From NCBI RefSeq assembly GCF_900182605.1, contig NZ_FXTB01000004.1:248001-312000 (forward strand): a DNA stretch of 64,000 bases, read 5' to 3'. A program made the position numbers and the translations under genes. The notes under the pieces were generated by a model. The model did no database searches, was not told the origin of the DNA, and saw nothing but the letters and a program-made list of their open reading frames with translations. Every line of letters starts with the position of its first letter. The stretch's first letter is position 1. The DNA comes from Saccharicrinis carchari (lineage in GTDB: Bacteria; Bacteroidota; Bacteroidia; Bacteroidales; Marinilabiliaceae). This document shows, in pieces, positions 1 to 64,000 of this stretch.

Positions 1-2483
1 TCCACCAAATTTAAGTACTCATCTCTAAAAGTAAGTAGGGCAGAAGGCTCAATACCCACAATAGGGCACTCAGGTGAAATAATAGGAGCCATCAATTGAA
101 TATTTTCGTTGGCTATCGCTTTGGCTTTTTTTAATAACCCTTTTGAGATATAAGTACGTCCACTACTCAAAAGATCGGGTACCACAACATGATAAGCTAA
201 CTTTTGGAGCAATAATATAGCCTTGATACCAATGTCGCTATCCAAATAATTGGTAAACTCGTCGGCAAAAAAATAAACTATTTTTTGCCTTGTACCTGCT
301 GTTTTGTTTTTTCGAGCCCACTTTTTTACGGATAAGCTGTTCATCCCGGGGATAGAACGTTTGGGACTAAATCCGATAATACGGGGCAGTATATGTTTTA
401 TTACCGGTATTTTAGTGGGTAGATTAAAAAGCCATGGAACCGGCGCAAACAACTTGTTGATGGCCGGCATATATCCTACCAGCAGTGCCGAGGCAGGCTT
501 TCCTTTTTTTGTGTAATAATGGTGCATAAACTCTGCCTTTAGCTTTGCAACATCCACCCCCGAGGGACATTCGGCCTTGCAGGCTTTACACGATAGGCAT
601 AAACTCAGCGCTTCATGAACATCTTCCATGCTAAGCTTATCTGCACTTCTATTTCCGGTAAAATATTCTCTTAAAATATTGGCTCGTCCACGTGTGCTGT
701 GCTTTTCGTCGCGGGTAGCCATATAACTCGGACACATGGTGCCCCCAATCACCTCCGATTTTAAACAATCGCCCGATCCTGAGCATTTTTCGGCTGCACG
801 CAACATTCCCAGCGTGTCGTCCCAACTAAAAATAGTTTTGATTTTTTTTTCTGGATTTGCCGGCCTGTAGCGCAGCGAGGTGTTCATAGGAGGCGTTTTA
901 ACAATTTTATCCGGATTGAAAAGCCCTTGCGGGTCGAAGGCATTTTTTATTCTTATGAACAATGCATAGTTTAAATCACCCACCATAAATGGGATAAACT
1001 CGCCACGCAACCTCCCATCGCCATGCTCACCACTTAAAGATCCATCATATTTTTTAACGATTTTTGCCGTTGCTTTGGCAATTGTTCGAAACAGTTTTAC
1101 ATCCTCAGGATTCTTGAGATTTAAAACCGGCCTCAGGTGTAGTTCGCCGCTTCCTACGTGTGCATAAAAAACACAGTCTTTCCCCAGGCTATCCAACAGT
1201 TCGTTAATTTCATTGGCATAAGCGGGCAAGTCGGAAGGTAACACTGCGGTATCCTCAATTACAGCAACCGGCAGGTCGTCGCCTTTCATATTGGAGAGAA
1301 CACCCAGCCCCGCTTTACGAAAAGCCCATACCTTACCCATGTTTTCGGCATTAATAATGGGGTAGGCATAACCTAAACCCTCACGTTTAAAGTCGGCAAT
1401 TAAGTTTTGTACTTGTTTTTCAAGTTTTGTTAAGCTGTCGTGTGCCAACTCAATGACCAGTATAGCGGCAGGTGTTCCGCTAATAAAAAAGCGGTTGGCT
1501 TGTTGTGCCACACTTTCACCCGCCAGTTCAATTATTTTATCGTCGATAAGCTCAACTGCACGCGGTTGATGCTTTAATGCGGCAATATTGCCGTGCAAGG
1601 ATTCCTGTAAAGAACTGAAATGAACGCATATTAGTGCCTGGTGCTTGGGCGGTGTGGGTACCAGGTTCAGTTTAATTTTACTGGCCAGCATCAGGGTACC
1701 TTCCGACCCGGCTATCAGCTTGCACATGTTAAAGTTATCACCCTCTTCGTTAAAAGGCGACATCCCTGCAAGGTAATCAATGGCATAGCCCGTATTGCGC
1801 CGATGAATATCTATGTGCGGAAATTCCTTTTTTATCTCTTCTATATTGGCGGCATCAGAAAGCATATTTTTTATTTCGCGATAGATATCCCCCTCTAAAC
1901 CTTCTTGCTGACATTTACTCTCGAATTCCCAATTTTGAATTTCTTTAAATAACACCTCTTCGCCATTGGCCAGATAGCCATGCACCTCGAGTAAGTGGTC
2001 GCGGGTGCTGCCATAAACCAGAGAGTGGGATCCACAGGAGTTGTTTCCCATCATACCTCCTATTGTACACCGGTTGGAGGTGGATGTTTCAGGTCCAAAA
2101 AACAATCCGTGGGGAGCCAGGTACTTGTTCAATTCGTCAAGCACAACGCCAGGCTCCACTATCACCCATTTCTCCTCGGTGTTGAGCTCAATAATGTTGT
2201 TCATGTGCTTGCTCATATTCACCACCAATCCCTTGCCAACCACCTGTCCGGCCAGGGAGGTTCCTGCACCACGGGGGATGAGCGCAATTTGATTTTTATA
2301 GGCAAAATCAACAATCAGATTTAGATCCGAGTCGTCGCGTGGCCATACCACGCCCATAGGCTTTTCGCGGTAGGCCGAGGCATCCGTAGCATGCTGGGCG
2401 CGATCCAGATGACGGTAAGAAACTTCGCCTTTTAATAAGGACGAAAGTTGGTTGTAAGGCAGTTGATTTTTTGACAGGACCAT
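1..2483 (-). CDS. FAD-binding and 4Fe-4S-binding oxidoreductase (D-lactate/2-hydroxyacid dehydrogenase-like), 3' end outside the window
   Basis: The reading frame is open from an ATG at 2483 to the window edge (827 full codons), so the protein is truncated by the window rather than broken. The N-terminal part is an FAD_binding_4 (PP-loop) domain with the motif PRGAGTSLAGQ at about residues 70-80, followed by the matching FAD-oxidase C-terminal domain. From about residue 560 there are two clusters of cysteines (CSGSGDC ... MCPSY, and CLSCKACKAECP near residue 635) typical of two 4Fe-4S clusters. This order matches the large YdiJ/GlcD-GlpC-like fusion enzymes that oxidise D-lactate or a related 2-hydroxyacid and pass electrons onward at the membrane. 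The exact substrate cannot be read from the sequence. It is divergent from the small gene at 2925. Family call is firm, substrate is inference. Confidence 0.88.
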   Translation of the reverse strand, partial: MVLSKNQLPYNQLSSLLKGEVSYRHLDRAQHATDASAYREKPMGVVWPRDDSDLNLIVDFAYKNQIALIPRGAGTSLAGQVVGKGLVVNMSKHMNNIIELNTEEKWVIVEPGVVLDELNKYLAPHGLFFGPETSTSNRCTIGGMMGNNSCGSHSLVYGSTRDHLLEVHGYLANGEEVLFKEIQNWEFESKCQQEGLEGDIYREIKNMLSDAANIEEIKKEFPHIDIHRRNTGYAIDYLAGMSPFNEEGDNFNMCKLIAGSEGTLMLASKIKLNLVPTPPKHQALICVHFSSLQESLHGNIAALKHQPRAVELIDDKIIELAGESVAQQANRFFISGTPAAILVIELAHDSLTKLEKQVQNLIADFKREGLGYAYPIINAENMGKVWAFRKAGLGVLSNMKGDDLPVAVIEDTAVLPSDLPAYANEINELLDSLGKDCVFYAHVGSGELHLRPVLNLKNPEDVKLFRTIAKATAKIVKKYDGSLSGEHGDGRLRGEFIPFMVGDLNYALFIRIKNAFDPQGLFNPDKIVKTPPMNTSLRYRPANPEKKIKTIFSWDDTLGMLRAAEKCSGSGDCLKSEVIGGTMCPSYMATRDEKHSTRGRANILREYFTGNRSADKLSMEDVHEALSLCLSCKACKAECPSGVDVAKLKAEFMHHYYTKKGKPASALLVGYMPAINKLFAPVPWLFNLPTKIPVIKHILPRIIGFSPKRSIPGMNSLSVKKWARKNKTAGTRQKIVYFFADEFTNYLDSDIGIKAILLLQKLAYHVVVPDLLSSGRTYISKGLLKKAKAIANENIQLMAPIISPECPIVGIEPSALLTFRDEYLNLV

Positions 2484-2924
2484 GATGTTAAATTTGTTGT
2501 AATATTAAGAAAAATGTTTGTATTAAGGCCGTAAATATGTCCTTGATCATCCTATCCTAATAATGCATCACACAACGTTTGAATGCAGCAATAAAAAATT
2601 CCAGAACACTTTATGGATTACTTAAAATAAACATGCTCACTCAAACATAAAGCAAAAATCTTTAAATGTCGTTATTTATACGGCTAATAATTGAACAAGG
2701 AATTATATTATTTCGCCACCTTCAATCTTCTTTTTTTTATTCTCCGGACACGCTGCATCCAATCCCCTGATCACTTTTTAGGGTATTGCGATGATTTATT
2801 GATTATACCCTGTTTATTTCCCGAATCACAAACAGGGCTTACCTGATTCGCACCTTCAAAAAGGCCAAGCCATAAACAATCCCTTCTTTAAACTGTTTAT
2901 ATAGGGTTATTTAAAAAAGAAAAA
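2484..2924. other. Intergenic region between divergent genes
   Basis: This 441 bp AT-rich stretch separates the divergent oxidase and the small gene at 2925. I see no convincing reading frame in it. It holds interlocking inverted repeats at 2808-2850 (listed separately) and one match to the Bacteroidota -7 box on the minus strand at 2642-2649 (TATGTTTG), which might serve the oxidase but lies about 160 bp from its ATG. Confidence 0.5.
2808..2850 (+). other. Interlocking inverted repeats with H-type pseudoknot geometry
   Basis: CCCTGTTT (2808-2815) is perfectly complementary to AAACAGGG (2830-2837), and CGAATCA (2822-2828), which lies in the loop of that hairpin, is perfectly complementary to TGATTCG (2844-2850) beyond it. 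The connecting pieces are 6, 1 and 6 nt, which is workable for an H-type RNA pseudoknot. It lies 75 nt upstream of the ATG at 2925, so it could be in that gene's leader. It does not match any riboswitch consensus I know. Chance overlap of two operator-like palindromes is the alternative. Confidence 0.4.
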
Positions 2925-3290
2925 ATGGAAAATATAAATATCAAATCACAGCACGGACATTTGTTTACTTGCAACAAATGCAACAAGTTTCATTTTGAAT
3001 TTAACCAAATAGCCATAGATTTTTCATCGGTCAAAGCACTCGAAAACTTCCAGAACTATCTGATAGAAATCAATGGTGAGGAGTTTGAACTTTTAAATAT
3101 CGACACCTTTTACAATCGAAAAATACATATCCCTTTCCCCAATACCGCTATTAAAATGGTGCTTTCGCAGAACGATTTAAAAGAACTTAAAGTTTTGGTA
3201 ACCAATTTTATCAACCATTACAAAAGAGCTCAGGAAGACACCCGTATGCTTAAAAACCTATCGATTATATCAGAAAAGCAACTAAATTAA
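2925..3290 (+). CDS. Conserved hypothetical protein, possibly DUF6686 family
   Basis: A 121-residue soluble protein with no signal peptide or membrane segment. Near the N-terminus it has a CNKC pair (residues about 17-20) followed by FHFEFNQIAIDF, the pattern of a small Bacteroidota family with a Cys-x2-Cys knuckle; I believe this is DUF6686 but cannot confirm it here. No second metal-binding pair is obvious, so metal binding is uncertain. It stands alone, transcribed toward pflB with a 199 bp gap that contains a separate promoter for pflB. Upstream lie an A-rich stretch immediately before the ATG and the pseudoknot-like element. Function is unknown. Confidence 0.75.
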   Translation: MENINIKSQHGHLFTCNKCNKFHFEFNQIAIDFSSVKALENFQNYLIEINGEEFELLNIDTFYNRKIHIPFPNTAIKMVLSQNDLKELKVLVTNFINHYKRAQEDTRMLKNLSIISEKQLN

Positions 3291-3445
3291 CCCCCGGGCG
3301 TATCTTTTAACAAAGATTAGCATTCAGGCAATTCATTACCTATTTTACCTGATTGATACCCATATAAGGGATAAATCGGTATGCACCCAACACCCAAGAA
3401 GCGATATCACAACATGTTGGGGTTTTAATAATGCTTAAATAGCGT

Positions 3446-3453
3446 TACTTTTG
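3446..3453 (+). promoter_or_regulatory. Promoter -7 box for pflB
   Basis: TACTTTTG matches the Bacteroidota housekeeping -7 consensus TAnnTTTG and lies 36 nt before the pflB ATG. A clear -33 TTTG at the usual 19-21 nt spacing is not visible; TTG at 3417-3419 is somewhat too far. Confidence 0.5.
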
Positions 3454-3489
3454 TACCTGAAATTATAAGGTACTAATTATAAAGCAAAC

Positions 3490-5718
3490 ATGGAAACAAA
3501 AGATTTTACCACCGGCAATTGGTGCAAAACCATTGATGTTAGGGATTTTGTGCGATTGAACATATCGCCATATAGCGGTAATTATAATTTTTTACAGGAA
3601 GCAAGCCCAAAAACAAAAAAGCTTTGGGACATTTGTCTGCAAGCCCTTAAAGAGGAACGCGCCAACAATGGCATGCGCAGTGTAGATACAGAAATAGTTT
3701 CAACGATTAGCTCTTTTCCGGCAGGATACATCGATAAGGAGAGCGAGGTAATTGTGGGACTGCAAACCGACCAAGTACTTAAAAGAGCCATGAAACCGTA
3801 CGGCGGTTTTAAGGTAGTGCAGAAGGCACTGTCGGAACACGGACTAAAGCCATCGGACATGATAACCGAAGCTTTTAGCAAATATACCAAAACACATAAC
3901 GATGGCGTTTTTGATGCCTATACCGATGAAATAAGGAAATTCCGCTCTCTCGGATTCCTCACCGGATTGCCCGACAACTATGCGCGCGGTCGTATCATTG
4001 GCGATTACCGCAGGATAGCCCTTTACGGCATCAACCGATTGATAGAATCCAAAAAAGAAGACTTGCAGGGCATTACCGGTCCTATGACGGATGCCACCAT
4101 CCGCTTACGCGAAGAGGTTACAGAGCAAATTAAGGCTTTGCACCAGATGATTGAAATGGGTAAGCAGTACGGTTTGGATTTGTCGCGTCCCGCTACAAAT
4201 GGGCAGGAGGCAGTTCAGTGGACATACATGGCCTATCTGGCAGCCGTAAAGGAGCAGGATGGTGCTGCCATGTCGCTGGGTAGCGTTTCTTCCTTCCTCG
4301 ATATTTACATCGAAAGAGATTTAAAAGCCGGCCTCATCACCGAGCAGGACGCACAGGAATATATCGACCAATTTGTGATGAAACTGCGTATGGTGCGCCA
4401 TCTGCGCATGGAAGCTTACGAACAAATATTTGCCGGCGACCCTACCTGGGTTACCGAATCTATTGGTGGCATGTTGGTTGACGGACGCACCAAGGTAACC
4501 AAGACATCGTTTCGTTTTTTACATACGCTTTATAACCTGGGCCCTTCACCTGAGCCAAACATCACTATTCTTTGGTCCAACAGTCTGCCACAAGGCTTTA
4601 AAGAGTTTTGTGCTAAAGTATCCATCGACACCTCATCTATACAGTACGAAAACGACGATTTGATGCGCTGCCACCGCGATAGCGACGATTATGGTATCGC
4701 CTGTTGTGTTTCGTTTCAGGAACTGGGCAAGCATATCCAATTTTTTGGTGCCCGCACCAATCTGGCCAAAACATTACTGCTAGCGCTAAATGCTGGTCGT
4801 TGCGAAAATACCGGAACACAAATGGTTAAAGGTATCCCGTCTATGGCCAATGACGAATACCTGGATTACGACAAGGTGATGGAAAACTTCAAGATTGCGA
4901 TGCGCGATGTGGCACGTGTATATAATGAGTCGATGAATATTATTCATTACATGCACGATAAGTACTACTACGAAAAAGCACAGATGGCCTTAATTGATAC
5001 CAACCCAAAGATTAATTTGGCTTATGGTATTGCAGGCTTATCCATCGTTGCCGATTCTCTTTCGGCCATCAAACATGCTAAAGTAAAACCGGTGCGCAAC
5101 GAAGATGGTCTGACCGTTGATTTCAAGATTGAAGGCGAATTTCCGAAATACGGAAACGACGACGACCGTGTGGATTTAATAGCCCGCGACATGGTAAATC
5201 ATTTTAGTGAAGAACTGAAAAAGCTTCCCGTATATAAAAATGCCAAACCAACGTTATCGGTACTTACCATCACATCAAATGTTACTTATGGTAGAAAAAC
5301 AGGCGCTACACCCGACGGAAGAGCCCAAGGTATACCCTTTGCCCCGGGTGCTAACCCAATGCACGGGCGCGATACGCATGGTGCAATTGCTTCGTTAAAC
5401 TCCGTAGCTAAAATTGATTATGCCGATTCGCAGGACGGTATTTCAAACACATTCTCCATCGTGCCTAAATCATTAGGACCTAACGAAGAGGAAAGAATCG
5501 CCAACTTGGTAAGTGCACTGGACGGATACTTTGGTAAAAATGCTCAACATCTTAATGTTAATGTGTTGAATCGGGAGTTATTAAAAGATGCCATGGAACA
5601 TCCCGAGGAACATCCGCAGCTCACCATCAGGGTTTCGGGTTATGCCGTTAACTTTACACGCTTGTCGCGCGAGCAACAGCAGGAGGTGCTGTCACGCTCA
5701 TTCCACGATACCATGTAA
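3490..5718 (+). CDS. pflB: Formate C-acetyltransferase (pyruvate formate-lyase)
   Basis: Converts pyruvate and CoA to acetyl-CoA and formate in anaerobic fermentation, in the cytoplasm. The 742-residue protein has the usual PFL length. The two adjacent active-site cysteines are Cys405-Cys406 in the motif IACCVS, and the glycyl-radical site is Gly717 in RVSGYAV near the C-terminus, so all catalytic elements are present. Its activase gene pflA and a formate channel follow on the same strand. A TAnnTTTG promoter box sits just upstream and a strong hairpin lies between pflB and pflA, which suggests pflB can be transcribed on its own or in excess of pflA. Oxygen sensitivity of the radical enzyme implies anaerobic growth capacity. 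Confidence 0.98.
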
Positions 5719-5796
5719 ACTTAGCAACTCGATTATACCTTAGATAATAGACTATTTACCTGCTGTTATATAATATTTTCTCAGCACCGTAAATAA

Positions 5797-5839
5797 AAAC
5801 AAAAACATAAGTAGAAAACCTCTACTTATGTTTTTGTTT
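5797..5839 (+). terminator. Hairpin terminator after pflB
   Basis: An 18 bp perfect stem (arms 5797-5814 and 5822-5839) with a 7 nt loop; the distal arm contains a T-rich run (TTTTTGTTT). It lies 78 nt after pflB and 107 nt before pflA, so it could end most pflB transcripts or act as a processing/attenuation point within a pflB-pflA transcript. Confidence 0.7.
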
Positions 5840-5946
5840 ATAAACCTCATTTAATGGCTCTTATCTAAAAGTCTTTTCCCGCAATTGTTAGCAATGTTGC
5901 TTTGCTTCTTATGTATTGTCTCATACCTAAATTTCTATACGTCTAA

Positions 5947-6687
5947 ATGTCTCATACTTTAAAAGTTCACTCTATAGAGTCGTTTGGCACGCACGACGGC
6001 CCGGGAATACGGATGGTCATCTTTTTACAGGGATGTAACCTCAAGTGCTTGTATTGTCACAACCCCGATACCATTGCCCTGCAAGGGGGCACGGAACACC
6101 ATATTGATGAGCTGGTACGTAGAGCCAGGAACATGAAAACATACTTTGGTAAGTTGGGTGGTGTTACTGTTTCGGGAGGCGAACCGCTGCTGCAAAGCAA
6201 AGCCTTGATTCCCTTTTTTAAAGCACTGAAAGAGGCAGATATACATACTAATGTAGACACGAACGGCACGGTGCTCACTTCAGCCACCCGGGAATTGCTG
6301 GATAATTATACCGACCTGATTATGGTGGATATAAAACATACTAACGAACAGGGCTATCGGAAAATTACCGGAGCGCAGGGTTTTGATTTGGCCGAGAAGC
6401 TTATACAACATCGCGAAAAAAGTGCTAAAGCAGCCTGGCTGCGCTATGTCCTTATTCCGGGCTATACCGACGATCCCGAGGAACTTAAAAAATTCGGCGA
6501 ACGTTTTAAAGATTATCAGTGCATCGAGAAGCTGGAGATACAGCCCTACCATCATCTCGGCATACACAAATGGGAATCACTGGGCGAAACCTACCAACTA
6601 AAAGAGGTGCCCGATAATACTCCCGAACAGCTTGAAACTGCCAGAAACATCCTTGAACCCTATTTTAAAGAAGTAAAAATAAACTAG
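5947..6687 (+). CDS. pflA: Pyruvate formate-lyase activating enzyme (radical SAM)
   Basis: Radical SAM enzyme that installs the glycyl radical on PflB using S-adenosylmethionine and a 4Fe-4S cluster. The cluster-binding motif is Cys30-x3-Cys34-x2-Cys37 (CNLKCLYC), preceded by the family-typical FGTHDGPGIR segment, and a SAM-binding glycine-rich stretch VTVSGGEPLL follows. At 246 residues it is full length, matching E. coli PflA. It lies 228 bp downstream of its substrate gene pflB with a terminator hairpin between them, and 115 bp before focA. The assignment to PFL rather than another glycyl-radical enzyme rests on both the sequence and the neighbour. Confidence 0.97.
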   Translation: MSHTLKVHSIESFGTHDGPGIRMVIFLQGCNLKCLYCHNPDTIALQGGTEHHIDELVRRARNMKTYFGKLGGVTVSGGEPLLQSKALIPFFKALKEADIHTNVDTNGTVLTSATRELLDNYTDLIMVDIKHTNEQGYRKITGAQGFDLAEKLIQHREKSAKAAWLRYVLIPGYTDDPEELKKFGERFKDYQCIEKLEIQPYHHLGIHKWESLGETYQLKEVPDNTPEQLETARNILEPYFKEVKIN

Positions 6688-6802
6688 ACCCTTCGGAGGG
6701 CAACAAATTATCATTTACAACACTCAAAATGTTAATTATGCCACGCCAGGAACAACCCCAAGTGGCATCCGGCATTTATTTTATAACTTTCAACTATCAC
6801 CA

Positions 6803-7588
6803 ATGAGCCTATACAATCCCCCCGAAATAATTAAAATTGCAGGCGAAGCAGCTATTGCAAAACACAGCTATTCTACAAGAAAGATATTGACGCTCAGCTT
6901 TTTGGCAGGTGCCTACATATCCTTTGGGGGCTTGCTATCCATACTTATTGGTGGCGGTGTACCCGGACTTGCCGCCGAAAATCCGGGAATTGCCAAATTT
7001 TTATTTGGGGCTGCCTTCCCCGTTGGATTAATGATAGTGGTGATGGCCGGTGCCGAGCTCTTCACCGGTAACAACGCCTATTTTATGCCCAATGTACTTA
7101 GCAAAAAGCAAACCTGGCGGGCACCACTGCGTAACTGGGGCTTAGTTTACCTGGGCAACTTTGCAGGCTCCATCTTTGTGGCCTATTTTCTTACCCACCT
7201 AACAGATGTGGTGGCCCAGCAACCCTGGCAGGAAATGGTACATAATATTGCCATAAGTAAAACATCCAATCCGTTTTATAAAACTTTTTTAAAAGGCATA
7301 GGAGCCAATTGGTTAGTGTGCCTGGCCTTATGGATGGGCATGTCGGCACAGCACACCAGCGGAAAGATATTAGCCATCTGGTGGCCTGTGATGGCTTTTG
7401 TAGTCATGGGTTTTGAACACTCCATCGCCAACATGTTTTTTATCCCACTTGCTATTTACGAAGGCGCCAACCTTACCTGGGTCAGCTTTGTAAGCCATAA
7501 CCTTATCCCTGCAACTCTGGGTAATATTGTGGGAGGAGCCTTTTTTGTGGGTACGCTGTATTGGTATGCATATCAGAAAAAAGCGTAA
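6803..7588 (+). CDS. focA: Formate/nitrite transporter family channel
   Basis: A 261-residue polytopic membrane protein of the FNT family, with about six hydrophobic segments and family motifs such as the GAELFTGN stretch (around residues 84-92) and a conserved NWLVCLALW segment around residue 170. FNT proteins are pentameric channels that pass formate, and in some members nitrite or hydrosulfide. The position right after pflB and pflA argues for formate export and re-import during fermentation, the role of FocA in enterobacteria. The gene order differs from E. coli, where focA precedes pflB. Substrate assignment is from context. Confidence 0.92.
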   Translation: MSLYNPPEIIKIAGEAAIAKHSYSTRKILTLSFLAGAYISFGGLLSILIGGGVPGLAAENPGIAKFLFGAAFPVGLMIVVMAGAELFTGNNAYFMPNVLSKKQTWRAPLRNWGLVYLGNFAGSIFVAYFLTHLTDVVAQQPWQEMVHNIAISKTSNPFYKTFLKGIGANWLVCLALWMGMSAQHTSGKILAIWWPVMAFVVMGFEHSIANMFFIPLAIYEGANLTWVSFVSHNLIPATLGNIVGGAFFVGTLYWYAYQKKA

Positions 7589-7868
7589 ATCATCGCTATA
7601 AATCAACCGGCCTGGCTGAGTAGGATTCTATCTTTTGAGCGACCTTACACTCTTATAGCAAAAGAACGTAAAACGTTGCTGTATTGCCTATTGTTGCATA
7701 CAAATATAATCCTAAAACAGCTTTCGCATAATGGGAAACCTGTGCCTGTTTTGAAAACTAAGGCTTCAAAAAAAACTCGACCAGATTAAATATTAAGGAA
7801 ACATTTTTTTTATATGTGCGTACTAGCTACTTCACTTAACGCCAAATTGAAATAAATCTTTACTATTT

Positions 7869-10346
7869 ATGAAGAATGCCTTTCTTTATCTTTTTACCTT
7901 GTTACTGTATAGCACCCTAATTCAAGCACAAGATAAGCCCGGCATAGATAAAATAACATTTTCCATGTTTAGCAAAACAAAGAGCAAGGAATTGTTACCT
8001 ATCCTGACAGATGCCAATAAACTTTATAACAAAAAGATATACGACAAGGCGTTTAAGTTGTATCTGAAACTTTACGATGAAGTAGATTCCATAAATGCGC
8101 TTAACTATCGCCTGGGGGTGAGTGCTTTGATGGAGAATAATTCGTACGCGGCCATTTTTTATCTTTTAAAATCCCATTCATCAATAAGTAGAGATTATTA
8201 TCTACGCTTAGGCGAGGCCTATCAACTGAATCATCAATATAAAAATGCCGGCGAGGCGTTCCACAACTACAATCAGTCACTTAATAAATGTAAACAACGT
8301 AAGTTTTCTGCACGTTTAAAACAGCTGCAGCGCGAGTGCCAATTTGGTGCTAAAACGGTAAAAGACTCACTGCCTTATTTTGTAACTAACTTAGGAAAAA
8401 GCGTAAATGGTTACTACGATGAATATTCGCCGGTGATTTTACATGATACAAATATTTTGTACTATACTTCTCGCCAGCCACCAAAGGTTAATAATAAACC
8501 AGTTTGTCGTAGTACAACAAAAGAGAATATTAAATACGCTACTTTTGATGTGGCCGGCACAACTGTTTCACAGCCACTTCAAGGGATAAAACAAAGGAAA
8601 AACACAAGTGTAGCAGGTGCCGACCATGCCCACAATCAACTATTTTATTACAAAGGAGGCGAGCGCTCAGGTTCACTTTACGCGCTTAAAGTTGATCATG
8701 GAAAGGGTGTCAGATCCTCTATTATAAAAGGCGCTGTAAACCGTAAAACCGTACACGAAACCTACCTGTGCACAACGGCCAGGGGCGATGCAGCTTTTGT
8801 ATCTGATAAAAACAGGTATTCGGGTGGGTATGATATTTATTTCTCCCCTAAAACAACTAAACGTAGGATTAAAAAATCACGACCGGCAGGCAATGCGATA
8901 AACACAACGTTCGATGAAAAAAGCATTACTTTTTCGCCCGATGGAAATACCCTATACTTTTCGAGCAACGGCCACCTGGGGATGGGTGGTTTTGATATCT
9001 ACAAAGCCCAAAGACAGGCCGATGGGGCATGGTCGGAACCCATTAATCTGGGATATCCCATAAATACAGCCGCTGATGAACTATATTATTACCCCACAGG
9101 GGATTCCCTGGTGGCCTTAATGGCTTCTGACAGGGCAGGCGGAGAGGGAGGTTTAGATCTATACCAGGTTGTTAAGGACATCCGGATTCCTTTTGATTTA
9201 TGGGGAAATATTATTGATATAGAAAATGGTGGAGTAGTGTCGGGAAAAATAACCGTGTTTAATGCCGAAACGAAACAACCCATCCTATCCGTAAGTAATG
9301 ATTCCTTATCTGGTAAATATACAGCCCATTTAGAGGATGTGGGTAACTATTGGATTCAGGCTGAGGCCAAAGGATATTTGAATCAGGTGGATAGTATCGA
9401 CATGCCCGTAAACAGAAAGCAGCAAGTACGTAAAGATTTTCATTTACAACGATTAGCCAGCCCTTTTACTGTGTTTGGAACAGTTAAAAACAAACACAAT
9501 GGAGCTCCTCTACAAGCCGAAATACTGCTGGTACAATCAGAAAAAGATAGCATTGTAGCAAGAGCATACACCAACAGTGCCGATGGCTCGTATTCCGTAA
9601 CACTGGATGACAAATTAAACATGACCATGCAAGTGAATGCGATTAACTATTATGGCTGTACGGATACTTTAATGCTTCGTGATAACAAAACCGACACTTT
9701 CAAAAAGGATATATACTTAGAGCGCAGTAAAATTTCTTACACGGTTTCAGGTGTCGTGCGCGACGCTAAGGACAATAGCGTAATTCCGGCTTCTTTATCA
9801 TTTTACCAGCCGGGAGAGCAGATTGCCATGATGGTTGCCCACACCGATTCGATAAGCGGGAAATACTTCGCTACCCTACAGGATAAAGGTCCTTTTGTTG
9901 TAGAGGTAAATGCGGAGGGCTATTTCTTTACCAATATGGCATTGGCCTTCCCCGCAGATTCTACGTTATTAATCCGCAATGTATCGTTACAAAAGATGTC
10001 GACAGGCTCAAAAATAGTAGTTGAAAACATTCTTTTTAATACAGGGAAAGCCACCTTGTTACCGCAGTCGTTTATTGAGCTTAACAAACTGGCCCGTTTG
10101 CTCGATGAAAACAGCGATATCCGAATTGAAGTATCCGGACACTCAGATAACATGGGTTCTGCCGGTTTAAACAAACGACTATCACGTAACCGTGCTGAAT
10201 CCGTTTGGAATTACTTGCGTGAACGTGGTATAGATGAGGCACGGATGCTATTTAAAGGCTATGGCTTTGATAAGCCTATTGTATCCAACGATACCGCTGA
10301 AGGCCGTGCTGCCAATAGAAGAGTTGAAATAAAAGTGATTGAATAG
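7869..10346 (+). CDS. TPR / PD40 beta-propeller / OmpA-domain envelope protein
   Basis: An 825-residue exported protein with a signal peptide (residues about 1-20, cleaved after IQAQ) and no lipobox. Residues about 35-160 look like TPR repeats, about 180-430 are WD40-like PD40 repeats (motifs such as ITFSPDGNTLYFSS and GGFDIYKA), about 445-690 are carboxypeptidase-regulatory-like (CRD) repeats, and the last ~110 residues form an OmpA-type peptidoglycan-binding domain (FNTGKATLLPQS, GHSDNMG, RAESV). The same domain order occurs in PorE of the type IX secretion system, but many Bacteroidota paralogues share it, and PorE is a lipoprotein while this is not obviously one. It leads an operon with a lipoprotein and a beta-barrel-like protein (gaps 33 and 36 bp). 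Likely anchors an outer-membrane complex to peptidoglycan. Confidence 0.88.
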   Translation: MKNAFLYLFTLLLYSTLIQAQDKPGIDKITFSMFSKTKSKELLPILTDANKLYNKKIYDKAFKLYLKLYDEVDSINALNYRLGVSALMENNSYAAIFYLLKSHSSISRDYYLRLGEAYQLNHQYKNAGEAFHNYNQSLNKCKQRKFSARLKQLQRECQFGAKTVKDSLPYFVTNLGKSVNGYYDEYSPVILHDTNILYYTSRQPPKVNNKPVCRSTTKENIKYATFDVAGTTVSQPLQGIKQRKNTSVAGADHAHNQLFYYKGGERSGSLYALKVDHGKGVRSSIIKGAVNRKTVHETYLCTTARGDAAFVSDKNRYSGGYDIYFSPKTTKRRIKKSRPAGNAINTTFDEKSITFSPDGNTLYFSSNGHLGMGGFDIYKAQRQADGAWSEPINLGYPINTAADELYYYPTGDSLVALMASDRAGGEGGLDLYQVVKDIRIPFDLWGNIIDIENGGVVSGKITVFNAETKQPILSVSNDSLSGKYTAHLEDVGNYWIQAEAKGYLNQVDSIDMPVNRKQQVRKDFHLQRLASPFTVFGTVKNKHNGAPLQAEILLVQSEKDSIVARAYTNSADGSYSVTLDDKLNMTMQVNAINYYGCTDTLMLRDNKTDTFKKDIYLERSKISYTVSGVVRDAKDNSVIPASLSFYQPGEQIAMMVAHTDSISGKYFATLQDKGPFVVEVNAEGYFFTNMALAFPADSTLLIRNVSLQKMSTGSKIVVENILFNTGKATLLPQSFIELNKLARLLDENSDIRIEVSGHSDNMGSAGLNKRLSRNRAESVWNYLRERGIDEARMLFKGYGFDKPIVSNDTAEGRAANRRVEIKVIE

Positions 10347-10379
10347 AAGACACAACCCTATAGTTTAAAACATATTGTT

Positions 10380-12002
10380 ATGCATATTTGGAGATTATTT
10401 AAAGTGGGATTATTGCTTGCATTGGTAATATTGACAAGTTGTAAAGGCGACGACATTATTGTTAATACAGAAAATGATAGACTTTATTCCACAGTAATAC
10501 CCGCTATAAACTACTCGTTTACCATTGCGGACGGAATAAATAAAATAGATGATAAACGAATTTTTGTTGATGATAATAAGTTGGTTTTTCTTCGATTCAA
10601 CCAGGAAGTATCCATCCCCCGGGATAATCTTGCAAGCATAGATAATTTGAATGAAAGCTGGAGTTATTTGCTGAATAATGAAGTAGTTACGCCTGCACCC
10701 GCATTAAATCAACCCGGTAATATTTCTGCAACAGAGAAGATAAAATTCAATTCAAAGAATGATGTTCGGCTGGATAAAGGTCTTTTTGATACAGGAGACT
10801 TAAATTTGACTATAACCCTACCCCATGGTATTACAGGTACTGTAGTAGTGTCCATACCCGAATCAAATCCTTTAATAACAACTACCTGTGAACCGGATGG
10901 ATTTAACAACAGCTTTAACAGACTTTTTTCATTAAAAAATAGAGAGATTGTGTTTAAGCAGGAACCCGGATCGAGCTATATTACCTTACAAATGGAGGCG
11001 CATTTAAATTTTTCAGGAGTGCCTGCCGGATCAATTGATCTTGGTTTTCAATTAACAGATGTTAAAACAGAAAAGCTTTATGGTTATTTTGGACAATACC
11101 AGTCGGATATAATATCCGTTTCGCAGGAAATAGAAGATATGGAAGATGTATTGGGCTCTGCCAAAATAGAGCTTAAAGAAGCAACTTGCCATATACACAG
11201 CAACAATCAATTGGGGGTTCCTTTTAACATGGAGGCCAGTAATATTCGATTCAATAAAACAACAGATGGAATTGAAACCAATGATGTATTGCTTTTTAAT
11301 GGCCTTTCAAAAGTCAATATAGATGTGGCTGCCGCTACAGATGGCTCACCAATTATCCCATCCACCAATACTCTTGTAATAAACCGGAATAATTCTAACA
11401 TAATGGAGGTAATCAATCCATTTCCCGAAAAAATAACTTTAGATTTTGTTAGCCTCTCCAACCCAAACGGGGATACCAAAGCACAGAATTTTATTGCTGA
11501 TGTAGACACTCTTTATGCCACGGTTGAAGTGGAAGCTCCTTTATGGCTAAAAGCAAAAGAATATTTCCGTACCGATACCATCGATTTTGATTTTAAAGAG
11601 CTGATGGATGGAGACAGAGAAAATGCGGAATTAATCCAAACTTTATCCATGTATCTGGATTTCTATAATCTTTTGCCTTTTGCTGTAAATACCAAGCTAT
11701 TTATAGCGGATGCCAGTGGCAATAAAATTGAGGATGTATTATCTAATTTTGAACCCGTACTATCGGTTGGCGAACTTAATGCTGAGGGTAGAATTGTAGA
11801 AGCAGCGCATACCCATGTGCTTGTTGAGTTGGACAATCAACAATTTCTGAAATTTTTTGATGAGAATGCCATGCTACTCATTTTAGAAACGACAATCGCC
11901 AGCCATGATTATGAAAATAAATTTGTTAAGATTTTTAATGACGCAGGCATGAAGGTCTCTATCTCATTAGAGGCTACCGGACAAACACCCAATTTAAACT
12001 AA
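10380..12002 (+). CDS. Uncharacterised lipoprotein
   Basis: A 540-residue protein with a lipoprotein signal peptide ending in the lipobox LTSC (cysteine at about residue 21), so it should be lipid-anchored in the envelope, probably the outer membrane. The rest is rich in short beta-strand-like alternating patterns with several repeats of an LxLxxP-like character, suggesting stacked beta-sandwich domains; no catalytic motif is visible. It sits between the OmpA/PD40 protein and the DUF5723-like protein in a tight operon, so the three products probably work together in the envelope. I do not recognise a named family. Confidence 0.8.
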   Translation: MHIWRLFKVGLLLALVILTSCKGDDIIVNTENDRLYSTVIPAINYSFTIADGINKIDDKRIFVDDNKLVFLRFNQEVSIPRDNLASIDNLNESWSYLLNNEVVTPAPALNQPGNISATEKIKFNSKNDVRLDKGLFDTGDLNLTITLPHGITGTVVVSIPESNPLITTTCEPDGFNNSFNRLFSLKNREIVFKQEPGSSYITLQMEAHLNFSGVPAGSIDLGFQLTDVKTEKLYGYFGQYQSDIISVSQEIEDMEDVLGSAKIELKEATCHIHSNNQLGVPFNMEASNIRFNKTTDGIETNDVLLFNGLSKVNIDVAAATDGSPIIPSTNTLVINRNNSNIMEVINPFPEKITLDFVSLSNPNGDTKAQNFIADVDTLYATVEVEAPLWLKAKEYFRTDTIDFDFKELMDGDRENAELIQTLSMYLDFYNLLPFAVNTKLFIADASGNKIEDVLSNFEPVLSVGELNAEGRIVEAAHTHVLVELDNQQFLKFFDENAMLLILETTIASHDYENKFVKIFNDAGMKVSISLEATGQTPNLN

Positions 12003-12038
12003 TGCGCATCCTACACTCCTCCTAACAGTCAATATACT

Positions 12039-13469
12039 ATGCAAAAAACAATATACCCCTTATTAACCTTATTATTCCTGTTCGTATTAACTTCTCTCCG
12101 GGCACAAGCCCCAATGGGCTTATACTATATGGAAACTATACCCCAATCTTCTTTTATCAATCCTGCCATGCAAAGCAGAGCAAATGGTTTTTTTGCCCTG
12201 CCCTCACTTAACCAAAATTTTAAGAGCGATATTGCTTTCAAAAGTATTTTTCAAGATGCAGGTAGTGAGTGGGTAACACCACTTAGCAAACGCTATGATT
12301 TTTCAAAATTAAAACGTTCTGCAGGCCAAGCTGTAAACTTACAGGAGGCCGCGGATATAGGTTTAATGGGTTTAGGGTTTCGCAGTGGTAGAGATTATTT
12401 TACCCTAAACCTAAGTGTTAAAACCGTGGCACAGTCCGGAATCCCTTATGATATATTAAGAATTGCCGATAAAGGATTCCCAAGTGGAAGTGTTTTTGAT
12501 TTCTCCACTACACAAATAAAAGGATATGCATATAAAGAGATTGCTTTGGGCTACAGCCGCGAGTGGAATGATAAATTGACCCTGGGAATAAAAATAAAGC
12601 CTTTGTTTGGCATGATGGGGGCTACAACAGATATCAAATCTTTTCAACTTAAAACCTCGCGTCAGGCATGGGAGGTGACGGTTGCCGGAAGTATTTCCAC
12701 ATCTGCACCTTTGGAGATAATAGAAGCAGCTACGGCCAACGACTTTCCTGAGTCAGTTGATTTTAAAAATCTAGCGTCGGATGATTTAAGCAATTATCTA
12801 ACTTCTTTCAACAACAGCGGGATTGCGCTTGACTTTGGTGCTGTATATGCGTTAAATAAACGCTGGTCATTCTCCGCCGCATTGGTAAACTTGGGCTATC
12901 TCAAATGGAAAGATGATTTAAACACCCTTTCGTTTTCCGGAGAATATTCTTTTGATGGTTTGGATGTAGATGCATCGGATGACGACTTGGATGCTGCATT
13001 GGAAATTTTAGAGGAAGATTTTAAAACGCTTATTGATTACAAAGTTTCGCACGATAAATTCAGCACCTCCTTATCTCCTGAGCTCTACGCGGGTACTTTA
13101 TACGAGGTAACACCAAGTTTAACCTTGGGCGTGCTGGCACGTAGCATTTTTCAAAAGAACAACTATCGACAAGATTTTAATTTTTCGGCCAATATACAAC
13201 CCTATAGTTTTGTTGCGCTAAACTTAAATTACAGCTTACGCCCTGGTGGAGGCAATGGGCTGGGAACAGCTGTTTCAATCCTAATGGGTCCCTTACAGCT
13301 GTATGTAGCTGCCGACTACCTTCCTACACAATTGGCAACAGTTAATATAGATGGGGATGAACTAACGATGTTTCCTAATGCAAGAAACCTCACTGTTAAA
13401 ATGGGATTAAATTTAATATTTGGACGCCATGGTAATCGCGACAAGCCAATGTTGGCTCGTGGTCAGTAG
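12039..13469 (+). CDS. DUF5723-like outer-membrane beta-barrel protein
   Basis: A 476-residue exported protein with a signal peptide (residues about 1-23, ending LRAQA) followed by a segment reading NPAMQSRANGFFALPSLN, typical of the Bacteroidota DUF5723 family and resembling the start of PorV/FadL-like barrels. The remainder alternates aromatic and polar residues in beta-strand fashion, with repeated phrases like LGVLARSIF and LNLNYSLRPG that fit membrane strands. It is the last gene of the three-gene envelope operon that begins at 7869 and converges with selD, 39 bp away. Function unknown; porin-like or surface assembly role is inference. The last ~10 residues after the final strand are charged. 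Confidence 0.8.
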   Translation: MQKTIYPLLTLLFLFVLTSLRAQAPMGLYYMETIPQSSFINPAMQSRANGFFALPSLNQNFKSDIAFKSIFQDAGSEWVTPLSKRYDFSKLKRSAGQAVNLQEAADIGLMGLGFRSGRDYFTLNLSVKTVAQSGIPYDILRIADKGFPSGSVFDFSTTQIKGYAYKEIALGYSREWNDKLTLGIKIKPLFGMMGATTDIKSFQLKTSRQAWEVTVAGSISTSAPLEIIEAATANDFPESVDFKNLASDDLSNYLTSFNNSGIALDFGAVYALNKRWSFSAALVNLGYLKWKDDLNTLSFSGEYSFDGLDVDASDDDLDAALEILEEDFKTLIDYKVSHDKFSTSLSPELYAGTLYEVTPSLTLGVLARSIFQKNNYRQDFNFSANIQPYSFVALNLNYSLRPGGGNGLGTAVSILMGPLQLYVAADYLPTQLATVNIDGDELTMFPNARNLTVKMGLNLIFGRHGNRDKPMLARGQ

Positions 13470-13508
13470 ATTGACTATGCGTCTTTCGTCATAAATCGGC
13501 ACTGTATT

Positions 13509-14543
13509 TTATTCATTCACCACAACCCATTTATCGCTCTGCTCTTTGAGCTCGCCAAAGGATTTAACCGGTATATTATTTTCTTTAAACAAACTTTCCA
13601 CCTGCGCTGCATGGGATGGTTCTACCGCCACTAAAAGTCCACCACTGGTTTGCGGATCGCACAGCAACTTAATAAAGTCCGGGTTATGCATCTGAATTTT
13701 ATCGCCAAAGCTGTCCCAGTTTCTATGCGTCCCACCCGGCACACAATTTTGAGTAAGGTACTCATCCAACATATCAAAACGTGGTACTTCGTTATAATTG
13801 ATGTGGGCGGTTAGCTTGCTCCCCTCGCACATTTCGCGCAGGTGTCCCAGTAATCCAAAGCCCGTTACGTCTGTCATAGCTTTTACACCGCCAACATTTG
13901 CCAGATGCCAACCAATGTTGTTGAGTTGACTCATTGCATCGGGAGCCACATTTTTATGCGCTTTCTTTAAAAGTCCTTTTTTTTGTGCGGTAGTCAGTAT
14001 GCCTACACCCAATGGTTTGGTCAAATAGAGTTTGCATCCTTGCGTTGCCGTATTGTTTTGCTTTAACTTATTCAATTGCACCTTGCCTGTTACGGCCAAT
14101 CCGAATATTGGTTCGGGGCTATCGATACTATGACCTCCAGCTAGCAATATACCGGCATCCTGGCATGCGGCTCTACCCCCATCCAGCACCTGCTGTGCTA
14201 TTTCGGTGGGTATTTTATTCACCGGCCAGCCCAATATAGCGATGGCCATTAAGGGTTTACCCCCCATGGCATATATATCACTAATGGCATTAGCTGCAGC
14301 AATCTTACCAAAAGTAAAAGGATCATCTACAATGGGCATAAAAAAATCGGTAGTACTAATAATACCTGTACCATCACCCATATTGTAAACAGCTGCATCG
14401 TCCCTACTATCATTACCTACCAATAAATTATTATCTGTAATAGGCTTAATGTGGCTCACCAACATGGCATCCAGCACTTTGGACGATATTTTACAACCAC
14501 AGCCGGCTCCGTGGCTATACTGGGTTAATTTTATGTTATTCAT
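13509..14543 (-). CDS. selD: Selenide, water dikinase (selenophosphate synthetase)
   Basis: Makes selenophosphate from selenide and ATP, the selenium donor for selenouridine in tRNA and for selenocysteine. The 344-residue protein aligns along its length with E. coli SelD: the N-terminal [13 protein letters not shown] motif carries the catalytic pair Cys15/Cys17, followed by [20 protein letters not shown] and the C-terminal [11 protein letters not shown]. The catalytic position is cysteine rather than selenocysteine. It lies 213 bp downstream of mnmH on the same strand, so in this genome the selenophosphate is at least used for tRNA modification. No selA, selB or selC is seen in this window, which says nothing about the rest of the genome. 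Confidence 0.98.
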
Positions 14544-14756
14544 TTTTTTTATACTATAAGTCTAAACTATATATAAATTGCTAAAACACAAATAAAGTGT
14601 AGTTTAGCCCACACATAGCTGAAGTTAAATTTTTTAATAATGCTTTTATCCAACTGAAAACCCACAGCCTGCCGGTTGATTTAACTTCCGGATGCTCAAC
14701 TTAGTTACTGTAGGAGATATAAATAATTCATTGATTATTTAATACAAAAAACAATT

Positions 14757-15791
14757 TCAATAGCTTACCGTGCTTTCAATCTCGTTTTTAATAAACAAGG
14801 CATTATTGCGCCAGTCTGTATCATGCAATTCTATATAAATTATCTTATCGCTCTGGCGGTTCGATACACCACGCATATAGGCCTTGTCGTAGTAATTAAG
14901 GGCAAGCATGGCTACTTTATAATAATCCTTGCTATTGAGTGCCTCTATGGCTTCGTTGGTAGTAACACCCCCCAAACGTTTGGTAATTTTGCGGATACCT
15001 GTCTTTAACTGTTCGTCATCAATAGCAGCATAATCCTTTACCAGTGCATGCGCCCTTATTTGTTTAGGAACATCTAAAAAATAAACCATTGATGTTCTGA
15101 TTGTATTATACAAGCTTATAGGTACTTTCACCGCACCGATACTATGGCTCTCATCCTCGATATATACCGGCTTGGTAAAATCGAATTTCCGCCATTGGTC
15201 GAACAGGTTATTCTCAAATTGTTCAACGGTAGGCTGTAGCTTTTCACCAATTGATCCAAAGGCCGAGCCTTTATGACAAGCCAGGCATTCCAGATCGATG
15301 ATTTGACAACCCAATTCTTTTAAGTTATGCAGAATATGTGTTTTACCACTACCGGTATAACCCCCTATCACTTTTAAATCCACCTTCCACGTAAAGGCAG
15401 CCAGTACAAAATTCCGGTACGCTTTATAGCCTTTATGGATTACTTTAACATCGATAAAACCATTATTTTCCAAATGTTCCGCAAAGGCGTGGCTCCTCAT
15501 ACCGCCGCGCCAACAGTATACTACAACTTTTTTTGATGGTGCATATCTCAACGATTTATCCAGAAACCATTGTAATTTGGGTTTTACATAGGTGTAGCCC
15601 AGTTCAATGGCTTTTTCCTGTCCCTTTTGTTTGTACACTGTTCCCACATCTGCCCGCTCCTCATTACTAAAAAGAGGAATATTCACGGCTCCCGGGATAT
15701 GTCCTTTGTTATATTCTCCGGGCGACCTTACATCTATTATAGGTACACCACTATGCTTGTTATAATACGTTTCAATTGACAAATCCATCAT
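14757..15791 (-). CDS. mnmH: tRNA 2-selenouridine synthase
   Basis: Replaces sulfur with selenium at the wobble 2-thiouridine of tRNAs for Lys, Glu and Gln, using selenophosphate from SelD. The 344-residue protein (also called SelU/YbbB) has an N-terminal rhodanese domain with the active-site loop CWRGGMRS, Cys93, and a C-terminal P-loop domain with GGYTGSGKT at residues 143-151. Two consecutive ATG codons (15791 and 15788) are possible starts; a TATTTTTG promoter box at 15796-15803 lies only 4 bp upstream, so either the mRNA is nearly leaderless or a second box 20 bp further up is used. It precedes selD. Confidence 0.97.
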   Translation of the reverse strand: MMDLSIETYYNKHSGVPIIDVRSPGEYNKGHIPGAVNIPLFSNEERADVGTVYKQKGQEKAIELGYTYVKPKLQWFLDKSLRYAPSKKVVVYCWRGGMRSHAFAEHLENNGFIDVKVIHKGYKAYRNFVLAAFTWKVDLKVIGGYTGSGKTHILHNLKELGCQIIDLECLACHKGSAFGSIGEKLQPTVEQFENNLFDQWRKFDFTKPVYIEDESHSIGAVKVPISLYNTIRTSMVYFLDVPKQIRAHALVKDYAAIDDEQLKTGIRKITKRLGGVTTNEAIEALNSKDYYKVAMLALNYYDKAYMRGVSNRQSDKIIYIELHDTDWRNNALFIKNEIESTVSY

Positions 15792-15795
15792 GGGA

Positions 15796-15823
15796 CAAAA
15801 ATACTATTATCCGCACAAAAATA
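15796..15823 (-). promoter_or_regulatory. Tandem -7 boxes upstream of mnmH
   Basis: On the minus strand TATTTTTG occurs twice, at 15816-15823 and at 15796-15803, exactly 20 bp apart, both matching TAnnTTTG. The nearer copy would put the transcript start at or next to the mnmH ATG; the farther copy would give a leader of about 20 nt. The region is shared with the divergent SPFH gene. Confidence 0.45.
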
Positions 15824-15887
15824 ATCTAAACAACGAAATCAATTATTATTTTGTAGATTTGAAGATTAATATTTTAAAAAATATACG

Positions 15888-16706
15888 ATGAATAACAAAT
15901 TATCACCTATTATTTTGGGTTTATTATTAGGAGCAATTGTGTTACTAATTATTTTCGGAAGTCGCATGTTCCATATCATTCAGCCCGGTGAGCGTGCCGT
16001 AATTTTTAAGCCTTACACCATGGGCTTGGATAAAGATAACATTAAAGAAGCCGGATTAACCATTATTGCTCCATGGAATCAGGTTATCGTTTACGAAGTA
16101 AAGGAACAAACACGAGAAGAAACGATGGACGTGCTGGACAAAAACAGTATGACCATTAACATGGAAATTACCATCCGATTTAACCCCATGTACGATAAGA
16201 TTGGCCAGCTTCACGAAAAATTTGGTAGAAATTACCAGCAAGTTTTGGTTATTCCTGAGGTACGAAGCGTGGTACGAAGCGTAACAGGCAGATATACCGC
16301 CGAAGAGCTTTTTGCCAGCAAACGTAAGGAAGTTGAAGATTTGATTGAACAGGAAACTTCGGCTGTACTAGAAGCCAACAATATTGAAATGAGGGCCTTG
16401 CTTATTCGATCTATTCAGTTGCCGGCACAGATAAAAGAAGCCATCGAAAGCAAGCTAAAACAAGAGCAGGAAGCTTTAGCCTATCAATTTAAATTAGATA
16501 AGGAACGAAGCGAAGCTGAACGCAGAGCTATCGAAGCTGATGGTATAGCGAACTATAACCGCATTATCAGTGCCAGTTTAACGGATAATATACTCAAGCA
16601 AAAAGGTATCGACGCAACCCTGAAACTGGCGGAATCGCCCAACGCCAAAGTAGTAGTGATAGGGTCCGGCAAAGATGGCTTACCCATGATATTAGGCAAC
16701 AATTAG
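15888..16706 (+). CDS. SPFH/prohibitin-family membrane protein
   Basis: A 272-residue protein with one N-terminal transmembrane segment (about residues 8-27), then an SPFH (band 7) domain beginning HIIQPGERAVIF and a C-terminal helical, probably coiled-coil region (about 165-230) rich in Glu, Lys and Arg with the phrase ERSEAERRAIEADGIANYNRII. This is the prohibitin type of SPFH protein, which forms large ring assemblies on membranes and is linked to proteases such as FtsH or to membrane microdomains. It is transcribed alone: divergent from mnmH and followed by a terminator. Its precise role here is not evident. Confidence 0.9.
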   Translation: MNNKLSPIILGLLLGAIVLLIIFGSRMFHIIQPGERAVIFKPYTMGLDKDNIKEAGLTIIAPWNQVIVYEVKEQTREETMDVLDKNSMTINMEITIRFNPMYDKIGQLHEKFGRNYQQVLVIPEVRSVVRSVTGRYTAEELFASKRKEVEDLIEQETSAVLEANNIEMRALLIRSIQLPAQIKEAIESKLKQEQEALAYQFKLDKERSEAERRAIEADGIANYNRIISASLTDNILKQKGIDATLKLAESPNAKVVVIGSGKDGLPMILGNN

Positions 16707-16735
16707 TCAGCAGTAAATCAGTATTGTAAACGCAC

Positions 16736-16786
16736 CCCACCCCTCCTTTATTTACTATAATAAAAGAGGGGTGTTTTATTTTTAAA
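16736..16786 (+). terminator. Rho-independent terminator after the SPFH gene
   Basis: An imperfect hairpin with arms around CACCCTCCTTTATT (from about 16738) and AATAAAAGAGGGGTG (ending at 16773), followed by TTTTATTTTT. It separates the SPFH gene from the downstream ACP-led cluster and supports that cluster being its own operon. Confidence 0.75.
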
Positions 16787-16943
16787 CAACATTTAAATCC
16801 TCTATTTTACGTATAAAAGCAAGTTTGCATTGTTAATCTACAAAATAATCATATTCGACAAAGTATTTTTTTATTTACTCCGAAATAGCCTATTTTTATA
16901 GAATATATGGTAATGTAAATAATAGGTCATAAACTTTAATGTT

Positions 16944-17180
16944 ATGCGAGAAGAAATAAGGAAATTTATAGCCGAAACAACCTTTAGCGACCCATCCATT
17001 ATCAAAGATGAAACATTGATTTTTGATGAGGGAATTTTTGACTCTATGGGATTGTTGGGATTAATCAGTTTTTTGGAGAGCGAATTCAATGTAGAAACAC
17101 AAGATACCGATCTACAGGAAGAAAATTTTGGAAGCGTAGAACGAATTGTCGCGTTTATTGAAAAAAAAAAAGTTGCCTAG
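16944..17180 (+). CDS. Acyl carrier protein (secondary, cluster-specific)
   Basis: A 78-residue acidic helical protein of the phosphopantetheine-binding family. The modification site is Ser34 in FDSMGLLG, a variant of the usual DSL motif with methionine after serine, as in many specialised carrier proteins of the D-alanyl or nonribosomal kind. It is too divergent from primary fatty-acid AcpP to be that gene and is not next to fabF. It begins a set of four same-strand genes: amidotransferase, NAD-synthetase-like and AMP-forming ligase. It probably carries the acyl or aminoacyl group that the ligase activates. The cargo is unknown. Confidence 0.9.
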   Translation: MREEIRKFIAETTFSDPSIIKDETLIFDEGIFDSMGLLGLISFLESEFNVETQDTDLQEENFGSVERIVAFIEKKKVA

Positions 17181-17265
17181 ATAAAACGCCCCCTACCCAA
17201 AGCAAGTCGGAATTGGCAATGCATAACAACTGATAGTAAGGTACTATTGGCCAACACTTTACAAT

Positions 17266-19236
17266 ATGTGTGGGATAGCAGGATTTATAAATACACAAAA
17301 AGTTGACTCCCGAAAGTATGTTTTAAATGCTATGCTTGCTCGTATTGGTCACCGTGGACCGGATGAGTGTGGATTGTACGTGTCAGAAAATGCATGCCTG
17401 GGTAGTGTCCGACTTAGCATTGTGGATCTTATGAGCGGACAACAGCCCATGGCTACACCCGATGGAAGGTACTGGATAAGCTATAACGGCGAAGTATACA
17501 ACCATCCCGAATTAAGGAAGATGCTTTGCCAAAAAGGGCATCGCTTTACAAGCCATTGCGACACGGAAGTGGTACTACACATGTACCAGGAGTTTGGTGC
17601 AGATTGTTTGAGCCGGATGAACGGCCAGTTTGCCATTGCCATATGGGACACCCATAAACAAGAACTCTTTTTGGCTCGCGACCGTGTTGGTATTCGTCCT
17701 TTGTTTTTCACTAATACAACATCGGGCTTTGTTTTTGCTTCCGAAATAAAAGCCCTGTTCGAATACCCCGATACCTCGCGGAGTATAAACGCCACCGGAT
17801 TATCTCAAGTGTTCACCTTCTGGACAACATTATCTCCTTATACGGCCTTTGAAAAAATTTATGAAGTGCCACCGGGTTGCTACGCACTGCTTACAAACGA
17901 TAAACTTAAAGTTACACCCTATTGGGCAATGACTTTTAATAAAAACACCGAAAAAATATCACTGGGCGATGCCAAAGATAAATTTAATGCCTTGTTCCGC
18001 GACGCCATTGCTTTGCGGATGAGGGCAGATGTGCCCGTGGCTGCTTATCTGAGCGGGGGATTGGATAGCACCAGTACTACTGCTTTTATTAAGCAAATGT
18101 TTCCGGATAAATTAAATACCTTTTCCATTGGTTTCGAACAAAAAGACTTTGATGAGTCTGATTTTCAGACAGAGGTAGCCCATTTTTTCAATACACAGCA
18201 TCATTCCATATCGTTTAAAAATAGCGATGTGGCATCGCTATTTGAAAAGGTGATATGGCATACCGAGATACCGGTGCTCAGGACGGCACCTTTCCCCATG
18301 TTTAAGCTATCGGAATTGGTAAGGCGCCATGGCATAAAAGTGGTGATAACCGGCGAGGGAGCAGATGAAATGCTGGGTGGCTATAATATTTTTAAAGAGG
18401 CCATCATCCGCCATTTTTGGGCCAAATACCCGGAGTCGAAGTTACGTCCACTTTTACTTAAAAAACTCTACCCTTACCTCCCCCAGATAAAAAATGGTAG
18501 CATTGGTATGCTAAAACTTTTTTTTGCGTACAAACTGTCCGAAACCAACTCGCCGGTGTATTCGCACCTGCTGCGATGGAACAATACAGGCAGGATAGGA
18601 AAACTCCTATCGCATCAATTTAAAGAACAAGCCGGAAACAATGACCTAATTGGCGGGTATGCAAACAGCATTGCGTCTACATTGGCTCAATATAGCCCCT
18701 TGGCAAAGGCACAGTTCATCGAGTCCAATATATTTATGTCGGGGTATTTACTGTCGTCGCAAGGCGACCGGGTGGCTATGGCAAACTCTGTGGAAGGGAG
18801 GTACCCTTTCCTTGATCACCGCCTCGTTGAGTTTTGCTCTACCCTGCCCGACGAGCTGAAAATATCAGGTCTCGACGAAAAATATTTACTTAAACAGGTA
18901 GTTAAAGATATCATTCCCTCCTCGGTACTTAAAAGACCCAAGCAAGCCTACCGAGCCCCTGTTGCACAGGCCTTACTAAGCGATAAATCCGGATTTGTCG
19001 ATAACTATCTGTCGGCCCATAATTTAAACGAAAGCGGTGTTTTCGACTCTACAGCTGTAGAAAAGTTGATGCATAAGTTAAAAAATGGACAGGGCAACAA
19101 CGAAGTTGACAATATGGCACTGATGGCTATCTTATCCACCCAGGTGCTACATCAATTATATATTAAAAACCATACTGGCATAGCCTTAAATGAAATAAGC
19201 CAGGGTAGGGTGATGAACGAAACCTGTAACAAATAA
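17266..19236 (+). CDS. Asparagine synthetase-like glutamine amidotransferase (AsnB family)
   Basis: A 656-residue class II glutamine amidotransferase fused to an ATP-PPi synthetase domain. The N-terminal nucleophile is Cys2 (MCGIAGF), with the glutaminase motifs SYNGEVYNH and ARDRVGIRPLFF; the synthetase PP-loop is SGGLDS at residues 263-268, followed by TGEGADEMLGGY and SVEGRYPFLDH. Both active sites look intact. Primary asparagine synthetase is about 550-630 residues; the place in a cluster with a carrier protein, an AMP ligase and an NAD-synthetase-like gene suggests it amidates a specialised carboxylate rather than aspartate, as AsnB paralogues of surface-glycan and natural-product clusters do. 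A housekeeping AsnB role cannot be excluded. Gap to the ACP gene is 85 bp and to the next gene 10 bp. Confidence 0.9.
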   Translation: MCGIAGFINTQKVDSRKYVLNAMLARIGHRGPDECGLYVSENACLGSVRLSIVDLMSGQQPMATPDGRYWISYNGEVYNHPELRKMLCQKGHRFTSHCDTEVVLHMYQEFGADCLSRMNGQFAIAIWDTHKQELFLARDRVGIRPLFFTNTTSGFVFASEIKALFEYPDTSRSINATGLSQVFTFWTTLSPYTAFEKIYEVPPGCYALLTNDKLKVTPYWAMTFNKNTEKISLGDAKDKFNALFRDAIALRMRADVPVAAYLSGGLDSTSTTAFIKQMFPDKLNTFSIGFEQKDFDESDFQTEVAHFFNTQHHSISFKNSDVASLFEKVIWHTEIPVLRTAPFPMFKLSELVRRHGIKVVITGEGADEMLGGYNIFKEAIIRHFWAKYPESKLRPLLLKKLYPYLPQIKNGSIGMLKLFFAYKLSETNSPVYSHLLRWNNTGRIGKLLSHQFKEQAGNNDLIGGYANSIASTLAQYSPLAKAQFIESNIFMSGYLLSSQGDRVAMANSVEGRYPFLDHRLVEFCSTLPDELKISGLDEKYLLKQVVKDIIPSSVLKRPKQAYRAPVAQALLSDKSGFVDNYLSAHNLNESGVFDSTAVEKLMHKLKNGQGNNEVDNMALMAILSTQVLHQLYIKNHTGIALNEISQGRVMNETCNK

Positions 19237-19246
19237 TTTTATTATA

Positions 19247-20248
19247 ATGACAACATATCGCAAACCTTTCTCAAAAAATATCCTTCATATCGAGAAGCTG
19301 GATGAAGTAATAGAAAATATATGCATCCAGTTGCAAAAAGATGTATATAAACGATTTCGCCGCTATGGCGGAGTAATCGGAATTAGCGGTGGTATTGACT
19401 CATCGGTAACCCTGGCCATTGCAGTGCGGGCATTTGGTGCGGATAAACTATTGGGCATCATGCTGCCCGAAACAGATTCGAGTCCTGAAAGCGAGGAGCT
19501 TGCCCGGGAGCTGGCAAATAAGTTTGGTGTTAAGAGTATTGTGGAAAACATCAGCGGAGCGCTGGATGGTTTTGGCTGTTATCGCCGGCGCGACGAAGCC
19601 GTTAAAAAAGTAGTGCCCGAATACAATCCGGCTGAAGATAAAATGAAAGTAATCATCCCAAAAGATTTTGTCAACAAAAATATGCCTCCGGTACATTTTG
19701 TTTCGGTAACTTTTAAAGATGGTACCGAAAAGCAGGTGCGCTTGCCATTGCAAGAATATCTGCAAATTGTGGCTGCCTCTAATTTTAAGCAACGCTGCCG
19801 TGCCAATATGCTGTACTATCATGCCGAAACGTTAAATTATGCTGTATTGGGCACACCAAACAAACACGAGGTGCAACAGGGCTTTTTTGTTAAGTATGGC
19901 GATGGTGCCGCCGACGTGATGCCGATTGGTAATTTATATAAAACACAGGTATATCAAATTGCCAGACACCTTGGGGTGCCAAATAGCATCATACAACGTA
20001 CCCCCACAACAGATACTTATTCGGCTGAACAAACACAAGAGGAGTTCTTTTATCAAATGCCCTTCGAAAAAATGGACTTGCTCTGGTATGCCTGGGAAAA
20101 TGAGTATTTACCTGTGGAAGTAGCTCCTGTAATGGAAATGACAACGGAGGAGGTAAATAATATTTTTAATAATTTTGCACGCAAGCAAAAAACAACAGCG
20201 TATTTGAGAACTGCCCCCCTGCATCATTATATCATCAATAATAAATAA
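19247..20248 (+). CDS. NAD synthetase-like ATP pyrophosphatase with an insertion
   Basis: A 333-residue protein of the NadE family of N-type ATP pyrophosphatases. The PP-loop is SGGIDSS at residues 47-53, and the later signature segments are present in altered form: NYAVLGTPNKHE where NadE has VGTSNKSE, then KYGDGAADVMPIGNLYKTQVYQIARHLGVP. Compared with a typical ammonia-dependent NadE of about 270 residues it has roughly 60 extra residues in the middle (about 100-165) including PEYNPAEDKMKVIIPK. No glutaminase domain is attached. Starting 10 bp after the amidotransferase, it may use ammonia to amidate another adenylated acid. Genuine NAD synthesis is possible but the insertion and the context argue for a specialised role. 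Confidence 0.82.
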   Translation: MTTYRKPFSKNILHIEKLDEVIENICIQLQKDVYKRFRRYGGVIGISGGIDSSVTLAIAVRAFGADKLLGIMLPETDSSPESEELARELANKFGVKSIVENISGALDGFGCYRRRDEAVKKVVPEYNPAEDKMKVIIPKDFVNKNMPPVHFVSVTFKDGTEKQVRLPLQEYLQIVAASNFKQRCRANMLYYHAETLNYAVLGTPNKHEVQQGFFVKYGDGAADVMPIGNLYKTQVYQIARHLGVPNSIIQRTPTTDTYSAEQTQEEFFYQMPFEKMDLLWYAWENEYLPVEVAPVMEMTTEEVNNIFNNFARKQKTTAYLRTAPLHHYIINNK

Positions 20249-20280
20249 GTGTTTTTTAAATCCAAATAACCCCAGCCGGT

Positions 20281-21750
20281 ATGAACTGTGTTAATTATTT
20301 ACTACCGAAAGATATTGATACAGAGGAACTATTTGTATTGGGCCAAAAGGAAACCCTGTCGTTTTACGATTTAAAACAACAGGTGTTCATGTTGGCCGGT
20401 GCTTTGAGGAAAAAATATGGCTGTGGCAATAAGATTATACTGCTATCGCCAAACAATAATTTCTGCATTGTCAGTTATCTCGCTATCATGAAATCCGGTA
20501 ATGTTGTTGTCCCCTTAAACCCATCTACCGAGAAACAACAGCTCCAATTTGTTAAAGCACAAACCGGTTGCGAAGTCATGTTTGTTCCCGAAGTGTTGAA
20601 ACGAAGAATCGAAGTACCCTTTAAAGATGTATGGTGCGAAGCTGATATACAAAGCATATGCAAAGATGGCAGCACTTTTGATTCTATTGAGGCAGATGAG
20701 TTGGATCCGGATACCCTTGCGCAAATAATTTACACTTCGGGTTCAACCGCAATGCCTAAGGGGGTTATGATATCGCATAGAAATATTATCGCAAACACCT
20801 CGTCTATAGTCGATTACCTTAATCTTACTTCAGCGGATATTATGGAGGTAGTACTTCCATTTTTTTACTGTTATGGCTTATCCTTGTTGCATACGCATCT
20901 TAGAGTTAAAGGTAAGATTGTACTCAATAACAACTTTATTTTCCTAGGCTCGGTTTATAAAGATTTTGAAAAGTACAAATGCACAGGCTTTGCAGGTGTT
21001 CCTAGTCATTTCCAAATACTTATGCGCAAGTCAGATACCTTTGTTAAAACCCAATTTCCACACTTGCGTTATGTAACCCAAGCCGGAGGTAAATTGCACA
21101 GCGTATTTATCGAGGAATTCAGAAAGGCAAAACCCGACATTCAGTTTATAGTGATGTACGGACAAACGGAAGCCACGGCCAGGCTTTCCTATCTTCCGGC
21201 GGAACGACTTGACGATAAGTTGGGATCATTAGGAAAAGGCATCCCTGGAGTACAGTTAAAAGTAGTAGATGACCTGGGGCATGCTATCAAACCCGGCCAG
21301 ATAGGTGAAATAATTGCCAAGGGGGATAATGTGATGCTGGGGTATTATAAAGATGAGAAGGCAACGGCACAGGCTTTAAGGAATGGCTGGCTCTACACCG
21401 GCGACCTGGCTACTTTAGATGAGGAAGGTTTTATATACCATGCAGCACGCAAAAAAGAAATCATAAAAGTTGGCGGACGAAGAGTTAGCCCCAAAGAAAT
21501 TGAAGAGGTAATCGTTTCTATCCCCGGCGTTGTGGATTGTACCATAAAATCGATTCACGACGAGGTGTTGGGCGAGGCCATTAAAGCCGTAGTGGTAAAA
21601 AACGATGCCAACGCAGAACTGGATGAAAACAGTGTGAAGGAATTTTGCAGCACCAGGCTGGCCGCCTATAAAATTCCACATATTATAACCTTCACCTCAA
21701 AAATGGATGTTAACGCAGCCGGTAAAAAGGTAAAAAAACAGGAAGGCTGA
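20281..21750 (+). CDS. AMP-forming acyl-CoA/acyl-ACP synthetase (ANL family)
   Basis: A 489-residue adenylate-forming enzyme that should activate a carboxylic or amino acid with ATP and load it on CoA or a carrier protein. Family motifs are in order: YTSGSTAMPKG (A3, from residue 151), MYGQTEATAR (A5), YTGDLA (A7), a hinge region around GGRRVSPKEIEE (A8) and the C-terminal lysine motif NAAGKK (A10, about residues 480-485). All catalytic elements are kept. It ends the four-gene cluster begun by the carrier protein at 16944, 32 bp after the NadE-like gene, making the carrier protein its likely acceptor. The substrate cannot be told from sequence alone. Confidence 0.92.
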   Translation: MNCVNYLLPKDIDTEELFVLGQKETLSFYDLKQQVFMLAGALRKKYGCGNKIILLSPNNNFCIVSYLAIMKSGNVVVPLNPSTEKQQLQFVKAQTGCEVMFVPEVLKRRIEVPFKDVWCEADIQSICKDGSTFDSIEADELDPDTLAQIIYTSGSTAMPKGVMISHRNIIANTSSIVDYLNLTSADIMEVVLPFFYCYGLSLLHTHLRVKGKIVLNNNFIFLGSVYKDFEKYKCTGFAGVPSHFQILMRKSDTFVKTQFPHLRYVTQAGGKLHSVFIEEFRKAKPDIQFIVMYGQTEATARLSYLPAERLDDKLGSLGKGIPGVQLKVVDDLGHAIKPGQIGEIIAKGDNVMLGYYKDEKATAQALRNGWLYTGDLATLDEEGFIYHAARKKEIIKVGGRRVSPKEIEEVIVSIPGVVDCTIKSIHDEVLGEAIKAVVVKNDANAELDENSVKEFCSTRLAAYKIPHIITFTSKMDVNAAGKKVKKQEG

Positions 21751-21831
21751 TGCAGTGAAGCTTATATTGCCCTCCTTTTCCTGTTCTGTAATACGTACAA
21801 CTTCCTTCAAGAACGTAAAAGAGATTTACAC

Positions 21832-22347
21832 CTACCAGCCGTTAAAGCTTAGCATATCATCGATACTCTTGCGTTTTTTTTCTGGTGCGTTGTTGTTTGT
21901 GGGATAACCTATAGTTAGTATGGCAATGGGTTCCCAGCCATCATCGCAAGGAAGGGCCTCCTTCACTAATTCCGGGTCAAAGTTACAAACCCAGCAGGTG
22001 CCCAGTCCTAAATCGGTAGCCATTAAGGTCATGTGATCCGTTGCAATGGCTGCATCAATGTCGCAATGGTACTTATTGTCGAACGAACGTTTCCAGGAAG
22101 CCTCCTGGTGGCCATAGATAATAATCAGGCTTGGTGCTTTTGCAAACCAATCCCGGGGATAGGCCGGGTGTAATTTCTTTAGTATTATATCCTTGTCAAC
22201 GGCAATAAATTTTAAAGGCTGCCTGTTGGCAGCAGATGGCGCCACCAATCCTGCCTTAGCCACCTGCTTAATCAGGGTGTGATCTACTTTGTTTTCGTGG
22301 TAATTACGTACCGAATATCTCGCCTTCATCAATTCTTTAAAATGCAT
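21832..22347 (-). CDS. Nitroreductase-family FMN oxidoreductase
   Basis: A 171-residue protein of the nitroreductase superfamily, homodimeric flavin enzymes that reduce nitro compounds, quinones or other substrates with NAD(P)H. The N-terminal signature RYSVRNYHENKV (about residues 10-21) and the APSAANRQP segment contribute to FMN binding; DLGLGTCWVCNFD and AILTIGYP are the usual later motifs. It is on the short side (many members are 180-220 residues) but complete. It converges on the AMP-ligase gene with an 81 bp gap and no operon partner. Substrate unknown. Confidence 0.92.
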   Translation of the reverse strand: MHFKELMKARYSVRNYHENKVDHTLIKQVAKAGLVAPSAANRQPLKFIAVDKDIILKKLHPAYPRDWFAKAPSLIIIYGHQEASWKRSFDNKYHCDIDAAIATDHMTLMATDLGLGTCWVCNFDPELVKEALPCDDGWEPIAILTIGYPTNNNAPEKKRKSIDDMLSFNGW

Positions 22348-22521
22348 AATATGTTTTGTTTTAATTTAAGACGCTAAAAGAAATACAATATATTAAATGT
22401 TCCGGGTATTTTTAAATTTCAACTAAAAACACGCATGGTACAAACCCAATTTCCAAAACCTTATAAAAGAGGATGCATACGTAAAAACATATAAAACGAG
22501 CCCCCGAATGGTCGGGGCAGG

Positions 22522-22599
22522 CTATGAGAAACCTTTATCACACTACCTGTCCGGTAAAGGCGGGAGGGGGACGATTAAATTTGGCGAGTTCACCCTATG
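22522..22599 (+). repeat. Dispersed repeat, copy A
   Basis: About 75 bp similar to 29567-29641. Shared blocks in order are CATGAGAA/CTATGAGAA, CACACTACCTGTCC, AAAGGCGGGAGG and GGCGAGTTCA/GGTGAGTTCA, ending in ATG. The central part can form a hairpin around CCGG/GTAAAGG, degenerate here relative to copy B. It lies within the intergenic hairpin-rich region before the DUF6377-like regulator gene. Confidence 0.75.
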
Positions 22600-22802
22600 A
22601 AAAATCGGAGCAGGCTATCCCGCTATGGCGGGACAAGTTAGTGACCATAACTATCAAAAAATAAACACATGAAAGGCAATAAAACTGAAAATAGATGAAG
22701 AGCATACAATCCATAATTAAAATCAGCCACACCACTTGTAAAGATAAGCCATAGGCCAAAAGAGGCACTTTAAGCGGATTATTTTAAGTGCTTTTTATTT
22801 TT

Positions 22803-22810
22803 TACTTTTG
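22803..22810 (+). promoter_or_regulatory. Promoter -7 box for the DUF6377-like regulator
   Basis: TACTTTTG matches TAnnTTTG and lies 73 nt upstream of the ATG at 22884, implying a leader of roughly 65 nt. The same octamer precedes pflB. No good -33 box is visible. Confidence 0.5.
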
Positions 22811-22883
22811 CACGGTAACAATTCAAATTCCTTTTATCACTTAACAGGAAAGGCAACATTGGCCGGCATAGAATATATCGCCC

Positions 22884-24536
22884 ATGAATAAAATTTTGAT
22901 TCTTTTTAAATTTCTGTTGGGTGCTTCCACATTATCTGCCCATAGCGAGGTAGATTCCTTAGTTGTTTTATTGGAGAAAACAATGGAGGAAGCACCGGTG
23001 TACGAACAAAAAAAGATAAACCGTATCGCCAGCCTAAAAAATATCTTGGCCGAAAGACAAATGAGTCCGGAGGAAACGTTTTTTGTGCATAACCAATTAA
23101 TTGAAGAATACCTAAAATACAACTTTGACTCTACATTACATTACCTTAACCTAAACCAAAAACTAGCCCGGGAGTTGGGCAATCCGAAGCTTCAAAACCA
23201 ATCCAATATAAAAATGGCTTTTGTATTGGCCTCATCCGGACGGTACTTTGAAGCTGTGGAAAAACTGGAACGTATCGATAAAAGTACTTTAGCCGATAAG
23301 GGGCTAATTGATTATTACAATGCCTTTATTAAAGTATATAACGACTTGAGCTTTTATACACCTTCCAACCAAAACAGACAAAAATACACCGATATACACA
23401 ATAATTACATCGACTCACTGTTGCCCTTACTAAATCCGGAATCGCCCCAGTACCTGAGCATGTTAGAAAAGCAATACCGCGACCAGCGCAATATGATTGA
23501 GTGTAAAAAGATAAACAGCAGACGCTTATCAAATGCTCAAATGGGGACTATAGAATATTCCCTGATCACATTTGAGCGGGCTTTACTTTTTGAGCTCGAA
23601 AACAACATTAGACTAAAGAAAAAATACCTGATACTCTCGGCTATATCCGATATTAAAGCAGCGGTTAAGGACAATGCCTCACTAACAGATCTGGCTTTAA
23701 TACTTAACGATGAGGGAGATGTATTTAGGGCGCATCGTTTTATCATGTTTTCCTTTGACGATGCTTCATTTTATAATTCGCGTCTGCGTTTTATGGTCAT
23801 ATCGGAGATTTTACCCGTCATCAGTAATGCCTACCAGATTAAAACCACCCGTCAACAAAAAACCTTACGGCAACTACTAACGATAATAAGCGTATTGCTG
23901 GTCATTTTATTAATGGCCATATTCTTTATCCACCGACAATTAAGCTCACTAAAGAAAGCCCAGGGCGAGCTAAAAAAAGTAAATGCTAAATTAAAATCCC
24001 TGAATCAAAGTTTAAATGAATCCAACAATCAGTTGAATGCGGCCAATGATGCCCTGGCCGAAGCCAACCATGTTAAAGAGCATTATATTGGCAACTTCCT
24101 CACCATCTGTTCCAACTACATCGATAAACTCGACGAGATGAACAAGGTGGTCAATAAAAAGATTGGAGCACGCCAATTCGAGGAATTATTCCGCTTAACA
24201 AAATCAAAAAAACTGATTGATTCTGAGGTGCAAGAATTTTATAAAAATTTTGATGATACCTTTCTGCACATTTTCCCCCATTTTGTGGAGCAGCTAAATG
24301 CTCTGCTAACACCCGAAGAACAAATCGTACTAAAAGATGAGGAAAGGTTAAATACAGAGCTTCGCATCTTCGCCCTTATTCGCCTGGGCATAAACGATAG
24401 TTCTAAAATCGCCAAACTACTTCGCTATTCGGTTAATACCATTTATAACTATCGGGTTAAAATTAAAAACAAGGCCCGTACCGATCGCGATAACTTCGAA
24501 AACAGCGTTATGCTCATTGATGTGGCCAAAAAGTAA
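22884..24536 (+). CDS. Membrane-bound transcriptional regulator, DUF6377-like
   Basis: A 550-residue protein with a signal-like N-terminus (residues 1-19), a helical TPR-like sensory region (about 25-315), one transmembrane segment (about 330-348, ISVLLVILLMAIFFI), a coiled coil (about 350-395, rich in Leu, Asn and Lys) and a cytoplasmic part. The last ~60 residues read as a LuxR-type helix-turn-helix (ALIRLGINDSSKIAKLLRYS). This is the layout of the DUF6377 family of Bacteroidota regulators, typically found beside susC/susD genes. It precedes susC by 569 bp on the same strand and is the likely sensor-regulator of the polysaccharide locus. Domain name is from memory; the layout is visible. 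Confidence 0.85.
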   Translation: MNKILILFKFLLGASTLSAHSEVDSLVVLLEKTMEEAPVYEQKKINRIASLKNILAERQMSPEETFFVHNQLIEEYLKYNFDSTLHYLNLNQKLARELGNPKLQNQSNIKMAFVLASSGRYFEAVEKLERIDKSTLADKGLIDYYNAFIKVYNDLSFYTPSNQNRQKYTDIHNNYIDSLLPLLNPESPQYLSMLEKQYRDQRNMIECKKINSRRLSNAQMGTIEYSLITFERALLFELENNIRLKKKYLILSAISDIKAAVKDNASLTDLALILNDEGDVFRAHRFIMFSFDDASFYNSRLRFMVISEILPVISNAYQIKTTRQQKTLRQLLTIISVLLVILLMAIFFIHRQLSSLKKAQGELKKVNAKLKSLNQSLNESNNQLNAANDALAEANHVKEHYIGNFLTICSNYIDKLDEMNKVVNKKIGARQFEELFRLTKSKKLIDSEVQEFYKNFDDTFLHIFPHFVEQLNALLTPEEQIVLKDEERLNTELRIFALIRLGINDSSKIAKLLRYSVNTIYNYRVKIKNKARTDRDNFENSVMLIDVAKK

Positions 24537-25105
24537 GGTGTGCATCCCTAACAAAGTAGGATTTACTTTTAGGGTTTGTAATGAAATAAGTTGTCAGTTT
24601 GAAACGTAGTTGTTTGTTCTTTAACAACTTGAAAACACCGCGAATAGCGAGCTATTTAATACTATCATGTGCTCAATTGCTTTTGTGCGGATTTGTTACA
24701 GTATTTATACTAAGCAAAAAACAGGGCTGATATGAAACGCTATTTTTCATAAAACACTATGAACAATCTTTTCAAAATTAGCAATTGGTCAATATTTATG
24801 TCATTGCTAATATTACCTTATAATAATCAACATCTCTGCAAACCATTCAATTCTATTAAATAATAATACGATTTTTTACGATTTTTAACTTTACACACCT
24901 TTAATCCATCCACTTTTTTACAACACACCCCACATCCTAACATTCTCTGCATCTGCACCATAAGCACTCTACACTTCTTATACAATCTACTTTTATGCTA
25001 CACACCTTAGGTATTTCCTTGTTTATCCCTTCTCTTTACAAATGTTAATAACACACATTGTTTTTACATGAGTAGCACTATACATTAACAAATAAATACT
25101 TTATT
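24537..25105. other. Intergenic region and probable leader of the susC operon
   Basis: This 569 bp stretch contains no gene I can support. Its last part is strikingly asymmetric: 24881-25020 has about 44 C but only 6 G on the plus strand by hand count, with a 68 nt run (24881-24948) without any G. A short perfect inverted repeat, AATAGC-GA-GCTATT, lies near 24642-24655. No exact TAnnTTTG box is found close to susC, which would fit activation by the neighbouring regulator from a non-consensus promoter. Confidence 0.5.
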
Positions 25106-28063
25106 ATGAAGAAATCAATTTTGGGGGCGTATCACAAATTTATCGTGTGCGCTGTTATTGGAATGTTTTTTTCCATTAACCTGGCAGCCCAGCAAACAAG
25201 TATCAGTGGAGTAGTGACGGATAAGAGTGGCGAGCCCATCCCCGGCGTGTCCATTATAATCAAGGGCACTACTACAGGAACCATAAGCGGAATAGACGGG
25301 GACTTTAACCTTAGCGGCGAAATGCCTGCCGACGCTGTCCTCGTTTTTAGTTTTATAGGAATGCAAACCGAGGAAGTCAATCCTCAAGGCCAATCATTTT
25401 TACAAGTTACATTATTCGACGATATCCTCGGTTTAGACGAGGTAATTGTTGTAGGATATGGAACGCAGGAAAAAAAGGACATTACCGGTTCTGTAGCCAT
25501 GGTTAATTCCGAAGAGTTGGAGTCGCGTCCTAATACGCAACTTGGGTCATTAATTCAAGGGCGGGCCGCTGGTGTTCGTGTGGTATCCGGATCAGGTAAG
25601 CCATCGGAAGGCTTAAGCGTGCGGGTACGTGGAACAAACTCAGTTACAGCCGGAAGTGAACCCTTGTACGTGATTGATGGAATACCAACCAGCGATACAC
25701 GCTCTTTAAACCCGGCCGACGTAGAAACCATGACTATTTTAAAGGATGCTTCTTCAGCAGCTATTTACGGTGCACAGGGCGCTAACGGGGTGGTTTTAAT
25801 TACAACTAAAAAAGGTAAGAGCGGTAAATCAAAAGTAAGCTTAGATGTATATGGCGGTTTTTCGGAAGTATGGAATACGCTGGAAGTTTTAAATGGTGAG
25901 CAGTACCGTGACCTGATGACTGAGATGGGCCAGACCACCGATTGGGAATTATACAACCAAAACACCGATTGGCAAAATGAGGTGTTTAAAAGAGGGGTAT
26001 CGCAAAACTACCAGCTTTCTGTATCGGGAGGAAGTGAAGAAACTACCTACTACATTTCAGGAGGCTGGGTAAAGCAAGAAGGTGCCGTGCGAAGTGCTCA
26101 AATGGACAGAGCCAATTTTAAAGTTAACCTGAATCATGAAGTGAATAAATGGCTAAGTCTGGGAACCAGAATTGCGTATACCAAATACTCCGATGTGGAT
26201 GTAAACGACAATAACGCCGTTAACCAGGGAGGCGTGTTAACCGGCGTAATTAACACCCCAAGCGTTATTGGCATATATAATGCAGATGGTACCTTTACTT
26301 CTAATCCTTTCCAGAATTGGGAAAACCCAATTGCCAGTACCGACGGTTCTGAACGAGAATATAAAAATGATCGTTTCTTGGGAAGCATGTTTTTAAAAGC
26401 TGATTTTTTAAAAGATTTTTCTTTTAAAAGTAACCTTGGCGTTGACTACAGCAATGGCATTTATGATAGCTTTCTGGATCCTTATTTAACCAGTTACGGC
26501 CGTGCCAAGGGTGGAATTGCAAACAACAATACCAACCGCAACAGTTACTGGATGATAGAAAACACCCTATCCTATAATAAGAAAGTGGAAAGTCATTCGC
26601 TTGAAGCCTTGATAGGTGGTGTTGCCCAAAAATATTTGTGGGAGAACAACTACATTACTGCCGAAAACTTCTCGAGTAATGCCATTACCACCACCAATGC
26701 AGGTTCTATTATAACATCGGCCGGTAATACCAAGTCTGAGAAAACAAACACCTCATTTATCAGCAGGCTGAATTATTCATTTGAGGATAAATACTTACTT
26801 ACAGCCAACTTTAGGGCAGATGCCTCCAGTGCTTTTGGTCCGGATAACCGTTGGGGTTATTTTCCATCCTTTTCGGCCGGATGGCGTATTTCTCATGAAT
26901 CATTTATGGCAGGCTTCGATTTTTTGAATGATTTAAAAATGCGCGTTGGCTGGGGTATTGTGGGTAACGACCAAATACGTAATTATGCCTATTATGGCTT
27001 AACAGGCTCCGGCGCCAATTATCCTATTGGCGGACAGACTATGCCGGGAACATACCCCGCTGCAATTGATAACAATAGCTTAAAATGGGAGGAGTCGGAA
27101 CAAACCAATATTGGACTGGACCTCAATGTTTTCAATGGTCGCGTGCAATTTACGGCAGATGCCTACCTTCGTAAAACAAAAGATTTGTTGTTAGATGCAC
27201 CTCTCCCCCACAGTACAGGATACGACAATGCCTTACAAAACATTGGCAACCTCGAAAATAAAGGCTTGGAGTTTAGCCTGAACACGGTTAATATTGACAG
27301 AGCCATCCGATGGAGTTCTACATTCAATATTTCATTTAACCGAAACGAAGTAACCAATCTGGTTGTTGAAAGCTTGCCTATGGGTAACATTGCAGGCCGC
27401 GGTGAAGCCATATTACTGGAAGTAGGCCAGCCATTGGGAACCTTATACGGATACGTGTGGGGTGGTGTTGACCCGGCTACAGGAAATGCTTATTATGTAG
27501 ACAGGAATGGAGACAGCACCTTTGACCCAACACCGGAAGACAGAAAAATTATTGGGGATGCCAACCCTGATTTCTTCTATGGGGTAAATAATACAGCGAG
27601 TTATAAGGGATTTGGCTTAACTGTTTTCCTGGAAGGAAGTTATGGAAACGACATGTTAAATGCTACCCGTATAGATTCAGAAGGAATGAGCGATCCTAAA
27701 AACCAGTTGTTAAGCGTTAACAACAGATGGAGACAGCCCGGTGATGTAACAGACATCCCAAAGGCAAGCTGGGCAAGTACCGTTAACTCAAAAATATCTA
27801 CCCGATTTATCGAAGATGCTTCGTACCTAAGGGTTAAAACCATCACTTTGAGCTATGACATTCCTCAAAAGTTCCTGAATAAAATAAACCTCGACAGAGT
27901 TAAAGTTTATGCAACAGGCGAAAACCTGTTTACCCTAACCGATTATACCGGCTTCGACCCTGAGGTGAACGCATTTGGAGGTTCTAATACCATGCGAGGT
28001 ATTGATTATGGAACCTACCCACAAACACGGAATATCATCTTTGGTTTAAATGTTACTTTTTAA
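25106..28063 (+). CDS. SusC-like TonB-dependent outer-membrane transporter
   Basis: Imports oligosaccharides across the outer membrane with energy from TonB, with the SusD-like lipoprotein as lid. The 985-residue protein has a signal peptide (residues about 1-28), an N-terminal carboxypeptidase-like domain (TSISGVVTDKSGEPIPGVSI), a TonB-box/plug entry (LDEVIVVGYGTQ) and the SusC plug motif SSAAIYGAQGANGVVLITTK, followed by the large beta barrel and a C-terminal strand ending FGLNVTF. It has no N-terminal extension of the anti-sigma-interacting type. It is 12 bp from susD and heads an operon that ends with two GH30 genes. The likely ligand, beta-1,6-gluco-oligosaccharides, is inferred from those enzymes. 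Confidence 0.96.
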   Translation: MKKSILGAYHKFIVCAVIGMFFSINLAAQQTSISGVVTDKSGEPIPGVSIIIKGTTTGTISGIDGDFNLSGEMPADAVLVFSFIGMQTEEVNPQGQSFLQVTLFDDILGLDEVIVVGYGTQEKKDITGSVAMVNSEELESRPNTQLGSLIQGRAAGVRVVSGSGKPSEGLSVRVRGTNSVTAGSEPLYVIDGIPTSDTRSLNPADVETMTILKDASSAAIYGAQGANGVVLITTKKGKSGKSKVSLDVYGGFSEVWNTLEVLNGEQYRDLMTEMGQTTDWELYNQNTDWQNEVFKRGVSQNYQLSVSGGSEETTYYISGGWVKQEGAVRSAQMDRANFKVNLNHEVNKWLSLGTRIAYTKYSDVDVNDNNAVNQGGVLTGVINTPSVIGIYNADGTFTSNPFQNWENPIASTDGSEREYKNDRFLGSMFLKADFLKDFSFKSNLGVDYSNGIYDSFLDPYLTSYGRAKGGIANNNTNRNSYWMIENTLSYNKKVESHSLEALIGGVAQKYLWENNYITAENFSSNAITTTNAGSIITSAGNTKSEKTNTSFISRLNYSFEDKYLLTANFRADASSAFGPDNRWGYFPSFSAGWRISHESFMAGFDFLNDLKMRVGWGIVGNDQIRNYAYYGLTGSGANYPIGGQTMPGTYPAAIDNNSLKWEESEQTNIGLDLNVFNGRVQFTADAYLRKTKDLLLDAPLPHSTGYDNALQNIGNLENKGLEFSLNTVNIDRAIRWSSTFNISFNRNEVTNLVVESLPMGNIAGRGEAILLEVGQPLGTLYGYVWGGVDPATGNAYYVDRNGDSTFDPTPEDRKIIGDANPDFFYGVNNTASYKGFGLTVFLEGSYGNDMLNATRIDSEGMSDPKNQLLSVNNRWRQPGDVTDIPKASWASTVNSKISTRFIEDASYLRVKTITLSYDIPQKFLNKINLDRVKVYATGENLFTLTDYTGFDPEVNAFGGSNTMRGIDYGTYPQTRNIIFGLNVTF

Positions 28064-28075
28064 AAGAAAATAAAA

Positions 28076-29551
28076 ATGAAAATAAAATCATATATATTAA
28101 GTAGTTTGCTCGCAGTTTCGCTTTGGTCATGTGACGATTTCCTTGATCTGAAACCCATTTCGGAAGAAACTACAGCAACCGCCTACGAATCGTACAGCCA
28201 AATAGAGGCTGCCCTGGCAGGAACTTACGAATCTTTTCAATCGGATGCCTACGTATGGAACAATATTATTTTCCAGGATATTAGGTCTGATAATCATTAT
28301 GCAGGAGGAGACAATCCTGAAATATTTGAAGCAGATTTACTGAATATCTCTGCAACCAACTCCAAAGTATACCAGAGTTGGTCGAACTTATACAATGCCA
28401 TATTAAAGGCAAACGTTGTATTGGATAAGGTTGCTGGTATTAATGATCCCTTGCTAACGGATGAGCGAAGAGACCAGATTAAAGGAGAAGCTTACTTTTT
28501 AAGGGCCTATCATTATTATAACCTGGTTAACTTGTGGGGTGGTGTACCGCTTATTTTAGCGCCCACTACCTCCACCGAGGCAAGTGCGGTTAATGTACCT
28601 CGTTCGTCCGCGACAGAGGTTTTTGAGCAGATATTGATTGATTTGGATATGGCGATAAGTTTGCTTCCCGACACCTATGGTAATGAAGCGAGCATTAACA
28701 AGGCACGTGCAACCGCAGGGGCTGCCAACGCCCTGGCTGCTAAAGCATGCGCGCAAAAGCCTGCCCCTGATTATGCCAGAGCCCTGCAATATATCGCAAA
28801 GGTAGAGTCGAGCGATGCCAATTACCAACTCATTGACTATGCCCATTTATTTGACGGAAGCCATTATAACAATGCAGAGTCAATCCTCGAAATTCAATAC
28901 CTAGGTGGCGACGAAGGAAACTGGGGGCCGCAGATGCTTTTACCGCCTTCTATTTCGGGCGATACATGGCGTAAGTTTGCTACACCGTCGCAAAACCTGG
29001 TCAGCGCTTTTGATGCTGAGGGCGATGAGGTGCGCAAGAATGCCAGCATCTTATTCGAAGCTGTTAATTGGGTAGATGAGTATTGGGGTAATGCTTCCGG
29101 CAGCACCATACCCTTTGCCTACAAATGGAAAAATGCCATGGGTTGGGCCAGTACCGACCGCCAGTATATTTTACGCTATGGCGATATAGTACTGCTGAAA
29201 GCAGAGGCACTGAACGAAACCAACAAACTTAATTTAGCGGTAGCCGAGGTAAACCGCATCCGAAGCCGCGTGAACCTGGATCCGTTAACCGCAGATAAAA
29301 CAAGTAGCAAAGAAGCATTGCGTTTGGCCATTTTGAATGAACGGCGCCTTGAATTGGCACAGGAAGCCCAACGTTGGGACGACCTGGTGCGTTATGGCCT
29401 TGCGGTTGAAACCATGAATAACCTGGTAGAGATTGATTTAAGAGACAATCAGCCTGTAACATATGGAATGACTGAAGCTAAAATCCTGCTTCCCATTCCC
29501 CAGCAAGAACTGGATAGAAATCCTGCTTTAGAAACTAATCCATCAAATTAA
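28076..29551 (+). CDS. SusD-like surface glycan-binding lipoprotein
   Basis: A 491-residue RagB/SusD family protein, the surface lid that captures glycan for the partner SusC. The signal peptide ends in a lipobox (SLWSC, Cys at about residue 19) and the SusD N-terminal signature DDFLDLKPISEE follows at once. The helical TPR-like core has the characteristic phrases KGEAYFLRAYHYYNLVNLWGG and NERRLELAQEAQRWDDLVRYG, and the C-terminus ends with the typical LLPIPQQELDRNPALETNP. It is placed directly after its susC. A copy of the dispersed repeat lies in the 116 bp gap that follows. Confidence 0.96.
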   Translation: MKIKSYILSSLLAVSLWSCDDFLDLKPISEETTATAYESYSQIEAALAGTYESFQSDAYVWNNIIFQDIRSDNHYAGGDNPEIFEADLLNISATNSKVYQSWSNLYNAILKANVVLDKVAGINDPLLTDERRDQIKGEAYFLRAYHYYNLVNLWGGVPLILAPTTSTEASAVNVPRSSATEVFEQILIDLDMAISLLPDTYGNEASINKARATAGAANALAAKACAQKPAPDYARALQYIAKVESSDANYQLIDYAHLFDGSHYNNAESILEIQYLGGDEGNWGPQMLLPPSISGDTWRKFATPSQNLVSAFDAEGDEVRKNASILFEAVNWVDEYWGNASGSTIPFAYKWKNAMGWASTDRQYILRYGDIVLLKAEALNETNKLNLAVAEVNRIRSRVNLDPLTADKTSSKEALRLAILNERRLELAQEAQRWDDLVRYGLAVETMNNLVEIDLRDNQPVTYGMTEAKILLPIPQQELDRNPALETNPSN

Positions 29552-29566
29552 AAGTTATGAAACAAG

Positions 29567-29641
29567 CCATGAGAATACTTCACACACTACCTGTCCCGCA
29601 AAGGCGGGAGGAGAGATCAATATTGGTGAGTTCATCGAATG
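29567..29641 (+). repeat. Dispersed repeat, copy B
   Basis: About 75 bp similar to 22522-22599, located between the susD and SusE/F-like genes inside the operon. The central part forms a hairpin CCCGC-AAAG-GCGGG (29596-29609). Because it is in a transcribed gap it could influence transcript stability or partial termination. Two copies only were seen in this window. Confidence 0.75.
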
Positions 29642-29667
29642 CATTTGAAAATTAAAATTATAGTGAG

Positions 29668-31374
29668 ATGAAAATAAAAAATATATTATTTATCCTGATG
29701 GTCACTTTGTTGGCCTGGAGCTGCGAAGAGGAAAGCAACCTTCAGCCCGAAGGCAACTGGGAATTGAGCGAACCCACCTTAGTGCAACTAAACGATGGCA
29801 ATAAGTTGGTTCTTGATGAATCGGCTCCCTTAAGCAAAATTGAGTTTAAATGGAATCCGGCGGTTTCTTCCGCAGGTTATGGTGTATATTATACTGTAGT
29901 TATCGATTCATTAAATGCTGCAGACACAAATCACCCCATTTTATCGTTACAGGCTGAAGATGCGGGCAAAAGCACAAGTGCCTTCATATCTACATTAGCC
30001 TTAAATGAAGCATTGTATATGGCTGGATTTGAACCTGGTGAAGATATCGAGCTTCAATGGTCTGTTGTCGCATCCTGCCTTTCTAAAACAAGCAGCAAGC
30101 AAGCTTCGGTAACCATGGTTAGGTACGATGATGATAACTTATATCTATCGGGCCGAGCCACTGAAATTGGGGATGATGTAAACAAAGCAATCCTGATGAA
30201 GCGCTTACTGAATGCAGCAGGCGATAAGCTAAATTTATATGAAGCATATACGCAACTTAAAGCCAATGAAGGATTTATGGTGTATAACGGACGCAGTAGT
30301 AATGCGGTTGCCTATGGTCTTGATACCGAAGGAAACCTGGTTCGCAACGGACAGCCTATCACTGTTGATAATGAAGGTATTTACCGAATCAATATAGATT
30401 TTGAAGCAATGAGTATTTCATTCTTTAAAATTGACCGCCTTGCACTAATCGGTGACGCCCTCGAAGGTGGCTGGGATGCCGACGAGGCTCTTACATACAA
30501 AGGCATGGGCGTTTGGCAAGCCGACCTAAGCTTTATTAGACCCGGTGGATATATTATACGGGCCAACAATGATTGGCAGGGTATTATGAAACAAGTCAAC
30601 GGAACACCCGATGAGGTTGTTTTGGAGGATTTCGCTAACGCCCAAGGCTATTCAATTGATAATTTTCAGCAAAGCGAAGCCGGCTATTATTCGGTAACCC
30701 TAAGCCTAACAGGGAAAAAGTACACCTTGAATTTAGAAAAAGCGCCGGAGCAACAAATGTATGTAATTGTGAATGGTACAGATGCCTACAATATGACTTT
30801 GGTGGGCGACGGAAGGTTTGCCACAACAAGTTATTTGGCTTTACAGACTACCGACAATATCCTGATTAACACAAAATCAGATGGCAGTGGAACAAGTTAC
30901 AGCATTGATGGCGCTATGGAACAAGGCGATAGCGATAAGGTAGGTAACACTTTAAGTATAGTTGAAGGAAGCAACTCTTTTTCTCCGGCTGTGGATCAGG
31001 CATACAGATTTGAAGTAGATGTAAAAAACAGTGAGTTTAAATGGCATTATTATAACCTGAAACTGTTCCACTGGGATGATGATGCAGAAGGCGGCTGGGA
31101 CGCCAAAACAGAAACACTAATGACCTATTCGCATCCGTATGTATTTACAGCAACGGCTGATTTGCAAGCAGACTTTGAATCTAAGTTCTTCTCTCCATGG
31201 GATATCCAGTTCGGGGCCGGGGCAAACGATGACAAAACTGCGCTGGTAGGAACTGCCACTAACGATTCAGGCGCTTCTAATTTGCAAAACATACTATCAA
31301 GTGCAACGTATACTATTAAATTAACCGTTGCTCCTGATTTTTCAACAGCGAATTACGAGTTTGTAGCTCAATAA
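29668..31374 (+). CDS. SusE/SusF-like outer-membrane glycan-binding lipoprotein
   Basis: A 568-residue lipoprotein (lipobox LAWSC, Cys at about residue 19) with an N-terminal SusE-type Ig-like domain (about residues 20-150) and then repeated carbohydrate-binding-like beta domains. Two of these share the phrase EGGWDA followed by a core of beta strands: ALEGGWDADEALTYKG near residue 268 and DAEGGWDAKTETLMTY near residue 473, as in the starch-binding SusF/DUF5116-type repeats. Such proteins sit on the cell surface and bind the target glycan but have no catalytic activity. It lies between susD and the two GH30 genes in the same operon. Binding specificity is inferred from the enzymes. Confidence 0.85.
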   Translation: MKIKNILFILMVTLLAWSCEEESNLQPEGNWELSEPTLVQLNDGNKLVLDESAPLSKIEFKWNPAVSSAGYGVYYTVVIDSLNAADTNHPILSLQAEDAGKSTSAFISTLALNEALYMAGFEPGEDIELQWSVVASCLSKTSSKQASVTMVRYDDDNLYLSGRATEIGDDVNKAILMKRLLNAAGDKLNLYEAYTQLKANEGFMVYNGRSSNAVAYGLDTEGNLVRNGQPITVDNEGIYRINIDFEAMSISFFKIDRLALIGDALEGGWDADEALTYKGMGVWQADLSFIRPGGYIIRANNDWQGIMKQVNGTPDEVVLEDFANAQGYSIDNFQQSEAGYYSVTLSLTGKKYTLNLEKAPEQQMYVIVNGTDAYNMTLVGDGRFATTSYLALQTTDNILINTKSDGSGTSYSIDGAMEQGDSDKVGNTLSIVEGSNSFSPAVDQAYRFEVDVKNSEFKWHYYNLKLFHWDDDAEGGWDAKTETLMTYSHPYVFTATADLQADFESKFFSPWDIQFGAGANDDKTALVGTATNDSGASNLQNILSSATYTIKLTVAPDFSTANYEFVAQ

Positions 31375-31389
31375 TTAAAATTTAAACCT

Positions 31390-32841
31390 ATGAACATTAA
31401 AAAAATGTCAATTTTATCTTTCATATTTTCAATCGTCGCTTTGTTAGGCATTCAATGTTCTGACAAACCTGGCGATAGCCCGGCTCCTCCTCCTGTAAAA
31501 ATGGAGGAGTTGGATGTAACACAGTACCTTTCTACCTACGATGGGATTGCTAAATTTAATAAGCAGGATAAAGTTTTTACCCAGGCTTCTGAAAACAATA
31601 ACCCAACCATTACGGTAAATACCGACATGACCTATCAAACCATGGATGGTTTTGGGTTTACCTTAACGGGGGGAAGTGCCATGCATTTATACAACATGAG
31701 TTCTTCTAAGAGACAGGCCTTGTTAAATGAGTTATTTGCACATTATGGAAACCATATAGGCGTAAGCTATCTGAGAGTGAGTATCGGGGCTTCTGATTTG
31801 GATGCCTATACATTTTCATATAACGATTTAGGTGCAGGCGAAACAGATGTAGATATGCAGCATTTCTCACTGGCACCGGATAAAGCCTATTTAATCCCCG
31901 TATTAAAGGAAATTCTGGCCATTAATCCTGATATTAAAATATTAGGATCGCCATGGTCGGCACCAACCTGGATGAAAACAAACGGAGCAACCAAAGGAGG
32001 AGAACTTAAGCCGGAATATTACCAGGCCTATGCCAATTATTTTGTTAAATATGTGCAGGAAATGGCCAAGGAAGGAATAATCATTGATGCCATTACCGTT
32101 CAAAACGAACCGTTACATCCGGGGAATAACCCTAGTATGTATATGTCTGCAGGTGATCAGGCGAACTTTGTAAAGTCGGCATTAGGCCCCACTTTTGAGT
32201 CTGAAGGCATCAATACCAAGATAATTATTTACGATCACAATGCCGACAGAACAGATTACCCAATAAGTATCCTGGATGATGCCGAAGCGAATAAATATAT
32301 CGATGGTTCAGCATTTCATCTGTACGGTGGCGATATCGGAAACCTAAGTGATGTTCATGCGGCACACCCCGACAAGAACCTGTATTTTACAGAACAGTGG
32401 GTGGGAGCACCCGGAAATTTCGGTGAGGATATGGTATGGCATACGCGTAACTTAATTGTTGGAGCTTCTCGCAATTGGTGCAAAACAGTACTCGAATGGA
32501 ACCTGGCAGCTGATTCTGATCTGAAACCCTATACCGATGGCGGATGTAACCAATGCCTTGGGGCATTAACTATCGATGGCGATGCAGTAATTCGTAATCC
32601 TGCGTATTACATTATAGCACATGCTTCTAAATTTGTGCGTCCCGGATCGGTTAGAGTTGAATCCAACTTGCCTTCCGGCCTACCCAATGTGGCCTTTGAA
32701 GCACCAGATGGTAATATTGTAATAGTTGTGCTGAACGACACCGACGATAAAAAACAGTTTAATATTGAATTAAATGACGAAATGACCTCCGTTACATTGG
32801 CTTCAAAATCGGTAGGCACTTTTGTATGGAAACAAAATTAA
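31390..32841 (+). CDS. GH30 family glycoside hydrolase lipoprotein (probable beta-1,6-glucanase)
   Basis: A 483-residue lipoprotein (lipobox GIQC, Cys at about residue 23), so probably surface or periplasm-facing on the outer membrane. The GH30 (beta/alpha)8 domain begins around residue 75 with MDGFGFTLTGGSA. The acid/base is Glu240 in TVQNEP and the nucleophile Glu335 in YFTEQW; SPWSAPTWMKTNG is another GH30 signature. A short C-terminal beta domain completes the fold. Sequence and context fit subfamily 3, endo-beta-1,6-glucanases found in fungal-glucan utilisation loci such as that of Bacteroides thetaiotaomicron, though subfamily was not computed. It ends 11 bp before the start chosen for the next GH30 gene. 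Confidence 0.93.
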   Translation: MNIKKMSILSFIFSIVALLGIQCSDKPGDSPAPPPVKMEELDVTQYLSTYDGIAKFNKQDKVFTQASENNNPTITVNTDMTYQTMDGFGFTLTGGSAMHLYNMSSSKRQALLNELFAHYGNHIGVSYLRVSIGASDLDAYTFSYNDLGAGETDVDMQHFSLAPDKAYLIPVLKEILAINPDIKILGSPWSAPTWMKTNGATKGGELKPEYYQAYANYFVKYVQEMAKEGIIIDAITVQNEPLHPGNNPSMYMSAGDQANFVKSALGPTFESEGINTKIIIYDHNADRTDYPISILDDAEANKYIDGSAFHLYGGDIGNLSDVHAAHPDKNLYFTEQWVGAPGNFGEDMVWHTRNLIVGASRNWCKTVLEWNLAADSDLKPYTDGGCNQCLGALTIDGDAVIRNPAYYIIAHASKFVRPGSVRVESNLPSGLPNVAFEAPDGNIVIVVLNDTDDKKQFNIELNDEMTSVTLASKSVGTFVWKQN

Positions 32842-32852
32842 GGATAAAAAAA

Positions 32853-34316
32853 ATGAAGAATATATTTATAATAACTCTTATAACGGCCCTTTTTGTTGGG
32901 TGTAGCTTTAAAGCGCCGGAAAAAAAGCAAAAAAACGAAACGAGCTTTTCTCCGGAGGGAAAAACCATAACCGTTTATTCAACCGATAAGCAAAGTGGCG
33001 ACCGTTTAACCTTAAAGCAGGATTTAAGTTTCGGTTCCACATCGCAGCCTACAGAAGCAGAGGTATCTGTATTTGTTAATCCCGCAAAGCAGTTTCAAAC
33101 CTTTATTGGTATCGGGGGTGCTATTACCGATGCCTCGGCCGAAGTTTTCGCTAAGCTTTCCAAAGAAAAGCAGCAAGAACTCATAAACGCCTATTATGGC
33201 GAAGACGGCATAGACCATACCCTGCTACGCACCACCATCCACAGTTGCGATTTTAGCTCAGGCAGCTATACCTATATCGAGGAAGGCGACAAAGAACTAA
33301 CAAGCTTTTCCATCGACCACGACAGGCAATATCGTATTCCCATGATACAACGAGCTATGGATGCAGCTACCGAACCATTGTTATTTTACGTTAGTCCATG
33401 GAGTCCACCTGCCTTTATGAAAGGACGTGATAACATGTTACGCGGTGGCTCATTGCTACCGGAGTTTTACCAGTCGTGGGCCTCGTATTATGCCAAGTTT
33501 ATCAAAGCTTATGAGGCCGAAGGATTTCCGATATGGGGCTTAACCATACAAAATGAGCCCATGGCGGTGCAAACATGGGAATCGTGCGTTTATACCGCAG
33601 AGCAGGAACGCGATTTTTTAAAGAATTACCTGGGGCCTACGCTCGAAAAAGAAGGGCTGGGCGATAAAAAAATCGTGGTGTGGGATCACAACCGCGACTT
33701 GATTACCCATCGCGCCAACACCATCTTTGGCGATCCCGAAGCGGCCAAATATGCCTGGGGCATCGGCTTTCACTGGTATGAGCGCTGGGCCGGAGGTGAA
33801 TCGATGTGGGACAACCTTAAAAACGTAAAAGAATCGTTCCCCGAAAAGGAACTCCTGTTCACCGAAGGATGCATCGAAGCCTTTGACGAAACGCAATACC
33901 AGCGTTGGAGCAATGGCGAACGTTATGGAATATCCATGATCAACGATTTTAACTGTGGTACAGTGGGCTGGACCGATTGGAACATACTACTCGACCAAAC
34001 AGGCGGACCTAACCATGTGGGCAACTTTTGCTTCGCCCCCATCCATGCCGATACCCGCACCGATGAGTTGATTTATACACCATCGTATTATTACATGGGC
34101 CATTTCTCAAAATTCATCCGTCCAGGAGCTAAAAGGGTGAGCACCACCACCAGCCGCAGCCATTTGTTAAGCACCTCGTTTTTAAACAATAGCGGCAAAA
34201 TGGTAACCGTAGTGATGAACCGTTCCGACGAGGACATCACCTATAATTTGATTGTGGATGAGTTCGAAACCGAGATTAATATTCCGGCACATGGAATCCA
34301 ATCGTTAGTATATTAA
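32853..34316 (+). CDS. Second GH30 family glycoside hydrolase lipoprotein
   Basis: The frame opens at an upstream ATG (32826) that overlaps the preceding gene; I chose the ATG at 32853 because it gives a clean lipoprotein signal peptide (MKNIFIITLITALFVGC). This yields 487 residues. The GH30 acid/base is Glu235 in TIQNEP and the nucleophile Glu338 in LFTEGC, with the signature SPWSPPAFMK near residue 180. The two GH30 proteins are clearly different from each other, so they may cleave internal and terminal linkages or different branch lengths rather than being a recent duplication. It is the last gene of the locus and is followed by a terminator. Confidence 0.93.
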   Translation: MKNIFIITLITALFVGCSFKAPEKKQKNETSFSPEGKTITVYSTDKQSGDRLTLKQDLSFGSTSQPTEAEVSVFVNPAKQFQTFIGIGGAITDASAEVFAKLSKEKQQELINAYYGEDGIDHTLLRTTIHSCDFSSGSYTYIEEGDKELTSFSIDHDRQYRIPMIQRAMDAATEPLLFYVSPWSPPAFMKGRDNMLRGGSLLPEFYQSWASYYAKFIKAYEAEGFPIWGLTIQNEPMAVQTWESCVYTAEQERDFLKNYLGPTLEKEGLGDKKIVVWDHNRDLITHRANTIFGDPEAAKYAWGIGFHWYERWAGGESMWDNLKNVKESFPEKELLFTEGCIEAFDETQYQRWSNGERYGISMINDFNCGTVGWTDWNILLDQTGGPNHVGNFCFAPIHADTRTDELIYTPSYYYMGHFSKFIRPGAKRVSTTTSRSHLLSTSFLNNSGKMVTVVMNRSDEDITYNLIVDEFETEINIPAHGIQSLVY

Positions 34317-34451
34317 ACAGATAATATTTAATGAAGGATTGCAAGCGATTGCTATTTAAATAATTCTTAATCAAAAATGAACTTGAGTTAGCACTTGCTG
34401 ACAATGTGAGGCCAACCGGACAGATTAAATTAATTACCGGTGTCAGTTAAC

Positions 34452-34493
34452 AAAAAAGAGGCTGTCTCAAATAAGACAGCCTCTTTTTTTTTT
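34452..34493 (+). terminator. Rho-independent terminator of the polysaccharide locus
   Basis: An 11 bp perfect GC-containing stem (AGAGGCTGTCT, 34457-34467, with AGACAGCCTCT, 34474-34484), loop CAAATA, followed by nine T residues. Flanking A and T runs extend the stem. It lies 135 nt after the second GH30 gene. Confidence 0.9.
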
Positions 34494-34573
34494 GACTGAC
34501 GTTGTATGAATGTCAGTCCCAACTTTCCCAATTACCGTTCACTGCATACCGAATGCCGACCCCTGTTTGCCGT

Positions 34574-34927
34574 TTACTTCTGCCGGCTGGCTATCAAAAA
34601 ATAAAACAGAAAACCCAAGCCGATAAACATCAGCTCAATCCCAAAACCTATCAACGATTGGTTTATGTTCCAGTGATCCATACCATAGGCCCGGCCCACA
34701 AAAAAGGAAACTATCAAACCCAATCCGGCCATGGATGCCACCATGGCCCATTTAAGGCTCTTCATGCGTTGCGGTTCCACCTCGGCGGATGAAACAGAAC
34801 TTAAGATCTCTGCCTTTTCTACGTGTCCGTTTTTTATCAGTCTTCGTTTTAGCAGATAATCGGTAAACATTTTAATGATGTAAAAAAAGCCTGAAAAAAC
34901 TACGGCTACCATAAATACTTCTTGCAT
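34574..34927 (-). CDS. Small membrane protein, DUF6249-like
   Basis: A 117-residue protein with three hydrophobic segments: N-terminal (about residues 5-21), middle (about 61-80) and C-terminal (about 90-112), with a basic stretch LLKRRLIKNG after the first. This resembles the DUF6249 membrane proteins that often accompany ECF sigma factors in Bacteroidota; the name is from memory. It is divergent from the sigma factor gene (151 bp to its chosen start), so shared control is plausible. No catalytic motif. Confidence 0.7.
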   Translation of the reverse strand: MQEVFMVAVVFSGFFYIIKMFTDYLLKRRLIKNGHVEKAEILSSVSSAEVEPQRMKSLKWAMVASMAGLGLIVSFFVGRAYGMDHWNINQSLIGFGIELMFIGLGFLFYFLIASRQK

Positions 34928-35078
34928 AATATTTTATTTTTAAAGATGATTAAGAATTACCATTCGGATTATTCTTTGTCCATTTGTCGTAAGTATCCAA
35001 AAAAAGGTTACAACATATTTCCTAAATATCTTTTTTTATTTGCAACCTTTAACTAGCATTACTCGACAAACAGCATAT

Positions 35079-35657
35079 ATGAATGATATTGAATTAGTAA
35101 ACCAGATTAAACAGGGTAACCCTTCGGCCTATCGCTATTTGGTTTCCAAACATCAGCGTTTGGTATTCAGTATCGCATACAGAATTGCCTCTCAAAACCA
35201 AACCGATACCGAAGACATTGCCCAGGATGTATTTATAAAAGTGTATAAAAACATAAAGAACTACCGGGCCGAATCAAAGTTATCGACCTGGATAGCATCC
35301 ATCGCCTGGAAAACATCCATCGACTTTGTCAGGAAAAAATCCAGGGCTAAGATAAATTTTACGGATGAACCTCAAAATTATGAGCGCGCACGGCATAATC
35401 TTACACGCGATAATTTGAACCAAAGCGACATGGTACAAGTCGTTAAGTCGGTTTTGAGTAATTTACCCGGGCACTACCAAAGCGTGCTGAGCCTCTTTTA
35501 CCTCGAAGAATTTTCGCTGGCCGAGATACACGATATAAGCGGGATGCCAATAGGTACTATAAAGAGTTATCTCAGCCGGGCGAGAGGGATGTTTAGGAAC
35601 GAAATAGAAAAACTATACGGTAAGGATGCCATCGAAATGTTGTACGAAGATAAATAA
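35079..35657 (+). CDS. ECF-type RNA polymerase sigma factor
   Basis: A 192-residue sigma-70 family protein of extracytoplasmic-function type. Sigma region 2 covers about residues 10-85 (DTEDIAQDVFIKVYKNIKNY and the -10 binding STWIASIAWKTSIDFVRKK), and region 4 lies at about 120-175 (LPGHYQSVLSLFYLEEFSLAEIHDISG). An upstream frame start at 35040 would add 13 residues without similarity; the ATG at 35079 (MNDIELVNQIKQGNPSAY) matches the normal family start. It is 9 bp from a membrane protein gene that may hold it at the membrane. It does not sit next to a SusC with a sigma-interaction extension, so it probably answers another envelope signal. Confidence 0.93.
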   Translation: MNDIELVNQIKQGNPSAYRYLVSKHQRLVFSIAYRIASQNQTDTEDIAQDVFIKVYKNIKNYRAESKLSTWIASIAWKTSIDFVRKKSRAKINFTDEPQNYERARHNLTRDNLNQSDMVQVVKSVLSNLPGHYQSVLSLFYLEEFSLAEIHDISGMPIGTIKSYLSRARGMFRNEIEKLYGKDAIEMLYEDK

Positions 35658-35666
35658 TCAAGTAAG

Positions 35667-36023
35667 ATGAATGCAGATATGGAAGATAAAAAACTCGATC
35701 GCTTAATCAATGAAGGGTTCCAAAAATTTGATCCTCCCCACATGCCCCACAACTTTGTTGATCGGCTCACCCGGAACTTTGAGCTGCAAACAACCAAACG
35801 TCGCCTGTGGGAAGAGTGGATGTTAAAGATGGCCATTATTATTGGTGTTGCCGCCTGTTTGGTTCTGATTCTGTATTTAACCGAAAACCACTTGCTCTCC
35901 TATTTAAGCCTTGAATACATATTTCCCCTATACGGTTTACTCATCGTACTATGCGTATTTTTATTTGATCAGGTAATATTAAAATGGATGTTTGCCATAC
36001 GATATCAAAAAAGGCCATCGTAA
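35667..36023 (+). CDS. Two-helix membrane protein, probable sigma-factor partner
   Basis: A 118-residue protein with a soluble N-terminal helical part (about residues 1-48, reading FDPPHMPHNFVDRLTRNFEL) and two transmembrane helices (about 53-72 and 84-104). It starts 9 bp after the ECF sigma gene, so it is very likely co-transcribed and may act as anti-sigma factor, though the zinc-binding HxxxCxxC motif of the ZAS class is absent. The terminator stem begins before the stop codon. Function inferred from context only. Confidence 0.75.
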   Translation: MNADMEDKKLDRLINEGFQKFDPPHMPHNFVDRLTRNFELQTTKRRLWEEWMLKMAIIIGVAACLVLILYLTENHLLSYLSLEYIFPLYGLLIVLCVFLFDQVILKWMFAIRYQKRPS

Positions 36024-36042
36024 ATCGATGGCCTTTTATATT
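36007..36042. terminator. Bidirectional terminator between the sigma operon and the PpiD-like gene
   Basis: A stem of 12 bp (AAAAGGCCATCG, 36009-36020, with CGATGGCCTTTT, 36026-36037) around a 5 nt loop that includes the stop codon of the preceding gene. T-rich runs lie on both sides in the respective direction of transcription, so it can serve the + operon and the - gene ending at 36063. Confidence 0.85.
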
Positions 36043-36062
36043 TTTTAATAGTTCGTATTTCC

Positions 36063-38153
36063 TTAAAAATACTTTAATCTATCGTCTGTTACTTCGGCTT
36101 TTTCCTTGATTACAGGTGCTAAGCGATAGGCTTTGTTAGTATTTACACTCCTGAGTTGCTCACGGGTGCTTTCTACATCGGTATTTTCTGCAACTTGCTC
36201 CGATGTTACTTTTACCACATAAACCCCTTGATCTCCTTTTACCGGAACCGACATCTCACCCACATCGCTTAACGAAGCCAATGCAATTAGTGCGGGCTCC
36301 ATACCAACCCCGGGCACCTGAAACGAAGCGAAGTTGATATCAGTAGCCGATTGCACCTGGCTTTCCATTTTTTGTGCCAGTGAAGTGAGGCTTTGGCTTG
36401 ATGCCTTATTATCGTTAAACCTTTTTTTGATGATCTCGGCTTTTTTATCCTTGGCCAAAATACTCTTTATGGTATTATGCACCACCGGATCGTTAACATC
36501 CTGATACCCTTCTTCAACCACTTCAGTTACCACAGCAATCACAAACTGATTCCCAAACTCATATATGGTGGGCGACATATCGTTAACTTTGGCTTCAAAT
36601 GACCACTGTACCAACCTCCTGGAGCCTTCCAGTCCCGGTACAGCCCTATCCGTGGCACGCAGGGTAGCAAATCTGGGTGTTAGATTCTGCTCTTTAATAC
36701 CCTCTTTAAATTTATCTGCCGTATTATTAGTGGCTGCAAATTTATTAGCTTGCGAATAAACTTGTTGATATGTTTTTGAACTATATTTTATTTCCCGGCC
36801 TAAGGTGGCTATGTTGTATTTAGTTACTCGTTTGCCTACATCCTGTAGGTGAATAATATGAACACCAAACTGCGTTTGCACCTTAACAACATCACCTTTT
36901 TTTGCGTTAAAGCAGGCATCATTAAAAGGTTTTACCATAGTGCCTTCCTTAAACCAATTTAGGTCTCCGCCGTTAATCGCCGAACCAGTATCTTTGGAGT
37001 TTTTACGTGCTAAGTCAGCAAAATCGGCACCCTTATTAATAAGGTTCATCAAACTATCGGCCACTGTATTTGCACGAGCCGGATCTTGTTCCTGAATAAG
37101 TATATGTCGTGCTTTAACCGAATCGGGCATCTGCTTAACGCTAACTAAACGACTTAATTTGTAGGTATTGTCTTCCAGGTAGGGACCGTATACATCACCT
37201 TGTTGGGCATTTTTAATAAAATCCTGCAATACAATTCTTACGTCCTCCGCTTTTAAGTTACTATCCTGATAAGGTATATCAGAGTTCATCGTCACAAATT
37301 GCGCTGCATCGGTATCCGGGTTTGAGAATTCCGGTTTAATATCCTCAATCCATTTTTCAGCCATTTCTTTATCCTCTTCTGAGGGCTCTACTAAAAAGGA
37401 CACGTACTGGATGCTTCGCTCTGCGGCTTGTTTAAAGTTGTCTTTATGTTTGCTATAATAGGCACTTATTTCGCCTTTCGACACCTCAACAACGCTATCG
37501 GGTATCGAGTTGTAGTTTACGGCAACAAAGTCAAAGTCTACGCTACGTAATTTAGCATTAGCTTCGGCATTGGCCTGGCTTTGGGTAACGAAAAACCCTT
37601 TTTGAAATAAGTTGATATACTTGCTGTTTAGCCTTTCGTTTACAAGGTTTTTTTGTAAAAACTCCCAGTAAAAGTTAGCATTCGGATCTCTTTTACGGTT
37701 GCGTAAAAAATTAACTACTGCCGACTGGTCAAATGCCCCTGTTTGTGGATCAGTAAACATTTGGCGTACACCCGGGTGCGGGTTACTGCCGGTTACCATT
37801 TCAATAATTTCGTCGGTGGTTACTGCAATTCCGGTCTTTTCATATTTTTCGCCCATTACAATATCCATCACCATTTGATCCCAAACCGATTGCCGTATTT
37901 GAAACTGTAGATTCTCGTCAATAGTACTTTGTCCGGAGCTCAGTTTCCTAAAATCTTCGGCTTGCGTAACCTCATTTTGATAAGCACTGTATGAAATAGC
38001 CGTACCGTTTACTTCGCCTACTTCTATGCTGCCGGGTTGTGCACCGCCCTGACCGCTAAAAAAATCGGTTAGTATAAATGCAAGTAAGGCGAACCCTACC
38101 ATAAAAGCGACCAATACACCACCTTTTTTTCTAATTCTCTCTAATGTTGCCAT
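36063..38153 (-). CDS. PpiD/SurA-like peptidylprolyl isomerase foldase
   Basis: Membrane-anchored periplasmic chaperone/foldase. The frame is open from 38255, but I chose the ATG at 38153 (MATLERIRKKGGVLVAFMVG), which gives the typical PpiD start: a short cytoplasmic stretch, then one transmembrane helix (about residues 14-31). The product is 696 residues. A SurA_N-type chaperone part precedes a rotamase PPIC domain around residues 330-430 (KARHILIQEQDP, GGDLNWFKEGTM, HIIHLQDVGKR), and a second degenerate PPIC-like stretch follows. Length and layout match the Bacteroidota PpiD-type protein. It heads a block of envelope genes on the minus strand; the gap to the next upstream gene is 226 bp. 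Confidence 0.93.
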   Translation of the reverse strand: MATLERIRKKGGVLVAFMVGFALLAFILTDFFSGQGGAQPGSIEVGEVNGTAISYSAYQNEVTQAEDFRKLSSGQSTIDENLQFQIRQSVWDQMVMDIVMGEKYEKTGIAVTTDEIIEMVTGSNPHPGVRQMFTDPQTGAFDQSAVVNFLRNRKRDPNANFYWEFLQKNLVNERLNSKYINLFQKGFFVTQSQANAEANAKLRSVDFDFVAVNYNSIPDSVVEVSKGEISAYYSKHKDNFKQAAERSIQYVSFLVEPSEEDKEMAEKWIEDIKPEFSNPDTDAAQFVTMNSDIPYQDSNLKAEDVRIVLQDFIKNAQQGDVYGPYLEDNTYKLSRLVSVKQMPDSVKARHILIQEQDPARANTVADSLMNLINKGADFADLARKNSKDTGSAINGGDLNWFKEGTMVKPFNDACFNAKKGDVVKVQTQFGVHIIHLQDVGKRVTKYNIATLGREIKYSSKTYQQVYSQANKFAATNNTADKFKEGIKEQNLTPRFATLRATDRAVPGLEGSRRLVQWSFEAKVNDMSPTIYEFGNQFVIAVVTEVVEEGYQDVNDPVVHNTIKSILAKDKKAEIIKKRFNDNKASSQSLTSLAQKMESQVQSATDINFASFQVPGVGMEPALIALASLSDVGEMSVPVKGDQGVYVVKVTSEQVAENTDVESTREQLRSVNTNKAYRLAPVIKEKAEVTDDRLKYF

Positions 38154-38379
38154 TCTGTTTATTGTTAATTTTAAAGTCTCAAAAATTAGGTTACGAATAT
38201 ACAAAAAATTGGATAACACCGCCGGCGGATAGGTGCTGAATGAACAAAAACGCAAAAAAAACCTTACAACCGTATTCTTTGCGCACAGCGATAATTACAA
38301 ACTGCTATACATCAAGCACATAACAGTTTGGACAGCATTTGTTTTAAAGCATCCATAAGGGTTAAAAAAATAGGTTTTA

Positions 38380-39645
38380 TCAGGAATTACGCATGTCGGT
38401 GACATTAATCAGGTCAATACGATTATCCGAGGCCACCTGAATCTTCATTTTAAAGTCGTCGATAATTATTTCTTCACCATTTTTTGGAATAGATTCATTG
38501 TGATGAAGTATAAATCCGGCAATTGTTTCAAAATTTTCGGAGTTGGGCAAGTTGAGCCCATATTTTTCATTGATAAAATCTATTTCTACCCTACCCGAAA
38601 AAACATACTCATTATCCGATAGTTGTTTATCTATCAAGTCGGATACATCATGTTCGTCGTCTATCTCACCAAATATTTCTTCCAGTATATCTTCCATGGT
38701 AACAATACCGGCTGTACCCCCAAACTCGTCCACCACAAGCGCGATGCTGCGGTGTTCCTGTGTAAAAGTTTCTAATAATCTGTTGGCTGTCATGGTTTCG
38801 GGTACAATAGACAGTTTACTAATGGCATTTTTAAGCTGTTTGGGTTTTTTAAAAAGCTCCGAAACGTGCACATAGCCAATAATATTGTCGATGGTATTTT
38901 TATAAACCAATATCTTTGAAAAACCGGTTTCAATAAAACGTTGTGTAAGTATTTCCAGGCCTTCACTAAGCTCAATTGCCGAAATATCCGTACGGGGGAT
39001 AATACATTCCCTTATTTTCACCTTCGAGAAATCGAGTACATTTTTAAGCAGCTTCACTTCCTTGGCCATTTCATCGTTATTCTCCAGCTTTTGGTGGTGT
39101 TCGGATATAAGATGATCCAAATCAATACGTCCCAGCACCATGTTATTCGATGTAATCTCACCTCTTATCTTCAATAAATTTTTCATAAGCCCTTCGCTCA
39201 ATAACAGCATGAGTTTTGAAACAGGATAAAAAAGCACATGAAAAAACAATAAAGGTACTGCGGCCACATTCAGTACAAAAATTGGATTGATGCGAAACAA
39301 CACTTTAGGTAAAAATTCTGCGGTAACTAATATTAGCAGGGTGGAGAGTAGTGTTTGAATAAATAATACACCAATGGGCGCATCAATATATACCTGTATC
39401 ATTGGCTCCAGCATTTTGGCTGTTTGCAAACCATATACTACCAGCGCCACGTTGTTTCCCACAAGCAGTGCGGATATAAAAAGACCCGGGTTGCGTACAA
39501 AAATATCGATTATCCTACTCAACGGTGGAAACTTTTTTTTATTCAGCTCAATCAATAGTTTGTTTGAGGATATAAAAGCCATCTCACAACCCGAAAAAAA
39601 TGCCGAAAACAAAAGGGCAAGGATAATAATGGTAGCGTGGTCCAT
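38380..39645 (-). CDS. CNNM/CBS/CorC-domain membrane protein, GldE-like
   Basis: A 421-residue membrane protein with an N-terminal CNNM (DUF21) domain of about four hydrophobic segments (residues 1-160), two CBS domains (about 205-325) containing IPRTDISAIELSEG and the signature VVDEFGGTAGIVTMEDILEEIFGEI, and a C-terminal CorC/HlyC transporter-associated domain. In Bacteroidota this architecture next to lptC-type genes corresponds to GldE, named for gliding but present in non-gliding species too; related proteins act in magnesium or cobalt efflux. It lies 95 bp downstream of lptC. I do not claim gliding motility. Confidence 0.88.
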   Translation of the reverse strand: MDHATIIILALLFSAFFSGCEMAFISSNKLLIELNKKKFPPLSRIIDIFVRNPGLFISALLVGNNVALVVYGLQTAKMLEPMIQVYIDAPIGVLFIQTLLSTLLILVTAEFLPKVLFRINPIFVLNVAAVPLLFFHVLFYPVSKLMLLLSEGLMKNLLKIRGEITSNNMVLGRIDLDHLISEHHQKLENNDEMAKEVKLLKNVLDFSKVKIRECIIPRTDISAIELSEGLEILTQRFIETGFSKILVYKNTIDNIIGYVHVSELFKKPKQLKNAISKLSIVPETMTANRLLETFTQEHRSIALVVDEFGGTAGIVTMEDILEEIFGEIDDEHDVSDLIDKQLSDNEYVFSGRVEIDFINEKYGLNLPNSENFETIAGFILHHNESIPKNGEEIIIDDFKMKIQVASDNRIDLINVTDMRNS

Positions 39646-39740
39646 TTATTTTATTGATTCAATTACGTTATAGGGCTAAATTACTAATTATGCCGACTCA
39701 AAAAAAACAATTGGATTATAAGTTTATCTTATTGGGGATA

Positions 39741-40340
39741 TTATTCCGGCGTTTGTTGCTTCTCGTCAAGTGCAATTGTACCGCTCATTTTATTTAAGCG
39801 ATATTCCGTCAGGTTTTCTTTGGCAGTAAATCCATATCCGGTAATTATTTCGTCGGTAGTGGTAATTTTTATAAACTTCTCCGTATAAATTTTCTTTTCG
39901 CTCTGGTTCCAGAATAGCTGTTCGGTATTAAATACCACACCATCTTCATTAACGGCTTCCACATTGTTTCTTAAATCCCACAGTTGTTGCTTATCGTAAA
40001 ATATAGCGTACTTACATTTTATCTGCGCCTGGATTGAGCCAACAGAGTCGTACGTCATAATGTGACCTCCCTGCGGATATTCCTTGTACGGCTCTTCGGC
40101 TTTATCGTAGTTTAAAAGCAGGGGGGTAGTAACATGGTATTTTACCATGCCGGAGTCTGAAATAAAAGTTTCAAAATCTACTAATTCAAGCGAAGGGGTG
40201 TTCTGGTCGGCTTCTATGGCCTTTATCTCTTCCGGCTTGTTGGAAGTACAAGCCAGATTAAAAAACAAAACTGCAAGCAGCAGTGCCCTTGCAGTTTTGT
40301 TGATTTTATTAATATGCTTTTTATTATAATCCGATTCCAT
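39741..40340 (-). CDS. lptC: LPS export ABC transporter periplasmic protein LptC
   Basis: Part of the Lpt bridge moving lipopolysaccharide from inner to outer membrane. The 199-residue product has a short basic N-terminus and a hydrophobic segment ending in a lipobox-like NLAC (about residues 19-31); lipidated or membrane-anchored N-termini both occur in this family. The body shows the LptC beta-jellyroll pattern, with DSGMVKYHVTTPLLLNYD near residue 61, the segment YAIFYDKQQLWDLRNNVEAVN (20-residue family block) and GYGFTAKENL near the C-terminus. It lies between a TPR protein gene (19 bp) and the GldE-like gene, a common order in Bacteroidota. Confidence 0.88.
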   Translation of the reverse strand: MESDYNKKHINKINKTARALLLAVLFFNLACTSNKPEEIKAIEADQNTPSLELVDFETFISDSGMVKYHVTTPLLLNYDKAEEPYKEYPQGGHIMTYDSVGSIQAQIKCKYAIFYDKQQLWDLRNNVEAVNEDGVVFNTEQLFWNQSEKKIYTEKFIKITTTDEIITGYGFTAKENLTEYRLNKMSGTIALDEKQQTPE

Positions 40341-40359
40341 TATCGTAAAAAGTCAGCCA

Positions 40360-41727
40360 TTATTTTTTTGCCCTCACCTTGGTACTGGCACCTATCCATC
40401 CGCCAACGGAATACGTATCGCCCTCTTTAAAACCCTGAAAGAAAATTTCTTCCATACCCGGGAAATGCTGCGTGTATATATTAATCAGCTCATTGGCTTT
40501 TTCCGTTTTTTCGGGATCAATACTTTTGGCTTTTTTAAACATATCAACCGCCACCCAATAGGCAGTTTTATGTTCAAATTCGTTAGATCCAAAGTTTTTA
40601 GCCGAAGTGGCATATAAATTACCGATAAGAATGTACGGATCGCCCCAACTGGGTCGTAGGTTAATGGCTTTTTGTGCATTAGACCTGGCCTCGGCCAATC
40701 TACCCTGGTTAAACTTAATCAAGCCCAATTGATAGTAGAACGTACCTTTCTGCTCATCCTCTTCCTCTAAGTTGATAGCCTGATTGTAATATTCTACCGC
40801 TTTTTCCAAATCCTGTGTTTTCAAGTACATACGAGCCAAACCATAGGCCGATGATGAAGACGGCTCAATAACATGTAAGTTTTCAGATACATCGTAAAGT
40901 AGTTGTGCATCTTCGCAATTGGCACGTGCCAGCAACTTATTTACCATTTTTAGCCAATCCAGGTTGGTTTTATTTTCGACCAGATTGGGGCTAAATATTT
41001 TTTCAATGGTTTGACAATCCGCTGCACCGCTGCTAGCAAACAGCTTTTCCACGGTATCCTTAACGCCTTTAGTTCTTTCTTTATTCGATTCTTTTTTCTC
41101 GGCTTTTATTATGTCTGTCAGCAAATCACTAACCTTCACAAAGTTTTTTACTACAACTTCCGCATCGGCTTCGTTTTTCCGGTACATATCCACCGTATTA
41201 CTCATAAAAGTAGCCAGCACAAACACTTCGCTTTTTACACCTTGCGCTGCTATTGACTTTTCGTATAGCTCCTGTGCTTTTTTTCTAAACACCGGATCGT
41301 CGCCTTTGTATGAGAGCATTTTGGTGGCCTTGCGTCCCAGGATATAACCCTCGTTGTACCTACGATGGTTACCCATATACTTTATGCGTTGGTCGTATAT
41401 GCCCATTAGCTTTTCAAAAAGCTCATCTTTTTTTGCTTTGTCCTTTTCATTTTTTATTCGCCAATCCATAATTTTAATACCATCGGTATAAATACGCGAA
41501 CTTGACAATGGGCATTCGTTATAAACAATTTCCCACGACGGTATTGCATCTGCAAAACTCTTTTGCTTTACATACTCAGTAAATAGCGATAAGTTTTTAA
41601 GACAACGGATACTATCTTCCCCGTGGCCATACCTGGAGCCATCTTCAACACCTTTTTGTGCAATTGCCGGAACCCCTAGGAGGGTAATCATCCCCGCGAT
41701 AATGATATTTATTAAAATTTTCGACAT
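40360..41727 (-). CDS. Exported TPR-repeat protein
   Basis: A 455-residue protein with a signal peptide (about residues 1-23, ending GVPAIAQ) and helical repeats throughout. Clear TPR-like repeats lie at about residues 285-400 (for example DLEKAVEYYNQAINLEEEDE and RLAEARSNAQKAINLRPSWG). It should act in the periplasm or on the inner face of the outer membrane as a protein-interaction scaffold. It is embedded between an outer-membrane beta-barrel gene (22 bp upstream) and lptC (19 bp downstream), suggesting a role in outer-membrane assembly. A specific function is not evident. Confidence 0.85.
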   Translation of the reverse strand: MSKILINIIIAGMITLLGVPAIAQKGVEDGSRYGHGEDSIRCLKNLSLFTEYVKQKSFADAIPSWEIVYNECPLSSSRIYTDGIKIMDWRIKNEKDKAKKDELFEKLMGIYDQRIKYMGNHRRYNEGYILGRKATKMLSYKGDDPVFRKKAQELYEKSIAAQGVKSEVFVLATFMSNTVDMYRKNEADAEVVVKNFVKVSDLLTDIIKAEKKESNKERTKGVKDTVEKLFASSGAADCQTIEKIFSPNLVENKTNLDWLKMVNKLLARANCEDAQLLYDVSENLHVIEPSSSSAYGLARMYLKTQDLEKAVEYYNQAINLEEEDEQKGTFYYQLGLIKFNQGRLAEARSNAQKAINLRPSWGDPYILIGNLYATSAKNFGSNEFEHKTAYWVAVDMFKKAKSIDPEKTEKANELINIYTQHFPGMEEIFFQGFKEGDTYSVGGWIGASTKVRAKK

Positions 41728-41749
41728 GGTTTTGTATTTAAAATAATTG

Positions 41750-43081
41750 TTAATCGAATTGTCTTTTGCGAAACCAGAACTCGTGTAAACTAAAACTAGC
41801 TTTTAATTTTCCGTATGATTGCTTGTCATTGCTATGTCCGTCGGCATTTCGTTTTCCCACCTCAACAGATAGATTAATGGACGTTTTTGATCGTTTCAAT
41901 GGTAATCCCAATCCAAAAGTTATGCCATAATTATACAGATCGCTTTTTGTCCACTCATTTTTAGAATCCAAATACCCTGCAATATTATTCGTGTGATAAT
42001 AGGCTCCGGCTCTATAACGCACACGGTTCAGGTAGCTACTGGCCGATCTGTCGTTGGGAATAAATTCGGCACCAATAGAATAGTTTTGGGTATTTGTGTA
42101 TTCAAACGAAGGATTAAAATGCGCGGCATCGCCCCACCGATCGGTTTTATAATCAAGCCCAAGTTGTAATTTATCCTCCACTTTATAAGAAAGGCCAACA
42201 CCTATCGAAGAGGCGTATTCTATTTCATTATTGTTGAAATCCCTATTGCTGCTACGTAAAGTATCTATAGCACGAGTTGGATCAAAAAGATTGTTATCGT
42301 CACCAAATTGTACACCGCGTGCTAATAAATCTGTTTCACTCCCGGATAAACCAATCTTAGGCCGATATGTTAATCCTAAGGTTACAGATTTAACATCATC
42401 CAGCTTATATGTGTATTGCGCACCAAAATCGTAAAGCATGGTTGATAATCTTACTTCATTATAAACTCCGTGGTTGAGCGCATTGGTAGAGCCGCCATAA
42501 TTCGCTCTTGATATATTTCGTAAGTTACCAAAAAGGTAGGAAAGGTTAGCCCCCACCGAAAAATTATCGATAGGCTGCACAGCCACACCAAAATAAGCTT
42601 CTGTCAGATTCCCATTTCCGGATATTTCGGAGAAGGCTTTGGATCCGTCGGCTAGCGATTTTGTGGTTAAAAACTTATACCCCGTACCCGATACCGGTTT
42701 AAAGCCCACCGTGTAGCTGACGTTTGGCGATACAGAAAAAGCAACCGCAATATAATCAAAAAGCATGTCGCTGTTGTCGATATTACCGCTACCGGTTTCC
42801 TGTGACTGCCAAAAGTAACTTACGCCACCGTCGAAATAAAAAGAGAGGGAATCTAAAGCGGTGAGCGAAGCAATGTTCAAAGCGTTTATTCCGTAAGAAG
42901 AACGGATTCCTATACCCGTTGTTGCCATACCTCCATTAGACCCATAAGCTATATTTTGCGACTCTCCTAAACCAAAACGCGAAAGCGGAGAGTAAGTTCT
43001 CTGTTGCGCCGATAGATGTAGGATGGGGGTGATAGTTAAAAATGCTAGTACTACAAGTACTAATTTATTTATTTTTAGCAT
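41750..43081 (-). CDS. Predicted outer-membrane beta-barrel protein
   Basis: A 443-residue protein with a signal peptide (about residues 1-25, ending HLSAQQ) followed directly by RTYSPLSRFGLGES, a common start of Bacteroidota FadL-like barrels. Alternating aromatic and polar residues through the length and a C-terminal strand (KASFSLHEFWF) fit a membrane barrel. It overlaps the 3' end of coaX by 17 bp and is followed by the TPR gene, so coaX, this gene, the TPR gene and lptC are probably co-transcribed. Substrate or role unknown. Confidence 0.85.
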   Translation of the reverse strand: MLKINKLVLVVLAFLTITPILHLSAQQRTYSPLSRFGLGESQNIAYGSNGGMATTGIGIRSSYGINALNIASLTALDSLSFYFDGGVSYFWQSQETGSGNIDNSDMLFDYIAVAFSVSPNVSYTVGFKPVSGTGYKFLTTKSLADGSKAFSEISGNGNLTEAYFGVAVQPIDNFSVGANLSYLFGNLRNISRANYGGSTNALNHGVYNEVRLSTMLYDFGAQYTYKLDDVKSVTLGLTYRPKIGLSGSETDLLARGVQFGDDNNLFDPTRAIDTLRSSNRDFNNNEIEYASSIGVGLSYKVEDKLQLGLDYKTDRWGDAAHFNPSFEYTNTQNYSIGAEFIPNDRSASSYLNRVRYRAGAYYHTNNIAGYLDSKNEWTKSDLYNYGITFGLGLPLKRSKTSINLSVEVGKRNADGHSNDKQSYGKLKASFSLHEFWFRKRQFD

Positions 43082-43808
43082 TATATTCTAATATTGTATT
43101 TAAACCGCTTTGCACCAAATTTGAATTTACAAAGATGGTATTTTTTAATTTTTTGACAAAAAAATATGCATCCCCACCCGTTAAAATGGTTTTCGTGTTG
43201 ATATTTAGCTTGTTAAAATGATTTATATAGCTATCTATCTCAAAAATAAGGCCATTTTGAACTCCTGACCACATGGCTTCGTCGGATGATAAGCCCAAAA
43301 ACGGCGTATTGGAATTGGGTTTTAATAAAGGCAGTTGTTTTGTATTTTGATGTAAAGCCTTGAACCGTGTTTGTAATCCGGGCGATATATTACCCCCTAA
43401 AAACGTTCCCTGGGCATCAATATAGTCAATGGTAATCGCTGTTCCGGCGTCTATGATCAATTTAGGACACCCTTGGTGCAATTCATTGGCTCCAACCATC
43501 GCCGCTATTCTGTCTTTTCCTAATGTTTTAGGGGTTTTATAATTAATTTTAACAGGCAACTCACTATCGCTGGTTAATAGGTGCACCGTCATACTTTCGT
43601 TTAAGTCGAACAGTGTGCGTAAGGCCTCATCACTTCCGTAATCTACTTGAACAGACGATACGATTAGTTTATCAATGAAATACTTAGACCGTATGTTGTG
43701 GACAATATTTTTATCAAATAATTCGCATAAATCAGAGTATATCAGGTTACCCTTGTCAAAAACACCTATTTTGGTAAAAGTATTTCCCTGATCAATAACT
43801 AAATTCAC
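43065..43808 (-). CDS. coaX: Type III pantothenate kinase
   Basis: Phosphorylates pantothenate, the first step of coenzyme A synthesis. The family start NLVIDQGNT lies just after a GTG at 43808, which I take as the start (247 residues); the open frame begins further up with a TTG at 43895 but the extra 29 residues match nothing in the family. Phosphate-binding motifs are DQGNTFTKIG near the N-terminus, a central GKDRIAAMVGANE region and DAGTAITIDYID around residues 117-128. It heads the envelope gene block and overlaps the next gene by 17 bp. A -7 promoter box lies at 43918-43925, giving a leader of about 100 nt. Confidence 0.93.
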   Translation of the reverse strand: MNLVIDQGNTFTKIGVFDKGNLIYSDLCELFDKNIVHNIRSKYFIDKLIVSSVQVDYGSDEALRTLFDLNESMTVHLLTSDSELPVKINYKTPKTLGKDRIAAMVGANELHQGCPKLIIDAGTAITIDYIDAQGTFLGGNISPGLQTRFKALHQNTKQLPLLKPNSNTPFLGLSSDEAMWSGVQNGLIFEIDSYINHFNKLNINTKTILTGGDAYFFVKKLKNTIFVNSNLVQSGLNTILEYNAKNK

Positions 43809-43917
43809 ACTGTTTGATTTAAAATTGTTATATTTATTTTGATAAAAGTGCCCTAACGAATAAATCAATATTGATTTTGCAGCTATCAACAACAATTCAC
43901 CTTTAAAGTAAGAACTG

Positions 43918-43925
43918 CAAAAATA
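43918..43925 (-). promoter_or_regulatory. Promoter -7 box for the coaX operon
   Basis: TATTTTTG on the minus strand matches TAnnTTTG, 109 bp before the chosen coaX start and in the gap to the divergent response regulator. Confidence 0.5.
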
Positions 43926-43969
43926 CTAAAAAGCTTGTTACAAAAAACAGGCTTAATGGAAATTACATT

Positions 43970-45031
43970 ATGAGAAAAATATTTATTGTTGAGGACGACC
44001 GTTTTATAACCGCCATATTTACCATGTTTTTGCGCGACTTGGGTCATGAGTTGGTGGGCAAAGCCAGTTTGGGAAGAGAAGCTATTGAGAAGTGCAAGAA
44101 ACTAAAGCCCGATGTTATTTTAATGGACATACACCTGGATGGGGAATTAGATGGTATACAAACCGCCGAAATGCTTAAACGCGAAATGGAAGTACCCATT
44201 ATTTATATATCCAGCGACACCTCTTCGCCGGTTATTGAACGGGCTATTGTTTCTAATTCATATGGATACCTGGTAAAACCAATCAATAAAAAAGAATTGG
44301 GTATCAGCATCGATTTGGCATTTTACAAGCACAGGGTGGATTTAGAGCAAAAAGAAAGAGAGCAAGGATATCGCGAATTTATCTCGAACTCCCCATTGCC
44401 TATCGTAGTTTTAAGCAAGGAAAAAATCACTTATCTCAACCGGTTAGGATTGGATATTTTTAAAACACATTATATTGAAGATGTGATGGGGATGCCCATA
44501 AAAAACTTTGTAGCTGAAGAATTCTATGAGGAATTTAGCCATATTATTCATTCATCTATATCCAATGACCAAAGCATAAAGCCATTCCTAACCAAAATGA
44601 AAACCGTACATGGCGATCATTATTGGGTAGAAATTGCCGGATCTAAGGTAAACTTCAACAATCACCAGTCTGTTCAACTAATTTTTAGGGATGTATCGGC
44701 GTATAAGTTAAGTGAACGAAAAAATCAAGCTTACGAAAGAGCACTGTTCGAAGGAGAAAACATATGCTTTGTATTGGACAATACCTATAAAATAATACGG
44801 AGCAATACTTTTACAAGCAACACACTTGCAAAAGAAACTATTGTAGGCCAACCATTTACCTCACTCATCAATGGGACTCCGCAATGGTTAACTGAACTCC
44901 AAAACATAGATTGCAAGAAGCATAAAGGGCAACGGGTTGAAGTAACACTATGTAACGGAAAAACAGTTAAGCTTAACCTCAATGTAGTGTGCTCCGTGAA
45001 TGGTGTAATCGATCAAATTTTATTAACCTGA
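43970..45031 (+). CDS. Response regulator with PAS domains and no recognised output domain
   Basis: A 353-residue protein with an N-terminal receiver domain (residues about 1-120; phosphoacceptor Asp53 in LMDIHLDG, acid pair ED at residues 8-10, and conserved Lys in YLVKPINK), followed by a PAS domain (about 130-250, NSPLPIVVLSKEKITYLN ... IFRDVSAYK) and a second PAS-like stretch (about 255-350). There is no histidine kinase, DNA-binding or cyclic-di-GMP domain after it, so it may act by protein contact or in a phosphorelay. It is a single gene, divergent from coaX and convergent with mfd. Family parts are certain, function unknown. Confidence 0.9.
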   Translation: MRKIFIVEDDRFITAIFTMFLRDLGHELVGKASLGREAIEKCKKLKPDVILMDIHLDGELDGIQTAEMLKREMEVPIIYISSDTSSPVIERAIVSNSYGYLVKPINKKELGISIDLAFYKHRVDLEQKEREQGYREFISNSPLPIVVLSKEKITYLNRLGLDIFKTHYIEDVMGMPIKNFVAEEFYEEFSHIIHSSISNDQSIKPFLTKMKTVHGDHYWVEIAGSKVNFNNHQSVQLIFRDVSAYKLSERKNQAYERALFEGENICFVLDNTYKIIRSNTFTSNTLAKETIVGQPFTSLINGTPQWLTELQNIDCKKHKGQRVEVTLCNGKTVKLNLNVVCSVNGVIDQILLT

Positions 45032-45110
45032 CCCTTCGAAATTATTACGTGATTATTTCGTTTTTCGGCATTGGCTAAAAATAGTTTGGCACTGCTTTTA
45101 CGTACACCGA

Positions 45111-48100
45111 TTATTTTTTGGTAAAAATAGCAGCATGCAGAAGATCAAAAAATGATTTAACCTCGCTGATATCATTCACCCCGGTGAATACGAGACTTAA
45201 CTTTCCATTCTTCTCTTTCATTTTGGCATTTTTATGTTCTGCTTGCAGGTAGGCCAAAATGCCTGTAAAAACCGCCGATTGATAGTAAGGCGAGTCCTGA
45301 TTAGACACAAAATAAACAATCAGTTTATTGTTTTTGAATATAATTTTTTCGATACCCAAATCAATAGCTTTCCAGCGTATTTGAACTACCTGAACCAACT
45401 GACGGGTAGACATAGGCAAGGCACCAAACCTGTCGCTTAGTTCCGCTTTGAACACATCCAGTTCTTCTTCGTTTTTCAGTCCGTCAAGTTGTCGGTACAG
45501 CTGCATTCTTTCGGCTACACTTTCTACGTAATCATCGGGCAGCAACAAACGGGCATCCGTTTCAATACTACAGTCGCTCACAAACTTAATATTGCTGTCT
45601 GTAACCTGCTTGGTTTCTTCGTGATATAAATCCTTAAATTCAGTTTCACGGAGTTCGATCATGGCCTCGTTCAAAATGCGGTGATAGGTTTCGAAACCAA
45701 TATCCGCAATAAAACCACTTTGTTCGCCCCCTAGCAAGTTACCTGCGCCACGGATATCCAAATCCTGCATAGAGATGTTAAAGCCGCTCCCTAAATCAGA
45801 AAACTCCTCAATAACCTTTAACCGTCGCCTTGCTTCTTGCGTAACCGACGAAAGCGGAGGTGCCAGCATATAGCAGAAGGCCTTTTTGTTTGAACGACCT
45901 ACCCTACCCCGTAATTGATGCAAATCACTCATGCCAAAATGGTTGGCATTGTTTATTATAATTGTATTGGCATTGGGTATATCCAGTCCCGACTCAATGA
46001 TGGTGGTGGCTATAAGTACATCGTAATCGCCATTGATAAAACCCAGCATTACATTCTCGAGTTGAGGGCCATCCATTTGGCCATGTCCCACTACTGTTTT
46101 TACCGAAGGTAAAATTCGGTTTATCATGGCTTCTACTTCATAAATATTTTGCACACGGTTATGTATAAAAAACACCTGACCGTTACGGTCTATCTCATAG
46201 GTGATGGCCTCCTTTATTATTTCGTCGCTGATGGTGTGTAGCTCAGTAAGAATGGGGTGTCGGTTGGGCGGCGGTGTGTTGATAATGCTTAGGTCGCGTG
46301 CTCCCATTAACGAAAACTGCAGCGTGCGTGGTATGGGTGTTGCTGTAAGTGTAAGGGTATCAACATTGAGCTTTAGTTTTTTTAATTTTTCCTTGATGCT
46401 CACCCCAAAACGCTGCTCTTCGTCAATAATAAGCAGCCCCATATCTTTAAATTCAACATCCTTACCAATTAAACGATGCGTGCCGATAAGAATATCTATT
46501 TCACCCGCTTTTAAACGCATTAGAGCGTTTTTAATATCCTTGGGTTTACGCAAACGGCTCACATAATCTATTTTGCACGGAAAATCCTTTAACCTCTCGC
46601 TAAATGTTTTATAGTGCTGCATGGCCAAAATGGTAGTGGGCACTAAAACGGCTACCTGCTTATTGTCACTCACGGCCTTAAAGGCCGCGCGAATGGCTAT
46701 CTCGGTTTTACCGAAACCCACATCCCCACAAACCAGCATATCCATGGGGGTGTCTTTTTCCATGGCTTCTTTAACAAGACGAGTTGATTTTTCCTGATCG
46801 GGCGTATCCTCATAAATAAATGAAGCCTCCAGTTCTGTTTGCATATAACTGTCGGGCGAAAATGCATAGCCTTTTTCCTGTCTGCGCTGGGCGTACAGGG
46901 CAATCAGTTCTCGTGCAATATCCTTTACCTTTTTCTTGGTGCGATCCTTTAACTTTTGCCAGGCACCTGATCCTAACTTATTGATGCGAGGGGGCTCGCC
47001 CTCCTTGCTTTTGTATTTGCTGATGCGATGCAAGGAATGAATACTAACCAACAACACATCGTTATCCTTAAATACCAAACGTATAGCCTCTTGTTTTTTG
47101 CCGTTTACCTCGGTGGTAATTAACCCACCAAAGCGACCGATACCATGATCAACATGCACCACATAATCGCCTGGGTTCAGTCGACTAAGTTCCTTTAGCG
47201 ATACCGCTTGCTTAGCGATACGTGCCTTGTCGGTGCGCAGACTAAACTTATGGTAGCGCTCAAATATTTGATGATCGGTGTAATAGCACAACTGCATGTC
47301 GTGATCTACAAATCCCTCGTGCAACGTTTTACCCAAGGGGGTGTATTTTACCTCACTGCCTTTATCATGAAAAATAGCAGCGAGCCGTTCGTGCTGTTTG
47401 GGGTTGTCGGCCAGTATGTAACATGCATATCCCTGCTCCTCTTTATGCAACAAATCGTCCTGCAACAAATCGAAGTTTTTATTGAAAACGGGCTGTGGGC
47501 TGGTGCTGAATCTAATTTCGGTGTTATCTTTAAAATAGCTCCGTTTGCCAAACTCAATGCTTTGCCTTGCCGAGAATTGTTTTTCTATTTCCTGGTGTCC
47601 GACAAAAAAATCGGGCGATGGTATGTTCTCCTCATCCTTTCGCTGACTGTTGCGATGCACTATTTTTAGATGTGCCTCTTTTACTTTATCTGTAACATAA
47701 GCTATGTCGGAGGCCCATATTTTAGTTTTGGGATTTAAAAAATCAAGTAAAGAGATATGTTCTTTACCCACCCTGGTGCTAAGGTTGGGTATGATGGCTA
47801 TGTCGTTCAGTTTTGTTTTGGAGAGCTGGTTTTCTAAATCAAAGGTGCGTATTGAGTCCACCTCATCGCCAAAAAAGTCGATGCGATAGGGATCTTCATG
47901 AGCAAAGGAATAAATATCCACCAAACTGCCCCGCACGGAAAACTGACCCGGCTCGTATACAAAATCTACTTTCTCAAATTCGTATTCTATCAGCACCTCG
48001 GTAACAAAAGAAATATCTATTTGCTCACCGGTTTTAATATTCAGTGTACTTTCTTTTAACTGACTGTTGGTAGGTACCTTTTCGAACAAGGCTAAAGGGT

Positions 48101-48464
48101 AGGTAACCACCACACCTGCTTTTTTTGTATTGCTAAGATAATTGAGTGCTTCAGTGCGCAAAATAATACTAGATGCTTCGATATTACCATACTCAGGGGA
48201 GCGCTTGTAGGTAGAAGGTAAAAAGTATATGCTGCCCTCTCCTAACAGCTGTACTAAATCGTTGTAAAAGTAGGCGGCCTCTTCTTTATCGTTTAAAACA
48301 ACCAAATGCGAAAACCTTCCCATAACAGATGCCAGCACTACACTTTTGAAAGAGCCGGTGGTGCCTGCCACAAAAATATGGTGCTCACCATTGGTAATGG
48401 CAGCATTTAATTGAGTTATAAGAGGATTATCCCTAAATTGGGCAAGAACATTCAATTGACTCAC
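45111..48464 (-). CDS. mfd: Transcription-repair coupling factor
   Basis: Removes RNA polymerase stalled at DNA damage and recruits UvrA. The open frame extends to a TTG at 48482, but that codon sits inside a TATTTTTG promoter box, so I take the GTG at 48464 (VSQLNVLAQFRDNP), giving 1117 residues, normal for Mfd. Domains in order are a UvrB-like N-terminal part, the CarD-like RNA-polymerase-interacting domain (LNPGDYVVHVDHGIGRFGG), the helicase with Walker A GDVGFGKT and DEEQ box, motif VI region QLRGRVGRSNKKA, and the C-terminal TRCF domain. It is a single gene ending convergent with the response regulator. Confidence 0.97.
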   Translation of the reverse strand: MSQLNVLAQFRDNPLITQLNAAITNGEHHIFVAGTTGSFKSVVLASVMGRFSHLVVLNDKEEAAYFYNDLVQLLGEGSIYFLPSTYKRSPEYGNIEASSIILRTEALNYLSNTKKAGVVVTYPLALFEKVPTNSQLKESTLNIKTGEQIDISFVTEVLIEYEFEKVDFVYEPGQFSVRGSLVDIYSFAHEDPYRIDFFGDEVDSIRTFDLENQLSKTKLNDIAIIPNLSTRVGKEHISLLDFLNPKTKIWASDIAYVTDKVKEAHLKIVHRNSQRKDEENIPSPDFFVGHQEIEKQFSARQSIEFGKRSYFKDNTEIRFSTSPQPVFNKNFDLLQDDLLHKEEQGYACYILADNPKQHERLAAIFHDKGSEVKYTPLGKTLHEGFVDHDMQLCYYTDHQIFERYHKFSLRTDKARIAKQAVSLKELSRLNPGDYVVHVDHGIGRFGGLITTEVNGKKQEAIRLVFKDNDVLLVSIHSLHRISKYKSKEGEPPRINKLGSGAWQKLKDRTKKKVKDIARELIALYAQRRQEKGYAFSPDSYMQTELEASFIYEDTPDQEKSTRLVKEAMEKDTPMDMLVCGDVGFGKTEIAIRAAFKAVSDNKQVAVLVPTTILAMQHYKTFSERLKDFPCKIDYVSRLRKPKDIKNALMRLKAGEIDILIGTHRLIGKDVEFKDMGLLIIDEEQRFGVSIKEKLKKLKLNVDTLTLTATPIPRTLQFSLMGARDLSIINTPPPNRHPILTELHTISDEIIKEAITYEIDRNGQVFFIHNRVQNIYEVEAMINRILPSVKTVVGHGQMDGPQLENVMLGFINGDYDVLIATTIIESGLDIPNANTIIINNANHFGMSDLHQLRGRVGRSNKKAFCYMLAPPLSSVTQEARRRLKVIEEFSDLGSGFNISMQDLDIRGAGNLLGGEQSGFIADIGFETYHRILNEAMIELRETEFKDLYHEETKQVTDSNIKFVSDCSIETDARLLLPDDYVESVAERMQLYRQLDGLKNEEELDVFKAELSDRFGALPMSTRQLVQVVQIRWKAIDLGIEKIIFKNNKLIVYFVSNQDSPYYQSAVFTGILAYLQAEHKNAKMKEKNGKLSLVFTGVNDISEVKSFFDLLHAAIFTKK

Positions 48465-48479
48465 GCTAATTTTTTTTTG

Positions 48480-48487
48480 CAAAAATA
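48480..48487 (-). promoter_or_regulatory. Promoter -7 box for mfd
   Basis: TATTTTTG on the minus strand, 15 bp before the GTG start chosen at 48464. Its position rules out the upstream TTG (48482) as start codon, since that TTG is the end of the box itself. Confidence 0.55.
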
Positions 48488-48584
48488 AGGATTTAGATGG
48501 AATTATTTAGGTTGGGGTAATTTGACACCTGTTCTATTTTTTTAACAAGACATGACACACCGGAAAACAGAAAATTGAGTGTGC

Positions 48585-50003
48585 TTAACGAATTAATTGG
48601 TTCCTGTTGGTATCCAGTTTAAGAAATATAAAAAGTAAGGTGGTAAATCCCCACAGCGAGGAACCGCCATAGCTAAAAAAAGGCAGCGGAATGCCAATTA
48701 CAGGTGCTAAGCCAATGGTCATTCCTATGTTTATCGCAAAGTGATAAAAAAAGAGGGAGGCCACACAATAGCCATAAACACGGCTAAATGCCGAGTGTTG
48801 CTTTTCGGCCAAATATATGAGCCTAAATATCAGAATCAAAAACAACATCACCACCCCAAATGTTCCAAGGTAACCCCATTCTTCGCCCACGGTACAAAAT
48901 ATAAAATCGGTACTTTGCTCCGGCACAAAATCAAACTTAGTTTGCGTTCCTTGCAAGTAACCTTTACCGGTGAGTCCGCCGGAACCAATGGCTATTTTTG
49001 ATTGATTAACGTTGTACCCGGCACCCAGAGGGTCGTCCTTGAAACCCAATAGTACATAAATCCTGTTTCGTTGATATTGCGATAAAACTTCATCCACAAA
49101 ATAATCGGCGGAAAATGTTACGGTCACCAATCCCCATAAAAAAATTACAATGGGAAGAACAGGCTTTATATTTTTAACAAAACCTTTTATCAACAGGTAA
49201 ACCGATACCGTGGCAATGCCCACAACGGTAAACAATTCATATTGCAGTTTGAATCCAGCAAGAGCATAAAAGGCAAGAGACAAGATAAATCCACCAGAAA
49301 AAAACGCGCCCCCCATAGCCACTATTTTTTTATCTATTTTGAGCAGGAGAAACAAAAAAGCACCTGCAACTACCAGCGATAAAATTAGGGTATTGGTATA
49401 TACCAAGGTAAGGATGGCAACGATTGCAGCCAGTATGCCAAAAATTAAAATATTACCCGTAAGACCCTCGCGATAAAACGGCAATATAAATGCAAAAAAT
49501 ACGAGCGCCGATCCCGTATCGTTTTGAAGAAAAATACAAAGGACAGGCATTGTCCAAATACCCAATATCTTGGCCACATTCCTTGGTTTGTCAAACGAAA
49601 AATTATGCCTGCTCATTATACGCGAAAAAGTGAGTGCTGTGGCTATTTTAGCCAGCTCCACAGGCTGAAACCTAAGTGGTCCTATTTCGAACCACGACTT
49701 AGCTCCGTTTATTTCCTTACCAAAAAATATAACACTGAATAAAAGAAATACGGAAGTACCATATAAAAAATATGAAAAAGCAACATAAAACTTACTGTCG
49801 GTCATAAAAATTACCCATATGATAATCAATGAAAGACCTATCCATATTAATTGTTTGGCATACTCTTTTCCAGGGTCAAAAAAAACCGGGTTCTCGGGAT
49901 TATAATTGGCGGCGTAAATATTAAACCATCCAAATATCACAAGTATCAGGTAAATGGTTGTGGAAAGCCAGTCTACTTTTTTGCTGTAATTATTTTGTGC
50001 CAT
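48585..50003 (-). CDS. rodA: Rod-shape determining peptidoglycan glycosyltransferase RodA
   Basis: SEDS-family glycosyltransferase that polymerises glycan strands for lateral wall growth, paired with the transpeptidase PBP2. The 472-residue protein is polytopic with about ten membrane segments; the SEDS signature region FVPEQSTDFIFCTVGEEWG and the later PFFSYGGSSLWG stretch are present. It is somewhat longer than E. coli RodA (370) because of an inserted membrane-embedded region in the middle, usual in Bacteroidota. Its start overlaps the end of mrdA by 14 bp, so the two are translationally linked. Last gene of the purH-mre-rod cluster. Confidence 0.97.
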   Translation of the reverse strand: MAQNNYSKKVDWLSTTIYLILVIFGWFNIYAANYNPENPVFFDPGKEYAKQLIWIGLSLIIIWVIFMTDSKFYVAFSYFLYGTSVFLLFSVIFFGKEINGAKSWFEIGPLRFQPVELAKIATALTFSRIMSRHNFSFDKPRNVAKILGIWTMPVLCIFLQNDTGSALVFFAFILPFYREGLTGNILIFGILAAIVAILTLVYTNTLILSLVVAGAFLFLLLKIDKKIVAMGGAFFSGGFILSLAFYALAGFKLQYELFTVVGIATVSVYLLIKGFVKNIKPVLPIVIFLWGLVTVTFSADYFVDEVLSQYQRNRIYVLLGFKDDPLGAGYNVNQSKIAIGSGGLTGKGYLQGTQTKFDFVPEQSTDFIFCTVGEEWGYLGTFGVVMLFLILIFRLIYLAEKQHSAFSRVYGYCVASLFFYHFAINIGMTIGLAPVIGIPLPFFSYGGSSLWGFTTLLFIFLKLDTNRNQLIR

Positions 50004-51834
50004 GAATCAAATCTCCTTCCAACATTCTTTTCTCGAGCCAGGTACGGGATGGATCGATCTCCCCTTTTAAATATTTCTCCACCACCAAGCTCGATATGGG
50101 AGCTGCCCACCTGGATCCAAAACCACCGTTTTCAACATATACAGCAATGGCAATTTTAGGATCCTCTTTTGGAGCAAAGGCTATGAATACAGAGTGATCT
50201 TCGCCATGTGGATTTTCGGCCGTGCCTGTTTTTCCACATATACTTATGCCGGGCACACGGGCAATGGTGGCCGTACTGCCAGCGCCTCCCCATATGGCCA
50301 TTTCCATGCCGTCGAGTACCGGGGCAAAGTGGGTGGTATCAATGCCGGTTTCGCGAATCTCTTTAAAACGAGTGGGTATGGTGTCGTTTTCAATTTCCTT
50401 GATGATGTGCGGTGTGTAAAAATAGCCCTTGTTAGCCAGCGTGGCAGCCATGTTGGCCATCTGTACAGGTGTTGTTAACAGCTCGCCCTGCCCAATGGCC
50501 AAGGATACTACGGTGAGCGACGACCAGCTTTTGTTGTAAATCTTGTCGTAAGTTTGGCTGTTGGGTACAAAGCCCCGTATTTCGTTGGCAAAATCAATAC
50601 CCAATTTATGACCAAAACCAAATTTTACCAGGTAATTTTTCCATAATTCAAATCCATTTTGTACCGTACCGTTTTTGGGATTATCTATTATATTCCGAAA
50701 AATATGACAATAATAGGCATTGCAGGAATTGGAGATGGAATGTCGTAAATCAAGAGGACTGGCATGAGGATGACATCCCAAGTGAAAACGCCCCACCGAA
50801 TAACCCATGTAACATTCGTATTTGGTATTGGGCGTAATAACACCCTCTTGCAGGCCTATGAGTGCATTCACGGTTTTAAAGGTAGATCCGGGAGGATACC
50901 AGGCCATAATAGGTCGGTTAAACAATGGCTTTAAGGAATCGGTACTTAACACGGAAAAGTTACCCGCTCTTTTTTTGCCAACCAAAAGTGAGGGGTTATA
51001 CCCCGGGCTCGAAACCATGGATAACAACTCCCCTGTTTTGGGTTCGATGGCCACAATGGAGCCTATCTTATTTTTCATTAGCTCCTCGCCATACTTTTGT
51101 AATCCAATATCGATGGTCAGCTTAATGTCTTTACCCGCCACTGCCGGAATATCGAACTGCCCATCGCGGAAGGTGCCTTTTTGTCGTCCGTGAACATCCA
51201 CCAAAACATATTTATACCCCTTTTTTCCACGCAAAAATTTTTCGTAAGTCGATTCTACCCCATTGATGCCATGGTAATCGCCACGGGTATAATAATTATC
51301 CCTTTCTATATCCTGCGGCCCCACTTCGCCAATATAACCCAATATATGTGCAGCATGCGGATATTCATATTTACGCAGCGTACGACGCTGCACAAAAAAA
51401 CCGTCGAATTTGTACAATTTTTCCTGCAAAAAACCGTACTGTCTGGCCGATAACTGCTTGTAAAAAATAGAAGGTTTTATACGTGATATCTTTTTATTAC
51501 GTAATCTACCGTTCATGTCGTCGAAGAGTTGACGCAATTCCTGTATAGATATCTCCAGGGCATTACAAAAGGTGAGTGAATCCATAGGTTTAAGTTCACG
51601 GGGCACCACCATCAAATCGTAATCGGCCTGGTTTGAAACGATGAGTTTTCCGTTTCTGTCGTAAATCAGTCCACGCGATGGGAAACTGATTATTTCGCGA
51701 CGAGTATTACTCACGGCCGAATATTTATACGATGGGTCGTACACCTGAAGTATAAAAAGCTTAATAATAAAGCTTATACCTATAAATAAAATGATAAGGC
51801 CAATAACAAGGGTTCTTCTACTCATATTTTCCAC
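49990..51834 (-). CDS. mrdA: Penicillin-binding protein 2 (transpeptidase)
   Basis: Peptidoglycan cross-linking enzyme of the elongation machinery. The 614-residue product has an N-terminal membrane helix (about residues 8-30), a PBP dimer domain and a transpeptidase domain with the active-site Ser317 in STFK, SISNSCN as the SxN motif, and GKTGTAE as the KTG motif. The start is GTG at 51834: a strong Shine-Dalgarno (AAAGGAGG) lies 6 nt before it, unusual for Bacteroidota, whereas the in-frame ATG at 51825 would be too far from it. It is 12 bp from mreD and overlaps rodA. Confidence 0.97.
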   Translation of the reverse strand: MENMSRRTLVIGLIILFIGISFIIKLFILQVYDPSYKYSAVSNTRREIISFPSRGLIYDRNGKLIVSNQADYDLMVVPRELKPMDSLTFCNALEISIQELRQLFDDMNGRLRNKKISRIKPSIFYKQLSARQYGFLQEKLYKFDGFFVQRRTLRKYEYPHAAHILGYIGEVGPQDIERDNYYTRGDYHGINGVESTYEKFLRGKKGYKYVLVDVHGRQKGTFRDGQFDIPAVAGKDIKLTIDIGLQKYGEELMKNKIGSIVAIEPKTGELLSMVSSPGYNPSLLVGKKRAGNFSVLSTDSLKPLFNRPIMAWYPPGSTFKTVNALIGLQEGVITPNTKYECYMGYSVGRFHLGCHPHASPLDLRHSISNSCNAYYCHIFRNIIDNPKNGTVQNGFELWKNYLVKFGFGHKLGIDFANEIRGFVPNSQTYDKIYNKSWSSLTVVSLAIGQGELLTTPVQMANMAATLANKGYFYTPHIIKEIENDTIPTRFKEIRETGIDTTHFAPVLDGMEMAIWGGAGSTATIARVPGISICGKTGTAENPHGEDHSVFIAFAPKEDPKIAIAVYVENGGFGSRWAAPISSLVVEKYLKGEIDPSRTWLEKRMLEGDLIHGTK

Positions 51835-51846
51835 GTCGCACCTCCT

Positions 51847-52365
51847 TTAAATTCTTCGTTTTTTTTGATAAGTGAACAATAGCGTAACACCCATGATGAG
51901 TAGTGTAAAAAAGGTGCTCCCCAGTGTTTTCATCAGAATATCAAAAAAACTGACTACGGAAAAAGATTCTATAACAAAATAAAATAAATGATGCACAAAC
52001 ACCAATATTCCAGCGTATTTGAAAAACCAAGCAAAGCCATAATAAGAGGGCAGTGGTAAGGTACCTGTTTCGTAATTGTCGCGAGGCGCTATGCGTGCCA
52101 ATATAAAAGGTCGTGCATAAGCAATTAAAATACAAGCTGCCATATGCATACCTAAAGTGTTCGAAAACATATCTACACTTACGCCCAATAACGCGGATAG
52201 TATCAACAACAGCCATCCAGGTGTTTCAAAAGGCAGGGTTAAAATAAAAAGAACATACAGGTAGGGGTTCAGATATCCCGAGAACTCCATTTTGTTGAGG
52301 ATAAGAACCTGAAGCAGCACAAAAAACACGAAATTAAACAGGTATCTGGGAATTACACTTATCAT
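51847..52365 (-). CDS. mreD: Rod-shape determining protein MreD
   Basis: Integral membrane component of the elongation complex. The 172-residue protein is almost all hydrophobic with about five membrane segments and no catalytic motif, typical of MreD; identity rests mostly on position between mreC and mrdA. The start ATG overlaps the mreC stop codon (ATGA), so the two are translationally coupled. MreD sequences are poorly conserved, hence slightly lower confidence. Confidence 0.9.
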   Translation of the reverse strand: MISVIPRYLFNFVFFVLLQVLILNKMEFSGYLNPYLYVLFILTLPFETPGWLLLILSALLGVSVDMFSNTLGMHMAACILIAYARPFILARIAPRDNYETGTLPLPSYYGFAWFFKYAGILVFVHHLFYFVIESFSVVSFFDILMKTLGSTFFTLLIMGVTLLFTYQKKRRI

Positions 52366-53189
52366 TGTTTTGTATCCTCCTCTAATTGTTTTTGCTGTTC
52401 TTGAAATATATTCTCCACCACCTCAACGTAACTTAACTTTGAAAAATCGACACTTAGCTTTACCCTTATCTTATAAAAGCTCTCCCCCTCGGGGTGCGCT
52501 ACTTCATCCACCGTACCTATAAGTATGCCCTCCGGGAAGGTAGCTGAATAGCCACTGGTGATTACCCTATCACCCAAACTCACATTGGCATGTTCAGGTA
52601 TCTCATCTAAGGTGGCAAAAAGGGTAGATTCTGTATCCCAGCTCACAGAACCAAAAAAATCGGACTCTTTAAGTTTAGCCGATATTTTAAGCCGTGGATT
52701 TAAAACAGACAAGGCCGTACTAAAATTTTTGGTACTTTTTATAACAATTCCCACCACACCGCGACCCGACAAAACACCCATATCGGGCTTAATACCATCC
52801 TGTGTGCCTTTGTTTAGTGTTATGTAGTTAAAATGCTTGCGTACAGTATTGTTGATAACCTTGCATGAGCGATATTTATATTGGTGAGCCGATGCGCTAT
52901 CCCCGGCATATAAAAAATAATCCTTTGAGGTTTCAAAGGAAGAGGGCATCTGGCTGCGCAAAAGAGAGTTTTCCTTCGAGAGCTCCCTGTTTACCTCCTT
53001 TAAGGAAAAATACTCCTCAATATTGTTTACCGACTGAAACAGTCCACCAGCTATTTTTGAGGAAGAGCTCAGAAAAATGGATCGTTGATTTTGATTGTAT
53101 CCAACAATTAAAATGAGCGCTATCAACTCCAATAAAATAAACAGGAATGTAAAGTGATGATGTATTATAAACCGCAAAAAGTTTCTCAT
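52362..53189 (-). CDS. mreC: Rod-shape determining protein MreC
   Basis: Bitopic membrane protein that links MreB filaments and PBP2/RodA on the periplasmic side. The 275-residue protein has one transmembrane helix (about residues 12-32), a coiled coil (about 60-95, with VNREL SKENSLLRS) and the paired beta-barrel MreC core (about 115-265; phrases YITLNKGTQDGIKPDMGVLS and GDRVITSGYSATFPEGILIG). It sits 314 bp after mreB and overlaps mreD. Confidence 0.96.
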   Translation of the reverse strand: MRNFLRFIIHHHFTFLFILLELIALILIVGYNQNQRSIFLSSSSKIAGGLFQSVNNIEEYFSLKEVNRELSKENSLLRSQMPSSFETSKDYFLYAGDSASAHQYKYRSCKVINNTVRKHFNYITLNKGTQDGIKPDMGVLSGRGVVGIVIKSTKNFSTALSVLNPRLKISAKLKESDFFGSVSWDTESTLFATLDEIPEHANVSLGDRVITSGYSATFPEGILIGTVDEVAHPEGESFYKIRVKLSVDFSKLSYVEVVENIFQEQQKQLEEDTKQ

Positions 53190-53503
53190 TCAATTATTAT
53201 ATTATCCTATTTTTAAGGAAATAAGCCATTTTTGTTTATTTGCTCCTGTTTTACGGGATGATAAAGTTATTTTTTTTGATCCCAAATATTTCAATCATAT
53301 AATCATACAACGTTGTTGTACAAATAAAATTACACCGGTAAAATAAATTACAAAACCCGGTGACCTATTGGGGACCAGGTTTTATGCATACATCCTTATT
53401 TTTACATCTAGTAATTAGCAGCCATTGCACCACGGCAAAATTAAGTATCTGTTTTTATCGGCTTTAAAAACTCATGACTTTTCTCGAGGCTTTAATGCAC
53501 TAC
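53190..53503. other. Intergenic region between mreB and mreC
   Basis: No gene is visible in this 314 bp AT-rich gap. A minus-strand hairpin (CACCGG, 53333-53338, with CCGGTG, 53357-53362; about 18 nt loop) is followed by a T-rich stretch and could attenuate transcription between mreB and mreC. A 10 bp palindrome ACAACGTTGT lies near 53318. No TAnnTTTG box facing mreC was found. Confidence 0.45.
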
Positions 53504-54526
53504 TTATCTTTTCAGGAACGAAAATTTATGTCTGTGTTTTAATGCAATTCCGGTTCCACGCGCTACTGCGTGCAAAGGTGTTTCGGCAATATGAAACGGT
53601 ATATTTATCTTATCCGTCAAGCGCCTGTCTAATCCACGAAGCAGTGCACCTCCGCCGGCAAGGTAAATACCACCGTTTACAATATCTGCATACAGTTCGG
53701 GTGGCGTTTGTTCCAGTGCACTCAATATGGCTGTTTCTATTTTTGATATAGATTTTTCAAGACAATGCGAAATTTCCTGATAAGAAACCGGCACCTCAAT
53801 AGGTAAAGCCGTCATTTGGTTAGGCCCTTGCACAATAAAATCCGTTGGTGCCTCTTCCAACTCGGGCAGCGCAGAGCCAACATGTATTTTTATTTGCTCT
53901 GCCGTACGTTCGCCCACTTTAATATTGTGCTGGCGGCGCATATACTCCATAATATCGGCCGTTAGGTCGTCGCCTGCAATACGTATGGATTTATTGGTTA
54001 CAATACCTCCCAGCGATATTACGGCAATTTCGGTGGTTCCACCACCTATATCCACCACCATACTGCCTTGGGGTGCTTCCACATCAAGCCCTATTCCGAG
54101 GGCTGCTGCCATAGGCTCGTATATCATGTAAACCTCGCGTCCGCCGGCATGTTCGGCCGAGTCGCGTACAGCTCTAATCTCCACCTCGGTGCTCCCCGAA
54201 GGAATACAAATAACCATGGTGAGCGAAGGGGTAAACCAGTGCTTTTTGTTGTTTATCATTTTTATCATGCCTCTTATCATCTGCTCAGCAGCATTAAAGT
54301 CGGCTATTACACCATCGCGCAAAGGGCGTATAGTGTAAATATTGTCGTGCGTTTTTCCGTGCATTTGGCGGGCCCTTTCACCAATAGCCATCAGCTTATC
54401 GGTGCGGCGGTCCAATGCCACAATTGAAGGCTCATCCACTACCACTTTATCATTGTGTATGATAATGGTATTGGCGGTTCCCAAGTCAATGGCAATATCC
54501 TGAGATAAAAAAGAAAAGAATCCCAT
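53504..54526 (-). CDS. mreB: Rod-shape determining actin-like protein MreB
   Basis: Bacterial actin that organises lateral wall synthesis. The 340-residue product has the actin-fold signatures IDLGTANTIIIHND (phosphate 1, near residue 13), IRPLRDGVIADF, MVVDIGGGTTEIAVISLGG (phosphate 2) and IYLAGGGALLRGLD near the C-terminus (adenosine motif). The length is typical (about 340-347). It follows purH by 14 bp, a conserved neighbourhood in Bacteroidota, and precedes mreC, mreD, mrdA and rodA. Confidence 0.98.
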   Translation of the reverse strand: MGFFSFLSQDIAIDLGTANTIIIHNDKVVVDEPSIVALDRRTDKLMAIGERARQMHGKTHDNIYTIRPLRDGVIADFNAAEQMIRGMIKMINNKKHWFTPSLTMVICIPSGSTEVEIRAVRDSAEHAGGREVYMIYEPMAAALGIGLDVEAPQGSMVVDIGGGTTEIAVISLGGIVTNKSIRIAGDDLTADIMEYMRRQHNIKVGERTAEQIKIHVGSALPELEEAPTDFIVQGPNQMTALPIEVPVSYQEISHCLEKSISKIETAILSALEQTPPELYADIVNGGIYLAGGGALLRGLDRRLTDKINIPFHIAETPLHAVARGTGIALKHRHKFSFLKR

Positions 54527-54540
54527 GGGATGTAAATTTT

Positions 54541-56064
54541 TTAATGTTTAAAATGTCTGATTCCTGTTAATACCATTTTCATCCCGTTTTGGTTACAGTA
54601 ATCAACCGAATCTTGGTCTTTTATTGAACCGCCCGGCTGAATAACTGCCTTAACACCCTCCATTTGGGCTATTTCTACACAATCGGGGAAAGGGAAAAAA
54701 GCATCACTCGCCATCACGGCACCTTGTAATTCAAAATTAAAAGCTTTGGCTTTGGCAATGGCCTGGTTTAATGCATCCACGCGCGATGTTTGCCCAACCC
54801 CACTGGCAATCAGCTGTTTATTTTTGGCCAAAACAATGGCGTTCGACTTGGTATGTTTTACCAGCTTGTTGGCAAACAGCAAATCCTCCACCTCGTTGGC
54901 ATCGGGTTTTAATGTAGTGGCTGTTTTTAAATCTTCGGACGTTTCGGTTTTAATGTCTTTTTGTTGCGAAAGTACTCCGTTTAACAAAGTCCGGTTTAAA
55001 ATATTGGGTAATTCACAGGGTTTCAATATAAGGATAATCCTATTTTTTTTACTTCTTAGTACCTCTAAAGCATCTTCGTTGTAGGCCGGGGTAATAATTA
55101 CCTCAAAAAATATCTTATTTATTTCCTGTGCTGTTTCCAGGTCTATTGCTTTGTTTGCAATAAGGACTCCGCCAAAAGCCGATACGGGGTCGGCCGCGAG
55201 GGCATCTTTCCAGGCTTCGGTAAGATTTTCACGCGAAGCCAAACCACACGCGTTATTGTGTTTTAAAATAGCGAAGGTAGTTTCGTTAAAGTCGCCTATT
55301 AAATTAATGGCAGCATCAATATCCAATAGGTTATTGTACGAAATTTCTTTACCATGTATTTGTTCAAATACTTCGTCGAGATTTCCGTAAAATTTTCCTT
55401 TTTGATGTGGGTTTTCGCCATAACGCAAAGTCCGGGTATTGTCGTGCCCTATGCGCAAAGCACTGCCCTGCTCGTTATCAAAATAATTGAAGATGGCACT
55501 GTCGTAATACGAAGAAACTGCAAAGGCCGCTTTGGCAAATTCTTTTCGTTGGGCAATGGTTGATATACCCTTATCTTCGTTAAGTACCTTATTCAAATGG
55601 GCATATTGTGCTTTGGATGGTACAATAAGCACATCGTTATAATTTTTAGCAGCCGCACGTATCAGCGAAATACCCCCAATATCAATTTTTTCGATTATGT
55701 CCTGTTCCCCGGCGCCCGACGCTACGGTAGCCTCGAAGGGATAAAGATCTACAATTACCAGGTCGAACTCCGGTATATCATATTGTAGAAGTTGCTCTTT
55801 GTCTAAACTGTTATGACGACGCGCCAGAATACCTCCAAAAACTTTGGGATGGAGTGTTTTTACCCTACCCCCTAAGATGGACGGATATCCGGTGATATCT
55901 TCAACAGCCTTAACTTCAACCCCAAGATTCTCGATAAAAGTCTGGGTGCCACCTGTGCTGTATAATTGAACATCGAGTTTATTCAGTGTTTTGATAATTT
56001 CGTCTAAGCCATCTTTATGGAAAACCGAAATAAGTGCGGATTTAATTTTTTTTGAACCAATCAT
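54541..56064 (-). CDS. purH: Bifunctional AICAR transformylase / IMP cyclohydrolase
   Basis: Catalyses the last two steps of purine synthesis to IMP. The open frame runs up to 56175, but its first codon there (TTG) lies within a promoter box; I take the ATG at 56064 (MIGSKKIKSALISVF), giving 507 residues, the normal family length. The N-terminal MGS-like cyclohydrolase domain holds SALISVFHKDGL and YSTGGT; the C-terminal transformylase has KHNNACG (usually KHxNPCG; the proline is alanine here), SDAFFPF and the ending TGIRHFKH. It is the first gene of the mre-rod operon. Confidence 0.96.
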   Translation of the reverse strand: MIGSKKIKSALISVFHKDGLDEIIKTLNKLDVQLYSTGGTQTFIENLGVEVKAVEDITGYPSILGGRVKTLHPKVFGGILARRHNSLDKEQLLQYDIPEFDLVIVDLYPFEATVASGAGEQDIIEKIDIGGISLIRAAAKNYNDVLIVPSKAQYAHLNKVLNEDKGISTIAQRKEFAKAAFAVSSYYDSAIFNYFDNEQGSALRIGHDNTRTLRYGENPHQKGKFYGNLDEVFEQIHGKEISYNNLLDIDAAINLIGDFNETTFAILKHNNACGLASRENLTEAWKDALAADPVSAFGGVLIANKAIDLETAQEINKIFFEVIITPAYNEDALEVLRSKKNRIILILKPCELPNILNRTLLNGVLSQQKDIKTETSEDLKTATTLKPDANEVEDLLFANKLVKHTKSNAIVLAKNKQLIASGVGQTSRVDALNQAIAKAKAFNFELQGAVMASDAFFPFPDCVEIAQMEGVKAVIQPGGSIKDQDSVDYCNQNGMKMVLTGIRHFKH

Positions 56065-56172
56065 GTATTGTTTATTATTCGATATTGAAAGCTTGTGCTT
56101 GGGCCCCGTTTTTTTGGTGCGAAAAAGCACGCATTTTTTTACCTTATATGCCTTGTGCCACAAATAAATATG

Positions 56173-56200
56173 CAAAAATATTTTGCATCGCGCAAAAATA
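56173..56200 (-). promoter_or_regulatory. Tandem -7 boxes upstream of purH
   Basis: TATTTTTG occurs twice on the minus strand, at 56193-56200 and 56173-56180, exactly 20 bp apart, about 110 bp upstream of the purH ATG. The nearer copy is also part of a near-palindrome TGCAAAAATATTTTGCA (56171-56187), which could be an operator. Same 20 bp spacing as upstream of mnmH. Confidence 0.5.
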
Positions 56201-56270
56201 AGAAAATAAGCACACTAATCAAGGTTTTGTTTTTTTATTTAGTATTGTTTACTGTGGCTCAAATTGTTTG

Positions 56271-58841
56271 CTATGCCGAATTACGGCTTGCGTTTATGTT
56301 TCCGAACATAGCACGGATCACCATTTTTTCGTACAGCTCTACTGCTATGTCTTTGTTTCCATTTTTAGCCTCCTGAATTTTCATTAGTGCATATTGCTGA
56401 ATCAATAAGAGTGGCAGTACAACACGCTCGCGCAAACGGATGCTCATAAAACTGCGAGGATTATCATCCAACAAATTGGATAAACCAGATACCTTCAGTA
56501 GCATTTCTTTGGTCAACCTATATTCATCGTGCAGCATTTGCCAAAATTCGCCGAAGCGTTCATTTTTTTCGAGGTATTGCGTAATTTGGAAGTTCGTTTT
56601 GCTCATGCTTTGCATACTGTTTGAAAGCAATGTTTTAAAAAAGATGGATTCTTTGTACAGATCGATGCAGGCTTGTAAATTCCCTTTTTCTTCCTGTTCT
56701 TTCAGTGCCGTTCCCACGCCATAAAATCCGGGCACATTCTGTTTTAGCTGGCTCCAGGCTCCCACAAATGGAATAGCTCTGAGGTCGCCAAAATTAATCT
56801 TATCACTTCCGCCCCTTTTACTGGGTCGACTCCCTATGTTGGCTTTACCATAATATTTTAAGGTACTTACCTCCTCCAAATAGGGCATAAACAAGGGATG
56901 CTCCTTTAGCGACAGATATTTCTTGTAGCTCGACTCCGCCATTTCACTAATAAAGTCGCGTTGCTCTGCTTGTAACTGATTTTGCGGCTTGCTGTAAATA
57001 TTATTGGAAAGCCCGGCGGTAAGCAGATAACCCATGTTGTGTGCCGCGGCTTCGGTTATGCCATAATGCGAACTGATGGTTTGGCCCTGTACCGTCATTT
57101 GAATTTGTCGGTTCTCGATGTTTTTGCCCATGGCCGCATAAAAACGATGGGCATTCCCCCCCCCTCGTGCCGGTGGTCCCCCGCGTCCGTCAAAAAACAC
57201 CACTTCCACGTCATTCTCACGCGATTTTAGCGTTATATTTTCCTTGGCTCTAAAAATGGCCCAGTTCGCCATCAGATAACCACCGTCCTTGGTTCCGTCC
57301 GAAAAACCAAGCATAACGGTTTGGCGGTTGTCCCTGTTTTTAAGATGCTTGCGATACGTGGGATTAGCATATAAGGTATACATGGCCTCGCCCGCCATTT
57401 TAAGATCGTCGATCGTTTCAAAAAGTGGCACTATATCCACCTTTAGGTCGTCGTAGCCCCATCCACATATTCTAAACATAGCCAATACGCGCGCCACGTC
57501 CAATGGCCCACGGCAATTACTGATGATATATCGGTGCGCCCCCCGCTCCCCGTTCATCCGCTGTATATCTTTTATTACCCCAAAAGAAGCCACCGTATCT
57601 TTAACTACTTCATCTTCAAAAATATTGGCATCCACCGCACCACGTGCATTCACCAACAAAGGTATCTGTTCCTTTTCGTCCATCTCAAAAAGGTTGGCGG
57701 GCAAAATGTCGGGATAAGCCTTCACAACCTCTTTTAGCGCTGTGCCTATCACCCTGCTATCCTGTCGTATATCAATACTGGCCATATAAAAGCCAAACAA
57801 CTGAACCTTACGCTTAAGCGACTGCACTTTTTCGATAAAAAAACCTTGGTGTTTTTTACGGATGAGCTGTTCTACTTTGTCTATACGCGCTAAAAAATCG
57901 GCCAAATCTATATTATCGGAACCCGAGGCGTTACTCAATTCGGCTTTTAACAAAGATTCCAACTCTACCACTTTAGCATGAACCCCGGCAAAAGTAATTC
58001 TTCTTTTCAGTTCTTTTACCTCCTGAAAATAACAATTGGATATGGTATTTCGGAGTTTAGCCGCTACCTGCATTGTAGTTTCCACGTTTACAAATGGGTT
58101 TCCATCGCGATCGCCGCCCGGCCAAAAACCCAGCGAAATAAACTGATTATTTTGTTCCAGTGATTCTGAATAATCTTCTGCAGTTTTATCTAAAAGCTGC
58201 CCTATAGCCGGATAAAAAGTATCACGCAAATAAAAAGTCAAACGGTTTGCCTCATCCAGGGGTGTGGGTTTAATTTTCTGATAGAAAGGTGTTTTACCCA
58301 GTTGCTTTAACATATCTCTTACATCGCCCACTTCGCTTCTTTTGATAGCAACCATCAAATCATTGATAATTGCCAGTACCTGCGAAGGATAAAACTGTGT
58401 GGGATGAGCCGTGAGCACTACCCGTACGCCAAACTCTTTTACCGTTTGTGCCATCTTATCCATCAGGTTTTCTTTTTTCACTCGATCGCTTATGGAACTA
58501 TAGGAGTTTTCGCCTGTGATACGGTGTATTTTGTTGTATGCTGCATCCTCCAGCGCATCTATTAATACAATCTGACGTTCGATATATTGAATTACCTTAA
58601 ACAAAAAATCATCGCGTTCTTTAGCCGACAGCTCTGCTTTATGACTGGCAAAAAAAGTTTGTAAAATAGCAATCGGGTCTTTTCCTTTTTCCAGCCCTTC
58701 AACGCAGGATTGGTAGAGTAAAGGGATGAGATTTCCGGCTTTTTCAACCGCTTCCAATTGTAAGGATAAAAACAAACTGTTATACAGTTGGTATTTCAGC
58801 TCAATTTCTTCTTCGTATGACTTTATTATCTGACTATTCAT
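56271..58841 (-). CDS. ppc: Phosphoenolpyruvate carboxylase
   Basis: Carboxylates phosphoenolpyruvate to oxaloacetate, replenishing the TCA cycle and feeding fermentation to succinate. The 856-residue protein has the catalytic His146 in TAHPT, the GFWPGGDRDGNPFV motif and the FDGRGGPPARGGG loop, all intact. The C-terminus ends RNSA, whereas most bacterial PEPCs end with a conserved RNTG or QNTG whose glycine lies at the active site; this is a visible deviation. A single gene; its upstream gap to recA is 412 bp. Confidence 0.97.
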   Translation of the reverse strand: MNSQIIKSYEEEIELKYQLYNSLFLSLQLEAVEKAGNLIPLLYQSCVEGLEKGKDPIAILQTFFASHKAELSAKERDDFLFKVIQYIERQIVLIDALEDAAYNKIHRITGENSYSSISDRVKKENLMDKMAQTVKEFGVRVVLTAHPTQFYPSQVLAIINDLMVAIKRSEVGDVRDMLKQLGKTPFYQKIKPTPLDEANRLTFYLRDTFYPAIGQLLDKTAEDYSESLEQNNQFISLGFWPGGDRDGNPFVNVETTMQVAAKLRNTISNCYFQEVKELKRRITFAGVHAKVVELESLLKAELSNASGSDNIDLADFLARIDKVEQLIRKKHQGFFIEKVQSLKRKVQLFGFYMASIDIRQDSRVIGTALKEVVKAYPDILPANLFEMDEKEQIPLLVNARGAVDANIFEDEVVKDTVASFGVIKDIQRMNGERGAHRYIISNCRGPLDVARVLAMFRICGWGYDDLKVDIVPLFETIDDLKMAGEAMYTLYANPTYRKHLKNRDNRQTVMLGFSDGTKDGGYLMANWAIFRAKENITLKSRENDVEVVFFDGRGGPPARGGGNAHRFYAAMGKNIENRQIQMTVQGQTISSHYGITEAAAHNMGYLLTAGLSNNIYSKPQNQLQAEQRDFISEMAESSYKKYLSLKEHPLFMPYLEEVSTLKYYGKANIGSRPSKRGGSDKINFGDLRAIPFVGAWSQLKQNVPGFYGVGTALKEQEEKGNLQACIDLYKESIFFKTLLSNSMQSMSKTNFQITQYLEKNERFGEFWQMLHDEYRLTKEMLLKVSGLSNLLDDNPRSFMSIRLRERVVLPLLLIQQYALMKIQEAKNGNKDIAVELYEKMVIRAMFGNINASRNSA

Positions 58842-59253
58842 AGGTTTTACTTTTGCGTTACTTGCCTACTTTCCACACGCAACATATAAATATGCAATAC
58901 GGCTTATCATTCACGTAAAACTTAAGTTACACGGATAAGCTTTAATTGTGTAATATACAAATCAATTTAGCCTGAACCATTGATTACCTATCGAAAATAT
59001 GAATAAAATTTTGCTTAACCCCTTCTTGGCTGAAGTTATACTTTTGAAAAAAAGTTTTTACTGAATTGAAAATCGACTAAATCAGATTTAGTTATTACTG
59101 AAGACAGCCATAAATATTTGGGCTAAATCGATAGGAAAGTAGGTAAATAAATTGTTGAATTAACTCCTAAGCGGAACAAGTTGTTTTTATACAACCTGCC
59201 CCAAATAGGAGAAATTATCTGCCATAGAGCAGGGCAAAAAAGCTTAAAAGGGC
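58842..59253. other. Intergenic region between ppc and recA with hairpins and outward promoter boxes
   Basis: No gene is seen in these 412 bp. Two TACTTTTG boxes lie on the plus strand (58848-58855 and 59039-59046), facing away from ppc although no plus-strand gene follows. Hairpins: GCTTATC (58902-58908) with GATAAGC (58934-58940) followed by TTTAATTGT; CTAAATC-A-GATTTAG (59077-59091); and a nested pair CTCCTA/TAGGAG (59164-59169, 59206-59211) enclosing GTTGT/ACAAC (59180-59184, 59191-59195). A small RNA on the plus strand is possible. Confidence 0.45.
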
Positions 59254-59264
59254 TTAAGCTTTAT
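59234..59264 (-). terminator. Terminator after recA
   Basis: On the minus strand AAAGCTTAA pairs with TTAAGCTTT (59239-59247 and 59254-59262) around a 6 nt loop and is followed by a run of T. The stem includes the recA stop codon. It is AT-rich, so weaker than a classical terminator. Confidence 0.6.
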
Positions 59265-60261
59265 TTTCGGCTCCAATTATTTTTTGTTCCAGTTCGTCCA
59301 TTAATTCCGGATTATCCTTGATTACCGCTTTAACGGCCTCGCGACCCTGACCCAATTTGGTATCGCCATAGCTAAACCACGATCCACTTTTTTTAATGAT
59401 TTCTTTCTCAACGCCCAGATCAAGTATCTCGCCAACTTTAGATATACCTTCTCCATACATAATATCAAACTCTGCTTTTCGGAATGGAGGTGCCACTTTG
59501 TTTTTCACCACTTTTACGCGGGTATGGTTCCCTATCACATCTTCGCCATCTTTAATTTGTGAGGCTCTGCGTATGTCCAATCGCAATGAGGCATAAAACT
59601 TTAGTGCATTACCTCCTGTCGTGGTTTCAGGATTACCAAACATTACACCTATTTTTTCCCTTAGCTGATTAATAAATATGCAGCAGGTATTGGTTTTATT
59701 GATGGTTGACGTAAGTTTGCGTAAAGCCTGCGACATTAGCCTGGCTTGCAGCCCCATCCTGGAATCACCCATATCACCTTCTATTTCTGCCTTAGGGGTA
59801 AGGGCAGCAACGGAGTCGATAACAATTATGTCGATAGCCGATGAGCGTATCAATTGATCCGTTATCTCCAACGCTTGTTCGCCGTTGTCGGGCTGCGAAA
59901 TCAAGAGGTTCTCGATGTCTACTCCTAATTTTTCTGCATAAAAACGGTCAAAGGCATGTTCTGCATCAATAAAGGCTGCTATGCCACCTGCTTTTTGGGC
60001 TTCGGCAATGGCGTGTATAGCCAGTGTGGTCTTACCCGACGATTCGGGCCCGTAAATTTCAATTACTCGTCCACGGGGAAAGCCGCCTACACCTGTGGCC
60101 ATGTCTAAGGAAAGCGATCCGGTTGATACAACCGGTACATCCACAACAGCATTTTCGCCCATTTTCATGATGGTACCTTTACCGTAGGATTTATCGATTT
60201 TATCCATGGTAAGTTGCAAGGCTTTTAATTTTTCCTTGTTAACTTCTTGTTTATCTGCCAT
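59254..60261 (-). CDS. recA: Recombinase RecA
   Basis: Strand-exchange protein for homologous recombination and activator of the SOS response. The 335-residue product has Walker [10 protein letters not shown] at residues 71-79, the MAW-motif region [17 protein letters not shown], Walker [11 protein letters not shown], loop L1/L2 regions including [16 protein letters not shown] and the [21 protein letters not shown] segment. The C-terminus is short and acidic, as usual in Bacteroidota. It starts 9 bp after bcp, so the two share a transcript from the box at 60756. Confidence 0.99.
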
Positions 60262-60270
60262 ATTAATAGT

Positions 60271-60738
60271 TTATTTTAATTCCAATTCCTTGTATATCTG
60301 CTGGGTATGGTCCTTTGTTTTTACCTTTTTAATTATCTTTTCAATTACTCCCTCTTCGTTAATTATATAGGTAGTACGCAAAACACCCATATACTCCTTG
60401 CCATACATTTTCTTTAAACCCCAAGCATTATACATTTCTAATATCTCTTTATTTGTATCCGCTATTAGGTTAAATCGCAGGTTGTATTTGGCTATGAATT
60501 TTAGATGCGAATCGGCACCGTCGGGACTAACTCCCACAACCTCGAAACCTTTGGCTGTTAACTCACTGTAGTTGTCGTTTAAATTACACGATTGGGCGGT
60601 GCATCCGGGTGTGTTGTCTTTGGGATAAAAGTACAGGATAATTTTTTTACCCTTAAAATCACTTAACGATATGATGTCGCCATTTTGATTGCTGCCGCTA
60701 AAATCAGGGGCTTTGTCGCCTTCTTTTAAAGTTTGCAT
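60271..60738 (-). CDS. bcp: Thiol peroxidase, AhpC/TSA family (BCP)
   Basis: Thioredoxin-dependent peroxiredoxin that reduces hydrogen peroxide and organic hydroperoxides. The 155-residue protein has the peroxidatic Cys46 in YPKDNTPGCTAQSC and a second Cys51 five residues later, the BCP atypical 2-Cys arrangement. The GDKAPDFSGSNQNG start and the LRTTYIINEEG segment are typical of the family. It precedes recA by 9 bp, linking oxidative defence and recombination. Confidence 0.95.
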   Translation of the reverse strand: MQTLKEGDKAPDFSGSNQNGDIISLSDFKGKKIILYFYPKDNTPGCTAQSCNLNDNYSELTAKGFEVVGVSPDGADSHLKFIAKYNLRFNLIADTNKEILEMYNAWGLKKMYGKEYMGVLRTTYIINEEGVIEKIIKKVKTKDHTQQIYKELELK

Positions 60739-60755
60739 GTTTTATTTTTAATTTA

Positions 60756-60763
60756 CAAATATA
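60756..60763 (-). promoter_or_regulatory. Promoter -7 box for bcp-recA
   Basis: TATATTTG on the minus strand matches TAnnTTTG and ends 17 bp before the bcp ATG. No SOS box was recognised near it. Confidence 0.5.
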
Positions 60764-60890
60764 TGCCTAAAAAACTATTTGTTCAGGGCTTGGTTCAAAA
60801 GATTTTTTAACAATGTGTGTAAGCGTGATTAAATATATGGTTTTTGGCTTTGTTTTAAAGATTTTAAAAAAAATAGTTAATTTTAATTTA

Positions 60891-60898
60891 TAATTTTG
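60891..60898 (+). promoter_or_regulatory. Promoter -7 box for the PD40/SPOR protein gene
   Basis: TAATTTTG matches TAnnTTTG and lies 34 nt before the ATG at 60933, divergent from the bcp promoter. Confidence 0.5.
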
Positions 60899-60932
60899 GC
60901 GCAGTTTAAACGGATGTTTTTTAATTGCTGAT

Positions 60933-63446
60933 ATGGTTAGATATTTACACACTTTGTTTTATTTGATGTTATGGCTTGCCTCAATGGGGTGGACTAGCGC
61001 ATGGGCACAGCAACAAATAGAGGCAACACCCCAAAAGGGTTTAAAATATATTGAAGCGGGCGATTTTAAAAGTGCACAATTGGTATATACGCATCTCTTA
61101 AAAAAATACCCAAAAGATGCTGCATACAATTTTTATATGGGTATTTGTCTGCTTCAAAACAGAGATGATCTTGCGGAGGCGGTTAAAAAGCTTAATTATG
61201 CCAGGATAAAAAGAGTAAGTCGCAATGTGTATTATTATTTGGGCAGGGCACATCAACTGTCCTTTCGCTTTGATGAGGCCATAGCTAACTTTAACACCTT
61301 TTTAAAAAATGCTCCCGCCAATGATGAAAAAATAGAAGATACCAAGCTATTTTTAGAACAATGCCATAACAGCCGTAAAATGGCTTCAAAGATTTATGAA
61401 CTTACGGTTCTGGATAAAACGGAGGTTGAGAAAAACAAACTATTGGAAAAATATCATCCGGCCAAAGATGTGGGTAAGCTATACCAAAACGGTGATTTTT
61501 TTGAGTCCGGGGTAAATCCAGATCATATAATGTTTGAAACCGAAAGAGGAGACGTGGTTTATTTTACCATGGCATCAGGTGTCAACAATTCGTTAAACAT
61601 TTTTAAAATCGAAAAATTACTGGATGGTTGGGGTGAGAGTAAAATGATGGAGGCACCGGTAAACTCAGCTTACAACGATGCTTATCCTTTTATGGCTACC
61701 GATGGACTTACCTTTTATTTTTCATCGGATAGGCCGGGTGGTTTTGGCGGCTATGATATTTACAAAGCGTACTTTGACAACGCCAGCCAGGAATTTTTGG
61801 AGCCGATAAATCTGGGCGTACCTTTTAACTCGCCCGATGATGATTTTCTGTTTGTTTCCGATGATTTCAATCAAGTTGCCTGGTTTGCCTCAAATCGCGA
61901 AACAACAGAAGATACGCTTATGGTTTACACTGTGCGGTGGGATGGCAGCCAGGTACGCAACATGGCCGATGACCTTAATCAGGTCACCGAATCTGCACGA
62001 CTTCTGGTGCAGGATGCTGAAAGCATTTCTGAGAGTCGAAAAAAAACAGGGGATAAAAACGGGCAGAAACAAAGTAGCGATAATAACGGATCTCTGCGTT
62101 TTCAAATAAATGATACGATAACATATACTGCGTTGGAACATTTTATGAGTACCAAAGCACTTGCATTGTTTAAGGAAGGGTATCAAAAAGAACAACAAAA
62201 AGATAGTTTAAGCTTGTTGATGAAGCAGAAAAGAAGCCGGTATGCCCAGCTCAACAACGAATTGGAGAAAAATAAGGTAGTGAATGAAATTATAGGTCTT
62301 GAAGACAGGGTTTATAAACTTGAGGATGATGTTCAGGAAAAGTTTTTGTATGCACGTCAAATAGAGCTTAACGAAATTAAAGAAAGGCTAAGCCAGGGCA
62401 ACTACCGCCCTTTACACAACGCCGGTATTAATAAGGATAAAGTTGTAAGTTTTGACGGAATTTTCATTCCGGAAAAATATGTTTTCCATAGTTCAGACGA
62501 ATTTATATCGCACTATTCGCAGCAAGAAGATATGTATAATACATTATTTTCGACAAACGATAGAGCCACCTTACGCCATGCCGACTCGCTTTATGTATGG
62601 GCCAACATTTTAAATCTGGAGGCAGCCAGATTAATGGAAGAAGCGGCCAATACTAACGAAACAGAGCGCGTTAAGCTAGGAGATTTAATTAAAAGGGCAG
62701 ATAGCTTAAATGACGCCGGACAAGAGGAAGGAGTAGTTTCAAAAATGATAAAAGAATCTAAAGAACTCAAAATCCTGTCGACCAGGCTATATCATAAATC
62801 ATTGGATAAAAAGTTTCCTGTTTATTATTTGAAACTAAAAGATGCCTCCCGAAATTTAACCGAATCCAGCAGCAAAGAGATTTTGAAACTCTCGCAACAA
62901 GGTAACGCTTACTTTAGGGAGGCGAAAAATGTACTAAGCGAAACCGTTGGGTTAAGTATAGAGGCGTACGAAAGAGCGGGTACCCTAAAGAGAGCAGGAA
63001 TAGAAAAGCAAGAAAAAGCTTTGCGAATATATGCTAACATAGATACATGGACAACAAAGGGCGAAAATACAACCCACAAAACACTAAATGATAAAACCGG
63101 AGGGGAACAATCAACAAGTATGTCCACATTAAAAAAAGAAGCGCAGGCAGCAACTCACAAAACGAATAATGCAACAAAGCAGACAAAGCCTGAGGCCAAA
63201 GAGGAAGTTTTCAAAATTCAGATTGGTGTTTTTAGAAACGCGCCCGATCAGGAGGCATTGGCTAAGTTACCTGAAGTGAGCACCCTTCAATTGGAAGGAA
63301 ACGGACTTACCAAATATTTTGCCGGAAGCTATAAAACCTACGAAGAAGCCCAAGAAAGAATACCTAAAATTATAGAAGCAGGATTTGCAGGTGCATTTGT
63401 GGTTTATTTTAAGGATAGTAAGCTAAGCCCTATCCCACACAAATAA
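60933..63446 (+). CDS. TPR / PD40 / SPOR-domain envelope protein
   Basis: An 837-residue exported protein with a signal peptide (about residues 1-25, ending SAWAQQ). Residues about 30-150 form TPR repeats, and about 185-345 form PD40 beta-propeller repeats (TDGLTFYFSSDRPGGFGGYD). A long helical middle part (about 350-720, rich in Leu, Glu, Lys and Asn) may be coiled coil, and the C-terminus (about 760-830) is a SPOR domain (FKIQIGVFRNAPDQEALAKL) that binds denuded glycan strands at the division septum. So it resembles the OmpA/PD40 protein at 7869 but with SPOR in place of OmpA as the wall anchor. It precedes the ClpS-like gene by 76 bp. Confidence 0.9.
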   Translation: MVRYLHTLFYLMLWLASMGWTSAWAQQQIEATPQKGLKYIEAGDFKSAQLVYTHLLKKYPKDAAYNFYMGICLLQNRDDLAEAVKKLNYARIKRVSRNVYYYLGRAHQLSFRFDEAIANFNTFLKNAPANDEKIEDTKLFLEQCHNSRKMASKIYELTVLDKTEVEKNKLLEKYHPAKDVGKLYQNGDFFESGVNPDHIMFETERGDVVYFTMASGVNNSLNIFKIEKLLDGWGESKMMEAPVNSAYNDAYPFMATDGLTFYFSSDRPGGFGGYDIYKAYFDNASQEFLEPINLGVPFNSPDDDFLFVSDDFNQVAWFASNRETTEDTLMVYTVRWDGSQVRNMADDLNQVTESARLLVQDAESISESRKKTGDKNGQKQSSDNNGSLRFQINDTITYTALEHFMSTKALALFKEGYQKEQQKDSLSLLMKQKRSRYAQLNNELEKNKVVNEIIGLEDRVYKLEDDVQEKFLYARQIELNEIKERLSQGNYRPLHNAGINKDKVVSFDGIFIPEKYVFHSSDEFISHYSQQEDMYNTLFSTNDRATLRHADSLYVWANILNLEAARLMEEAANTNETERVKLGDLIKRADSLNDAGQEEGVVSKMIKESKELKILSTRLYHKSLDKKFPVYYLKLKDASRNLTESSSKEILKLSQQGNAYFREAKNVLSETVGLSIEAYERAGTLKRAGIEKQEKALRIYANIDTWTTKGENTTHKTLNDKTGGEQSTSMSTLKKEAQAATHKTNNATKQTKPEAKEEVFKIQIGVFRNAPDQEALAKLPEVSTLQLEGNGLTKYFAGSYKTYEEAQERIPKIIEAGFAGAFVVYFKDSKLSPIPHK

Positions 63447-63522
63447 TATTTAAGGATTATATTGATATTTACAGCAGTAGTTTAATAAAAAAAAGCTATT
63501 TTGCCACATAAAAATTTAATAA

Positions 63523-63798
63523 ATGGTAGCGTCCGGAAAAGAATGGGAAAGCGGTCGTTTAAACAAAAATAACGGCTGCAACAAAATATTGGTTTTACAC
63601 AACGACAACATAAATTCATTTGAATATGTTATCGACTGTTTGTGCGAGATTTGTGACCACGACGGCATACAAGCCGAACAATGTGCAATTTTGACGCACT
63701 TTACAGGTAAATGCCAAATTAAGATAGGGGAATTAGACGAACTTGCACCTCTCCAAAACCAATTGACAGATAAAAACCTTGTTGTTTCAATAGATTGA
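63523..63798 (+). CDS. clpS: ClpS-like ATP-dependent Clp protease adaptor
   Basis: A 91-residue protein of the ClpS family, which hands N-end-rule substrates to the ClpAP protease. The family core begins VLHNDNINSFEYVIDCLCEIC (about residues 25-45), followed by HDGIQAEQCAILTHFTGKC. The hydrophobic pocket residues are not all certain by eye. The start region (MVASGKEWESGR) is not conserved; the ATG at 63523 is the only good one. It lies 6 bp before the NfeD-like gene. Confidence 0.9.
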   Translation: MVASGKEWESGRLNKNNGCNKILVLHNDNINSFEYVIDCLCEICDHDGIQAEQCAILTHFTGKCQIKIGELDELAPLQNQLTDKNLVVSID

Positions 63799-63804
63799 TT
63801 TAAT

Positions 63805-64000
63805 ATGTACACCATTGTAATTGTGCTGCTTATTTTACTGGGACTGTTTCTCCTGATACTGGAACTTTTCGTGTTACCCGGAGTTACCTTTGCCGGTTTG
63901 GGTGGTGCTTTGTTTATAGGGGTAGGTATTTTTATGGCCTACAGCCAATTTGGACAAGCAGGAGGGAATGCTGTTTTAATTGCCACAGTAAGTCTTTCGG
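63805..64000 (+). CDS. NfeD-like membrane protein, 5' end only
   Basis: The frame opens at an ATG at 63805 and runs to the window edge (65 codons). The visible part is a hydrophobic N-terminal segment (MYTIVIVLLILLGLFLL) with LELFVLPGVTFAGLGGALFI, typical of the membrane part of NfeD/YbbK-type proteins that partner SPFH proteins such as flotillin-like or QmcA-like ones. The C-terminal OB-fold domain would lie outside the window. A partner SPFH gene may follow but is not visible; the SPFH gene at 15888 is far away. Confidence 0.75.
   Translation, partial: MYTIVIVLLILLGLFLLILELFVLPGVTFAGLGGALFIGVGIFMAYSQFGQAGGNAVLIATVSLS

Follow-up and report, generated by a model that had tools for sequence, protein, structure and literature searches.

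Four adjacent genes in a 64,000-nt stretch of Saccharicrinis carchari DNA (the window) probably constitute a single conserved module, dependent on a carrier protein, that supplies a cell-surface polysaccharide with an acyl group bearing an amide. We put the probability of this reading at roughly 60%. The genes encode an acyl carrier protein (ACP)-like protein, an AsnB-type glutamine amidotransferase, a NadE-like amide synthetase and an AMP-forming ligase (Table 1); they are real and intact. All four lie on the same strand, with intergenic gaps of 85, 10 and 32 bp. A terminator separates them from an upstream prohibitin-like gene, and a nitroreductase gene converges on them from the other side. 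This layout, confirmed by the ORF coordinates, the folded hairpin and the orientation of the nitroreductase gene, is the one described in the initial annotation. The terminator hairpin was missed by a simple consensus scan and was found by RNA folding. Scanning with the sigma-70 promoter consensus yielded sites no commoner than in shuffled sequence.

Table 1. Positions of the four genes and of the elements flanking them in the window.
Feature	Position	Strand	Length	Profile score or folding data
Intrinsic terminator of upstream prohibitin-like gene	16738..16773	+		hairpin -19.1 kcal/mol, z = -4.7, U-rich tail
ACP-like carrier protein	16944..17180	+	78 aa	PF00550, 26 bits (above cut-off)
AsnB-type glutamine amidotransferase	17266..19236	+	656 aa	TIGR01536, 521 bits
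NadE-like PP-loop amide synthetase, NF002048/PRK00876 subfamily	19247..20248	+	333 aa	NF002048, 428 bits (cut-off 313)
AMP-forming acyl ligase, subtype A	20281..21750	+	489 aa	PF00501, 232 bits; PF13193
Nitroreductase, convergent downstream neighbour	21832-22347	-		

The catalytic motifs, also reported intact at the outset, are all there, with conservation of at least 98%. These are the D33-S34 pair of the carrier protein, which includes the phosphopantetheine Ser34 (61 homologues), and, each in 61 to 68 homologues, C2 and the SGG-D-S residues at 263-268 of the AsnB-type enzyme, the PP-loop SGG-DS at 47-52 of the NadE-like protein, and TSG-T (152-156) and K482 of the ligase. The AsnB-type protein combines the glutaminase Cys2 with the synthetase PP-loop (SGGLDS), as an asparagine synthetase AsnB does, and carries GEGADE at 363-368 and K559. 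Its nearest special family is the XrtA amidotransferase TIGR03108, where it scores 430.5 bits, under the curated cut-off of 816.9. Membership in the N-acetylglutaminylglutamine amide (NAGGN) trio was rejected on its TIGR03104 score (357 bits, cut-off 570).

The grouping of these genes is not accidental. Among 99 genomes of the order, sampled at one per genus, the six with the NadE-like gene are also the six with the ligase, and five of them have the AsnB-type gene as well. The chance of such an overlap is 9e-10 if genomes are taken as independent, and p-values of this kind are too small because the loci are not phylogenetically independent. Related loci are spread over Bacteroidota, Ignavibacteria/Calditrichaeota, Chloroflexota and Alphaproteobacteria; all four genes lie within 7 kb in 58 of the 68, and the window's gene order is found in 40. 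Pairwise distances among the genes of the set correlate across loci (0.71-0.88). In one genome (G067) the set is divided into two pairs, ACP-AsnB and NadE-ligase, lying on two contigs, and both pairs are retained. Because of this strict co-occurrence, conserved order and co-divergence, we conclude that the genes act as one set. The initial annotation would have regarded the grouping as a coincidence had each gene been the sole asnB, nadE or ACP of the genome, in an order not conserved elsewhere; in fact the order is kept across phyla and paralogues are present. The same genome has a separate 563-aa NadE (C5:8196), other ACP genes, and three further AsnB-type genes, two of which adjoin glycosyltransferase-type genes; the AsnB-type gene at C6 looks like a plain AsnB. 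With housekeeping NadE and AsnB copies elsewhere, NAD or asparagine metabolism alone does not account for the set. Phage records contained no match to it, and a phage origin was dismissed. A literature search, from which most subscription journals fell outside coverage, returned no account of the four-gene set.

What the set might serve is suggested by its surroundings in other genomes. In relatives it adjoins or sits inside exopolysaccharide (EPS) loci, and the gene that most often follows it immediately encodes a PglC-like initiating sugar transferase; a Bac_transf/PglC-like transferase occurs in the flanks of 25 of 49 subtype-A loci, usually as the next gene. The set is embedded in EPS or O-antigen loci in L058, L077-L080, L092 and L093. 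Polysacc_synt_2, Wzz, SLBB, Poly_export, GT1 and Hexapep were each found near the set in 3 to 6 of 113 cases, as against at most 1 each in 120 random regions taken mostly from the same genomes. Some loci adjoin unrelated genes, and no polysaccharide gene adjoins the set in the window. The window's genome has an orthologue of the sugar transferase that follows the set in relatives (C4:131187) and an EPS locus on contig C2, so that the link between set and glycan within this genome is indirect. The window's lineage has lost the transferase from beside the set and kept the gene elsewhere. Of the two functions first envisaged, decoration of a surface glycan is thus the one to which the neighbourhoods point, and the notion of four genes working as one set stands with it; a small signalling amide received no support. 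The argument that missing glycosyltransferases speak against a glycan locus fails, since roughly half the close relatives carry an initiating sugar transferase after the set, and its absence holds for the window's lineage only.

A peculiarity of the set is the NadE-like protein, whose gene is labelled everywhere as an NAD enzyme yet seems to have another role. It passes the general family TIGR00552 (160.7 bits, cut-off 63.65) as well as its own subfamily, and its predicted structure (pLDDT 86) finds its best PDB fold matches in the NH3-dependent NAD synthetases 2e18 and 1xng and the NMN synthetase 3fiu. The latter enzyme, from Francisella, illustrates that the NadE fold is able to switch acceptor. 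The protein shares with NadE the fold, the PP-loop and most ATP/Mg/deamido-NAD contact positions: residues R183, T203, E208, K216, D223, K232 and T254, conserved across the homologues, presumably correspond to these contacts in Bacillus subtilis NadE. Since the deamido-NAD contacts are kept, the substrate may be nucleotide-linked, and an NAD-like compound may fit. The protein has no glutaminase domain and differs from NadE by an extra segment of about 45 residues (at about 125-170), by PTTDT-QTQEEF in place of PSA-L / DE-ELG, and by the obligate genomic partnership of its gene with a ligase. The enzyme of the Azospirillum nadE2 paper is a glutamine-dependent NadE that falls outside the NF002048/PRK00876 subfamily.

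The window ligase belongs to subtype A, with the pocket motif PFFYCYGLSLLHTHL; it is at least 37% identical to the ligases of 48 other subtype-A loci and 29-33% identical to those of subtype B. Its segment PFFYCYGLS has no Asp at what we take to be the A4 position, where NRPS A domains hold the alpha-amino group, so that an alpha-amino acid is an unlikely substrate and NRPS-like loading of one was set aside. Against the XrtA acyl ligase family TIGR03098 it scores 297.7 bits; for subtype-B ligases this is the best family (454-458 bits), and both stay under the curated cut-off of 592.35. A PrmC-type methyltransferase, a paralogue of the housekeeping PrmC, lies beside the set in none of the 49 subtype-A loci as compared to 7 of 18 subtype-B loci; this paralogue and a GNAT-like protein accompany subtype B only, and the former connects the set with amide chemistry.

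We envisage that the ligase would activate a carboxylic acid, probably not an alpha-amino acid, and attach it to the carrier protein. With ammonia from glutamine, the AsnB-type enzyme would amidate a carboxylate, and the NadE-like enzyme would adenylate and amidate either a further carboxylate or that same one at a different step, its substrate being carrier-bound or nucleotide-linked. A transferase from the polysaccharide locus, of the GNAT-like or hexapeptide type found in relatives, could then transfer the group to a sugar, either ahead of polymerisation or while it proceeds; in subtype B, the PrmC-type enzyme might methylate the amide nitrogen. L016 and L022 come from two MAGs of Saccharicrinis and share their flanks; in L022 a single exchange replaced the C-terminal part of NadE and the ligase together. 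This exchange and the strictest pairing of any genes in the set suggest that the two proteins act on the same molecule. A bolder proposal, to which we give even odds, is that NF002048/PRK00876 proteins at large are not NAD synthases and instead serve carrier-protein pathways as amide synthetases for surface polysaccharide amides (N-methyl-amides in subtype B), the acid being changed by swapping the ligase along with the acceptor-binding C-terminal part of the NadE-like protein.

The same exchange and pairing argue against two parallel modifications, in which the AsnB-type and/or NadE-like enzyme would amidate a nucleotide-linked uronic acid and, independently of this, ligase and carrier would provide the acyl substituent of an amino sugar within the same repeat unit. 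We consider this arrangement unlikely, though worth keeping in mind. The conserved deamido-NAD contacts would, as we understand them, suit a substrate resembling a dinucleotide, for example an NDP-uronate, and L080 has a UDP-sugar-dehydrogenase-like gene; most loci, however, have no uronate genes beside them. The AsnB-type WbpS (PGN_1234), which makes a glycan uronamide in Porphyromonas and whose related proteins match TIGR03108 (PMC7468200), is a precedent for this arrangement and for the polysaccharide module alike.

Less probable still is a free or lipid-linked small amide (a signal, compatible solute, siderophore or lipid) unconnected with polysaccharide. The window and several other loci lack glycan genes beside the set, and the carrier protein weakly resembles the OlsHI and DltC carrier families; against this, its surroundings in Bacteroidota, Chloroflexota and Alphaproteobacteria indicate EPS and O-antigen loci, and the set is not accompanied by any conserved thioesterase, ketosynthase or exporter. 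A chance juxtaposition of surplus NAD synthase and AsnB genes with an ACP and a ligase unrelated to them is hardly credible in view of the co-occurrence, the clustering across phyla and the housekeeping copies elsewhere, even though all four families have housekeeping members and the NadE-like protein exceeds the TIGR00552 cut-off.

If these proposals are correct, a gene family widely annotated as NAD synthase, including the Sinorhizobium meliloti pSymB copy, needs re-annotation, and metabolic models that treat the gene as a backup nadE are wrong. The module would also define a general route by which bacterial surface glycans acquire amides, and would be a starting point for understanding the AsnB, ligase and carrier genes of XrtA-type EPS loci.

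These XrtA/PEP-CTERM loci likewise place an amidotransferase (TIGR03108), a ligase (TIGR03098, closest to subtype B) and a carrier beside EPS genes. The present set adds a NadE-fold amide synthetase and is not a standard member, as its scores fall under both family cut-offs; neither exosortase nor PEP-CTERM genes were seen in the flanks examined. WbpS, from the A-LPS of P. gingivalis, resembles the set by description, being an AsnB-type enzyme of a surface-glycan pathway in Bacteroidota. It belongs to the Wbp pathway with VimA/VimE, for which the accessible part of the source mentions neither a dedicated carrier protein nor an AMP ligase or NadE-like protein (PMC7468200). D-alanylation by DltA/DltC likewise pairs an AMP ligase with a dedicated small carrier for a cell-surface polymer. 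The set differs from it in having extra amidating enzymes and no DltD or MBOAT protein DltB alongside; a Dlt system was discounted, given that no MBOAT-like gene was noticed beside the set and that the carrier scores 35 and 28 bits in the DltC families (cut-offs 68 and 52). The same logic appears in a polysaccharide locus, L137, where an AsnB 39% identical to that of the window, an A domain, an ACP, a WbuX-type PP-loop enzyme and an NRPS lie beside glycosyltransferases. There the A domain is of the NRPS type, unlike the module's ligase, and the place of NadE is taken by the WbuX-type N-acetyl-sugar amidotransferase (145 bits, under the cut-off of 203).

A carrier-protein gene, followed by genes for an AsnB-type amidotransferase, a NadE-like protein and an AMP ligase, opens a set of four that is bounded by a strong terminator on the 5' side and a convergent nitroreductase gene on the 3' side. 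The window covers C4:248001-312000 in a 4.64-Mb Bacteroidota genome that has Marinilabiliaceae as close relatives. Catalytic motifs, read as intact in the initial annotation, are indeed complete in all four proteins and nearly invariant among homologues. The grouping, which that annotation would have called accidental had asnB, nadE and ACP been the sole copies and the order unconserved, is not accidental. Separate NadE, AsnB-type and ACP genes lie elsewhere in the genome, so the four are specialised copies, and their order recurs in other genomes.

Coordinates of the four-gene set and of related or neighbouring features
Feature	Location	Strand	Remark
Carrier protein, AsnB-type amidotransferase, NadE-like protein, AMP ligase	window 16944-21750	+	
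selD and tRNA 2-selenouridine synthase	window 13509-15791	-	adjacent; common selenium tRNA modification pair
Bac_transf orthologue (68%)	C4:131187		same genome as window
Initiating sugar transferase, Labilibacter	L018:12719-13855		N-terminal methyltransferase-like domain ~200 aa, C-terminal Bac_transf; unusual architecture
HHSTG lipoprotein-like family (examples)	L040:3838-4653; L017:1808-2677; L106:8969-9859		~280 aa
Related but distinct set	L137:3058-11597		G037:C20; beside glycosyltransferases

Order-wide, among 99 genomes (one per genus), the NadE-like gene and the ligase are present in the same six, five of which have AsnB. The sixth (G007) retains an apparent C-terminal AsnB remnant between ACP and NadE; AsnB was lost there by deletion. 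Another genome (G067) has both halves of the set, ACP-AsnB and NadE-ligase, divided over two contigs. All four genes fall inside 7 kb in 58 of the 68 loci with the NadE-like gene, some of the others being interrupted by contig ends, and 40 have the window's order; Alphaproteobacteria, Chloroflexota and distant Bacteroidota have different ones. Pairwise protein distances for all four genes correlate at 0.71-0.88. The NadE-like subfamily occurs in 12 of 297 sampled genomes of the phylum; the archaeon Methanosarcina acetivorans, a control in the genome search, likewise has an NF002048 member.

The NadE-like protein belongs to NF002048 and also passes the general NadE model; its structure model (pLDDT 86) matches NH3-dependent NAD synthetases and Francisella NMN synthetase. 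R183, T203, E208, K216, D223, K232 and T254 are conserved in the homologue alignment, positions that we take to be the ATP, Mg and deamido-NAD contacts of B. subtilis NadE (UniProt annotation). Since these contacts are conserved, a nucleotide-linked acid has to be taken seriously as a candidate substrate, and as far as the sequence goes the protein could be a real NAD synthetase. Unlike NadE, the protein has an insertion at ~125-170 and PTTDT...QTQEEF in place of the PSA-L...DE-ELG segment.

No polysaccharide gene adjoins the set within the window, so its glycan link rests on comparison with other genomes. The flanks of 25 of the 49 loci whose ligase is, like the window's, of subtype A encode a protein that ends in a Bac_transf domain, mostly as the next gene; its model matches WbaP and the phosphoglycosyl transferase PglC, and its N-terminal part resembles a methyltransferase. 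In Labilibacter this gene separates the ligase from the nitroreductase gene that, in the window, comes directly after the ligase; it was lost from the set's flank in the window's lineage, and an orthologue is retained elsewhere in the genome. The set lies within EPS/O-antigen clusters in four loci picked irrespective of flanks (L077-L080), and likewise in one locus each of Chloroflexota (L058), of Shinella (L092) and of Azospirillum (L093). Among 113 neighbouring proteins, a modest sample, a Pfam census counted Polysacc_synt_2 (6), Hexapep (5), Wzz (4), SLBB (4), Poly_export (3) and GT1 (3), each found fewer than twice among 120 control proteins taken from random regions, for the most part in the same genomes; this is consistent with a polysaccharide link. 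Polysaccharide loci beside the set also encode a lipoprotein-like family that has an HHSTG motif and matches no Pfam entry (16 of the 49 loci of subtype A).

Ligases of subtype A are 37-100% identical to the window's, and those of subtype B (18 loci) 29-33%; the exosortase-A (XrtA) ligase family TIGR03098 was the best match of both B ligases tested. Of the 18 B loci, 7 have a PrmC-type methyltransferase and 8 a GNAT-like protein, against 0 of 49 A loci in either case (p = 4e-5 and 7e-6, values that are optimistic because loci such as the two from S. meliloti and the two from M. ciceri are non-independent). All three genomes tested have a better-scoring PrmC elsewhere, which makes the PrmC-like gene a paralogue. 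Characterised PrmC proteins methylate the glutamine side-chain amide nitrogen, and its presence fits an amide product. The GNAT-like family (~370 aa, no NCBIfam match) accompanies the subtype-B set on rhizobial and other alphaproteobacterial plasmids (L059, L060, L090-L094); in S. meliloti its gene is located ~10 kb from the set, together with that of the PrmC paralogue and adjacent to a gene of lipopolysaccharide biosynthesis.

The locus and its flanks are common to two MAGs of Saccharicrinis (L016 and L022) at ~80-87% DNA identity, but at the position of L016's A ligase L022 carries a ligase of subtype B together with PrmC and a LamG-like gene. The breakpoint lies within the NadE-like gene: the two proteins are 86-89% identical in residues 1-195 and only 66% in residues 196-333, against 85-87% along the full length between L016 and the window. 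The ligase was thus exchanged together with the C-terminal part of the NadE-like protein, a hint but not proof that the two enzymes recognise the same substrate.

Taken jointly, we give a probability of about 0.6 to a module making an amide-bearing group for a surface polymer. The ligase would load an acid, probably not an alpha-amino acid, onto the carrier; one or two amides would come from the action of AsnB and the NadE-like enzyme; and a transferase encoded in the locus would move the group to a sugar of the polymer, the amide being N-methylated in subtype B. That an NDP-uronate is amidated instead, with acylation independent alongside, is the main rival and appears unlikely. Among experimental precedents, Porphyromonas WbpS comes closest, an AsnB-type enzyme of such a glycan pathway; the work on it also points out a connection to the XrtA amidotransferase (PMC7468200). 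The set would work like the XrtA AsnB/ligase/ACP trio, but by their cut-offs it falls outside the XrtA equivalog families. Our literature search found no description of the four-gene set. A related but distinct polysaccharide-locus set (L137) comprises an NRPS-type A domain, AsnB, ACP, a WbuX-type N-acetyl-sugar amidotransferase and a 1072-aa NRPS-like protein, and like the window's set has a PP-loop enzyme alongside AsnB and ACP.
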